Source: Thermoplasmatota archaeon
Lineage (GTDB): Archaea; Thermoplasmatota; Thermoplasmata; Thermoplasmatales; Thermoplasmataceae
Length of the DNA: 37,290 bases
Assembly: GCA_023379825.1 (NCBI GenBank)
Contig: JAMCPQ010000010.1
Span: 1-37,290, forward strand
Reading direction: 5' to 3'
Shown here: positions 1 through 37,290 of the stretch, piece by piece
Layout of the letters: each line of letters starts with the position of its first letter
Numbering within the stretch: position 1 is the first letter of the stretch
The notes under the pieces: model-generated
The model's database searches: none
Told to the model about the DNA's origin: nothing
Seen by the model: the letters and a program-made list of their open reading frames with translations, nothing else
Position numbers and translations under genes: made by a program

Positions 1-131
1 CCGTCAGCGGTTCTCAAAGCTGCTCCTATGCTGTGCCAGTTTTCCCGGTAACCCTTTCGGATTGCATCTTTGGCAAGTTCAATCAGCTTCAGATCATCCT
101 CGGTTACCGGAAGATTTGCTATTTCAGGCAT
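1..131 (-). CDS. Cytidine deaminase-like protein, N-terminal fragment
   Basis: This gene runs off the left edge and only its first 43 codons are present. The translation starts MPEIANLPVTEDD, continues into an amphipathic helix (LIELAKDAIRKGY) and ends in WHSIGAALRTADG. A helix followed by a G-A-A-L-x-T-x-x-G strand is how cytidine deaminases begin, just before the zinc-binding HAE box, which would lie outside the window. The enzyme would deaminate cytidine or deoxycytidine to uridine in pyrimidine salvage. The ATG at 131 is favoured because an AT-rich box (153-160, minus strand) sits about 26 nt upstream, fitting a leaderless transcript. With the catalytic motif missing, other members of the cytidine-deaminase fold, such as blasticidin-S deaminase-like proteins, cannot be excluded. 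Confidence 0.55.
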   Translation of the reverse strand, partial: MPEIANLPVTEDDLKLIELAKDAIRKGYRENWHSIGAALRTAD

Positions 132-152
132 GAATGGTGTATCCTTAAAATG

Positions 153-160
153 AAAATAAG
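153..160 (-). promoter_or_regulatory. Probable TATA box of the cytidine deaminase-like gene
   Basis: On the minus strand this reads CTTATTTT, centred about 26 nt before the ATG at 131, which is the spacing expected for an archaeal TATA box driving a leaderless mRNA. The match to a TATA consensus is only moderate. Confidence 0.35.
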
Positions 161-174
161 CGCTTTCCAGAAAT

Positions 175-184
175 CAAAAAATAG
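175..184 (+). promoter_or_regulatory. Probable TATA box of the C/D box sRNA
   Basis: The A/T-rich element CAAAAAATAG is centred near 180. A start site 26 nt downstream falls at about 206, at the terminal stem of the C/D RNA. This supports an independent promoter for the RNA, divergent from the deaminase gene. Confidence 0.4.
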
Positions 185-203
185 TGTTCTTGAATACAAC
201 AAT

Positions 204-263
204 GCCACGATGATGAATTCAGCCTAGTCTGATTAGTGATGACCGACGGGCAGACTGAGTGGT
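204..263 (+). ncRNA. C/D box sRNA (2'-O-methylation guide)
   Basis: All elements of an archaeal C/D sRNA occur in order within 60 nt. They are a C box ATGATGA (210-216), a 12-nt guide ATTCAGCCTAGT (217-228), a D' box CTGA (229-232), a short spacer, a C' box GTGATGA (236-242), a second 12-nt guide CCGACGGGCAGA (243-254) and a D box CTGA (255-258). The ends CCAC (205-208) and GTGG (259-262) form a perfect terminal stem. In archaea such RNAs assemble with L7Ae, Nop5 and fibrillarin and direct 2'-O-methylation of the target base paired to the fifth guide nucleotide upstream of D or D'. Here that is a C in a target reading UCUGCCCGUCGG and a G in ACUAGGCUGAAU. Which rRNA or tRNA carries those targets cannot be told from this window. 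An upstream TATA-like box and downstream T-runs agree with a stand-alone gene. Confidence 0.87.
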
Positions 264-413
264 AATTCTCTTTTGTGTACATTTTTCAGGAGTGGATGGA
301 AATCTTTTAATGTATGAAAGTATACAGGAATGCCATGAAAATGACAATATGGAATGTAATAAAACAATCAAGTATGAAATTGCCAGCTGTTGTGGAAAGT
401 TTTTCAATACCGA

Positions 414-1823
414 ATGGAACCGGGATCAGAAGTGATGGGCAGCCTTAGAAAGAACTCACTCAGTTTCCTTGAAACAAGTTTTCAGGGCATCGCAGGCTCT
501 GCACCTGCAGGAGCAGCGGTGGCAACCCTGACTGGCGCTGCAGCTTTTGCCCTTGGTGCTTTACCACTGGCAGCTGTCCTTGGCTTTGGCGTTGTGATGC
601 TGAATGCGGTGATTATAAGGAGGATCTCTCTGAAAACCGCAGGTGCCGGAGGGTATTATTCATACATTCAGAAGGGTCTTGGAACAAGAGCCGCAGGTTT
701 TTCAGGAATTTATTACGTTTTTTACCAGACAATGGCCCTATGCTTCATGGGCCTCAGCACATCAGTGTTCGTGCCTGCCCTCCTATCGGACGCATTCGGA
801 ATTAACATTCCGTCCATTATGTTCTATCCAATAATCCTGGGAACACTCGGGTTCGGGTTCCTGATTTCATATGCGGGGATAAGGCTTTCAGCCAGATTCT
901 CTCTCATAATGGCAGCAGCGGAAATTGCAGTGATAACTGTTATAGGTGCGGTTATACTGATATCACATCCTTCGCTGAACACCCCTGCTGTGTTTACCCT
1001 TTCGGATGACTCAAACGGTATCACCGGGCTACTTCTTGGAGTGCTGCTAATGTATACAGCATTTTCAGGTTTCGGAGCCTCGACTCCTCTTGGGGAGGAA
1101 GCAAGGACTCCAAAGAAGACCATAGGAAACTCAGTCATAGTCACTGTACTGGTACTGGGAGCATTCTTCATATTCTCATCATATCTTTTCACGGTTGCCT
1201 ACGGGCCCCTGAACATGTTCTCATACTCACAGCAACTGGTGCCTGGCATACTAATGATAAAATCAATGATAGGCCCCGCAGCAGCTCTTCTTGTCTCAGT
1301 CCTGTTCATAAACAGCCTTCTTACTGGGGCAGTCATTGTGACTAACAGCACCTCCAGGGTCATGATGGCAATGGGCCGGGACGGGATAATCAACCGGCGT
1401 TTTGCAATCACAAGTGAAAAACACAGGACCCCGTATTTTTCTGCCATGTTTGTGGTTCTGATAGCAGCAGCTGTTGGAATAGTATCAAACATAATCATGG
1501 GCGGGTTCAATGCATTCCTGTTCGCTGCCACTGCAGCCACTCTTGGTGTACTGCTTGTCCATGCAGTCATAAGTGCCTCTCTTCCAGGTATGGAGCGATC
1601 AGAGCCTCAGGGCATCAAAATTTCGTCTGTGGTAATGTCAGTGGCAGCCATAGGAATATTTGCCTTCATCTTTTACAGCACATTCCTTACAATATCATAC
1701 GGGGTCATAGCTGGAACAGTACTGTTCGCAGCATTCACAGTGGGAAATGTGATAAATTCCATTACAAGGGCAGGGAGATATGTCACTGATGTACAGCAGA
1801 ACAAGACGGAACAGGGAGCCTGA
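414..1823 (+). CDS. APC-superfamily amino acid permease
   Basis: This is an integral membrane transporter of about 470 residues, the usual APC size, with roughly a dozen hydrophobic segments. The N-terminal region (LRKNSLSF, then a Gly/Ala-rich first helix FQGIAGSAPAGAAVATLTGA) and the YYSYIQKGLG stretch are typical of the amino acid-polyamine-organocation family, which imports amino acids or related acids by proton symport or exchange. The start is uncertain. A TTG at 390, ATG at 414 and ATG at 435 are all in frame. ATG 414 is chosen because an AT-rich element at about 351-365 would place a start site shortly before it, but family alignment would also fit 435. Only 11 nt separate its stop from the UbiD-type decarboxylase, with no promoter visible between them. 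Co-expression suggests the permease may bring in the substrate of that enzyme, possibly an aromatic or unsaturated acid. The substrate is not readable from sequence. Confidence 0.85.
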   Translation: MEPGSEVMGSLRKNSLSFLETSFQGIAGSAPAGAAVATLTGAAAFALGALPLAAVLGFGVVMLNAVIIRRISLKTAGAGGYYSYIQKGLGTRAAGFSGIYYVFYQTMALCFMGLSTSVFVPALLSDAFGINIPSIMFYPIILGTLGFGFLISYAGIRLSARFSLIMAAAEIAVITVIGAVILISHPSLNTPAVFTLSDDSNGITGLLLGVLLMYTAFSGFGASTPLGEEARTPKKTIGNSVIVTVLVLGAFFIFSSYLFTVAYGPLNMFSYSQQLVPGILMIKSMIGPAAALLVSVLFINSLLTGAVIVTNSTSRVMMAMGRDGIINRRFAITSEKHRTPYFSAMFVVLIAAAVGIVSNIIMGGFNAFLFAATAATLGVLLVHAVISASLPGMERSEPQGIKISSVVMSVAAIGIFAFIFYSTFLTISYGVIAGTVLFAAFTVGNVINSITRAGRYVTDVQQNKTEQGA

Positions 1824-1834
1824 AGGGAGTTCCC

Positions 1835-3478
1835 ATGCCGGACACCTTCAGGAGTTCCCTCTCCGACTATTTCCATTCAGAGAACGCTGAATTCAGGATT
1901 ATCAGCGAGGAGGTGGACACAAAGTTCGAAAGTACCGCAATAGCCTCTCTCAATGGGTCATTTCTAACTATTTTTGAAAAACTGAAAGGGTACAGTGGGT
2001 TCAAGCTGGTTTCCAATCTACTTGGAACAGAGGATCGAATCCTTTTCTTTTCAGGATGCAGATCAAGAGCGGAGTTTCTGAAACGCTGGAAACAGGCATT
2101 GAGTAAGGAAAATGACAATACCGAATTTGCCATAGACACAAAACCTCCCTTCAAAGAGCGGATTTTTAAAGGCTCGGAGATAGATCTGAACATTCTCCCT
2201 GTCCCGGAGCATTATATAAACGATGGCTCCAGGCTATCAAGAAGAAAATATATCACTTCAGGCCTGATAATATCAAGAAACCCTGATAACAGAGAAATTC
2301 TGAACATGGGATACGGAAGGATTCAGATACTGGACAGGAACCGCTTTGCCTTTGACTCTGGAAGCAAGGGGCATACCTGGAGTTACATAATGAGGAGCAT
2401 GGAGACAGGAGAACCCATGGATTTCACTGTTGTTATAGGGACGCATCCAGTTTTCTATCTGCTTGGAGCGGCTTTCATTGAGGATGAATACCACAGGGCA
2501 GGCGAATTCATAGACTTCACGCTTGCCAGTGGGTTGATGAATAACATTCCTGTCCCATCGGACTCGGAGATAGTTATAGAAGCAAGGCACAATCCAGGAG
2601 AGGTGGTGGAGGAAGGCCCATTTGGTGAGTACACAGGCTACATGGGTTATGACACAACCGGATTCACAGCTACATGCAAATCCCTAATGTTCAGAAAGGA
2701 CCCTGTATATTATGACATACTGCCTTCAAACTCCCGTGAGCATGTGAATGCATTCTCTTATCCCCGCTCTCTTCTGATCGAGAGCCGGATTGCTGACAGC
2801 CTTCCCGGAAACTCACAGATAAGAATAGAATGGCCACATTATGCCTCAAGATTTCTGGCCCTTGGCTATGCCGAGTCTGGTGCTGGCGACATAGCAATGC
2901 AGGCAGCATGTGGCGTCATTGCACAGGATCCTCTGTGGGGCAAGTTTGTCCTGATGTACAGAAGGAAGAACAGTCTCGAGATTCCAGGGTTTCTCGCTGC
3001 CATTGCGGCATCATCCGAGCACGGTTTCTCAAATATCACTGTTCTGCCTGAGTCATTCATAATATCATCGGATGTTTCATCAGGAGGAAGGATGAAATCC
3101 TCAAGGCTCATTGCAATACTTGACCCAGTCCCGTATAAGGTGGAGAAGTCAGGCAATCATGTGGTTATAAGTGACGGGAAACATGGTTGCCTTATTTCTC
3201 ATGGATATTCAGAGGGCATGGAACTGGAGATTTTTGTCCCTGAAGATGTGGATATTACAGACTTTTCCAGGGTGGGATGGGTTCTATCAACAAGGGTTAA
3301 CCCGGCAATGGATCTACGCTTTGATGGGATGAAGCTGTCAATAGATGCAAGAAGAGTGGGGCCGGAGATACCTGAAATGCCAGCTGATCAGACGAAGTCG
3401 GCTGAAAGGATAGTGAGCTCATACATATCCAGTAAGGCAATGTCCAGGGAAACGCAGGGCATATCGCCCTTTTCATGA
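1835..3478 (+). CDS. UbiD family prenylated-FMN decarboxylase
   Basis: The 547-residue product belongs to the UbiD/Fdc family, which uses prenylated FMN (made by UbiX) to decarboxylate, or reversibly carboxylate, aromatic and alpha,beta-unsaturated acids. The catalytic E-R-E set is present: Arg162 in GYGRIQ, and Glu260 and Glu265 in the hallmark EGPFGEYTGY. It also has the family's GSKGHTW region and a C-terminal domain that normally mediates dimerisation. Length is slightly above the usual 450-500 residues. The ATG follows a GGGAG stretch 11 nt after the permease stop, suggesting one operon. Possible roles are menaquinone-type quinone synthesis or breakdown of an imported aromatic acid. The pairing with a transporter favours the latter, by inference only. 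No UbiX gene lies in this window, so the cofactor would be supplied from elsewhere. Confidence 0.88.
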   Translation: MPDTFRSSLSDYFHSENAEFRIISEEVDTKFESTAIASLNGSFLTIFEKLKGYSGFKLVSNLLGTEDRILFFSGCRSRAEFLKRWKQALSKENDNTEFAIDTKPPFKERIFKGSEIDLNILPVPEHYINDGSRLSRRKYITSGLIISRNPDNREILNMGYGRIQILDRNRFAFDSGSKGHTWSYIMRSMETGEPMDFTVVIGTHPVFYLLGAAFIEDEYHRAGEFIDFTLASGLMNNIPVPSDSEIVIEARHNPGEVVEEGPFGEYTGYMGYDTTGFTATCKSLMFRKDPVYYDILPSNSREHVNAFSYPRSLLIESRIADSLPGNSQIRIEWPHYASRFLALGYAESGAGDIAMQAACGVIAQDPLWGKFVLMYRRKNSLEIPGFLAAIAASSEHGFSNITVLPESFIISSDVSSGGRMKSSRLIAILDPVPYKVEKSGNHVVISDGKHGCLISHGYSEGMELEIFVPEDVDITDFSRVGWVLSTRVNPAMDLRFDGMKLSIDARRVGPEIPEMPADQTKSAERIVSSYISSKAMSRETQGISPFS

Positions 3479-3498
3479 TCCGGGCTCTCTGCAGCAAC

Positions 3499-3509
3499 AA
3501 TTATATATT
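3499..3509 (+). promoter_or_regulatory. Promoter (TATA box) of the Ehr operon
   Basis: AATTATATATT is the strongest TATA-like element in the gap after the decarboxylase. It predicts a start near 3531 and hence a leader of about 70 nt before the first gene, unlike the leaderless promoters common in this window. Confidence 0.5.
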
Positions 3510-3529
3510 TACGTATTATCCCAAATATG

Positions 3530-3547
3530 GTGGAATGGCGTTTCCAC
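3530..3547 (+). other. Hairpin at the 5' end of the Ehr operon leader
   Basis: GTGGAA (3530-3535) and TTCCAC (3542-3547) form a perfect 6-bp stem with a 6-nt loop at the predicted transcription start. It could protect the mRNA 5' end or act as a protein-binding palindrome. The function is unknown. Confidence 0.35.
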
Positions 3548-3600
3548 GTTAAATAACTGCCAAAGTAACTGGCTAATGACGCCTGCAAGATGGTGTGAAC

Positions 3601-4542
3601 ATGTTTGCAGTCACTCTGGCAGAAACCATTGTTCAGTATTTATTTGTGGTTCTCAGCGCCCCGCTTTTTGCAGGAATAATAGCAAATGTAAAGGCGAAGG
3701 TTGAATCAAGGAAAGGTCCGGGTATATTCCAGCCATATTACGATCTTTTCAAACTTTTCAGGAAGGAGGTCCTGATTCCGGAGGATTCTTCCATTCTCTT
3801 TGTTCTTGTTCCGTACATTGCCTTCGGGGTATACTCGCTCATTGCCCTCATAATCCCTGTTCTGGTGCCTGAACCAATAATATTCACATATTCAGGAGAT
3901 TTCCTGGCAGGAGCCATATTATTCTCTCTGGCGGGATTCCTGAAAATGGCTGCTGCCATGGACAGCAGAAACAACTTCAGTGCCATGAGCGTCTCCCGCG
4001 CAGTTTCATTCACATTCCTCAGCGAGGCAACCCTCATCATGGTATTTTTTGGGGTTTCCCTGATCACCGGGACAAACAACCCCTATGTTACGAACCATTT
4101 CCTCATAAGCAATCCTGCATCAAACCTGAACCTGCCACATGTGTTCAGCACTCTTGCCTTCTTCATGATATTCTTCTATGAAACAGGAAAGATTCCCGTT
4201 GAGACGGAAGGTCTGCATGAGATGGGCATGATAGATTCAGGACTGAACTATGAATATTCAGGCAAGCTGCTTGCCATAAACAGATGGACCTCATACATGA
4301 AGCAGTATCTTCTGGGTGCAGTCCTGCTCAATGTGTTCCTGGTTCCATGGGGGCTTACAGCATCATTCCCCGGTTTTCTGCTGGACATCCCGGTTATGAT
4401 ACTGAAGTGGCTCCTCCTGATTCTTATTGTTGTTATAGTGGAGACAACACTGGCAAAGCTTCGTCTTTTCAGGGTGATAGATTACCTTGCAGTGGCACTG
4501 ACTTTCTCTGTGCTCTTCATAATTCTAAGCGAGGTGGTATGA
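3601..4542 (+). CDS. Membrane anchor subunit, HyfC/HycD/NuoH-like
   Basis: This is a polytopic membrane protein of 313 residues in the complex I subunit 1 / hydrogenase-4 component C family. The diagnostic cytoplasmic loop is present near the N-terminus: ESRKGPGIFQPYYDLFKLF followed by RKEVLIPE. A later conserved loop contains GKIPVETEGLHEM. The subunit forms the heel that joins the peripheral electron-transfer module to the ion-pumping arm and lines the quinone-like cavity. It is the first gene of the operon and is followed immediately (TGA then ATG) by the HyfE-like gene. An in-frame GTG at 3595 precedes the chosen ATG, and a GGTGTGA Shine-Dalgarno-like element (3592-3598) sits closer to the ATG. 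Sequence alone does not distinguish HyfC from other group 4 hydrogenase or Ehr homologues, so the call rests on the operon. Confidence 0.88.
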   Translation: MFAVTLAETIVQYLFVVLSAPLFAGIIANVKAKVESRKGPGIFQPYYDLFKLFRKEVLIPEDSSILFVLVPYIAFGVYSLIALIIPVLVPEPIIFTYSGDFLAGAILFSLAGFLKMAAAMDSRNNFSAMSVSRAVSFTFLSEATLIMVFFGVSLITGTNNPYVTNHFLISNPASNLNLPHVFSTLAFFMIFFYETGKIPVETEGLHEMGMIDSGLNYEYSGKLLAINRWTSYMKQYLLGAVLLNVFLVPWGLTASFPGFLLDIPVMILKWLLLILIVVIVETTLAKLRLFRVIDYLAVALTFSVLFIILSEVV

Positions 4543-5184
4543 ATGATCGGGAACAGTGTTGTGTATCTCATCAGCGCCGCAATTGCGATTTCCGCTTTCT
4601 ACATTCAGGGCCAGGAATATATGCGCTCTCTTGTCAGAGGCCAGCTCATTCAGTCTCTTATAATTGCAGCAGCCTCATTCCTACTTGCTTACTATGAAAG
4701 ATCCATGGATCTCCTTATCCTGGGGATACTTCTCATTGTTCTTCGTGGAATCCTTGTGACATATTTTCTCCTGAGGCAGATTCCAAGAAGGAGAAGTTAT
4801 CTCTACGAAAGAAATGTGAGCGTCCCTGCCCTCCTCCTGGTGGATCTGGTATTTGTTGTCATCGCCACATTTCTGGTCTATTCTCTTGCATTCTCGAAAA
4901 TTGTTCCCCACTCTGTGCTGCAGAATTCCTCAGTCCTGCTGTTTCCGCTGATTCTTTTCTTCCAGGGCCTGTTTCTGATAACCTCACGCAGGGGAACAAT
5001 AACACAGGTTGTCGGATATGTGGAGGAGGAGAATGCCCTGATACTGTTCGGCCTCTTTCTCCTCCCTGTGCCTATAATAATAGAGGCCAGTGTTTTTCTA
5101 GATGTACTTGCACTTGTGGTGATATCCACAGTGGTAACACAGGAAAAGGACAGGCATGAGCCTGTGGAGGAGCTGAAGGGATGA
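4543..5184 (+). CDS. Hydrogenase-4 component E (HyfE)-like membrane subunit
   Basis: This 213-residue, highly hydrophobic protein has about six membrane segments. Its context and features (LVRGQLIQSLIIAA, LRQIPRRRSYLYERN, then GYVEEENALILFGL) match HyfE. HyfE is a small subunit resembling a NuoK-like core and is found in group 4 hydrogenases and Ehr complexes. Glu residues in or next to helices, including the EEEN stretch after GYV, are candidates for proton translocation, as in NuoK. It starts directly after the HyfC-like stop codon and its own stop overlaps the next start (ATGA), so the genes are translationally coupled. It has no soluble domain. Confidence 0.82.
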   Translation: MIGNSVVYLISAAIAISAFYIQGQEYMRSLVRGQLIQSLIIAAASFLLAYYERSMDLLILGILLIVLRGILVTYFLLRQIPRRRSYLYERNVSVPALLLVDLVFVVIATFLVYSLAFSKIVPHSVLQNSSVLLFPLILFFQGLFLITSRRGTITQVVGYVEEENALILFGLFLLPVPIIIEASVFLDVLALVVISTVVTQEKDRHEPVEELKG

Positions 5185-6521
5185 ATCCTGAGGTACTGGA
5201 AGGGTTTGCTGTCATCCTTGTACCGGTTATTGCCGGCATCCTTTCCCTGAAGGAGCACAGGTTAAGCTCAATAGCGGCATCTGGAATTGAAGTTCTGATA
5301 TCCATTGCCATATTTTTTTCAGGGGATACCTCAGGGATCTTCTACATAAACCATGTCTCAAAGGTATTCATAATAATGGTTGCGTCGGTCTACCTGCTTT
5401 CCACCATATATTCCATGGAATATCTGGAAAAGGATACATGGCTCCGGCACAGCTACTATTTCCTTCTGTTCAACTTCTTCACTGCCTCAATGATGTTCGC
5501 CCTGACAATAAACAATTATGGTCTGATGTGGGTAGGAATAGAGGCAACCACCATATCTTCGGCAATACTCATAATGACGGAAAAGACAGAGATATCCACG
5601 GAGGCGACATGGAGATACATTCTCATTGTCTCTGCCGGTGTCACATTCGCATTCATATCCATAATACTGATCTATTATAACTTCGGAACACTTGATGTCA
5701 GCACCATTCTTTCCATGGCTCCTGGTGACAGTCTTATTCTTCGGCTCATCATATCAATATCACTGGTCGGGTTCGGAACCAAGGTAGGCATATTCCCTGT
5801 CCACACATGGCTTCCAGATGCGCACAGCGAATCTCCGGCTCCGGTCAGTGCAATGTTCTCCGGAGTCCTTCTACCAACTGCCCTGTATGTTGTTTACACA
5901 ATATACAGAATTGATGAGTTCCATGAACTCTATATCTGGGCAGGAACAGTTTCTGTGGTTTTTGCCTCCATATTCCTTGGGGCGCAGAGGAAGTACAAGA
6001 GGATGTTTGCCTATTCTACAATGGAAAATATGAGCATTGCACTTCTTGGTTTCGCCACAGGATCAGCGGTTGGCATAGCAGGGGCCCTTCTGCTGCTTGT
6101 GGCCCACAGCTTTGGCAAAGCCTCGGCATTCTATTCCTCCGGCAATGTACTGAAGTCCTATGGGGAAAAGGATATAGACAGAGTGACCGGGGTTATCAGG
6201 GCAATGCCTGTGACAGGGTCGTCCCTTCTCATGTCATCTCTGGCTGTCACCGGAACACCACCATTCGGGACTTTCTTCGGTGAATTTCTGGTTCTCTATG
6301 CGGTCTACTCAGGAGGCTACATCATTCAGTTCATACTTCTTGCAATTTTCATTCCAGTTGCTTTCATATCTGTAAATTACAACGTGACAAGAATGGCATT
6401 CGGCCACGAATCAAAGAAAATTGAGCAGAAGAATGGGATGCCATACATTGCTCTTGCCCCTGCTGTGATCAGCCTGGCAATAGGAATTGGATTCCTGGTG
6501 GTGACTTATGCGCTGGTATAG
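5181..6521 (+). CDS. Antiporter-like ion-pumping subunit, HyfF/NuoN-like
   Basis: This 446-residue protein belongs to the NuoL/M/N-Mrp antiporter family. Both residues at the heart of the proton channel are visible: Glu121 in WVGIEATT (helix 5 position) and Lys201 in GFGTKVGIFPVHTWLPDAHS (helix 7 position), separated by 80 residues as in known members. The broken-helix region (LLVAHSFGKASAFY) also carries conserved His and Lys. It is shorter than typical HyfF (about 520), so C-terminal helices are fewer. It overlaps the HyfE-like gene by 4 nt, and its last codons overlap the following large-subunit gene by 14 nt. It is expected to pump protons or sodium when electrons pass through the complex. 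Confidence 0.87.
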   Translation: MNPEVLEGFAVILVPVIAGILSLKEHRLSSIAASGIEVLISIAIFFSGDTSGIFYINHVSKVFIIMVASVYLLSTIYSMEYLEKDTWLRHSYYFLLFNFFTASMMFALTINNYGLMWVGIEATTISSAILIMTEKTEISTEATWRYILIVSAGVTFAFISIILIYYNFGTLDVSTILSMAPGDSLILRLIISISLVGFGTKVGIFPVHTWLPDAHSESPAPVSAMFSGVLLPTALYVVYTIYRIDEFHELYIWAGTVSVVFASIFLGAQRKYKRMFAYSTMENMSIALLGFATGSAVGIAGALLLLVAHSFGKASAFYSSGNVLKSYGEKDIDRVTGVIRAMPVTGSSLLMSSLAVTGTPPFGTFFGEFLVLYAVYSGGYIIQFILLAIFIPVAFISVNYNVTRMAFGHESKKIEQKNGMPYIALAPAVISLAIGIGFLVVTYALV

Positions 6522-7686
6522 AATGGGAAAAGGAGAGGGCAGGTTCATAGGCCGAACCGCATCATTCGAGGTATATCCCTCAGTACTGGCACCTGCAGTT
6601 CCGGGAGCGGTGGAACCGGAAAGAAAGCTGGGGCCATCTGAGATGAGGTTCAATTATGGGCCTTCTACAGGAGGGCTAATGGAGTCTGTGAATTTCTCAA
6701 TCGATTCCCCGGGGGAACTTATAACTGGGATTGAGGTAAATCCATACTACAAGACGAGAAAGCTCAGGATCTCAGGGCAGAAACCTGAGGACGCTCTTCT
6801 TATCATGGAGCGGATAAACGGATTTCATTCTGCATCGAACAGCATTTCATATATCCTGGCTGTGGAGGATGCACTTGGAATTACAGTACCTGAACCCGTA
6901 TCCATGAGGCGTATCATTCAGATTGAGCTCGAAAGAATAAGGAGTAACCTCACTGTTATGGAGAGGCTCTGTTCAGCTGCCGGATTCGGTGTTCCACACA
7001 ATATGCTGGCTGCTCTCAGGGAAAAGGTCTCAAGAATAATCGGAAATGCTACCGGTCACAGGTATATGTTTGGCACCGGAAAAATAGGTGGGACAGATCT
7101 TTCATTTTCCGGAATAGCACATAAACTTGAGCCTCTGATAGACGAGTTCCGGGAAATCAATGAGTCGCTGCTTCAATCTAAAATATTCATAAACAGGCTC
7201 CAGGGAAACGGAAAGGTCACGGACAAAGGTCTGATTGGCCCTGCTGCGAGGTCTGCAGGGCTGAGGTTCGACGCAAGATCCGATTCACAATCCCTTCCAT
7301 ATGAAAGGTTGAACTTTCAGCCTATTGTGAGGAATGAAGCTGACGCCTTCGGAAGGTTCATGGTAAGGGCAGAGGAGATATTCTCATCAATGGGGCTCAT
7401 AGAGAGGGCAGAAGAACTCTCTGAAGGATCAGAGAGAATCGAAGTGGTGAGTCCTGAGATTGCAGATGGAACAGGAGCTGCAAGGGTGGAGTCGCCACAG
7501 GGGGATCTATTTGTGTTCACTGAGATTGGAAACTTTGTTATCAGGCATATTGAACTGATGTCCCCTGGAAAATCCAACCTTGAGGCTTTTCGCCATGGGT
7601 CCGTTGGAACAATATTCACAGATTTCCCGTTCAACTGGGAAAGCTTCGGCATATGGATATCAGAAGTGGGGGTGGAAATTGAATGA
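6508..7686 (+). CDS. Ehr large subunit, HyfG/NuoD-like, lacking Ni-Fe ligands
   Basis: This 392-residue soluble protein is homologous to the large subunit of group 4 [NiFe] hydrogenases and to complex I NuoC/D. The N-terminal fold, with GPSTGGLMES and the PYYKTRKL stretch, is recognisable. At the position of the first Ni-binding motif (R-I-C-G-x-C) the sequence is R102-I-N-G-F-H-S, and the C-terminal motif (D-P-C-x-x-C) is replaced by TDFPFNWESFGIWISEV. The whole protein has a single cysteine (in RLCSAAGF), so none of the four ligands exists and it cannot bind a Ni-Fe centre. This is the defining feature of Ehr complexes. By analogy with NuoD it may form a quinone-like binding pocket. ATG 6508 is preceded by GGTGGTGA. 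An in-frame ATG at 6523 is a weaker alternative. Confidence 0.88.
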   Translation: MRWYRMGKGEGRFIGRTASFEVYPSVLAPAVPGAVEPERKLGPSEMRFNYGPSTGGLMESVNFSIDSPGELITGIEVNPYYKTRKLRISGQKPEDALLIMERINGFHSASNSISYILAVEDALGITVPEPVSMRRIIQIELERIRSNLTVMERLCSAAGFGVPHNMLAALREKVSRIIGNATGHRYMFGTGKIGGTDLSFSGIAHKLEPLIDEFREINESLLQSKIFINRLQGNGKVTDKGLIGPAARSAGLRFDARSDSQSLPYERLNFQPIVRNEADAFGRFMVRAEEIFSSMGLIERAEELSEGSERIEVVSPEIADGTGAARVESPQGDLFVFTEIGNFVIRHIELMSPGKSNLEAFRHGSVGTIFTDFPFNWESFGIWISEVGVEIE

Positions 7687-8315
7687 CCTCAAATCTGTGG
7701 TTTCTTAAAGGGATAAAGAAAGGCGTACTGACAGAAAAGTTCCCTGCAGAGCCTCCAGAAGAGCCCCCCCTAAGGCCTTCTGTCATGGAGGGGGCAGAAT
7801 ATTCAGAATGTCCCGTGGAGGCCATAGATGCAGAGGGAAAGTGGATAGCAGGGAGGTGCATTTTCTGCAGAAGGTGCGAACCGCATTTCATGCCAACAGG
7901 AAATCAGGATCTCTCTGAGGTCAGGAATTTTTCACCTGATGCAATCAGGAAGTCCTTCTACATTTACCCCCTGGATTCAGGCTCCTGCGGAGCCTGCAAT
8001 ATGGAACTCCTTTCAATATTCAATCCTCAGTATGACGCAAACAGGCTAAGAATATTCATGACAAACTCGCCAAGACATGCTGACGCACTTCTTGTAATGG
8101 GCGTCAGGACAGAAGGGATGGAGAATGTTCTCAGGGAAGCTCTGGATGCAATGCCCGGGCCAAAGGTCATCATTGCAATGGGGGCATGTGCCATCTCAGG
8201 TGGCATCATAGGTACCATGCCACTGGATAAGGAGAAGGTGGCCCTTGAGATTGCCGGATGTCCGCCATCTCCATATACAATTATTTCCGCAATCATGAAA
8301 CTGAGGGGTGACTGA
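7683..8315 (+). CDS. Fused ferredoxin (HyfH-like) and small subunit (HyfI/NuoB-like)
   Basis: The 210 residues contain two subunits normally encoded separately. Residues 1-75 resemble the HycF/HyfH/NuoI ferredoxin: the leading FLKGIKKGVLTEKFP is typical, but only one [4Fe-4S] set remains (Cys43 of CPVEAI plus Cys59, Cys62 and Cys65 of RCIFCRRC). The position where the second cluster's CP would be is EPHFMP. Residues 90-210 are the NuoB-type small subunit with Cys102 and Cys105 (SCGAC), Cys169 (MGACAISGG) and Cys193 (GCPPSP), the ligands of the proximal (N2-like) cluster. The product would thus carry two [4Fe-4S] clusters that pass electrons to the large subunit. It overlaps the large-subunit gene by 4 nt and abuts the HyfB-like gene (TGA-ATG). 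Confidence 0.86.
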   Translation: MTSNLWFLKGIKKGVLTEKFPAEPPEEPPLRPSVMEGAEYSECPVEAIDAEGKWIAGRCIFCRRCEPHFMPTGNQDLSEVRNFSPDAIRKSFYIYPLDSGSCGACNMELLSIFNPQYDANRLRIFMTNSPRHADALLVMGVRTEGMENVLREALDAMPGPKVIIAMGACAISGGIIGTMPLDKEKVALEIAGCPPSPYTIISAIMKLRGD

Positions 8316-10076
8316 ATGTTCTCCTACATACCACTGATAATCGGGGGCATTGCAATTCCAGTATCCATATACAGGAAGAATATTGCACTCCTTCTGATGG
8401 CTGTGGCTTCAGTCATGCTTGCAGCACTGGTCTTCAGGCCCGGAGACCTGATCACATATTTCGTTTTGATAGGTTCAGGGGTATTCTTTGCCACATCAAT
8501 ATACAGCATAAGGTATTCAGACTCTTATGGAAAATGGCTGACTCCACTTTTTCTTTTCACCATAGAGGGTATGCTGATAATACTGGTTTCAAGAAACTAT
8601 CTGGAGCTTATCGCAGGCTGGGAGGTCATGTCAGTTCCGGCATATGCAACAGTTGCACTGAACAAGAGCGAATATTCTCCCTCTTTTGTTTTCATGCTGT
8701 TCAGTGAGATCAGCACATTCTTCATTGTACTTGCCGCAATTCTTTCTTACTTTTCAACTGGAGGAACCAGCCTTTCATTTGTGAATGCCGGCCCTCTTGT
8801 TCTTTTCCTTCTGTCGCTGGGTGCAATGACAAAGATGGGAATCACACCATTCATGATAAGCGAATGGCTGCCAATAGCCCATGGGAATGCACCTGCAAAC
8901 AGCTCTGCAATATTCAGTGCGGGCATGACACTGATGGGTGTTTTCATAATATTCCGCCTTGCTCTGGTGACAACACCCTATCTTCCTCTTGGAATACTGT
9001 TCATGGCAATTGGTGCCATATCTGTTATGTTTGCTGCTCTCTTCGCGTATGTTTCCGAAAACATGAAGATGCTTGGAGGTTTCAGCACCATTGAGAATAA
9101 CGGGGCTATTCTTACCGCGCTTGGTTTATACATTGCGCTTCCTTCTTCACTGAACGTACTCAGGGAATTCGCTCTTATTGTCGTTGTGATATTCTCACTT
9201 GCCCATTCACTGGCCAAGACGGGCCTGTTCATGTATATCGGGGAAACAGGCTCAGAATATTTCAGCGGTGTCGGAGACAGGAAAAACAGGATGAGCACTG
9301 TTGGGGGTATGCTCATAGCAATGTCATTATCGGGATTGTTCCCAACAATAGGAGGGGTCGCAACCTGGATGCTGCTTGAATCCCTCTTCATGGGTGCCTA
9401 CACTGGAGGAATAATAGGGATCGCCTCCATCGGCGCAGGAGTGGTTATTGCAATCGGAGAGGGCCTTGCTTCAGGAGTTATGATGAAAGTCATATCTTTT
9501 ACACAATCCTTCAGGAAGAAGGGGGAAAACGGTGACAGATTTCTTTCAGGTTCTGTTCTTGGAGTAGGGATATCTCTTGTTGCTCTAATGGCAGTGTCCA
9601 CGCTGCTAATACCGTCCGCATTCCTTACGGGAAATCCTTCTGTTCTTGTGTTCAACGGATTCACAATAATGTCAAGCCTCGGTGACGGAACATTTGGTGT
9701 TGTATCGCCATTATACATTGTGGGGCTGATCATAATCTTCTCTTCCGTTTCTATGGCTGTATTTGGAAAAGTTAAAGGGAGGAGGGTCAGACGCTGGAAT
9801 GGAGGCATATCTACTGAGTCCTCCTATAACTCGTTCTCATACTCTAACAATATGAGGATGATGCTCAAAAAGATCCTGAGGACATCCTATTCCGGAGAAA
9901 GTCATCAGATGACAATTACAGATGTGTTCTGGTACACCATGATCTCTGCAACCAGAATATACAGAAAAGCTTCAAGGGCCATCACAATGGGAATAATGAA
10001 CAGTTCCATAGGATGGTATATGATCTATATGATTGTTGGATTTATGATAATATTGATAATAGCCACTTTCGGCTGA
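8316..10076 (+). CDS. Antiporter-like ion-pumping subunit, HyfB/NuoL-like
   Basis: This second, larger antiporter homologue of the operon has 586 residues and about 14-15 membrane segments. The channel Glu103 (LIAGWEVMSVPAY) and Lys173 (GAMTKMGITPFMISEWLPIAHG) are present, with the conserved NAPANSSAIFSAGM segment following. Broken-helix residues appear in SLAHSLAKTGLFMYIG. The C-terminal part contains a charged cytoplasmic stretch (GKVKGRRVRRWNGG) and a final hydrophobic helix, as in HyfB/HycC proteins. With the HyfF-like protein it gives this complex two pumping modules plus the HyfC/E core. It is the last gene of the operon. Its stop codon directly abuts the stop codon of a small gene on the other strand. 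Confidence 0.88.
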   Translation: MFSYIPLIIGGIAIPVSIYRKNIALLLMAVASVMLAALVFRPGDLITYFVLIGSGVFFATSIYSIRYSDSYGKWLTPLFLFTIEGMLIILVSRNYLELIAGWEVMSVPAYATVALNKSEYSPSFVFMLFSEISTFFIVLAAILSYFSTGGTSLSFVNAGPLVLFLLSLGAMTKMGITPFMISEWLPIAHGNAPANSSAIFSAGMTLMGVFIIFRLALVTTPYLPLGILFMAIGAISVMFAALFAYVSENMKMLGGFSTIENNGAILTALGLYIALPSSLNVLREFALIVVVIFSLAHSLAKTGLFMYIGETGSEYFSGVGDRKNRMSTVGGMLIAMSLSGLFPTIGGVATWMLLESLFMGAYTGGIIGIASIGAGVVIAIGEGLASGVMMKVISFTQSFRKKGENGDRFLSGSVLGVGISLVALMAVSTLLIPSAFLTGNPSVLVFNGFTIMSSLGDGTFGVVSPLYIVGLIIIFSSVSMAVFGKVKGRRVRRWNGGISTESSYNSFSYSNNMRMMLKKILRTSYSGESHQMTITDVFWYTMISATRIYRKASRAITMGIMNSSIGWYMIYMIVGFMIILIIATFG

Positions 10077-10247
10077 TTACCATATTACCCATGTGATTGC
10101 AAATGCAGTAAGTATGGCTGCTCCAGTTACCAGAAATGTGAACAGTCTTGTTCCAACAAGATCATCAGGGCTTTCCCTGATCTCAAGGAAGTTCCTGAAT
10201 CCATGGCTCTTCCTGTACCTGTTAACATTTTCATTGTTTGTTATCAT
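10077..10247 (-). CDS. Small single-helix membrane protein (56 aa), unknown function
   Basis: This short ORF encodes a charged N-terminal half (MITNNENVNRYRKSHGF, then LEIRESPDDLVG) and one C-terminal hydrophobic helix (about residues 34-55, ending ITWVIW). Such tail-anchored architecture is coherent and more protein-like than the reading frames on the opposite strand. A TATA-like box on the minus strand (10272-10279, reading TGGTATAA) is centred about 27 nt before the ATG, the usual leaderless spacing here. An in-frame GTG at 10256 could extend it by three residues. It lies tail-to-tail with the HyfB-like gene with no gap. It could be an accessory membrane subunit, but no family is recognised. 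Confidence 0.6.
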   Translation of the reverse strand: MITNNENVNRYRKSHGFRNFLEIRESPDDLVGTRLFTFLVTGAAILTAFAITWVIW

Positions 10248-10271
10248 ATCACTCACTGATTTGTCATCCGG

Positions 10272-10306
10272 TTATACCATTAAATAGTGTAACCTAACAT
10301 ATTAGG
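10272..10306. promoter_or_regulatory. Divergent promoter with overlapping TATA boxes and a palindrome
   Basis: A minus-strand box (about 10272-10279) serves the 56-aa gene and a plus-strand box TTAAATA (10280-10286) lies 27 nt before the ATG at 10310. Between the latter and its start codon is an inverted repeat, CCTAA (10293-10297), CATA, TTAGG (10302-10306), positioned where archaeal repressors often bind. The spacing is seen directly. Regulation is inferred. Confidence 0.45.
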
Positions 10307-10309
10307 CAT

Positions 10310-10381
10310 ATGAAAGAAACGGATCATCAAGAAAAAGTCGCATTAGAAAGGGCCAAGAAGAAAATTATTATTGTTCGTTAA
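10310..10381 (+). CDS. Putative leaderless micro-protein (23 aa)
   Basis: This ORF of 24 codons (MKETDHQEKVALERAKKK, then IIIVR) sits exactly at the distance expected for leaderless initiation from the TATA box at 10280-10286. The peptide is strongly charged and helical in character with a hydrophobic tail. It is unrelated to anything recognised. It may be a true micro-protein or the 5' remnant of a decayed gene, because the following 180 nt contain no continuation. Confidence 0.35.
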   Translation: MKETDHQEKVALERAKKKIIIVR

Positions 10382-10561
10382 ACTCAATTGAACGGGTGAT
10401 CTTTTGACAGATGTATCCATGCATAACCGGGAGTGCGCCAGGCTACTTCTGGTAGCGAAATGAAAATTTTGATCTGGGGGATTTCACTCTGTAGATAGAA
10501 GCGAATCTTTTTATCAGGAGAATAGCGATTTCAGAGATATAAAAAAAGAAAAGTGTTGAAG
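10382..10561 (+). other. Non-coding stretch with orphan ribosome-binding site and hairpin
   Basis: GGTGATC at 10395-10401 matches the archaeal anti-Shine-Dalgarno sequence well. It is followed only by very short frames: a TTG at 10404 gives 19 codons and an ATG at 10411 gives 14. A perfect 5-bp hairpin GCTAC-TTCTG-GTAGC occupies 10442-10456. No known RNA family is recognised, and the segment may be a gene remnant or a small structured RNA. Confidence 0.3.
10541..10552 (-). terminator. Oligo-T terminator after yceI
   Basis: On the minus strand a TTCTTTTTTT-type run lies about 10-20 nt beyond the stop codon of the YceI gene. Archaeal RNA polymerase terminates at such T-tracts. Confidence 0.5.
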
Positions 10562-11110
10562 TCACTCTTCTCTGACAGCTTCGGCATGGACAGTGAGTTT
10601 CACACGATTCCCTACCATAACACCGCCAGTTTCCAGGACACTGTTCCATTTGAGGCCGAACTCTTCCCTGTTTATTTCGCCCTCGACTGTTATGCCCATC
10701 CTTGTCTTTCCGTACGGGTCCTTAATGACTCCTTCCAGTGTCCCCTTCAGTCTGACTTCCTTTGTAACCCCTCTTATCGTCAGGTCACCGTATATGTTGT
10801 ATGAATCGCCAGAGAGCTTTTCAACCCTCTTGGAAACGAACTTAAGGTCCGGGAACTTTTCAGAGTGGAAGAAATCCTCAGACCTGAGATGGCCGTCCCT
10901 CTTCTCGTCCCTTGTGTTCACAGAGGCGGTCTTTATTATTACCTCGGCCTTTGCAAGGTGCAGAGTTTCAGGGTTTCCGATTATGAAGCCCTCCATATGG
11001 TCAAATCTTCCATTCACGTTGGATATCATCATGTGCCTCACAGAGAATTCTGCAGAACTGTGGGACTGATCGAATATCCATTTTGCGTCTTTGGTCTGTT
11101 GTTCTACCAT
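10562..11110 (-). CDS. YceI family protein (polyisoprenoid-binding fold)
   Basis: The 182-residue product has the YceI lipocalin-like beta-barrel signature. The start WIFDQSHSSAEFSVRHM is followed by NGRFDHMEG, the SVNTRDEKRDGHLRSEDFF loop and the FVSKRVEKLSGDSYNIYGD strand pair, then DLTIRGVTKEVRLKG and a final EFGLKWN. YceI proteins bind isoprenoid or amide lipids, including quinones, in a hydrophobic cavity and are linked to quinone transport or stress. No signal peptide is present, so it should be cytoplasmic, as for many archaeal members. A minus-strand TATA box at 11133-11141 lies 26 nt before the ATG, implying a leaderless single-gene transcript ending at the T-run after the stop. A quinone-related role would fit the nearby Ehr complex, but that is inference. 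Confidence 0.9.
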   Translation of the reverse strand: MVEQQTKDAKWIFDQSHSSAEFSVRHMMISNVNGRFDHMEGFIIGNPETLHLAKAEVIIKTASVNTRDEKRDGHLRSEDFFHSEKFPDLKFVSKRVEKLSGDSYNIYGDLTIRGVTKEVRLKGTLEGVIKDPYGKTRMGITVEGEINREEFGLKWNSVLETGGVMVGNRVKLTVHAEAVREE

Positions 11111-11132
11111 GATGGAGGATTAACCAATAGTA

Positions 11133-11141
11133 TTAAAATAT
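11133..11141 (-). promoter_or_regulatory. TATA box of the YceI gene
   Basis: The minus strand reads ATATTTTAA, centred about 27 nt upstream of the ATG at 11110. This fits a leaderless start. Confidence 0.5.
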
Positions 11142-11162
11142 TTCTACTCAATTATGTGTATC

Positions 11163-12074
11163 TTATCTTACCCGCCTTATATTGAATGAACCCAGGTCTA
11201 TTAAACGCCCCTTAGGTATAATATCCACCCATTCCTTTGTCCTGGGGTTCTTGAAGCCTCTGGCTCTGAGGAACTCCCTTGCCTCTTCCAGCTTAAATTC
11301 TATGGATGAATCCATGAAGTAATTCATCCTTTCGTAAATCTGATCTGAAAAAAGACCGCTGTCAAGGCTGTAAATGGCAACACCGCCATCCAGCTTTCTC
11401 TTCTGTGAGAAATGCTGAAGCGTCCTTGTGAGTAGTTTTTCGTCAAGAGACTGGATCCAGCCTGTGAGTGAATAGACAACGGTCACACATTTCCCGTGGC
11501 TTCTGTTGAGTGCTGCGTTCAGCTGATCGATCGTCTTCAGGAAACCGCTCTGGTTTGTAGCTATGGAATCAATCTGCATTGACTTGTTCTCAACAATCTC
11601 TGCAGATATGGCCTTGGAGTAAGTGTCTATGTATCTTATTGTTCCGTTATTCTCATAGAATTCAAGATTTTCCGTGAGCAGGGATAGTTCTTCCCTGATT
11701 GTGTAGATGTCCTTGTCAATCAGAATAACAATAACGGGAAGCCCTTCCTCAATGGATTTTACAATAAAGCTGTTGATCAGTATGTCCTTTGAGGAGAATG
11801 GCGGCCCATTCACAAGGACATTTGATGGAACTGAAAACCCACCGTTAAGGAGATCGTCCAGCTTGGAAGTACCGGTCTTTGCGTACTTCATCTGCTGAGT
11901 AACACCGGAATCCGTTTGTTCTTCTATTCCGGGAGGGAATATTCTCTCGATCTCAGATTCCACCTCACGAAGGGCATTCATGCTCTCCGCAATGTCCTTC
12001 CTGAGTTCACTTCTCATCTCCCTGAGTTTAGCGATGAGTTCTTCTCTGGATTCCTGGCCGTTTCCAGTTTCCAT
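11163..12074 (-). CDS. KaiC/RAD55-like protein with degenerate ATP site
   Basis: The 303-residue protein begins with a charged heptad-rich region (about 8-46) likely to be a coiled coil, followed by a RecA/KaiC-type domain starting at KTGTSKLDDLLNGGF. The Walker A position reads G90-P-P-F-S-S-K96-D97 instead of G-x-x-x-x-G-K-S/T, and the expected Walker B strand (CVTVVYSLTGW, about 196-206) lacks the acidic residue. ATP hydrolysis is therefore doubtful, and a scaffolding or signalling role is more likely. The C-terminal tail (KEWVDIIPKGRLIDLG) is outside the core fold. It lies 9 nt downstream of the enolase-superfamily gene on the same strand with no promoter between, so the two are probably co-transcribed, an unusual pairing. 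Archaeal RAD55-like proteins with altered P-loops exist, but the specific function here is unknown. Confidence 0.65.
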   Translation of the reverse strand: METGNGQESREELIAKLREMRSELRKDIAESMNALREVESEIERIFPPGIEEQTDSGVTQQMKYAKTGTSKLDDLLNGGFSVPSNVLVNGPPFSSKDILINSFIVKSIEEGLPVIVILIDKDIYTIREELSLLTENLEFYENNGTIRYIDTYSKAISAEIVENKSMQIDSIATNQSGFLKTIDQLNAALNRSHGKCVTVVYSLTGWIQSLDEKLLTRTLQHFSQKRKLDGGVAIYSLDSGLFSDQIYERMNYFMDSSIEFKLEEAREFLRARGFKNPRTKEWVDIIPKGRLIDLGSFNIRRVR

Positions 12075-12083
12075 GCCTATACC

Positions 12084-13274
12084 TTATGCCTCCCTGAATG
12101 TACCGGATACAACCCATGGGGGTTCCTTTGGATCGTATGGTTCCATACCATCAACGGCGTTGGACTCAAGAATCTTTTCATTGACATCTATTCCAAGTCC
12201 CGGTTTTCCCGAGAGGGTAAAATAACCTTTCTCCAGCTTGTAACCGCTCCTGACGAGATTCTTCTTCCAGTCAGGCCAGAATGCCTCAAAGCTTTCCTGA
12301 ATAAGGAAGTTATTCAGTGTGGTATCCACATTGAGGGATGCGGCAGTCTGGATGGGTCCAAAGGCATTGTGGAAGGCCACAGGAATGGCAAAAGCTTCCG
12401 CTATTGCGGCCGTTTTCTTGTTCTCCAGAATCCCAAGTGAATTTGTAAGATCAGGCTGTATTATGTCGACCATTCCCTGTGAAATGAATCTTGCAAAATC
12501 AGCCTTGTTGAGAAGCCTTTCTCCCAGTGCTATAGGTGTCCTGACGTATTTCTTAAGCTCCAGAAGTCCGATCTCAAGCTCAGGATGCAGGGGCTCCTCC
12601 ATAAACAGAGGCTCATAAGGATCAAGCGCAGTTCCAGCATCTATTGCAGCCTTAAGTGAAAACCTGCCATGGCACTCAATAAGCAGATCCACCTCATCAC
12701 CAAGTTCATTTCTGAGTGTGGAAACTATATCAACAGCATTTCTAAGCCCTTTCCTTGAGAGCTGATCATAATTGTCTCCGAAAGGATCAAATTTCATAGC
12801 GGTGAATCCCTGCGATACAACTTTCTTTGCCTTTGCAAGGAAATCATCAGGAGTTACGCAGTCAGAATACCATCCGTTGGCATAGGCACGGTGCTTCTTG
12901 GCCACCTCGCCTCCAAGGAGATTGTAAACTGGTGCTCCAAGTGCCTTCCCTATGAGATCCCATGAGGCTATCTCAAATGCGCTGAGGGCAGAGGTGGCCT
13001 CCATGGACTTCGAAAGATAGAACGAGTGTGTATAGAACTCCCTGACATTCTTTTCAACGTTGAAGAAATCCTTGTCCTGGAAGAATCTCTTCACCTCTTC
13101 CATGCTCTCTTTGACGGGCAACGTCATCAATGTAGTGGGTGCCTCCCCAAAACCAACAAGACCATCATCAGTTGTCAGCTTCACCAGAAGAATGGTGGAA
13201 CTCCAGGGAGACGAAATCTCTCTCCCCTTCTCTCCAAGCTCAAGTATTTCAATATTTTTTATCTTTGAACTCAT
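12084..13274 (-). CDS. Enolase-superfamily sugar-acid dehydratase (mandelate racemase/MLE family)
   Basis: The 396-residue protein has the MLE N-terminal capping domain and a barrel domain with the full catalytic set. Lys161 is in MKFDPFGDNYD, Glu200 and His202 in LIECHGRF, Glu226/Glu227 in MEEPLHPE, Glu252 in LGERLLNKADF, Asp275 in QPDLTNSLGI and His302 in HNAFGPIQTAASL. Glu200, the MEEP Glu and Glu252 should bind Mg2+. The layout resembles archaeal gluconate or galactonate dehydratases of about 395 residues, which turn the sugar acid into its 2-keto-3-deoxy form in the non-phosphorylative Entner-Doudoroff pathway used by Thermoplasmatales. Exact substrate specificity cannot be read from sequence. 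The ATG at 13274 is 26 nt from a TATA box (13296-13304), fitting a leaderless mRNA. The KaiC-like gene follows. Confidence 0.82.
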   Translation of the reverse strand: MSSKIKNIEILELGEKGREISSPWSSTILLVKLTTDDGLVGFGEAPTTLMTLPVKESMEEVKRFFQDKDFFNVEKNVREFYTHSFYLSKSMEATSALSAFEIASWDLIGKALGAPVYNLLGGEVAKKHRAYANGWYSDCVTPDDFLAKAKKVVSQGFTAMKFDPFGDNYDQLSRKGLRNAVDIVSTLRNELGDEVDLLIECHGRFSLKAAIDAGTALDPYEPLFMEEPLHPELEIGLLELKKYVRTPIALGERLLNKADFARFISQGMVDIIQPDLTNSLGILENKKTAAIAEAFAIPVAFHNAFGPIQTAASLNVDTTLNNFLIQESFEAFWPDWKKNLVRSGYKLEKGYFTLSGKPGLGIDVNEKILESNAVDGMEPYDPKEPPWVVSGTFREA

Positions 13275-13295
13275 AAATTAGTAAATGGCTGAAAA

Positions 13296-13304
13296 TACTT
13301 AAAG
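13296..13304 (-). promoter_or_regulatory. TATA box of the dehydratase gene
   Basis: The minus strand reads CTTTAAGTA, centred 26 nt from the ATG at 13274, so the transcript should begin at the start codon. Confidence 0.5.
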
Positions 13305-13353
13305 TTATCAAAGCCTGTTAAGTTTAAGGATAAAACTCAGGTTCCTGCATAAG

Positions 13354-13470
13354 ATGAAGCTGCGTATTTTAAGTGGAACAGAGCATAATTTATGGATAAT
13401 ACAGAAATTTCATAATAAATGGCTAATCCAGCATATTCCGGCTCTGGAAAATAATATCATTCCAGTTTGA
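13354..13470 (+). CDS. Putative small leaderless ORF (38 aa) or gene remnant
   Basis: This 38-residue frame starts MKLRILSGTEHNLWIIQK and ends ALENNIIPV. A TATA-like AGTTTAAGG (about 13321-13329) lies 27-29 nt before its ATG. The peptide is rich in aromatic and hydrophobic residues and resembles the start of a larger globular protein rather than a complete domain, so a truncated, decayed gene is an equal possibility. No family is recognised. Confidence 0.25.
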   Translation: MKLRILSGTEHNLWIIQKFHNKWLIQHIPALENNIIPV

Positions 13471-13601
13471 ACAGAAACCGGTATTGCAAGCACATTAATA
13501 ATATATGCCGGAATTTTAATGCGTTTCTTAATTTCTGATGGTGTAAGTCCCTAGTTGTGCATGTCATGTGTTATTATTACCGGGAAGTTTCGTAAATCAT
13601 A

Positions 13602-13610
13602 ATTATATAG
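13602..13610 (+). promoter_or_regulatory. TATA box of the aconitase gene
   Basis: AATTATATA is centred at 13606, 27 nt before the ATG at 13633. An upstream in-frame ATG at 13624 would lie before the predicted transcript start, so the promoter decides in favour of 13633. Confidence 0.55.
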
Positions 13611-13632
13611 ATGAAATGTCAGAATGGTATTT

Positions 13633-16332
13633 ATGGAGTCAAAATATAGAATAATAAAGAAATTCTCAACAGGTAAGAAGGATTACCATTATTTTTCAAT
13701 TAAGGAACTGGAAAACAAGGGATACAGGATCAGTGAGCTACCCATATCCATCAGGGTCATTCTGGAATCTCTGATCAGGAATCTGGACGGGAAGAGTGTG
13801 CATGAGGCAGACATTGAAAATCTGCTGAAATGGAATCCAAAGTCACCTTCAGATTCAGAGATTCCATTCAAGGTTTCAAGAGTTGTTATGCAGGATCTTA
13901 CGGGCGTTCCCGCTGTTGTTGATCTGGCAGCAATGCGGGATGCTGCGGTGGCACTTGGCAAAAAACCTGACATCATTCAGCCGCAGGTCCCTGTGGATCT
14001 CGTTATTGATCATTCAGTTCAGGTGGATTTCTTCGCAAATGATCAGGCTCTGGAAAAAAACATGGAGATTGAGTTTGAAAGGAATATTGAACGTTACAGA
14101 TTCCTGAAGTGGGCACAGGGATCTTTCAACAATCTTAGGATAGTTCCCCCATCAGTTGGAATAGTGCATCAGGTCAACCTGGAATACCTGGCAAAGGTAG
14201 TGATGACCAGAGATATAGACGGAAAGACATACGCATTCCCGGACAGCCTTGTTGGAACAGACTCACATACAACAATGATTGGCGGCATAGGAGTAATAGG
14301 CTGGGGAGTAGGGGGTATAGAGGCAGAGGCCGCAATGCTTGATCAGCCCGTTACTTTCAAAACCCCGGAAGTTGTAGGCGTGAAACTCAAGGGCAAGCTT
14401 CGTGCCGGCGTAACAGCTACAGACCTGGTACTCACGCTCACAGAGCTATTGAGAAAATACAAAGTTGTGGGCAAGTTCATAGAGTTTTTCGGGGAGGGAG
14501 TTCCCACTCTTTCAATACCTGACCGGGCAACACTTTCAAACATGTGCCCTGAATATGGAGCCACTCTAGCAGTATTCCCGGTTGATGATATGTCTCTTCA
14601 GTACCTGGAAATGACAGGAAGACCAAAGGAGCATATTGAGCTCATCAAGACATACCTTGAAAACCAGGGTCTTTTCGGCTCTCAGGAAAATGTTCACTAT
14701 TCGCAGGTTATAGACCTTGACCTTTCATCTGTCAAACCCAGCGTATCCGGCCCGAAGCTTCCTCAACAGAGAGTTGACCTTGGGAAGATAGGAGACAATT
14801 TCCTCAGTTCAATGGAGGAATCAGGAAATTCAACACATTCATCCGGAGGCAGGCAGAAAGAGGTTCTTCTCAAAAGCGTCAGGATCAACTTCAAGGGCAA
14901 GGAGACAGAACTCACAGAGGGTGACGTTGTGATAGCAGCAATAACCAGCTGCACAAACACCAGCAACCCGAACGTTATGATGGCCGCAGGCCTTCTCGCC
15001 AAGAAAGCGGTGGAAAAAGGGCTCAAGGTTTCCCCCAAGGTTAAGACAAGCCTCGCTCCGGGTTCCAGAGTGGTGTCGGAATATCTGTCCAAGTCAGGCT
15101 TGCAGGAATATCTGGACAGGCTGGGATTCAACCTCGTGGGTTTCGGATGCACAACCTGCATAGGAAACAGTGGCCCTCTTGATCCGGATATAGAGAAAGC
15201 GATTGTGGACAACAATCTCAGTACTGCCGCAGTTCTTTCAGGCAACAGAAACTTTGAGGCCAGGATACACAGAAATGTCAGGGCAAACTATCTGATGTCT
15301 CCACCCCTAGTAGTGGCTTTTGCCATTGCAGGAAAGGTAACCATAGATCTGGACTCCGAGCCTCTGGGAATTTCCCCAAAAGGGGAGAAGGTATTTCTGA
15401 AGGATATATGGCCCTCAGAAGCAGAGGTACAGAAGTACATGAAGGAGTACCTGACAGAAAGCATGTTCAGGGAAAAGTACAGGGACGTTAACAGCTACAA
15501 CAAAAAGTGGACAGAGCTTGATGCACCTTCAGGTATGGTTTACAAATGGGACGAGAAGAGTACATATATCAGGAAACCGCCTTTCTTCGATGGCTTCAAT
15601 CCACAGGAGGAAAAAGTGTTCAGTGAGATCAGGGGAGCATTCCCACTTCTTGTTCTGGGGGATGCAATAACTACTGACCACATATCTCCTGCGGGAGGAA
15701 TTGGAAAGGATACTCCGGCAGCAAAATATCTCACAGAGCATGGAGTGAAACCTTCAGACTTCAACTCCTATGGAGCAAGAAGGGGAAACCACGAAGTAAT
15801 GATGAGGGGCACATTTGCAAACAACCGCATAAGAAACAAGCTGGTTGACAGAGAGGGAGGATACACCCTGCACTATCCGGATGGAACTCAGATGTCAGTA
15901 TATGATGCGGCGATGAAGTACATATCAGAGAAAGTTCCTCTTCTTGTTCTCACTGGAGACCTCTATGGTTCAGGAAGCTCAAGGGACTGGGCCGCAAAGG
16001 GTACAATGCTTCTCGGTGTCAAGGCGGTAATTGCAGTAGGATATGAAAGGATACACAGGAGCAACCTGGTGGGTATGGGTGTACTTCCTCTTCAGTTCAA
16101 AGATGGGGAAAATGCAGAGAAGCTGGAAATAGACCCAGGAAAACCCATGAATGTATCCTTCCCTGATGGAGTAGTTCCGGGAGGGAAGGCAGTCCTGAAA
16201 TACACCAGAAAGAATGGAAAAGGCGAAGCAAATGCAAACCTTACAATCAGGGTAGACACTCCTGTTGAACTTGAATATATGAAGGCAGGCGGCATACTTC
16301 AGTATGTCATAAAGAGGCTTTCAGGAAACTGA
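13633..16332 (+). CDS. acnA: Aconitate hydratase (AcnA type)
   Basis: The 899-residue enzyme interconverts citrate and isocitrate in the citric acid cycle. It has the four-domain AcnA/IRP arrangement, with the [4Fe-4S] ligands Cys440 (TSCTNTSNP) and Cys506 and Cys509 (GFGCTTCIGNSG). Other active-site landmarks are the DHSVQVDFF and TDSHTTM segments and, in the swivelling C-terminal domain, GSGSSRDWAAKG (about 779-790) and DHISPAGGI. The length is the family norm. The chosen start gives MESKYRIIKKF and matches the TATA spacing; an ATG nine nt upstream is less likely. The gene has its own promoter and a T-run terminator, so it is monocistronic. Aconitases of this type can also act on 2-methylcitrate-related substrates, but citrate is the default. 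Confidence 0.96.
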   Translation: MESKYRIIKKFSTGKKDYHYFSIKELENKGYRISELPISIRVILESLIRNLDGKSVHEADIENLLKWNPKSPSDSEIPFKVSRVVMQDLTGVPAVVDLAAMRDAAVALGKKPDIIQPQVPVDLVIDHSVQVDFFANDQALEKNMEIEFERNIERYRFLKWAQGSFNNLRIVPPSVGIVHQVNLEYLAKVVMTRDIDGKTYAFPDSLVGTDSHTTMIGGIGVIGWGVGGIEAEAAMLDQPVTFKTPEVVGVKLKGKLRAGVTATDLVLTLTELLRKYKVVGKFIEFFGEGVPTLSIPDRATLSNMCPEYGATLAVFPVDDMSLQYLEMTGRPKEHIELIKTYLENQGLFGSQENVHYSQVIDLDLSSVKPSVSGPKLPQQRVDLGKIGDNFLSSMEESGNSTHSSGGRQKEVLLKSVRINFKGKETELTEGDVVIAAITSCTNTSNPNVMMAAGLLAKKAVEKGLKVSPKVKTSLAPGSRVVSEYLSKSGLQEYLDRLGFNLVGFGCTTCIGNSGPLDPDIEKAIVDNNLSTAAVLSGNRNFEARIHRNVRANYLMSPPLVVAFAIAGKVTIDLDSEPLGISPKGEKVFLKDIWPSEAEVQKYMKEYLTESMFREKYRDVNSYNKKWTELDAPSGMVYKWDEKSTYIRKPPFFDGFNPQEEKVFSEIRGAFPLLVLGDAITTDHISPAGGIGKDTPAAKYLTEHGVKPSDFNSYGARRGNHEVMMRGTFANNRIRNKLVDREGGYTLHYPDGTQMSVYDAAMKYISEKVPLLVLTGDLYGSGSSRDWAAKGTMLLGVKAVIAVGYERIHRSNLVGMGVLPLQFKDGENAEKLEIDPGKPMNVSFPDGVVPGGKAVLKYTRKNGKGEANANLTIRVDTPVELEYMKAGGILQYVIKRLSGN

Positions 16333-16345
16333 AAGCCATACCCCG

Positions 16346-16356
16346 TTTCTTTTTTT
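16346..16356 (+). terminator. Oligo-T terminator after acnA
   Basis: The run TTTCTTTTTTT begins 14 nt after the acnA stop codon, the usual archaeal intrinsic termination signal. Confidence 0.6.
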
Positions 16357-16392
16357 AATCACCAGCCATATTTCATGCATACAATGGAAAGG

Positions 16393-16401
16393 ATTTAAAT
16401 A
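16393..16401 (+). promoter_or_regulatory. TATA box of the TPR-protein gene
   Basis: ATTTAAATA is centred at 16397, 28 nt before the ATG at 16425. This fits a leaderless transcript. Confidence 0.5.
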
Positions 16402-16424
16402 CCTGCTGAAATGCATAATCTCAC

Positions 16425-17729
16425 ATGTACATAACTGCCCCCGCAGGCCTCAAGGATCTGGCAAGGCACATTCTGCCTGACTCAGAGTACAAAAGACTTG
16501 AGGAACAGGATTTTAACGTATACGGAGAGGAGAAATCTCTTCAGATAATCCAGGCTCTGCGGGATCTGGGCTGGATTACAGTTAATATGGAGGAATTTGA
16601 TAAGATTTCCGTGAAGCCTTCCACCCTGGGACTTGAGATTTTTGAGGGAGGCCTCACTAAAAAGTACCTGGAGAAGAGTGGAGATCTTCTCGCACTCCTC
16701 AAAAGGTATCTGCAATTCATCACTGAAGGCACTGATTTTCCCGCAGCTGAAATAGAGGCACTGGCAGATCACTTCCTGAAAGCCGGAAATTATACCAGAG
16801 TGGTTGACTTCGCATCGCTGCTCATATCGGTGGGGTCGAGGGAGGGAATACCTAAGATTACCGGCATAGGGCATTACTATTACGGTTCCGTGAATCTTTA
16901 CAAGATGGAACTGGATTTTGTAAAGGCGCATTTTGACAAGGCAATATCAAGTTCAGAAAAGGCCGATGATATTAAGAACCTGGCCAGATCCTATCTTGGA
17001 CTGGCCTCTTACTATGGTTACAAGGGGAACATTGACGAATCTATGAGGATATTCGAGAAGTGCTATCTTCTATACAGGGAAATAGGTGATGAAGCTGGAA
17101 TAAACAATGTGAGAATGAACGAAGCCTATGCTTACACATTCAAAGGAGACTTCCAGAATTTTTTCAAGTTGAATCACGAATCCATGGAGTACTTCGAGAA
17201 GGCTAATGATCTCAATCATCTGCAGTATTGTTTCCAGAATGAAGCCTCTGTTCTCCTGAACATAGGAGAGCCTGATCTTGCGATAGAGGCATCCTCTGAG
17301 GCTTATTCAATTTCCACGAAAACAGGAAATGAAAGGGTAAGACATCTTTCTGGCCTGGCCATTGCAACCATTTACATATCTACAAAAAGACCCGGTGACG
17401 CTTTTCATTACATCAACGAGGCATTTGAATATTTCAGGAGAAACATAGACACAAATGGAATGGCTAACTGTTACATGCTCTATATGGAATACTATATTGC
17501 TACTCATAACCAGAAAGAAGCGGAATCCAATCTGAAGAAGGCAGAACAGTACTTTAAGTCCAAAAAGAGCATAACCTTCATTGCCGGAACATATTATCAG
17601 TGCCTGAAGACTATGAAAGATTACGGGTATACAGAAAACGAGCTAAGCACAAAGATATTGGAATTTAAAAAGAAAGCAGCCACAATCGGCGCCGATAAGA
17701 CACTCGAACAATATTTAGAAGAAATATAA
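16425..17729 (+). CDS. Winged-helix-like and TPR repeat protein
   Basis: The 434-residue protein is mostly helical. Residues about 1-75 resemble a winged helix: LQIIQALRDLGWITVN, then a hairpin with ISVKPSTLGLEIFEGG, like the T-x-x-G end of archaeal wHTH domains. From about 95 to 420 there are repeated helix pairs of TPR type, for example AHFDKAISSSEKADDIKNL, then LGLASYYGYKGNIDESMRIF, NEASVLLNIGEPDLAIEASS and KEAESNLKKAEQYFKS. Such a layout suits a regulator or adaptor that senses a peptide or protein partner through its TPR groove. The gene has its own leaderless promoter and ends next to a perfect short palindrome. No catalytic motif is seen. The DNA-binding assignment is moderate and the TPR assignment good. 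Confidence 0.7.
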   Translation: MYITAPAGLKDLARHILPDSEYKRLEEQDFNVYGEEKSLQIIQALRDLGWITVNMEEFDKISVKPSTLGLEIFEGGLTKKYLEKSGDLLALLKRYLQFITEGTDFPAAEIEALADHFLKAGNYTRVVDFASLLISVGSREGIPKITGIGHYYYGSVNLYKMELDFVKAHFDKAISSSEKADDIKNLARSYLGLASYYGYKGNIDESMRIFEKCYLLYREIGDEAGINNVRMNEAYAYTFKGDFQNFFKLNHESMEYFEKANDLNHLQYCFQNEASVLLNIGEPDLAIEASSEAYSISTKTGNERVRHLSGLAIATIYISTKRPGDAFHYINEAFEYFRRNIDTNGMANCYMLYMEYYIATHNQKEAESNLKKAEQYFKSKKSITFIAGTYYQCLKTMKDYGYTENELSTKILEFKKKAATIGADKTLEQYLEEI

Positions 17730-17730
17730 A

Positions 17731-17746
17731 TGGAGTATTTACTCCA
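17731..17746. other. Perfect short inverted repeat between convergent genes
   Basis: TGGAGTA and TACTCCA are separated by TT directly after the TPR gene stop. The repeat lies at the 3' ends of two convergent frames and could act as a hairpin at both mRNA ends. Confidence 0.4.
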
Positions 17747-17828
17747 CGCAGAATGAGCCAAGGGATATTACTGTCTTGACCTTTATCTTCTGCACGTCAA
17801 TTTCATCCACTTTCATTTTTGCAAACAT
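17739..17828 (-). CDS. Putative micro-protein (29 aa)
   Basis: The minus-strand frame of 30 codons encodes MFAKMKVDEIDVQKIKVK followed by TVISLGSFCVE. It has a GAGGTC Shine-Dalgarno-like element 6 nt before the ATG and an upstream TTAAAC-type box near 17862-17868. Amino-acid composition and alternation (charged, then beta-prone) look protein-like. It converges on the TPR gene. No family is recognised. Its small size leaves the call tentative. Confidence 0.4.
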   Translation of the reverse strand: MFAKMKVDEIDVQKIKVKTVISLGSFCVE

Positions 17829-17919
17829 TTTTTGACCTCAATATTATAACATTCTCAAATGTTTAAGTGTTGTCTGACAATAATTACGTATCAGATAATA
17901 TATCATTAATTGTATCACT

Positions 17920-17932
17920 GGTGGACGGACAT
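17920..17932 (+). repeat. Copy 1 of intergenic motif GGTGG[A/C]CGGACA
   Basis: The sequence is GGTGGACGGACAT. It differs at one position from the copy at 18031 and that at 23820. All three copies are intergenic. Confidence 0.35.
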
Positions 17933-17999
17933 GAATTTTTCGCAAAGGATGGCTGACAAAACTGATTCCGGTAAGCTAATCCAGTTTCTATCAAAATGA
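17931..17999 (+). other. 22-codon frame, doubtful micro-ORF
   Basis: The frame starts at an ATG within motif copy 1 and encodes MNFSQRMADKTDSGKLI, then QFLSK. An AT-rich box ATAATATAT (17896-17904) is about 30 nt upstream, which would allow near-leaderless translation. There is no other evidence that it is expressed. Confidence 0.2.
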
Positions 18000-18030
18000 A
18001 GGCAGTTCTTGAAAAGTTCAGGCGTTTTCA

Positions 18031-18042
18031 GGTGGCGGACAT
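18031..18042 (+). repeat. Copy 2 of intergenic motif GGTGG[A/C]CGGACA
   Basis: GGTGGCGGACAT lies in direct orientation 111 nt after copy 1. Read on the other strand it begins with TGT after the first base, as many transposon ends do, but no mate or transposase is present. Confidence 0.35.
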
Positions 18043-18121
18043 AAGTCAACAGGGATGATCCAACATTTAGTCGGTAGATTTAAAAAATAAGGCCAAACTC
18101 TTTAGGATAGTATCAATAAAG

Positions 18122-18130
18122 ATATTTAAG
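18122..18130 (+). promoter_or_regulatory. TATA box of glnA
   Basis: ATATTTAAG is centred at 18126, exactly 27 nt before the ATG at 18153. This selects that codon over the in-frame GTG at 18144. Confidence 0.55.
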
Positions 18131-18152
18131 CACCAATCAGATTGTGTCCAGC

Positions 18153-19484
18153 ATGGAGGATCAACTCTCTTCTATATTGGAGAAACTGAAGAAAGACAAC
18201 ATAGATTTTCTGCAGATGCAGTTCATGGACCTTGTGGGAAAGGTGAAAACACTCACAATTCCAAGAAACCGTTTTGAAGGCGCTATGACTGAGGGCGTTG
18301 TTTTTGATGGAAGTTCAGTAGCTGGATATGCCCAGATAGAGGAATCGGATATGAGGGCACATCCAGATTATTCAACTTATACGGTCCTCCCCTCAAATGG
18401 ACAGAGAAAGACTGCCAGATTCATCTGCGATGTCTATACACCCGATGGCGAAAGGTTCCTTGGAGATCCCAGATTCGCGCTTCAGAGGGTACTTCAGGAA
18501 CTGAACAAGAAGAAGATGGACTTCTTCGTTGGTCCTGAGTTTGAGTTTTTCCTGTTCAAGAGAGACAGCGAGGGAAATCCCACCAATATACCTGCTGACA
18601 CAGGAGGCTATTTCGACAATACCCCTACGGACACACCCAATGAGATAAGGCAGGAGATACTTATGCAGATGTATGAGCTAGGATATTATCCGGAAGCAGC
18701 TCATCATGAGGTGGCACCAGGACAGCAGGAAATTGACCTTAGATACGGCCAGGCCCTTGTAATGGCTGACAGGGTTGCAATGCTGAAAAGCATAATAAAG
18801 AATCTTGCACAGAAGCACGGTCTCTACGCAACATTCATGCCAAAGCCAATAAACGGTGTCAACGGTTCAGGTATGCATGTTCACCAGAGCATAATGACTC
18901 TGGGAGAGAAGGAGAACCTCTTCTATGATGCCTCAGAAAAATACGGCCTCAGCAAACTTGGCATGAGTTATCTGGCAGGTATACTCAGCAATGTTAACCA
19001 GGCTTCGGCTGTACTTGCCTCCTGGGTAAACTCATACAAGAGGCTTATCCCCGGATACGAGGCTCCCGTTTACATCTCCTGGGCAAACAAGAACCGTTCC
19101 GCACTTGTGAGAGTCCCTGCAGGAACCGGGATGAGGAAAAGGATGGAATTGAGATGCCCGGATTCTGCAGGAAATCCATATCTGCAGTTTGCAGTAATTC
19201 TAGGAATGGGCCTGGATGGAATAAAAAGGAACCTTGAAGCTCCAGACCCAGTTGAGAAGGACATATTCCATATGACTCCGGAGGAGAGACAGAAAAACGG
19301 AATAAACTCGCTTCCTGAGAGCCTTGGAGAGGCCCTGCACCACTTCAGGAACAGCAAACTGATGAAAGACATACTTGGTGAACACATTTTCAATAACTTC
19401 ATCACAGTGAAGCAGAGAGAATGGGACAGCTTCAGATCCCATGTTACAAAATGGGAGATCGACAGATACCTTTCTGTTCTCTGA
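18153..19484 (+). CDS. glnA: Glutamine synthetase, type I
   Basis: The 443-residue enzyme makes glutamine from glutamate, ammonia and ATP. Class I landmarks are present in order: FMDLVGKVK, FDGSSVAGYAQIEESDM, the metal-binding GPEFEFFLF, VAPGQQEIDLRYG, the ATP-binding KPINGVNGSGMHVHQS, NSYKRLIPGYEAP, and NKNRSALVRVPAG with the substrate-contacting Arg residues. The region equivalent to the adenylylated loop of enterobacterial enzymes reads DIFHMTPEERQK and lacks the modified tyrosine, so control by adenylylation is not expected (GSI-alpha-like). The start at 18153 rests on the TATA spacing. The gene stands alone and converges on the membrane-protein gene, with 13 nt between stop codons. Confidence 0.96.
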   Translation: MEDQLSSILEKLKKDNIDFLQMQFMDLVGKVKTLTIPRNRFEGAMTEGVVFDGSSVAGYAQIEESDMRAHPDYSTYTVLPSNGQRKTARFICDVYTPDGERFLGDPRFALQRVLQELNKKKMDFFVGPEFEFFLFKRDSEGNPTNIPADTGGYFDNTPTDTPNEIRQEILMQMYELGYYPEAAHHEVAPGQQEIDLRYGQALVMADRVAMLKSIIKNLAQKHGLYATFMPKPINGVNGSGMHVHQSIMTLGEKENLFYDASEKYGLSKLGMSYLAGILSNVNQASAVLASWVNSYKRLIPGYEAPVYISWANKNRSALVRVPAGTGMRKRMELRCPDSAGNPYLQFAVILGMGLDGIKRNLEAPDPVEKDIFHMTPEERQKNGINSLPESLGEALHHFRNSKLMKDILGEHIFNNFITVKQREWDSFRSHVTKWEIDRYLSVL

Positions 19485-19497
19485 TTTTCTACTCCTG

Positions 19498-20016
19498 TTA
19501 TTCAGAAAAATCCCTGAATTTTTCCCTTTTCTTCTGCCGCGCTTTGGAGTAAACATAAACAAAGAAAAGTGCCACTCCCGAAATTATGAGAACGAAACCT
19601 AGGACGGTAAGATAAATGAAATACTGGTTTATTGCGCCAAATGATGAATTTACCGTGACATTGCTGTTTCCAGTATTGGAAACAACAAGTGTCCAAGTTC
19701 CAGAACTTCCGGATACAAATACTGATGTACCACTATCGGTGTTGTTGAAGTATTTTTCATGGGTAATGGACCCTGAGGGGGAAATTGCATATACTCTAAG
19801 ATCATGATTTGAGGGCGTAGCGGTTATGGAATATTCCATGAAGTATCCAGAACCAGCTCCTCTAGTAATTTCAATACTCGACGACGGTGATATTGTTGCC
19901 GTTTTTGTGGATACGGAACCCTGAATCTGAATTGCTGAACCAACGAACAAAGCAACTGAAAGCAGGACAAATACGGTGGCAACTAAAAGGATCAATTTCC
20001 TTTTTGGCCTATACAT
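19498..20016 (-). CDS. Bitopic surface protein with beta-rich extracellular domain
   Basis: The 172-residue protein has a basic N-terminus (MYRPKRK), a hydrophobic segment at about 8-30 that could be a signal anchor, an external Ser/Thr/Gly-rich region (31-130) and a second membrane helix (133-157) followed by a basic cytoplasmic tail (SKARQKKREKFRD). The external part is probably beta-sheet, with a WTLVVSNTGNSNVTV stretch like Ig-type or CARDB-type modules. It carries N-glycosylation sequons at Asn91, Asn119 and Asn123. It converges on glnA and has its own TATA box (20041-20049) a few nt further than leaderless spacing. Function is unknown. Display at the surface of a wall-less cell is the inferred role. 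Confidence 0.7.
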   Translation of the reverse strand: MYRPKRKLILLVATVFVLLSVALFVGSAIQIQGSVSTKTATISPSSSIEITRGAGSGYFMEYSITATPSNHDLRVYAISPSGSITHEKYFNNTDSGTSVFVSGSSGTWTLVVSNTGNSNVTVNSSFGAINQYFIYLTVLGFVLIISGVALFFVYVYSKARQKKREKFRDFSE

Positions 20017-20040
20017 ATTGTCATATGGTAGTTGGATTTG

Positions 20041-20049
20041 CTTTAAAAT
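20041..20049 (-). promoter_or_regulatory. TATA box of the surface-protein gene
   Basis: The minus strand reads ATTTTAAAG, centred 29 nt from the ATG at 20016. It lies in the short gap after valS, so this gene need not depend on valS read-through. Confidence 0.45.
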
Positions 20050-20062
20050 CTTGTTGTGAATT

Positions 20063-22417
20063 TCATGACTCCTTCTCGCTTTGTTCCGACTTCAGATTCA
20101 GGTTTTTTACCTTCATAACAGCCATAATTATATTTCTGTATTTTTGCAGGATAATAGAATCTCCGGTAACAATTGCACTTTCAATCTCTGCCCCCATGGA
20201 AAGCTTCATGGAAGTCTTAAGGTTCCTTATCTGAGAAATTGCATCTATTACTCCTGAAAAACCCCCCACATCATCTATCCCCAGAGGTACAGGCCATGAC
20301 TCGAGGTGTATGCTATCCTTTCTCTTCCAGGGTGACTGCTGATAGATGTGTTCTGTTATAAATGGCATGATAGGCGCATAGAGCTTGAGTATCTGGAACA
20401 TGTAATAATTCATTCCAGAAACAATCTCGTCTGCATCTTCTGCTGGGGACGAATTTATCAGCCCTTTGCAGATTTCAAGGTAATTATCACAGAAATCCCC
20501 CCAGAACATGGTATCTATCTCCAGCCTCGCCCTTGATACATTAAAATTCTCAAAGTGCTGTGTGCTTTTCTCTATTGTCTCATCAATTCTGGATCCAATC
20601 CAGCGGTTCACTGGTGAAGATGGGCGGAAGTCATGAATATTCACATTTCTCCCCTCTGACAGCATGGAAACCAGCTTTGCGGCGTTGTATATCTTGATCA
20701 CTGTTCTTCTGCCTCTGATGAAATCCTGATCCCTGACCTTTATGTCCTCTCCAGGCAGAGTTGTGGTTGCCCAGTATCTGACGGCATCTGCACCGTACTG
20801 TTCAAGAAGAGTCGAAGGAGAAATTACGTTTCCCTTGCTCTTGCTCATCTTCTGGCCCAGAGGATCATATACATTTCCGCTTATGACGATCTTCTTCCAT
20901 GGCAGGAATCCGTCATGCAAAAATGACCTTACGAGAGTGGTGAACGCCCAGAAGTTAATGATGTCATGACCCTGGAATCTTGCATCGTAGTTCAGAAACT
21001 CACTGTTTTCTGTCCTTCCCATAAGCGCTAGCCTTGGGGAGAGAGAGGAAGTGGCCCAGGTGTCCATCACATCTGTGTCAGGAATTATGTTTCCGGAGTG
21101 GCATTCCGGGCATTTCATTGGTCCTGGATCAAGCCTTGGGTCTACCGGAAGCTGATGGGGTGTTGCTGTGATCATTTTTCCGCAATCTCCGCAATACCAT
21201 ACAGGAAACGGAACGCCGATGAACCTCTGCCTGGATATGCACCAGTCCCATTTCAGGCCGTCTATCCAGTTCTTCAGTCTCACCTTCATAAAATCAGGGA
21301 TCCACTCAACAGACATGGAGAAATCCATTATCTGGCTTCTGAGGTCAAGATATCTTACAAACCACTGTCTGCTGATTCCAATTTCAACAGGTGTACCACA
21401 CCTTTCATGGGTGTTGACATTATGCTTTATCTTCTCTATCTTAACCAGATCTCCGCTCTTCTCAAGAAGTCCGACGACAGCTTTCCTTGCCTCGGGAATC
21501 CTTTTACCGCTTAGTTCACCTGACAATTCATTCATAATTCCATGATTATCAAGTATAATTCTCAGGCCGGGGCTGTACTTTCTCCAGAGCAAAAGATCAT
21601 TCTGATCTCCAAATGTGCAGAGCATCTCTGCACCGGTTCCTTTGTTAATATCAACATATTCGTCCTCTATAACCGGTACCTCATGACCGTACAGTGGAAC
21701 TTTTACCTTTGATCCACGGAATCCTGCATATCTTTGGTCCGATGGATTTATCATAATTGCAACACATGCTGCAAGCATCTCAGGTCTTGTTGTAGCGATT
21801 GTGATGGCACCATTCCCGGCCTTGAATTCAATGTAGACAAAGTCCGTATTCATAAGCTGATCTTTCAGTTCAATCTGGGAGATTGCAGTATTGCAATTTG
21901 GGCATCTTATTGTTGGGGCTTCTTCACGGTAGGCCCTGCCCTTACTTACAAGGTCAAGGAACATGCTCTGTGATAGCTTAATTGATTCAGGTGAAAATGT
22001 TCTGTAATGGTTGTCGAAATCAGCACTGAGCCCCAGATCACGCCAGCCTTCAAGAAGTTCTCTTGAAGCTTTTTCAGCTTCAGACTTGCAGAGAGCAATG
22101 AATTCTCTCAGAGGGAGTTTCTCTCCCTTAACTCCGAGATTCTTCTCAGTATACCTTTCTGTAGGAAGGCCATTATCGTCAAAACCCCAGGGATAGAAAA
22201 CCCTGTAACCCCTCATTCTTCTGTACCTTGCTATGAAGTCCTGATGAGGGTATGAAAATGCATGTCCAAGATGCATTTTTCCTGAAATTGTTGGTGGTGG
22301 CGTGTCAATGAGGTAATAAGAGGACCTCGGCCCACTTTTAAGATCAACCCGGTAAATTTGATTCCTGAACCAGATTTCCCTGCATGATCGTTCAATCTCC
22401 TTAAGATCCAGATCCAT
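20063..22417 (-). CDS. valS: Valyl-tRNA synthetase
   Basis: This class I aminoacyl-tRNA synthetase charges tRNA-Val. The HIGH-type motif is HLGH (about residues 49-52, in TPPPTISGKMHLGHA) and the KMSKS loop is at 523-527. The ValS-specific FYPWGFDDNGLPTER segment, the editing-domain TTRPEMLAACVA stretch and the WCISRQRFIGVPFPVWYC region with paired Cys residues for zinc are all seen. At 784 residues it is shorter than bacterial ValS (about 950), because the C-terminal tRNA-binding coiled coil is largely missing, as usual in archaea of this group. The start is set at ATG 22417, not the GTG two codons upstream, because a TATA box (22439-22448) is centred 26 nt from it. Confidence 0.96.
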   Translation of the reverse strand: MDLDLKEIERSCREIWFRNQIYRVDLKSGPRSSYYLIDTPPPTISGKMHLGHAFSYPHQDFIARYRRMRGYRVFYPWGFDDNGLPTERYTEKNLGVKGEKLPLREFIALCKSEAEKASRELLEGWRDLGLSADFDNHYRTFSPESIKLSQSMFLDLVSKGRAYREEAPTIRCPNCNTAISQIELKDQLMNTDFVYIEFKAGNGAITIATTRPEMLAACVAIMINPSDQRYAGFRGSKVKVPLYGHEVPVIEDEYVDINKGTGAEMLCTFGDQNDLLLWRKYSPGLRIILDNHGIMNELSGELSGKRIPEARKAVVGLLEKSGDLVKIEKIKHNVNTHERCGTPVEIGISRQWFVRYLDLRSQIMDFSMSVEWIPDFMKVRLKNWIDGLKWDWCISRQRFIGVPFPVWYCGDCGKMITATPHQLPVDPRLDPGPMKCPECHSGNIIPDTDVMDTWATSSLSPRLALMGRTENSEFLNYDARFQGHDIINFWAFTTLVRSFLHDGFLPWKKIVISGNVYDPLGQKMSKSKGNVISPSTLLEQYGADAVRYWATTTLPGEDIKVRDQDFIRGRRTVIKIYNAAKLVSMLSEGRNVNIHDFRPSSPVNRWIGSRIDETIEKSTQHFENFNVSRARLEIDTMFWGDFCDNYLEICKGLINSSPAEDADEIVSGMNYYMFQILKLYAPIMPFITEHIYQQSPWKRKDSIHLESWPVPLGIDDVGGFSGVIDAISQIRNLKTSMKLSMGAEIESAIVTGDSIILQKYRNIIMAVMKVKNLNLKSEQSEKES

Positions 22418-22438
22418 TGACACCTTAATTTGATACCA

Positions 22439-22448
22439 TTATAAATTA
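22439..22448 (-). promoter_or_regulatory. TATA box of valS
   Basis: The minus strand reads AATTTATAAT, placing the transcript start at the ATG at 22417 (leaderless). Confidence 0.55.
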
Positions 22449-22506
22449 TGCATTATCTTAAGATGTACTAGTCATCTTTAATAGTGAGTTTTGCTATTGA
22501 TTATGG

Positions 22507-22929
22507 ATGAAAAGCTCCAGCAATATTCCTGAACTTGTGAAGATTCAGGAAGCGGTAATCAATGAATACATGGAGATGAAGGAGAAAACCTCCATGCAGA
22601 ACATTGTATTCTTCCTGGACTCCTTCATCAGAGAGCATGAGGAGATCATAAGAAGCGCAAAGGCCGGGTTGTTGAAAGGTACCTCCGGGAAACCGGCTAT
22701 AAAGCATCTTGAAGTTACTGGGCATCTGAATGAGCAGGAGAAAATAGACGTGAACAGCCTGCAGAGTGTGCTTCTGCACATATGCAAAAAGGAAGAGGCT
22801 GCGATGAATCAGATTAAAGTTATAGCGGACCCCGGTAAAACCGTCGCCCCTTATCTGGAATGGCAGGAAAGGATACATGAGGAAGCGGATAACCTCTATC
22901 ATAGATTCATAGAGACGGCAGCCCTCTGA
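22507..22929 (+). CDS. Small helical protein, possibly ferritin-like
   Basis: The 140 residues are predicted to be four amphipathic helices: about 8-27, 28-54, 77-106 and 113-137. Acidic and His residues cluster in helix 2 (REHEEI, 42-47), helix 3 (HICKKEEAAM, 91-100) and helix 4 (E121-x-x-H124 in QERIHEEADNL), which recalls ferritin-like or hemerythrin-like metal-binding bundles. Only helix 4 has a clean E-x-x-H, so a dinuclear iron site cannot be asserted. The start ATG at 22507 is about 28 nt after a CTTTAATAG box (22475-22483). It is divergent from valS and 37 nt before dtdA. Function is unknown. Confidence 0.5.
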   Translation: MKSSSNIPELVKIQEAVINEYMEMKEKTSMQNIVFFLDSFIREHEEIIRSAKAGLLKGTSGKPAIKHLEVTGHLNEQEKIDVNSLQSVLLHICKKEEAAMNQIKVIADPGKTVAPYLEWQERIHEEADNLYHRFIETAAL

Positions 22930-22966
22930 AAAAGATATTATCTTTTGCTCCAATCCTGGTCCCGCA

Positions 22967-23758
22967 ATGCATCTCATAGTTGCCTCAAGAGATGATGAGG
23001 CCAGTACTTCTATGGCTGAATATTTCATAGAGAACGGACCGTTCAGGGAATTCTCCGGAGATATCTATAAATCAGGAGATAAGGTGCTTGCATTCATAGG
23101 GAAGAAGCACCTCTACTGGGAAGGTCCAGAGGAGTTGGAGAAAAATTCAGGAATGAGTTTTTCGGATATTATTTTCCTCTCCAGACACTCATCAGCAGCC
23201 GATATAAAATCTGTGACTACCCACCCGACCGGCAACTTCAGAAACTCAGCGGATCTGGGAGGTGAGCCAAGGAGGATCAGCACGTCTTATCCGGAAATGA
23301 TGACTGCCTATCTGCGATATCTGAAAACCAGGATAGAGATTCCCGGAGTTGAAGTTACATTCGAGGCAACGCATCATGGCCCTCTAATTGACATACCAAA
23401 CTTTTATTTTGAGATTGGAACGACCAGGGAGCAGTGGAAAGACACAGAAATACTGGAAGCCTGTCTGGATACTGTTAAAAAGGTCTCACCCGGTAAAGGG
23501 GATAACTTTGTAGGAGTAGGTGGAGGCCATTACATGACGAAGGTGACTGAGTACGCAGTCAACAATGAGGTCAACATAGGTCACATGATTTCAAAGCACA
23601 GCCTTACAGAAATAGATCATGAAATGGTCCGCATGGCTATTGAAAAGACACCTGAATGCAGGGGGTTCATTGTGGACAGAAAGGGGGTTAAGTCAAACGC
23701 TAAATCCATTATAGACTCTATTGTAGACAGCGACTCACTGGAAAAAATAGTTGTATAG
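22967..23758 (+). CDS. dtdA: D-aminoacyl-tRNA deacylase, archaeal/plant type (GEK1)
   Basis: The 263-residue enzyme hydrolyses the ester bond between a D-amino acid and tRNA, recycling mischarged tRNA. Motifs of the DtdA family are all present: FLSRHSSAADIKSVTTHPTGNF, the EATHHGPLIDIPNFYFEIGTT block, and VGVGGGHYMTKVTE with the conserved Gly-Gly-Gly-His. The His residues in HHGP and GGGHY probably bind the catalytic zinc. Length matches the family. The ATG at 22967 lies about 27 nt after an ATATTATC box, in keeping with leaderless initiation. Its closest downstream neighbours are the PLP/DUF1611/PP-loop operon, which has its own promoter. Confidence 0.95.
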   Translation: MHLIVASRDDEASTSMAEYFIENGPFREFSGDIYKSGDKVLAFIGKKHLYWEGPEELEKNSGMSFSDIIFLSRHSSAADIKSVTTHPTGNFRNSADLGGEPRRISTSYPEMMTAYLRYLKTRIEIPGVEVTFEATHHGPLIDIPNFYFEIGTTREQWKDTEILEACLDTVKKVSPGKGDNFVGVGGGHYMTKVTEYAVNNEVNIGHMISKHSLTEIDHEMVRMAIEKTPECRGFIVDRKGVKSNAKSIIDSIVDSDSLEKIVV

Positions 23759-23884
23759 TATCAAATTTTGCAGATATATTAAATGTAAAATACTGAAGTT
23801 TGTATATTATTATATATATGGTGGCGGACACCGGGAATTACGGCTTTACATCGATGTGAAATTCTGAATTATCCTATGTCAATC
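23759..23884. other. AT-rich gap after dtdA with repeat copy 3
   Basis: The region carries several TATA-like runs (GATATATTAAATG, TATTATATATATG) and a copy of the GGTGGCGGACA motif. A 13-codon frame from the ATG at 23818 is too short to credit. No structured RNA was recognised. Confidence 0.4.
23820..23830 (+). repeat. Copy 3 of intergenic motif GGTGG[A/C]CGGACA
   Basis: GGTGGCGGACA is shared with the copies at 17920 and 18031. The flanks differ, so the similarity is confined to about a dozen bases. Confidence 0.35.
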
Positions 23885-23914
23885 TTTAAATAGGTATGAG
23901 TGCTATCAGTACTC
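23885..23914 (+). promoter_or_regulatory. Promoter and palindromic operator of the PLP-DUF1611-PP-loop operon
   Basis: The TATA box TTTAAATA (23885-23892) predicts a start near 23915. Between them lies an inverted repeat GAGTGCT (23898-23904), ATC, AGTACTC (23908-23914), with seven paired positions including one G-T. This is where archaeal repressors block polymerase. A second repeat, TCAGG-CTCAGA-CCTGA (23917-23932), follows at the start of the leader. Confidence 0.5.
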
Positions 23915-23941
23915 AATCAGGCTCAGACCTGAGTGAAAACA

Positions 23942-24913
23942 ATGGAAGAGATGGACGGAGAGGAAGAACCACCTGATAAGACGCCATTTTTCAGAGCAAA
24001 GAATCTGGAAAAAACCCTCCGGCTCAAGAAGATTTTTATCAAGTTTGAAGGGGCTGGCATCACAGGTACACAGAAGGACAGGATATCAAAGCATCATGTA
24101 ATAAGGGCCAAGGATCTTGGTTATGATACAATTTCCCTTGCGACATGCGGAAACTATGGGGCGTCAATATCCCATTTCGCTAATATTTATGGACTTAAGT
24201 CCGTAATTGCTGTTCCTGAACAGTATTCTGGCGAAAGAAACGCTGAGATGGAGGCAAATGGTGCCAGGATTCTGAAGGTGGAATCCAGGTATGAAGATCT
24301 GGTTGAGATGATGAGGGGGCGTTCCAGAGAGGAATCATGGTATGACTCCAGCCCTGGCTCCGAAAATTCAGAGGTTGACTTCGTAGGATACAGTTCAATT
24401 GCCTATGAGATTGTCTCACAGCTGGGAAGAAGCCCGGCTTATGTTGCGGTTCCTGTGGGAAACGGGACAACACTTGCCGGTATTTATAACGGATTCAGAA
24501 ACATGCGTGCAAGAGGGGTTATAAAGAGGATACCTGTTTTCATAGGCTCAAGCACTCCAAACGGGAATCCGGTCGTTGAATCATGGAAGACGGGAAGAAG
24601 AACCATCATGGAACTTGATCCGGCAAAGATTGTTGAGACTCCCGAATCAGAACCACTGGTAGCTTACCGTTCATATGACGGACAGAGGGCCCTGGATTCA
24701 ATATACGAATCAAAAGGGGTTGCAGAATACGTATCCGATTTTGATATGATCAGGTATGCAAATATGCTGGAAAAGACCGAGATGCTTTCTGTTCTTCCTG
24801 CATCAGCTTCTGCTCTTGCAGCGGCCCACAAAGTCATTCCTGGTAACGGAGATTCTGAAAAGGATATTGTCGTTGTTATAACAGGAAGGTCAAGGAAATG
24901 GACAATGCAGTAG
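23942..24913 (+). CDS. PLP-dependent enzyme, threonine synthase-like (fold type II)
   Basis: The protein (323 residues from ATG 23942) belongs to the tryptophan synthase beta/threonine synthase/cysteine synthase fold. The Schiff-base lysine is Lys45 in EGAGITGTQKDRISK. The substrate loop reads ATCGNYGAS, where threonine synthases usually have S-x-G-N-x-x-A-S, and the phosphate-binding loop is PVGNGTTLAG (about 171-180). It is shorter than canonical threonine synthase (about 350-400), and the Cys in the CGN loop is unusual. It overlaps the DUF1611 gene by 16 nt, so the true reaction may concern a D-amino acid or an activated amino acid rather than threonine formation. ATG 23942 is preferred over GTG 23933 because GAGTGA, 5 nt upstream, can serve as a ribosome-binding site. 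Confidence 0.78.
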   Translation: MEEMDGEEEPPDKTPFFRAKNLEKTLRLKKIFIKFEGAGITGTQKDRISKHHVIRAKDLGYDTISLATCGNYGASISHFANIYGLKSVIAVPEQYSGERNAEMEANGARILKVESRYEDLVEMMRGRSREESWYDSSPGSENSEVDFVGYSSIAYEIVSQLGRSPAYVAVPVGNGTTLAGIYNGFRNMRARGVIKRIPVFIGSSTPNGNPVVESWKTGRRTIMELDPAKIVETPESEPLVAYRSYDGQRALDSIYESKGVAEYVSDFDMIRYANMLEKTEMLSVLPASASALAAAHKVIPGNGDSEKDIVVVITGRSRKWTMQ

Positions 24914-25938
24914 TTCTGGCAGAAGGTGTACTTGGAAGCACCTATGGTAAAACAGCCAATGGGCTTGTCAGGTTCACAAAGAGATACAATGTGAAGGCGG
25001 TAATCGATTCAAAGAAAGCTGGCATGGACGCGGGCCAGGTTGTAGAGGGGAAGAGCAGGGGGATTCCAGTTGTAGAGAACCTGAGCGATTCCCTGAAGTT
25101 CGGCGTGAGCACTCTTGTAGTGGGAATTGCCACAGATGGAGGTTACCTTCCGGATGAATACAGGGGAGTAATATCTGAAGCCCTTCACAATGGATTGAAT
25201 GTGGTGAGCGGATTACATGAGTTCATCTCAGATGACCCTGAGTTCTACGAACTTGCCCGTAAACATGGTGTTAGGATCATAGATGTACGGAAGATGTTCA
25301 GGGACATGAAAATGCCTTTCACCGGGAGGATCAGAGAGGTAAAATCATCAAGGATAGCGGTTCTCGGAACAGACAGTGCCATAGGCAAAAGAACCACAAC
25401 TGTTGTACTGACAAACAGCATGAGAAAGGCAGGGGACAAATCCTGTATGATTGGCACGGGCCAGACTGCGTGGATGCAGGGGATAGAGCACACTGTTGTT
25501 GTCGATTCCATGATAAATGATTTCATTCCGGGCAATCTGGAATGGAACACACTGAGGGCCTGGGATATGGAGGCTCCAGATATAATGTTCATTGAGGGGC
25601 AGGGTTCTGTTCTTCATCCAGCATATCCTGGGAGCTTCGAGATCATAGGTGCCTGCCGCCCCACCGGAATAATTCTGCAGCATGCCCCCAAAAGGAAATT
25701 CTTCGACGGGTTCGAGGATTTCAGGATCCCCCCTCTTGAGAAGTACATAAAGATACTGGAGCTTCTTTCCGGCTCACCTGTCATAGCCATATCTGTTAAC
25801 AGGGAGAACATGTCTGATGAAGAGGTCAGGGATGCCGTCAGTAATCTGGAGTCACAGTATGGCATTCCTGCATTTGACCCACTTTCTGATGATGTTGAAA
25901 GAGTTTCCAGAATAATCAGGGAAGTTGCAATGCAATGA
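24898..25938 (+). CDS. DUF1611 family protein (DgcN-like)
   Basis: The 346-residue protein has an N-terminal Rossmann-like domain (about 1-145, with VVGIATDGGYLPDEYR) and a C-terminal P-loop domain with GTDSAIGKRTTT (157-168, Lys164) followed by IGTGQTAWMQG and IEGQGSVLHPAYPGS. These are the hallmarks of DUF1611. The characterised member DgcN takes part in D-glutamate catabolism by forming an N-acyl-D-glutamate, normally next to an enolase-superfamily racemase (DgcA). No such racemase adjoins here. Instead the partners are a PLP enzyme and a PP-loop ATPase. It begins inside the end of the PLP gene after a GGAAGGTC ribosome-binding site, and its end overlaps the next start by ATGA. A D-glutamate-related role is plausible but unproven. 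Confidence 0.8.
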   Translation: MDNAVVLAEGVLGSTYGKTANGLVRFTKRYNVKAVIDSKKAGMDAGQVVEGKSRGIPVVENLSDSLKFGVSTLVVGIATDGGYLPDEYRGVISEALHNGLNVVSGLHEFISDDPEFYELARKHGVRIIDVRKMFRDMKMPFTGRIREVKSSRIAVLGTDSAIGKRTTTVVLTNSMRKAGDKSCMIGTGQTAWMQGIEHTVVVDSMINDFIPGNLEWNTLRAWDMEAPDIMFIEGQGSVLHPAYPGSFEIIGACRPTGIILQHAPKRKFFDGFEDFRIPPLEKYIKILELLSGSPVIAISVNRENMSDEEVRDAVSNLESQYGIPAFDPLSDDVERVSRIIREVAMQ

Positions 25939-27353
25939 TTCCCAGCTTTATTGAGAGAATCACAACATTCCGCAATATCTCGGTAGGGATCGAAAAGATA
26001 GAGAAAAGACGGATAACAGGTAAAATTACTGTTGAGGACGATGAAGGTTCCCACAGTTTCCGTCTGATGTTCACATATTTTGAAGACATCAGCGTGGACG
26101 AGAACCTGGCCGGCCTTATACTTACAATGCCGGCAATAAACTTCACACTCTTTTCCAAACGTCTTACGCTCAATTTTCCCGTCTCTTCCCAGGATAAGGA
26201 TATAATCAGTGAATGGGTCAGAATAAACAACAGGGAGGTCTTTGTTAACAGGCTGTGCCTGAGAAGACATGAATTCTTCCTCAGGGAATACCTTCCTTCG
26301 GAATCGGAGATCACAGCGGAGAATTCTGAAGGATGCACAGAAATCATTACTCCGCAGATGATTACAAATAGACAGGGGGTTCAGATGAATACTGGCAGGG
26401 TGGCAATTCTATCATCCGGTGGCAAGGAGAGCCTTCTGACCTCAGGAATTCTTACAGAAGCTGGTGCGGAAGTGCATCATATATTCATAAACGAATCAGG
26501 GGGGCACTGGAACACAGCCAGGACCTCTTTTGACCATTTTACCTCGACAGGAAGGGAAGTTGAAAAGATCTGGACAAATGTGGACAGATTCTACCATTTC
26601 TGTCTTGACCTTCTTAAGCCTCTGAACAGGTCTGTCTCCGAGAAATGGGCGGACGACTACCCTGTCCAGCTGTTTATATTTCCGGTATATATTTTCGCAG
26701 CAATACCTCTGCTTATCAAGTACCAGGTGGGCAATCTGGTCATGGGGGACGAATTTGACGATCCCTTAGAGTTTTTTCCCTACCATGGGTTGAAGCACTA
26801 TTATGGGATTTATGATCAGACATCTGATTTCAACCAGTCAATTACAGAATATCTGAAGAGGTCAGGATTGAACATATCTGTATGGTCAGCAGTATATCCC
26901 ATAAACGGGTCACTTGAGGAGAAAATTCTGATACACAGATATCCTGAACTGTTCCGTACACAGAGATCATGCCACTCATGCCGCAATATATCAGGTAAAG
27001 TTGTTCCCTGTGGAAAGTGTTCAAAATGTCTGGGTATTCTGCTTTTCATTCTTGCTGCAGGGGGTAACCCTGAGGAAGCCGGCTACACATCTGATTCAAT
27101 ATTACATCTGGAAGAGCGCCTTGACAGGACAAGAATGAGGCTCGATCCAGATGAACTCAACCTGATGAGAAAAAGGGTTCGAGGTGAGGGGAGCGGAGCG
27201 GAAAGCCATGTTGATATGATCCATATTCTGCCGGATGAGCAATTTGAAGGAAGCAGGATACCTGAGCAATTCAGGGATAAAATCCTGCACATATTCAGCC
27301 AGTATGCCTCAGGGGTCTGTCGTGTTGAAGGAAATGCCTGGGTCAAAGTCTAA
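25935..27353 (+). CDS. PP-loop (N-type ATP pyrophosphatase) protein with Cys cluster
   Basis: The 472-residue protein has an N-terminal domain of unknown type (1-150), then a PP-loop ATPase domain beginning VAILSSGGKESLLTSGIL (about 156-173), with the adenylating SGGKES signature. A cysteine set, Cys346, Cys349, Cys359, Cys362 and Cys365 (SCHSC and CGKCSKC), resembles the zinc site of QueC-type enzymes. PP-loop enzymes activate a carboxylate or similar group as an adenylate. MurL, which epimerises a terminal glutamate at the cost of ATP to AMP, is a possible relative by size and reaction type. That link is inference. The start overlaps the DUF1611 stop by 4 nt. Its 3' end overlaps the convergent tsr3 by 4 nt. 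This is the last gene of the operon. Confidence 0.7.
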   Translation: MIPSFIERITTFRNISVGIEKIEKRRITGKITVEDDEGSHSFRLMFTYFEDISVDENLAGLILTMPAINFTLFSKRLTLNFPVSSQDKDIISEWVRINNREVFVNRLCLRRHEFFLREYLPSESEITAENSEGCTEIITPQMITNRQGVQMNTGRVAILSSGGKESLLTSGILTEAGAEVHHIFINESGGHWNTARTSFDHFTSTGREVEKIWTNVDRFYHFCLDLLKPLNRSVSEKWADDYPVQLFIFPVYIFAAIPLLIKYQVGNLVMGDEFDDPLEFFPYHGLKHYYGIYDQTSDFNQSITEYLKRSGLNISVWSAVYPINGSLEEKILIHRYPELFRTQRSCHSCRNISGKVVPCGKCSKCLGILLFILAAGGNPEEAGYTSDSILHLEERLDRTRMRLDPDELNLMRKRVRGEGSGAESHVDMIHILPDEQFEGSRIPEQFRDKILHIFSQYASGVCRVEGNAWVKV

Positions 27354-27883
27354 AAGAACTGTTTTTCAGCTTCCTCCATATCCTCCTGGCTCAGGCATCT
27401 CGAGTATTCTTTCAGTGGTTCCATGTTCAATTCATAAAACACAGGCCCCCACTTGAATTTGTTCAGTAACTCTGAACCGAACTCATTGAAGCCGGTTATA
27501 AAAAGTGCAGCTGCAACAGCTTCCACCGAGGAAAGCCTGAATGGTTTCCCATAATTAACTGGATTGGCCGCGAGAAGTTCAGGGAGCCTCACTCCCCTTC
27601 TGAGCCTGATCTCTTTCAGCGTTTCAGACCTGTTCCATGACCCTTCCAGAACCCCAATTCCGTGAATGCTGATCTCCTTGCGCATATTAGGAAGAAGCAT
27701 CGCTGAAGAATCAGGCACAAGCGCAAGGGTTCTGTTCATTTTCTGAAGGGGGACCGATCTTGCCAGCCCGAATCTCTCTAACTTTCTCATGGTGCTCTTC
27801 CTGGGATCATCCTGGTGCATGTAATAGAAAAGAACTGCGGGTCTGGCCCTCATTTCTGCATCTTCATCGGAAGGAGCTGGCAC
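27350..27883 (-). CDS. tsr3: 16S rRNA aminocarboxypropyltransferase, Tsr3 family
   Basis: The 177-residue SPOUT-related enzyme adds the 3-amino-3-carboxypropyl group of SAM to a hypermodified uridine in small-subunit rRNA. Family blocks are clear: YMHQDDPRKSTMRKLERFGLA, then LLPNMRKEI, GVLEGSWNR, and RLPELLAANPVNYGKPFRLSSVEA in the SAM-binding region, ending with NKFKWGPVFYELN. The length is typical. The GTG start at 27883 is 25 nt from a minus-strand TATA box (27904-27911). Family alignment would also allow the internal ATG at residue 11 (27853). It is divergent from pyrG and converges on the PP-loop gene. Confidence 0.93.
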   Translation of the reverse strand: MPAPSDEDAEMRARPAVLFYYMHQDDPRKSTMRKLERFGLARSVPLQKMNRTLALVPDSSAMLLPNMRKEISIHGIGVLEGSWNRSETLKEIRLRRGVRLPELLAANPVNYGKPFRLSSVEAVAAALFITGFNEFGSELLNKFKWGPVFYELNMEPLKEYSRCLSQEDMEEAEKQFF

Positions 27884-27903
27884 ATAAAGGGTATTTCAGA
27901 AAA

Positions 27904-27911
27904 AGATATAA
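27904..27911 (-). promoter_or_regulatory. TATA box of tsr3
   Basis: The minus strand reads TTATATCT, centred about 25 nt from the GTG at 27883, a leaderless arrangement that supports the GTG start. Confidence 0.45.
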
Positions 27912-27954
27912 CAAAATGCATATTTTTGGAAAGCAAGTAAAAGGCTCGTTGAAA

Positions 27955-27965
27955 GTATTTAAACT
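27955..27965 (+). promoter_or_regulatory. TATA box of the pyrG operon
   Basis: AGTATTTAAAC lies about 42 nt before the ATG at 28002, which would leave a leader of about 15 nt. A weaker AATTATTATG element further down would instead give a leaderless start. Confidence 0.4.
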
Positions 27966-27995
27966 GCAAAAAATTATTATGCTGAGTTTCTCTAA

Positions 27996-29612
<1,617 letters not shown>

Positions 29613-29619
29613 AGCAGGG

Positions 29620-32600
29620 ATGCCCGAAATGCCTCAAAGGATCGATCTTGAAAGCTACAGGAAGATGCTCTGGGAGCGTGTGCGTGAAGCCTATGAAATA
29701 GCCAGGAAGGCCAGGGCAACAGGCCTTGACGTTACACAGGAGGTGGAGATGCCTCTGGCCTCTGATATGGCTGACAGAATTGAGGAGCTCATCGGCATTA
29801 AAGGAATAGCCTCAGAAATAAGGCAGCTTGCTGAAACAATGAGCCGTGAGGAGATTTCCATCTCAATTTCACGCAGGGTCGCAGAAATGTATTCCGGAGA
29901 GGGCAAGAGGGTAGCTGTGGAAAAAGCTGTAAGAGTTGGCCTGGCCATACTCACTGAAGGGATACTTGTTGCCCCCCTTGAAGGAATTGCAAGTGTGGAG
30001 ATAGCAACCAACTCAAACGGAACTGACTACGTGTCCATAGTCTATTCGGGGCCAATAAGAGGGGCAGGCGGAACTGCGCAGGCTCTGAGTGTTCTAATTT
30101 CAGATATAGTCAGAAGAGACCTCGGGATTGGCTCCTACATAGCAACCGATGATGAGATAGAGAGATACATAGAGGAGATACAGAGCTACAACAGGCTCAA
30201 ACATCTCCAGTACCTGCCTTCCCCGGAAGAGATCCGTAGAGTTGTCCGGAACCTTCCTGTATGCATAGATGGAGAGGGAAGTGAAGAGGAGGAGGTATCA
30301 GGTCACCGGGATATGGAAAGGGTTTCCACAAACAGGATAAGAGGCGGAATGTGCCTTGTCCTCTGTGAAGGGCTACTCCAGAAGTCAAAGAAGGTCCTGA
30401 AGCACACGTCCAAACTGGGAATAAAGGAGTGGGACTTTCTTTCAGGGAGTTCCAGTTCGGACAACGGAGAACAGAAAACTGAAAAGGACGCAGGCAAATC
30501 TGAGAAATTCCTCAAGGACCTTGTAGCGGGCAGGCCAGTTTTCGGCCATCCTAACAGGCCCGGGGGCTTCAGGTTAAGGTACGGAAGATCAAGACTCACA
30601 GGGCTTGCTGCAGCAGGAATCAACCCTGCCACAATGATTGTGGCGGACGAATTTATTGCCACAGGTGCTCAGATTAAGGTGGAACTTCCAGGCAAGGCTG
30701 CGGCAGTGACTCCATGTGACGGAATTGATGGTCCAATGGTTCTCCTGGATGATGGCTCGCATATCAGAGTTGAAAGCGAGGATACTGCAAGAGCAATTTC
30801 AGGAAGGATCTCAATGATAACTGACATGGGGGAAATTCTCATTGCATACGGTGATTTTCTGGAGAACAACCACAAGCTTGTCCCCGGATCATTCAACCAT
30901 GACTGGTGGAGGCAGTATGTTTCAAGGGCAAAGGTACCGGAAGATTTTGCCTTAAGGGTTCCGGATGAACTGGAAGCCATAAGCCTTTCTGAAAAGTACA
31001 GGATCCCTCTTCATCCAAGATACGACTATTTCTGGCATGATCTTGAGGTTTCCGAGATAATATCAATTCGCAAAGAGCTGCTAAATTCAAGCATATCTGA
31101 GGGAAAAGTGATTGCTGACTCATCTCTCTCTTTCCCGCTGATACGGTTAGGTGTACCCTTTGCCTCATCCGAAAGTCACATTATCATATCGGAATATCTC
31201 TGTCTTCTCAGGTCCCTTGGGCTTTCTGTGGAAGATGGTAAAATCAGAGAGAGGGTCCCTCTTCCTGATGGGGAATCAGAACCTTTGAGTCTTGTCAGCC
31301 ATCTTTCCGGCCTTACAATTCTCCCAAGGTCTCCAACAAGGGTTGGGGCAAGGCTCGGAAGACCGGAAAAAGCTGGGGACAGGAAGATGAAGCCAAAGGT
31401 GCATGTTCTCTTCCCGGTGGAATCATATGGTTCCACAAGGCGATCAATAAGAAGTGCCGGCTCCAGTTCCTCCAGCTCCATAGAGATTGAAATGGAAATG
31501 AGGATCTGCAGGGAGTGCAAAAGTGACTCCCCGCAGCCAATATGCCCAAATTGCGGCTCACCAACAATTGAAACTGGAAATGTGAAGAAGTCCCGTGTCG
31601 ATCTTCATGGCCTGCTGCAGAAAGCAGAAGAAAGGATGGGTATTGACATCCCAGACAGGCTGGAGATCAAGGGAGTGAAGAAGCTAATGTCCAGCTCCAA
31701 GGCAGCCGAACCTATAGAAAAGGGTATTCTGCGTGCCATTCATGATATTTCCATTAACAAGGACGGAACCTGCAGATACGATATGTCCGATATTCCAATA
31801 ACACATTTCAGGAAGGATGAACTCATGATAGATCCTTCCGTCTTTGTCTCTCTGGGTTACGATGATTCAGAAATGAATGAGATACTTCCTCAGGATATCA
31901 TCATTCCATACAGGTCTGCTGAATATCTGCTGAAGGTTACATCTTTCGTTGATGATCTCCTTACAAGGTATTACGGAATGCCCCCGTTTTACATGTGTCA
32001 GAAACCTGAGGACCTCATAGGTCATCTGGTGATTGGCCTGGCACCCCACACCTCCGGGGGAATTGTTGGCAGGATTATAGGTTTCAGCAACGTGAGTGGC
32101 TGCTATGCACATCCTTTTTACCACGCAGCAAAGAGGAGGAACTGCGACGGGGATGAGGACAGCATAATGCTTCTCATGGACGGGCTCCTTAATTTCTCAA
32201 AGAAATTCCTGCCCTCCACAAGGGGAGGGCTCATGGATGCGCCCCTCGTTCTGACAGTACAGCTCAATCCGGAGGAGGTTGACAAGGAAGCAATGAATGT
32301 TGACACTGTGAGCGATTATCCGCTGGAGTTCTATGAGAGAACCCTGTCTGGAGCATCTCCGGTTGATCTGGAGGAGATGATGATGACTATGGGGAAGAGA
32401 TACAGCCTCACAGGCACAATTATGGGTACCGGGTTCTCAACATCCTGTTCTAATATAAACCAGGGTGTGACAACATGCTCCTACAAGACCATAGACAGCA
32501 TGGAGGAAAAGATAGAACGTCAGTTGAAGCTGGCCAGGAGAATAAGAGCTGTTGATGCTGATGATGTTGCCGCAAGAGTCCTTAATTCTCATTTCCTTCC

Positions 32601-32919
32601 CGATATGTACGGCAATTTCCGGAAGTTCTTTTCACAGGAGTTCAGATGCACGAGATGCAACTCAAAGTACAGGCGTGTTCCCCTATCAGGTAAATGCCTG
32701 AAATGCGGAAACAGGAGTCTGACCTTGACAATACACAGAGGAAGTATAATGAAATACATGAACGAAACAGTGAAAATTTCAGAAGAGTTCAATATTCCAT
32801 GGTACCTTAAGATAAGGATAGATAATCTTGTGAATACAATAAAAGGTACATTTAACACAACAGAACCTCTCAAGGGGGAGGAGCTTAACTTCTACATGGA
32901 GGAAGAGGTGGAGAATTGA
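29620..32919 (+). CDS. polC: DNA polymerase D large subunit DP2
   Basis: The 1099-residue catalytic subunit of the archaeal replicative polymerase PolD works with the exonuclease subunit DP1, which is not in this window. The N-terminal helical region is followed by PIRGAGGTAQALSVL and RGGMCLVLCEGL. The catalytic acidic motif is RRNCDGDEDSIMLLMDG, with Asp843, Asp845 and Asp847. Zinc-ribbon pairs are CRECKSD/CPNCGSP and, near the C-terminus, CTRCNSK/CLKCGN. The C-terminal region would contact DP1 and PCNA. No intein interrupts the catalytic motif, in contrast to several other archaea. The ATG at 29620 is favoured over a TTG at 29596 because the latter lies inside pyrG. An ATG three codons later is also possible. 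Confidence 0.95.
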   Translation: MPEMPQRIDLESYRKMLWERVREAYEIARKARATGLDVTQEVEMPLASDMADRIEELIGIKGIASEIRQLAETMSREEISISISRRVAEMYSGEGKRVAVEKAVRVGLAILTEGILVAPLEGIASVEIATNSNGTDYVSIVYSGPIRGAGGTAQALSVLISDIVRRDLGIGSYIATDDEIERYIEEIQSYNRLKHLQYLPSPEEIRRVVRNLPVCIDGEGSEEEEVSGHRDMERVSTNRIRGGMCLVLCEGLLQKSKKVLKHTSKLGIKEWDFLSGSSSSDNGEQKTEKDAGKSEKFLKDLVAGRPVFGHPNRPGGFRLRYGRSRLTGLAAAGINPATMIVADEFIATGAQIKVELPGKAAAVTPCDGIDGPMVLLDDGSHIRVESEDTARAISGRISMITDMGEILIAYGDFLENNHKLVPGSFNHDWWRQYVSRAKVPEDFALRVPDELEAISLSEKYRIPLHPRYDYFWHDLEVSEIISIRKELLNSSISEGKVIADSSLSFPLIRLGVPFASSESHIIISEYLCLLRSLGLSVEDGKIRERVPLPDGESEPLSLVSHLSGLTILPRSPTRVGARLGRPEKAGDRKMKPKVHVLFPVESYGSTRRSIRSAGSSSSSSIEIEMEMRICRECKSDSPQPICPNCGSPTIETGNVKKSRVDLHGLLQKAEERMGIDIPDRLEIKGVKKLMSSSKAAEPIEKGILRAIHDISINKDGTCRYDMSDIPITHFRKDELMIDPSVFVSLGYDDSEMNEILPQDIIIPYRSAEYLLKVTSFVDDLLTRYYGMPPFYMCQKPEDLIGHLVIGLAPHTSGGIVGRIIGFSNVSGCYAHPFYHAAKRRNCDGDEDSIMLLMDGLLNFSKKFLPSTRGGLMDAPLVLTVQLNPEEVDKEAMNVDTVSDYPLEFYERTLSGASPVDLEEMMMTMGKRYSLTGTIMGTGFSTSCSNINQGVTTCSYKTIDSMEEKIERQLKLARRIRAVDADDVAARVLNSHFLPDMYGNFRKFFSQEFRCTRCNSKYRRVPLSGKCLKCGNRSLTLTIHRGSIMKYMNETVKISEEFNIPWYLKIRIDNLVNTIKGTFNTTEPLKGEELNFYMEEEVEN

Positions 32920-33695
32920 TAGGTTCACTCTTTGTAACGGGACCAGCTGGAACCGGGAAATCAACTTTCTGTGGCGCCCTGAAGGAATGGCTTATCACGA
33001 ATGAGTATGATGCTGCAGTTGTGAATCTGGACCCCGGTTCAGAATATATACCCTATGAAGCGGAAGTTGACATAAGGGAGACAATATCTCTCTCCCAGAT
33101 AATGTCTGAATACAACCTGGGACCGAATGGTGCCCAGATTGTGGCCGCTGATCTGCTTCTTGACAATCTTGAGCCTGTTTCAGGCGTACTCAGGGAACTG
33201 GACGATTACTATGTGATATTTGATACACCGGGCCAGATGGAGCTTTTCACATACAGACCAGGTGCCCCATTGCTTGTGGAGAAACTCAGCGGACACAGGT
33301 CAATGCTTGCCTTCATCTCGGACGCTGTTCTCTCTGTGTCACCATCAGGTTATATTTCGCAGAAAATGCTTTACGCTTCCGTGATGTCCAGATTCTTCAG
33401 GCCAATGATATATGTTCTGAACAAGGCAGATCTGGTTACTGAGGAGGATATTCAGAGAATCTCATCCTGGGAGGAGTCTCCGGAGATTCTTTCTGACGCC
33501 CTTATGGATGAGAAAGCCCCAATGATGAAGGATTTCTTCATCTCAGTCCTGAAATCTTTCAAGGAGGCGGACCTGATCTCCAAAATAGTCCCCGTATCTG
33601 CCAGAGACTTCAGCGGCCTGGAAGACGTATACAGCGACATGTCCGTATTCTTCACAGGAGGTTCTGATACAGATACCATGTACAGGGATGATTAA
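32916..33695 (+). CDS. GPN-loop GTPase
   Basis: The 259-residue P-loop GTPase has G1 (VTGPAGTGKST, 7-17), a conserved NLDPGSEYIPYEAEVDIRE block, the Gly-Pro-Asn insertion (residues 69-71 in YNLGPNGAQ) that defines the family, G3 (FDTPGQMELFTYR), and G4 (VLNKADLV). GPN GTPases homodimerise through this loop. Eukaryotic relatives help assemble RNA polymerase II, and the archaeal role is less clear. The TTG start is supported by a GAGGTGGAG ribosome-binding site and by the TTGA overlap with the polD2 stop codon, indicating translational coupling. It is the last gene of the pyrG-polD2 operon. Confidence 0.93.
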   Translation: MIGSLFVTGPAGTGKSTFCGALKEWLITNEYDAAVVNLDPGSEYIPYEAEVDIRETISLSQIMSEYNLGPNGAQIVAADLLLDNLEPVSGVLRELDDYYVIFDTPGQMELFTYRPGAPLLVEKLSGHRSMLAFISDAVLSVSPSGYISQKMLYASVMSRFFRPMIYVLNKADLVTEEDIQRISSWEESPEILSDALMDEKAPMMKDFFISVLKSFKEADLISKIVPVSARDFSGLEDVYSDMSVFFTGGSDTDTMYRDD

Positions 33696-33806
33696 TATTG
33701 TGTAAAGTGTGAATTAAAGTGCTTGTGCCCGGGTATAAATAACAAACTCCAGAAGAATTACTGTTGTTTAAATACAGGGCATAATCCATACAAATGCCAG
33801 CAAAAG

Positions 33807-33815
33807 AGTTTTAAC
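33807..33815 (+). promoter_or_regulatory. TATA box of the zinc-ribbon protein gene
   Basis: AGTTTTAAC is centred 26 nt before the ATG at 33837. Two further TATA-like runs, at 33732-33740 and near 33770-33777, lie upstream without an obvious gene. Confidence 0.45.
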
Positions 33816-33836
33816 TGTCCTGTTCTAACCTCGATC

Positions 33837-34046
33837 ATGGCAGCAAAGCATCACTGTATTATATGCCAGGACCTGATCTATAGTGGGATTTACTGCTCTG
33901 AATGTTCCTCACAGATTCACAGGGCCAGATCAATTGAGGATGAACCCCTTGATGAATGGTTGAGCAATGCAAGATCATCAAGGACCAGAATCTATTCTGA
34001 GCGAACCAGTGGAATCAGGACCATTGACGAGTTTTTAATGTCTTGA
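33837..34046 (+). CDS. Small zinc-ribbon protein (69 aa)
   Basis: The protein begins MAAKHHCIICQDLIYSG and has two Cys pairs, Cys7/Cys10 and Cys20/Cys23 (CSEC), spaced like a short zinc ribbon. A charged low-hydrophobicity tail with many Arg and Ser residues (about 28-69) follows and looks flexible or nucleic-acid binding. The frame is open further upstream, but the ATG at 33837 is 26 nt from a TATA box, so the shorter product is preferred. It stands alone between the GPN GTPase gene and sod. No family name can be given. A role as a small RNA-binding or protein-partner factor is inferred. Confidence 0.65.
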   Translation: MAAKHHCIICQDLIYSGIYCSECSSQIHRARSIEDEPLDEWLSNARSSRTRIYSERTSGIRTIDEFLMS

Positions 34047-34180
34047 TCTCAAGGCATTTCCTTAAAAATTCTCTGCAAACATTCCATATTCTATATGCTG
34101 TGTAATTTGATCTATATGTAACGTAAAAACTTCAAGCTGAATTTTCAGGAAGGCACATGCAGAATTGATGGTTGTTCATA

Positions 34181-34215
34181 CTTTTAAAGATTTCTCATAA
34201 GATTTTTAAGTCTTA
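34181..34215 (+). promoter_or_regulatory. Promoter region of sod with inverted repeat
   Basis: Two TATA-like boxes occur: CTTTTAAAG (34181-34189) and TTTTTAAG (34203-34210). The second is flanked by TAAGA (34198-34202) and TCTTA (34211-34215), a palindrome that could be an operator. With the first box the start is near 34212, giving a leader of about 28 nt that holds the duplicated AATGGTGA ribosome-binding site (34220-34235). Confidence 0.4.
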
Positions 34216-34239
34216 AGGAAATGGTGAAATGGTGAAATA

Positions 34240-34854
34240 ATGGCAGACAACTGGAAAGAGAGAAACGAACTGAAACCCAAAGGACTCGACGGAATATCAG
34301 ATCAGCAGATAGAGTACCACTTTGAAACACATTACAAGGGATACGTCAAAAAGCTCAATGAAATCTGGTCTAAACTGGGTTCTGCCGACAGAGCAGCAGC
34401 AAACCAGAACTACAGCGATCTCAGGGAATTGAAATCCGAAGAGAGCTTCAACTATGATGGCTCACTTCTGCATGAGATATACTTCGGAAACCTTACAGCA
34501 GAACACGGACAGCCCTCTGAAGCTTTCAAGAAGCAGGTAGAGAAAGACTTCGGAAGTTATGAGAAATGGGTCGAGGATTTCAAGGCAACAGGAGTTGCAT
34601 TCAGGGGATGGAGTCTTCTTGTCTTTGATCTCAACACAGGCAAGCTGAGAAACATAGGCGCCGACGCACACAATTCAAATGCCATGTGGAACAGCATAGT
34701 TATTCTGGCTCTGGACGTTTACGAGCATGCATATTATGTTGACTATGGCCCCAAGAGAGCTCCTTACCTTGACGCCTTTATGAAGAACGTCAAGTGGTCA
34801 GACGTTGACAAGAAGCTCGAGAAAGCCAAAAAAATGTATGAAATATTCAAATAA
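34240..34854 (+). CDS. sod: Superoxide dismutase (Fe/Mn)
   Basis: The 204-residue enzyme converts superoxide to hydrogen peroxide and oxygen. Metal ligands are His27 (EYHFETHYKGY), His78 (LLHEIYF), Asp159 and His163 (ALDVYEHAYYVDYG). Tyr34 and His31 complete the active-site environment. The residue facing the metal-bound solvent is a His (ADAHNSN, His144), as in several archaeal enzymes that accept either Fe or Mn, so the metal cannot be decided. The N-terminus lacks a signal peptide, so it is cytosolic. GGTGA 4 nt before the ATG is a good ribosome-binding site, unlike the leaderless neighbours. A T8 tract at 34924-34931 may be its terminator. Confidence 0.96.
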   Translation: MADNWKERNELKPKGLDGISDQQIEYHFETHYKGYVKKLNEIWSKLGSADRAAANQNYSDLRELKSEESFNYDGSLLHEIYFGNLTAEHGQPSEAFKKQVEKDFGSYEKWVEDFKATGVAFRGWSLLVFDLNTGKLRNIGADAHNSNAMWNSIVILALDVYEHAYYVDYGPKRAPYLDAFMKNVKWSDVDKKLEKAKKMYEIFK

Positions 34855-34876
34855 TATTTCATTATGAGAGCCCTGA

Positions 34877-35542
34877 ATGGAATCAGCTTCTGTTTCAGGG
34901 CAGATTATTTTCAGGGAAAGCCATTTTTTTTCAAAGTTAAGATTCATTCAGCAATCTCAGATAAAGGATGTTCTTGAAACAAGGCTTGATGATTTCAGGA
35001 GAATGAAATTTTCCAGCGCGGAGACTCTTTTTGGTGAATTGTGTTTCTGCATACTTACCGCCAATACTTCCGCAGAGATGGGCATAAGGACACAGCAGGG
35101 AATAGGCATAGAAGGTTTCATGGAACTCCCGGAGGATAAGCTGAGGCAGCGGCTTCATGAACTGAAATACCGTTTCTATAATGTGCGATCCAGATTCATC
35201 GTTAAGGCAAGGCCTTTTCTGGACAGACTTCCGGAAATTGTGAGATCCATGGAACCTTTTGATGCACGAGAATTTCTTGTAAAAAACATTGACGGAATAA
35301 GTTACAAGGAGGCATCCCATTTTCTCAGGAATGTTGGCGTTTTTGACCTGGCAATTCTTGACAAGCACATAGTGAGAATAATGAACCAGGTGGACCCCTC
35401 AATAGACCTCAAGGTCACTCCGGCATTCAGGTATATCCAGAAGGAGAACATATTCAGGGCATATTCAGACTGCCTTGGGATGAAACCTGGAGAGCTGGAT
35501 CTTTACCTGTGGTACATAGCAACCGGTAAAATAATTAAGTGA
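34877..35542 (+). CDS. ogg: 8-oxoguanine DNA glycosylase/AP lyase, Ogg2 type
   Basis: The 221-residue helix-hairpin-helix glycosylase removes 8-oxoguanine from DNA and cleaves the abasic site. It aligns well with archaeal Ogg2: LFGELCFCILTANTSAEMGIR, the YRFYNVRSRFIVKAR stretch, and the HhH GISYKEASHFLRNVG with the catalytic Lys144, followed by Asp162 in LDKHIVRI. The C-terminal end (DLYLWYIATGKIIK) is typical, and a terminal Lys contacts the lesion in characterised members. The N-terminal 15 residues extend beyond typical homologues. The ATG at 34877 is about 25-27 nt from a CAAATAATATTTC box overlapping the sod stop, suggesting leaderless transcription. Confidence 0.93.
   Translation: MESASVSGQIIFRESHFFSKLRFIQQSQIKDVLETRLDDFRRMKFSSAETLFGELCFCILTANTSAEMGIRTQQGIGIEGFMELPEDKLRQRLHELKYRFYNVRSRFIVKARPFLDRLPEIVRSMEPFDAREFLVKNIDGISYKEASHFLRNVGVFDLAILDKHIVRIMNQVDPSIDLKVTPAFRYIQKENIFRAYSDCLGMKPGELDLYLWYIATGKIIK
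34924..34931 (+). terminator. T8 tract, possible sod terminator inside ogg
   Basis: A run of eight T residues lies about 70 nt after the sod stop, within codons 16-19 of ogg. It would be the expected place for sod transcripts to end. It is also the longest T homopolymer noticed in a coding frame of this window. Confidence 0.35.
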
Positions 35543-35563
35543 GTCTGGACTAAGTGTACACGT

Positions 35564-36943
35564 ATGCTCAATTTCATGGAGTCTAAGAGGATAGACCTGA
35601 ACTACAGGTACCTGCACGGGGATCTTTATGAACTGATGAAAAATGCGGGAAGGGCAGTTGCAGATACAGTTACAGAGAACTTCGGCAGAGGCCTGAAAAT
35701 ACTTGTTCTTTGCGGCACAGGTAATAACGGGGGGGATGGCCTGGTTGCAGCCCGCCTTCTATCTGCCGATAACTCAGTGAGCGTTTTCCTTGCGTCTGAT
35801 GAGCCTTCTCTGAAAACAAGGGAGGCAAAGAAGGCCTTCAGGGATTACAAAGGCAGTTTCGTTGAATCCTTCCCACAAAGTATGTCGGACTATGACGTTG
35901 TTATCGATGCCCTTCTAGGTTCAGGAATATCAGGCAACCCACGGAAACCAATAGATGAGTATATTCTTGCTGTGAACAGGTCCGCGAAGCATGTTGTATC
36001 GGTTGATGTGCCCTCAGGAATCGGGAGCGAAATATGCATTTCACCAGAGATCACAGTAACATTCACTGACATCAAAGAGGGTATGGACCACAACAACAGC
36101 GGCAGGATAATCATAAAGGATATAGGAATACCAGACAGGGCCTTCAGAAACAGCGGACCGGGTGATTTTCTTTATCTGAAGAAGCCGGTACTTTCATCAC
36201 ATAAAGGGATGAACGGAAGGGTGATCATGATCACAGGTCACCGGTTTTATGGTTCTGCTGTGATTTCTGCACTGGGAGCCATAAGATCCGGAAGTGACAC
36301 AGTGAAGGTTTTCACTTCTGAGGAAAACAGGGCCATTATTTCCGGATACGATGCTCAGATAATTACTGGCCTGTCAAAATCACTGACTCCTGATACAGTT
36401 CAGCGTTCTGACTCGGTACTTATAGGTTCAGGATGCGGAGATTATGATCTCTCCTCTGAAATAGATTCACTGAAGGGATACAGAGGTTTCATAGTCCTGG
36501 ATGCCGATGCACTATCAAGAGCGGAGGAGATATTCGAAGCCGCACCTGAGTCCAGAATTTGTGTCACTCCGCATTCAACAGAGTTCAGAAGGATCAGTGG
36601 AAGGGACCCTACCATAGAATACGCTCTTGAATATTCCGAAAAGACAGGTTTTCTCGTCATACTGAAAGGCGAAAAGGATATAATCTCAGATGGCAGGATC
36701 TACAGAATCACTGAGGGTGGAAATCCAAGAATGACCATGGGTGGAACAGGTGACCTGCTAGCTGGAATACTGGCATCTTTGCTGAATTCATCCCGCAGTA
36801 TTCTTGCAGCTGCATGCATGGCATCGTTCATAAACAAGAAAGCTGCTGACCTCTGTTTCCAGGAGAAAGCATACTGGTATGACATTAACGATATGATATC
36901 CAGAATTCCAGAGGTCATGCGGTATTACAGTCAGTATTCGTAA
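35564..36943 (+). CDS. nnr: Bifunctional NAD(P)H-hydrate epimerase / ADP-dependent dehydratase
   Basis: The 459-residue fusion repairs hydrated NAD(P)H. The N-terminal YjeF/NnrE domain (1 to about 200) interconverts R and S hydrates and has LMKNAGRAVAD, CGTGNNGGDGLVAARLL and VVIDALLGSGISG. The C-terminal NnrD domain (about 205-459) is ribokinase-like and dehydrates the S form, with VLDADAL, CVTPHSTEFRR, VILKGEKDII and the signature GGNPRMTMGGTGDLLAGILASLL. It is slightly shorter than bacterial fusions (about 490-510). The ATG at 35564 lies 21 nt after ogg, and an AATAATTAAG element (about 35526-35535) may give it a promoter. With sod and ogg it forms a damage-repair group. Confidence 0.93.
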   Translation: MLNFMESKRIDLNYRYLHGDLYELMKNAGRAVADTVTENFGRGLKILVLCGTGNNGGDGLVAARLLSADNSVSVFLASDEPSLKTREAKKAFRDYKGSFVESFPQSMSDYDVVIDALLGSGISGNPRKPIDEYILAVNRSAKHVVSVDVPSGIGSEICISPEITVTFTDIKEGMDHNNSGRIIIKDIGIPDRAFRNSGPGDFLYLKKPVLSSHKGMNGRVIMITGHRFYGSAVISALGAIRSGSDTVKVFTSEENRAIISGYDAQIITGLSKSLTPDTVQRSDSVLIGSGCGDYDLSSEIDSLKGYRGFIVLDADALSRAEEIFEAAPESRICVTPHSTEFRRISGRDPTIEYALEYSEKTGFLVILKGEKDIISDGRIYRITEGGNPRMTMGGTGDLLAGILASLLNSSRSILAAACMASFINKKAADLCFQEKAYWYDINDMISRIPEVMRYYSQYS

Positions 36944-36990
36944 TTCCGGGACATAGGGAAGATTAATAAATGATTAATATTAATTGATGA

Positions 36991-36999
36991 GGAAGGTGA
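36991..36999 (+). promoter_or_regulatory. Strong ribosome-binding site of the acyl-CoA synthetase gene
   Basis: GGAAGGTGA closely complements the archaeal 16S 3' end and lies 3 nt before the ATG at 37003, deciding the start. AT-rich boxes at about 36963-36985 probably form the promoter, giving a leadered mRNA. Confidence 0.5.
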
Positions 37000-37002
37000 A
37001 GG

Positions 37003-37290
37003 ATGCCGGATAGCCCTGAAACTGAAAATGCAGAAAAGAAACAGAAGTCGTTTCTGGAAGCTTTTCAGGAAGCAGCAGACAGAAAACCAAGCTATCCTGT
37101 TCTTGTTTTCGATGGAAGGTATTTTTCATACAGAAGCATAGATCAGATGTCATCCTCACTGGCGGAATTTCTGTCCTCAAAGGGATGTGGATCGGATTCA
37201 AGGGTAGGGATTCTTTTACCAATGTCGCCTCAGTATCTTATCTCAGTTCTGGGTATACTGAAGTCAGGGGCGGTTCCGGTAAATATGGGC
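37003..37290 (+). CDS. AMP-binding acyl-CoA synthetase, N-terminal fragment
   Basis: The frame stays open to the right edge (96 codons). The translation begins MPDSPETENAEKKQKSF and continues with LVFDGRYFSYRSIDQMSSSLA, then SRVGILLPMSPQYLISVLGILKSGAVPVNMG. This is the canonical N-terminal pattern of the ANL superfamily (acyl-CoA synthetases, luciferases): a substrate-side helix, the strand G-x-x-[YF]-[ST]-Y, and the V-x-[IL]-x-x-x-N/S-x-x-[EQ]-[FY] block leading to A/G-x-x-P-V-N. The adenylation motifs (T-S-G-T-T-G-x-P and others) would lie outside the window. Fatty-acid or another carboxylic-acid CoA ligase activity is likely; the substrate is unknown. Confidence 0.85.
   Translation, partial: MPDSPETENAEKKQKSFLEAFQEAADRKPSYPVLVFDGRYFSYRSIDQMSSSLAEFLSSKGCGSDSRVGILLPMSPQYLISVLGILKSGAVPVNMG

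Follow-up and report, generated by a model that had tools for sequence, protein, structure and literature searches.

C1402 of 16S rRNA, in the decoding region of helix 44, is the site of the bacterial modification m4Cm1402. In bacteria its modification is the work of RsmI/RsmH, protein-only enzymes that methylate the ribose without a guide RNA (PMC11542601; PMC5053481). Eukaryotes modify the same nucleotide by RNA-guided fibrillarin chemistry, using snoRNAs such as AtU43 for 18S Cm1639, Cm1703 or Cm1645 (PMC11542601). Table 2 of that 2024 review aligns E. coli Cm1402 (RsmI/RsmH) with yeast Cm1639, human Cm1703 and P. abyssi Cm1369, and Arabidopsis Cm1645, guided by AtU43, is given there as a further equivalent (PMC11542601). 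For H. volcanii 16S rRNA, no mark is listed at 1402, and C1404 carries a modification of unidentified type (PMC2584109). Helix 44 predictions are sparse in the survey of Dennis et al., which lists the equivalents of A1408 and G1494 and does not mention Thermoplasma in its main text (PMC4644070). We found no earlier description of the archaeal guide reported here in the main texts of the open-access papers searched, and no sRNA guide set for the archaeal order considered here in the literature searched.

Among archaeal guide RNAs, the nearest described family is Rfam sR60 (RF01309), a C/D sRNA family. A sequence close to one end of the window (the whole 37,290-nt stretch of DNA analysed here, from an uncultured Thermoplasmata-type archaeon) has the architecture of sR60 and a near-identical D′ guide (UUCAGCCUA), whereas its D guide differs (CCGACGGGCAGA in the window versus GGGAGUGACGGA in sR60). 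In a cmscan of positions 100–400 (301 nt), sR60 was the best Rfam match at 42.3 bits (E = 3.5e-9), below the curated gathering cut-off of 50 bits, which makes it the nearest family rather than one to which the locus belongs by the cut-off rule. About 20 other C/D models matched the same strand and span at a permissive threshold. Because 42.3 bits falls short of the gathering score, a default Rfam scan of the window did not report the sRNA and returned a fluoride riboswitch as its only match. Taking all the evidence below together, we are highly confident that this locus encodes a double-guide sRNA with its own promoter, the D guide of which would direct Cm1402 and the D′ guide probably methylation of G902.

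Every element of the complete C/D box sRNA proposed in the initial annotation is present (Table 1). As expected of archaeal C/D RNAs, it combines a box C of the form RUGAUGA with boxes D′, C′ and D (CUGA), spacers of 12 nt where 10–12 nt is usual, and a terminal stem adjoining boxes C and D. Its D guide is complementary to a stable RNA, with the target opposite D-5, and the D′ guide is weaker in this respect; fibrillarin is encoded in the same genome (E = 6.9e-48). Two 12-nt guides, flanked by the C/D′ and C′/D boxes, support the claimed double-guide design. The stem, first described as four perfect base pairs, comprises four Watson–Crick pairs between G204–C208 and G259–T263 with an additional G·U pair. 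On one side of the intergenic gap that holds the sRNA is a start at 131 on the minus strand, and on the other an open reading frame (ORF) for an amino acid permease; the initial annotation had expected gene finders to leave this gap empty. The minus-strand neighbour is a 43-amino-acid fragment, truncated by the contig end, that looks to us like a cytidine deaminase N terminus and had no match in Pfam.

Table 1. Positions in the window of the sRNA, its parts and its upstream elements.
Feature	Position	Strand	Remarks
GAAA block resembling a BRE, with a TATA-like AT-rich box ccagaaatcaaaaaatag	168–184	+	about 20–36 nt ahead of the sRNA
C/D box sRNA, complete, double-guide	204–263	+	intergenic gap
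Terminal stem, 5′ arm GCCAC	204–208	+	compensatory changes across 20 homologs
Box C ATGATGA	210–216	+	read from sequence; columns almost invariant in alignment A1
D′ guide attcagcctagt	217–228	+	C224 opposite G902 of 16S helix 27 GCAAGGCUGAA, predicted pairing
Box D′ CTGA	229–232	+	invariant in A1; degenerate in some genera
Box C′ GTGATGA	236–242	+	TGATG core invariant in A1
D guide ccgacgggcaga	243–254	+	245–251 against 16S helix 44 G1401–C1407, predicted pairing
Box D CTGA	255–258	+	invariant in A1
Terminal stem, 3′ arm GTGGT	259–263	+	compensatory changes across 20 homologs

Relatives carry the same RNA. A DNA search of 60 relatives returned close homologs throughout the family, and a model of the sRNA (R1) had matches in 99 of 117 genomes from the order, three of these matches (G088, G091 and G102; E of about 1e-3) being unlike the sRNA on reading. 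In an alignment of 20 homologs (A1), the boxes were nearly invariant, 97% of terminal-stem cells were paired, and three of the five stem pairs showed two-sided changes. None of 500 shuffles reached the covariation score of the stem. Both checks in relatives suggested at the outset, covariance and conservation of the C/D boxes, thus came out in favour of the sRNA: it is confirmed as real, and chance is excluded.

The TATA-like element noted upstream also proved real as a conserved feature. Across 55 distinct homologs, an A-rich BRE-like block lies at −36/−33, with A at −34/−33 in a fraction of about 0.8, followed by an AT-rich TATA region at −30/−23 (AT fraction 0.78–0.93 over −31 to −24) and by AT at −12/−11 upstream of the sRNA. 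This conserved layout is that of an archaeal BRE/TATA promoter.

The core of the D guide, GACGGGC, is complementary to GCCCGUC in helix 44 of 16S rRNA, a segment that corresponds to G1401–C1407 of E. coli, and G248 (D-7) then faces C1404. Paired with helix 44 of its own genome, the guide forms seven contiguous pairs (D-4 to D-10) and one at D-2, leaving D-1, D-3 and D-11 unpaired. The helix 44 sequence comes from a 16S 3′ fragment (G000:C52) that was found by pattern and carries GCACACACCGCCCGUCA, in agreement with a guide G; family models gave no hit to 23S or 16S rRNA in this assembly, which is 81.6% complete. On its own, a 7-nt match of this kind is within chance (shuffle P = 0.34 against 16S and 0.63 against 16S plus 23S), and single-genome complementarity was therefore rejected as proof of the D target. 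For the D′ guide (UUCAGCCU), helix 27 of relatives served for comparison, the genome's own copy lying outside the assembly; with the loop of this helix the guide forms eight contiguous pairs and one at D′-2, interrupted by an A–A mismatch at D′-3. In the relative G011, the D′ guide makes ten contiguous pairs (shuffle P = 0.0036 against 16S and 0.014 against 16S plus 23S). The initial annotation had predicted two methylation sites opposite perfect 12-nt targets. Its registers stand for G250 (D-5) opposite C1402 and, more tentatively, for C224 opposite G902, but the extent of pairing does not: no perfect 12-mer target for either guide was present among the top sites in the 16S and 23S rRNAs of relatives, and the best rRNA sites tested pair only in part.

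The two guides differ in their history. The D′ guide UCAGCCU is pan-archaeal, recurring at loci of Thermococcales, Archaeoglobaceae and DPANN, and Thermococcus loci bearing the D′ guide of sR60 were found. Within the order, 66 of 95 genomes keep it (as UCAGCC or UUAGCC), and the other 29 have a replaced or degenerate version, so that the D guide emerges as the retained function while the D′ guide turns over. Helix 27 is nearly invariant in the order; in genera g9, g18 and g19 it reads GCAAGACUG, and the D′ guide has decayed there. A replaced or degenerate D′ guide next to an intact D guide was also seen in many of the loci L018, L023, L250, L273–L277 and L287–L300. Given the mismatch in the window and the turnover in several genera, G902 is a less secure target for the D′ guide than C1402 is for the D guide.

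Two guides that reach distant 16S regions, both near the decoding site, could also serve mainly as a folding chaperone that joins strands of helix 27 and helix 44 during 30S assembly, with methylation secondary; double guides elsewhere in archaea have been suggested to act in this way (PMC4644070). Thermococcales would suit it, having retained the D′ guide beside a D guide (GGAGUGACGGA) that fits helix 44 best at an offset of +4, which by this geometry would be U1406, when compared with a standard archaeal helix 44 rather than with that of each genome. Compared in the same way, DPANN loci, which share the D′ guide to helix 27, have their D guide in the C1402 register; Aciduliprofundum, another distant archaeon, likewise keeps D-5 on C1402. 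Within the order this register is fixed, and the loss or degeneration of the D′ guide in several genera that keep the D guide argues that paired action is not generally required. We therefore consider a predominantly chaperone role unlikely and return to guided methylation of C1402.

Natural variation at position 1404 bears directly on that target. U1404 occurs in 21 genomes of the order and C1404 in 49. Wherever both 16S position 1404 and guide position D-7 could be read (61 genomes), the two agreed without exception, C1404 accompanying a guide G (40 genomes) and U1404 a guide A (21 genomes). When the site was masked in a 16S tree, each trait changed five times, the changes of both fell on the same five branches, and all five independent pairs agreed; the corresponding sign test gives P = 0.0625, which is the floor for five pairs and cannot pass 0.05. 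With changes placed by branch length on a 16S tree in which position 1497 was masked too, the probability that both traits would hit the same five branches was about 2.8e-6. Position 1497 is A, not G, in all eight U1404 sequences inspected, which indicates that a C–G pair became U–A with the guide switching too. Several lineages of the order have U1404–A1497 for C1404–G1497 (loci L307, L308, L311, L312, L314, L067, L055 and L071). Lineages with U1404 cannot bear an H. volcanii-type C1404 modification on a C.

The identification of the D target thus comes from conservation and covariation rather than from complementarity in a single genome. A genuine C/D sRNA might still aim its D guide at another RNA (23S rRNA, a tRNA or an mRNA) and match helix 44 by coincidence, as the chance level of the 7-nt match would allow, and in G011 a 23S site near nucleotide 130 (ACUUCCCGUCG) outscores helix 44. 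That site fails to track the guide, reading ...CCUGUC in G017, where the guide has G, and was rejected as the D target because it does not co-vary; helix 44, by contrast, follows the guide throughout the 61 genomes and across five independent switches, which leaves a different target, looked for in 16S and 23S rRNA, very improbable. A fortuitous C/D-like sequence or unexpressed remnant, to which the sR60 score under the Rfam gathering cut-off might point, has a negligible chance of being correct in the face of matches in 99 of 117 genomes and of conservation or covariation in stem, promoter and target.

From sequence comparison, the D guide most likely directs Cm1402. We lean towards a further reading, in which the sRNA is tied to a highly conserved decoding-site pair and the guide has been forced to follow changes in its target, going from G to A in each of the five lineages where C1404–G1497 became U1404–A1497: Cm1402 would then be strongly selected, the mark near-essential in these archaea and the U–A pair a tolerated decoding-site variant. 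The sRNA would be transcribed from its own promoter. If it resembles characterised archaeal C/D sRNPs, L7Ae, Nop5 and fibrillarin would assemble on its C/D and C′/D′ kink-turns. The D guide would pair with helix 44 of pre-16S rRNA, allowing fibrillarin to methylate the C1402 ribose, and pairing of the D′ guide with the helix 27 loop would probably direct methylation of G902.

This type of sRNA is well known, and target evidence of such strength is unusual for it; a guide and target that change together at the decoding site provide rare evolutionary evidence of a target from sequence alone. A probable Cm1402 guide is now available for this archaeal order, and RNA guidance in archaea would join the bacterial protein and eukaryotic snoRNA routes to one mark. 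The letters that the D guide has in common with eukaryotic snoRNAs reflect their common target. The importance of Cm1402 becomes testable in cultured Thermoplasmata.

The surroundings of the sRNA vary, and synteny was set aside as additional evidence. The upstream start is common to 6 of 21 loci, and the permease was found only in a genome of the same genus; using a UbiD neighbour to retrieve further loci yielded nothing. One draft genome (G127) has two strong copies of the sRNA, at C16:7131–7198 and C30:39490–39558, which may reflect a duplication or contamination. In G019 (L301, 504–641), the sRNA stem begins directly behind tRNA-Pro(TGG) at 504–576 with zero spacer, and the same tRNA end precedes the sRNA in genus g18. 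PMC3491384 and PMC7994747 both contain the words dicistronic, tRNA and box sRNA.

The fluoride riboswitch (RF01734, 42.1 bits) lies at 3522–3592 on the plus strand of the window. It is directly upstream of an ORF of the NADHdh family (3595–4542), a complex I/hydrogenase subunit and not a known fluoride exporter.

Follow-up and report, generated by a model that had tools for sequence, protein, structure and literature searches.

The window analysed here is a stretch of 37,290 nucleotides from a Thermoplasmatota archaeon of the Thermoplasmataceae (contig JAMCPQ010000010.1, GenBank assembly GCA_023379825.1). An earlier reading, made from the sequence alone, had placed in it four genes, dtdA followed by an overlapping trio that encodes a pyridoxal phosphate (PLP) enzyme, a DUF1611 protein and a PP-loop protein, and had taken them together as a possible D-amino-acid or D-glutamyl module. 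The positions of the four genes hold, and the evidence for each is given in Table 1. The PLP gene may start at the GTG at 23933 or at the ATG at 23942; it overlaps the DUF1611 gene by 16 nt, and the latter overlaps the PP-loop gene by 4 nt. The 174 nt that separate dtdA from the PLP gene contain a TATA-like element, spotted by eye.

Table 1. Genes and features of the dtdA–trio locus in the window.
Feature	Position	Strand	Evidence
DtdA, D-aminoacyl-tRNA deacylase	22967..23758	+	PF04414, E 3.9e-61, 206.6 bits (gathering score 33.6)
TTTAAATA, possible archaeal TATA box for the trio	23885..23892	+	By-eye reading, putative
Fold-type-II PLP enzyme, NF004996/PRK06381 subfamily	23933..24913	+	NF004996, 413.8 bits (cut-off 266)
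DUF1611 protein, DgcN relative	24898..25938	+	PF07755 and PF17396 above gathering scores
QueC-fold PP-loop protein, zinc-type cysteine set	25935..27353	+	AlphaFold model, fold matches, motif test

Conservation of the Three-Gene Unit

Of the 49 PP-loop loci that extend 2600 nt or more upstream (loci with short flanks were excluded from each synteny count), 42 have all three genes of the trio on one strand, which is far beyond chance adjacency and bears out the proposal that they belong together. The PP-loop gene is present in 56 of the 292 genomes of the phylum (57 matches, less that of G044, a distant cousin at E 5.9e-13), 55 of the 292 have a PLP enzyme that passes the cut-off of the subfamily model, and the two co-occur in 53, on different contigs in one of these (G113). 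Over 45 loci, the pairwise distances of the three trio proteins correlate with r between 0.80 and 0.93, shared ancestry not being removed from these values. The three genes almost certainly constitute one co-inherited archaeal operon. Some loci count against the functional reading that we favour below: the PP-loop gene has neither a PLP nor a DUF1611 gene nearby in L067 and L060/L072, has no adjoining PLP gene in L111 and L084, and stands alone in L075. L060 and L072 apparently belong to one genome, L030 and L111 do belong to one, and L013 and L039 are near-identical. No publication on a PLP–DUF1611–PP-loop trio was met in the literature searched, and its novelty in print is to be read as the outcome of that search only.

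The place of DtdA in the proposed module was not upheld. It lies upstream of the trio on the same strand in only 20 of 45 loci (3.5 kb upstream), all of them assigned by the tree to the window's own family, and 24 of the 25 loci without an upstream DtdA fall outside that family; in four loci of genus g4 (L012 and L015–L017), the gene lies beyond the PP-loop gene, encoded on the opposite strand. DtdA is probably a neighbour and not a member of the operon, and we rejected it as evidence for the pathway because, among the 45 loci, its upstream adjacency is confined to the window's family.

The PP-Loop Protein

The PP-loop protein carries an SGGKES loop and four cysteines (C346, C359, C362 and C365), which are invariant in the 44 aligned members of its family, that of the window included; the loop conforms to SGGx[DE]S in 43 of the 44. 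No Pfam model matches the window protein at E 1, and its sole NCBIfam match is NF010367, at E 0.18. The canonical motifs of QueC, YxQxHxxE, VPxRN and YPDC, as given in the part of PMC13329287 that was consulted, are each absent from all 44 members, while all three are found in four out of four QueC controls. Besides this protein, the window's genome encodes a canonical QueC in which none of the three motifs is missing. Judged by these motifs, the family stands apart from canonical QueC, which supports the sequence-only reading. The zinc pattern printed for QatC in the same paper, C(x)19CGxCxxRR, occurs in none of the 44 members, a count made without a QatC control; for QueC the paper prints C(x)8CxxCxxC, which was found in no member of the family and in none of the four QueC controls either, and was therefore left unused.

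Profile searches link the family to several models at low scores. The Pfam QueC model (PF06508) matches two of the 44 members (best E 0.057), the window protein not being one of them, the PADLOC QueC model eight (best 0.001), PRK13795.1-4 five (best 7e-4) and DUF6395 ten (best 0.034). Among NCBIfam models, the one matched by most members is that of MurL (NF041275), with 13 of the 44 and a best E of 5.5e-4; its 447 positions compare with the 472 amino acids of the window protein. MurL requires ATP and Mg and yields AMP, according to the part of PMC5808125 consulted. The window protein, unlike MurL, does not match the model, and its relatives match it weakly, with 18.6 bits (L067) and 25.3 bits (the cousin L082, E 5e-6) of a cut-off of 700. 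At E 0.01, the model reaches four of the 292 genomes, and in the window's own genome it finds nothing at E 10. The cousins also match Pfam QueC, L081 at E 5e-4, equal to its MurL match, and L082 at 8e-4; these matches, like those of the family to PRK13795.1-4, PADLOC QueC and DUF6395, count against the epimerisation reading favoured below. A profile of the family aligns with the cousins L081 and L082 at 98.9 % and E 1.7e-17 (alignment of two sequences), and with QueC at 62.4 % and E 7e-5 (alignment of four sequences); in the latter comparison, the four cysteines keep the same order and D294 falls on the aspartate of YPDC. By these profiles, the family is nearer to an archaeal cousin family, which itself weakly matches the MurL and QueC models. 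A tblastn search with L082 and L067 for MurL sequences among plasmids returned nothing, and a PDB search gave a best E of 0.13 with the family profile, over the PP-loop stretch alone, and no match with L082. Kinship with MurL, judged through NF041275, is at most suggestive: the relation put forward in the sequence-only reading stands in so far as MurL is the most-matched NCBIfam model, and falters on the window protein itself and on the few genomes reached.

The AlphaFold model of the window protein (pLDDT 92.6) predicts, with good confidence, a PP-loop fold of the QueC type that carries a site of four cysteines. In VIA-align, QatC scores Z 15.7 (rmsd 4.1 over 308 residues), QueC (2pg3) 13.9 and Cap9 13.3, the next family following at 9.8; the QatC match spans model residues 11–417. 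Foldseek also retrieves QatC, at E 2.4e-5 and with a TM-score of only 0.36 of the query. YcfA and MJ0690 are likewise found among Foldseek's best rows. We know of no MurL structure in the fold sets compared, and its absence from the fold lists is uninformative. The sequence-only reading had named clustering with a deazapurine-modifying family as evidence against itself, and with QatC, QueC and Cap9 as the nearest solved folds, this point does count against it.

With QatC, of the qatABCD anti-phage defence, and Cap9, of type IV CBASS, the protein shares the SGG loop and zinc-type cysteines, QatC being the best fold match with the N-terminal domain included; unlike theirs, the identified neighbours of the archaeal gene are amino-acid enzymes. 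With QueC (7-cyano-7-deazaguanine synthase) it has in common the core fold, the SGG loop and the four-cysteine site, but in the archaeal family the three substrate motifs are missing throughout. QueC acts through ATP-dependent steps, and adenylation is a hypothesis for MurL too. From such family knowledge, the PP-loop protein is quite likely a carboxylate-adenylating enzyme, and we regard it as a candidate epimerase or amide synthase of that kind.

The PLP Enzyme, the DUF1611 Protein and Their Genomic Context

The PLP enzyme matches PF00291 at E 5.9e-54 and has the loop ATCGN; all 45 PLP enzymes of the trios have TCGN or SCGN at this place. Its nearest PDB relatives are threonine synthases, which counts against the reading we favour, but it scores only 90 bits with the threonine synthase model TIGR00260 (cut-off 167.1), and, compared with aligned threonine synthases, STGN is replaced by TCGN and the SVNP loop is changed. 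Another PLP gene of the same genome, L130, has a zinc-ribbon start and threonine-synthase-like loops (by eye, in a partly masked sequence). The name threonine synthase, which the model NF004996 gives to the window enzyme, is doubtful. At locus L117, a cousin of the PLP enzyme has a C-terminal GNAT match and adjoins an ornithine-racemase-like gene, an observation on the side of the favoured reading.

The DUF1611 protein clearly belongs to its family (215.5 bits against 25 for PF07755, and 105.5 against 22.6 for PF17396), and reaches 172.6 bits with the DgcN model NF041892, under the cut-off of 480. In the tree, the DUF1611 proteins associated with a PP-loop gene (69 of 84 rows) form one clade with support 99/96, apart from the other DUF1611 proteins, and the motif SA[IV]GKR is present in 45 of 45 trio members against three of 21 other DUF1611 ORFs (repeated genomes included). 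No paper on the function of DUF1611, judged by title, was found in the literature searched.

Across the phylum, a DgcA/L-Ala-D/L-Glu-type epimerase (NF041118, E 1e-40 or better) is encoded in 33 of the 82 genomes with a DUF1611 or PP-loop gene, against two of the 210 others (p 9e-19 in Fisher's test, uncorrected for phylogeny). It occurs in 15 of the 56 genomes that carry the PP-loop gene and in 18 of the 26 that have DUF1611 but lack that gene (p 5e-4), which looks as though one epimerase commonly took the place of the other. Judged by coordinates, DUF1611 lies immediately next to the DgcA-like epimerase in eight genomes (G001, G005, G013, G017, G022, G037, G080 and G214); three of these loci were inspected (L102, L109 and L108, the last with the genes on opposite strands). 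In eight of 45 loci, the PP-loop gene has the epimerase next to it, along with an M14-like peptidase, whose AlphaFold model is poor (pLDDT 50.3), and an acetyltransferase; a GNAT gene adjoins the PP-loop gene in 20 of 84 loci. This context supports amino-acid, and partly D-amino-acid, chemistry. The D-amino-acid link claimed for the locus is upheld by these associations in the phylum but not close to home: at E 1e-40, only five of the 29 genomes of the window's family have the epimerase, which counts against the favoured reading, and none was found in the window's own genome, which is 82 % complete.

Possible Functions of the Trio

The reading that we tentatively place foremost combines protection of an amine, ATP-driven activation of a carboxylate with epimerisation, and a PLP step. 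As the context suggests, the DUF1611 protein, whose named relative DgcN is an N-acetyltransferase, would modify an amino group to give an N-protected amino acid, whose carboxylate would next be activated, and whose alpha carbon would be inverted from L to D in the manner of MurL, by the PP-loop enzyme; and the PLP enzyme would produce or use up the free amino acid. Its parts are of unequal strength: the substrate of the trio is probably an amino acid or peptide, a D-configuration may well be involved, although we lean slightly to the contrary, and MurL-type epimerisation by the PP-loop protein is, for now, rather doubtful.

It is also quite possible that the PP-loop protein forms amide or peptide bonds in the manner of QueC, QatC and Cap9, passing an adenylated carboxylate to an amine to yield an amidated or ligated amino-acid derivative without epimerisation. 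The three top fold rows (Z 13 to 16 against 9.8), the PADLOC QueC matches, the Pfam QueC matches of both cousins and the position of D294 speak for this, whereas the lack of every canonical QueC motif, the separate QueC of the same genome and the amino-acid enzymes among the model-identified neighbours speak against it. Catabolism of the DgcN–DgcA kind, in which the DUF1611 protein would N-acetylate D-glutamate or another acidic D-amino acid, the PP-loop protein invert it and the PLP enzyme receive the product, strikes us as improbable. The kinship to DgcN, the eight genomes in which DUF1611 adjoins a DgcA-like epimerase, and the M14-like peptidase next to the PP-loop gene fit such a route; yet spending ATP to reach an L-amino acid would be wasteful, MurL works in the L to D direction only (PMC8788868, in the part consulted), and the window's DUF1611 protein belongs to the separate clade and falls short of the DgcN cut-off.

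Two further alternatives start from the PLP enzyme. That it is the cell's threonine synthase, beside two accidental neighbours, is very improbable: it has the fold type II PLP scaffold, exceeds NF004996 and has threonine synthases as its nearest solved relatives, but its altered loops, its score under the thrC cut-off and the alternative candidate L130 tell against this, and 53 of the 55 genomes with the PLP subfamily also have the PP-loop gene, for which threonine synthesis offers no explanation. There is a small chance that the PLP enzyme racemises an amino acid, for instance as the aspartate racemase of Thermoplasma acidophilum, and that the other two proteins tailor its product, which would be compatible with the epimerisation reading placed foremost. 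A PLP-dependent aspartate racemase is reportedly present in that species (Long et al. 2001, by title). One carrier of the trio, genome G099, is identified as T. acidophilum by its proteasome alpha chain, identical to 1pma_A over 233 residues, so the trio is testable in a cultured organism; G099 has five PALP proteins and no match to Ala_racemase_N or Asp_Glu_race at E 0.01, which fits this alternative, but the racemase could also be one of the remaining four PALP proteins or an enzyme of another PLP fold, and the relatedness to threonine synthases weighs on the other side.

Implications

MurL lacks known conserved domains according to the parts consulted of two reviews, and the literature searched held nothing newer on it, judged by title. 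We consider it unlikely, but worth stating, that the QueC-type PP-loop superfamily includes both MurL and the archaeal PP-loop family as branches, and that the latter serves wall-less archaea as an ATP-driven epimerase which, alongside an amine-protecting DUF1611 enzyme and a PLP enzyme of its own, produces a D-amino acid or a small molecule with a D-residue. If this is right, MurL gains a fold and a mechanism class, and ATP-driven epimerisation extends beyond cell-wall synthesis. In the part consulted of a 2026 survey of the QueC family, three archaeal clusters are left unanalysed, of which the present family could be one; should its members be amide synthases, they would still form a QueC-fold subfamily that the Pfam QueC model scarcely detects.

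To our knowledge, these archaea have no peptidoglycan, and D-amino acids are reportedly found in T. acidophilum. If the reading of MurL and the archaeal family as branches of one superfamily is true, the trio would be a D-amino-acid route outside peptidoglycan and a candidate source of those D-amino acids, and it would bear on why peptidoglycan-free archaea contain D-amino acids.

Conservation of the Trio

The overlapping PLP, DUF1611 and PP-loop genes (the trio) are a real unit. Gene calls and Pfam/NCBIfam scans confirmed these three and the upstream gene for the D-aminoacyl-tRNA deacylase DtdA where the sequence-only reading had placed them. The PLP and DUF1611 genes overlap by 16 nt, the DUF1611 and PP-loop genes by 4 nt, as do the stops of the PP-loop and Tsr3-type genes. 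A Tsr3-type gene is present in 55 of the 84 loci having 700 nt downstream; at 20 of these 84, the downstream neighbour is a GNAT acetyltransferase gene on the opposite strand. The 140-aa protein matched no Pfam model at E 1; it has a clear relative only at locus L031 and weak ones at L033, L048, L049 and L051.

Features in the window and in two cousin loci
Feature	Position	Remark	Basis
140-aa protein	22507-22929	between ValS and DtdA	NF011906, E 0.062, sole NCBIfam match
DtdA	22967-23758		Pfam/NCBIfam scans
TATA-like stretch	in the 174-nt gap between DtdA and PLP gene		read by eye
Fold-type-II PLP enzyme	23933-24913	start perhaps ATG 23942	Pfam/NCBIfam scans
DUF1611 protein	24898-25938		Pfam/NCBIfam scans
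PP-loop protein	25935-27353		gene call
Tsr3-type gene (DUF367)	27350-27883	convergent on PP-loop gene	NF002621, 164.6 of 152 bits
Second archaeal PP-loop family	L081:437-1852; L082:2919-4151		MurL and Pfam QueC matches

The window belongs to an archaeal genome bin. In a genome-collection search, the closest named relative of its PP-loop protein came from Thermoplasmatales archaeon UBA447 (79% identity). Across the phylum, 57 of 292 genomes gave a match to this protein; 56 were counted, the other match being a distant cousin. Its gene also occurs at 37 loci in the genome collection, some of them in Bathyarchaeota, MCG-6 and Thermofilaceae bins. Among the 87 loci with this gene, 49 extend at least 2600 nt upstream. 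The proposed operon is conserved among these: all three genes share a strand in 42, and DUF1611 lies at most 300 nt upstream of the PP-loop gene in 44. The seven loci without the full set are L060, L072, L067, L075, L084, L111 and L079. At L079, the PLP and DUF1611 genes both lie upstream at a greater distance; at L060 and L072 (apparently the same genome), neither is near the PP-loop gene, which has GNAT, M14-like peptidase and epimerase genes nearby. The L060/L072 protein leaves residues 1-57 of the window protein unmatched. Genome G027 has two PP-loop genes, one inside a trio (L076) and the other at L075, where no PLP or DUF1611 gene was found beside it.

Of the 56 PP-loop genomes, 55 have DUF1611. 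The model of the PLP subfamily, NF004996, scores above its cut-off in 55 of the 292 genomes, and the PP-loop gene is present in 53 of these. In a tree of 84 DUF1611 proteins, the 69 from PP-loop loci form a single clade (support 99/96) apart from the remaining 15, and pairwise distances of the three trio proteins correlate (r 0.80 to 0.93; 45 loci, shared ancestry not removed). DtdA is probably not part of the module. Its upstream, same-strand position, seen at 20 of the 45 loci that extend 3.5 kb upstream, is confined to the clade of the window's family; we treat it as a neighbour.

Relations of the PP-Loop Protein

At E 1, no Pfam model matched the window PP-loop protein, and its sole NCBIfam match was NF010367 (E 0.18). 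Invariant residues in an alignment with 43 relatives include S161, G163, K164, S166, E187-S188-G189, H191-W192, E273, D275, D294-Q295, C346, C359, C362 and C365, the four cysteines bearing out the zinc-like set noticed earlier. With its AlphaFold model (37 sequences; mean pLDDT 92.6), the top VIA-align match was the defence protein QatC (Z 15.7, 308 residues, rmsd 4.1), followed by QueC, the 7-cyano-7-deazaguanine synthase (Z 13.9 and 13.6), and the CBASS protein Cap9 (13.3), well clear of the next family at 9.8. Foldseek's list is likewise headed by QatC (E 2.4e-5, with a query TM-score of 0.36) and QueC. These fold matches predict that the protein belongs to the QueC-type PP-loop proteins and carries an additional N-terminal domain.

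The core fold is shared with QueC. PMC13329287 gives three motifs as the QueC signature (YxQxHxxE, VPxRN, YPDC): none of them was found in the 44 family members, while all three are present in each of four QueC sequences used as controls, among them the QueC of the window's genome. By this signature, the PP-loop protein is not a canonical QueC. In the profile alignment, D294 and I292 fall opposite the aspartate and the tyrosine of YPDC, respectively; PMC13279940 describes roles for that aspartate and tyrosine in QueC and Cap9.

The NCBIfam model matched by most members is that of MurL, the ATP-driven glutamate epimerase (13/44, best E 5.5e-4); PRK13795.1-4 came second (5/44, best 7e-4). L081 and L082, the cousins closest to the family, are far nearer its profile (98.9%, E 1.7e-17) than the four QueC are (62.4%, E 7e-5), small alignments in each case. 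The MurL model matches them at E 4.8e-4 (L081) and 5e-6 (L082); because both match Pfam QueC too (E 5e-4 and 8e-4), the bridge to MurL is clear for L082 only. Several results tell against kinship: at E 0.01 the MurL model matches only four of the 292 genomes, two of these matches being the PP-loop family or its cousin; even at E 10 it finds nothing in the genome of the window; and other models also match weakly, PADLOC QueC on 8/44 members, Pfam DUF6395 on 10/44 and Pfam QueC on 2/44. In this comparison with the MurL and QueC models, which the sequence-only reading had proposed, kinship to MurL is a lead rather than a result. Excerpts of PMC5808125 and PMC8788868 describe MurL as lacking known conserved domains, requiring ATP and Mg, giving AMP and acting from L to D only.

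The PLP Enzyme and the Amino-Acid Context

The trio PLP enzyme resembles threonine synthases by model (NF004996, so named, 413.8 bits) and by closest PDB relatives, yet its 90 bits against the thrC model fall short of the cut-off of 167. The atypical ATCGN loop recurs as TCGN or SCGN in 45/45 trio members, whereas the aligned threonine synthases carry STGN; the following loop also departs from theirs. A second threonine-synthase candidate in the window's genome (L130) has a zinc-ribbon start (by eye, partly masked). Within L117:1211-3664, a cousin of the trio enzyme matches GNAT at its C-terminal end and lies beside a gene whose product matches the ornithine racemase Orr model (432 bits, cut-off 480); L116 and L118 show the same neighbour by eye, L118 with an additional ArgE/DapE-type deacylase. 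These sets are possibly another amino-acid racemase module in Thermoplasmatota.

The context of the trio is amino-acid chemistry. DgcN, the DUF1611 relative, is presented in an excerpt of PMC12363236 as the key gene in a racemisation pathway of acidic D-amino acids. An L-Ala-D/L-Glu or DgcA-kind epimerase (NF041118 at E 1e-40 or better) occurs in 35/292 genomes, none above the model's own cut-off: in 33/82 genomes with a DUF1611 or PP-loop gene vs 2/210 others (Fisher p 9e-19, uncorrected for phylogeny), and in 18/26 DUF1611 genomes without the PP-loop gene vs 15/56 with it. All five sampled genomes of the sister family f2 have DUF1611 without the PP-loop gene, and four have the epimerase, which occurs in 5/29 genomes of the window's family. 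The window's own genome, which is 82% complete, has no such epimerase at that threshold. At L100 and L101, the DUF1611 and epimerase genes lie ~0.8 kb apart. Within L100:2504-5100, the epimerase is preceded by a protein with a weak FtsZ match (44 bits) and by a methyltransferase-like protein, an order seen by eye also at L101 and L104, all in f2. In 8 of 45 loci with 4 kb downstream (apparently seven genomes), the PP-loop gene has the epimerase gene nearby, together with one for an M14-like peptidase (PF00246, E 8e-4, 19.5 of 21.6 bits).

Possible Function

The genes and operon first observed are confirmed, and their interpretation as a D-amino-acid module is partly supported: the epimerase is linked to DUF1611/PP-loop genomes, the stereochemistry being inferred only. 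Our best, still tentative reading is that DUF1611 would protect the amine of an amino acid, the PP-loop protein would activate its carboxylate with ATP and probably invert it, and the PLP enzyme would stand at one end of the route; the order of steps and the substrate are likewise inferred. In the strongest rival, which is nearly as likely, the PP-loop enzyme would form an amide. The QueC matches of the cousins speak for it, and with the PRK13795 matches they weigh against MurL; we therefore give slightly less weight to MurL-type epimerisation, which is less likely than not, to the best reading and to the bolder proposal below, and slightly more to amide formation.

One carrier of the trio is, judging by its proteasome, Thermoplasma acidophilum. 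In this genome, G099, the proteasome alpha chain is identical to 1pma_A over all 233 residues, 1PMA being a structure from T. acidophilum. Going by its title, the 2001 paper of Long et al. reported both D-amino acids and an aspartate racemase dependent on PLP in this species. At E 0.01, neither Ala_racemase_N nor Asp_Glu_race matches anything in G099, which has five PALP proteins, the trio PLP enzyme among them. The trio therefore offers a concrete candidate for the reported racemase activity or for steps using its product. That MurL and the PP-loop family are both QueC-type branches, and that the trio leads to a D-amino acid or a molecule with a D-residue in wall-less archaea, would be a bolder proposal, and quite an improbable one at present.
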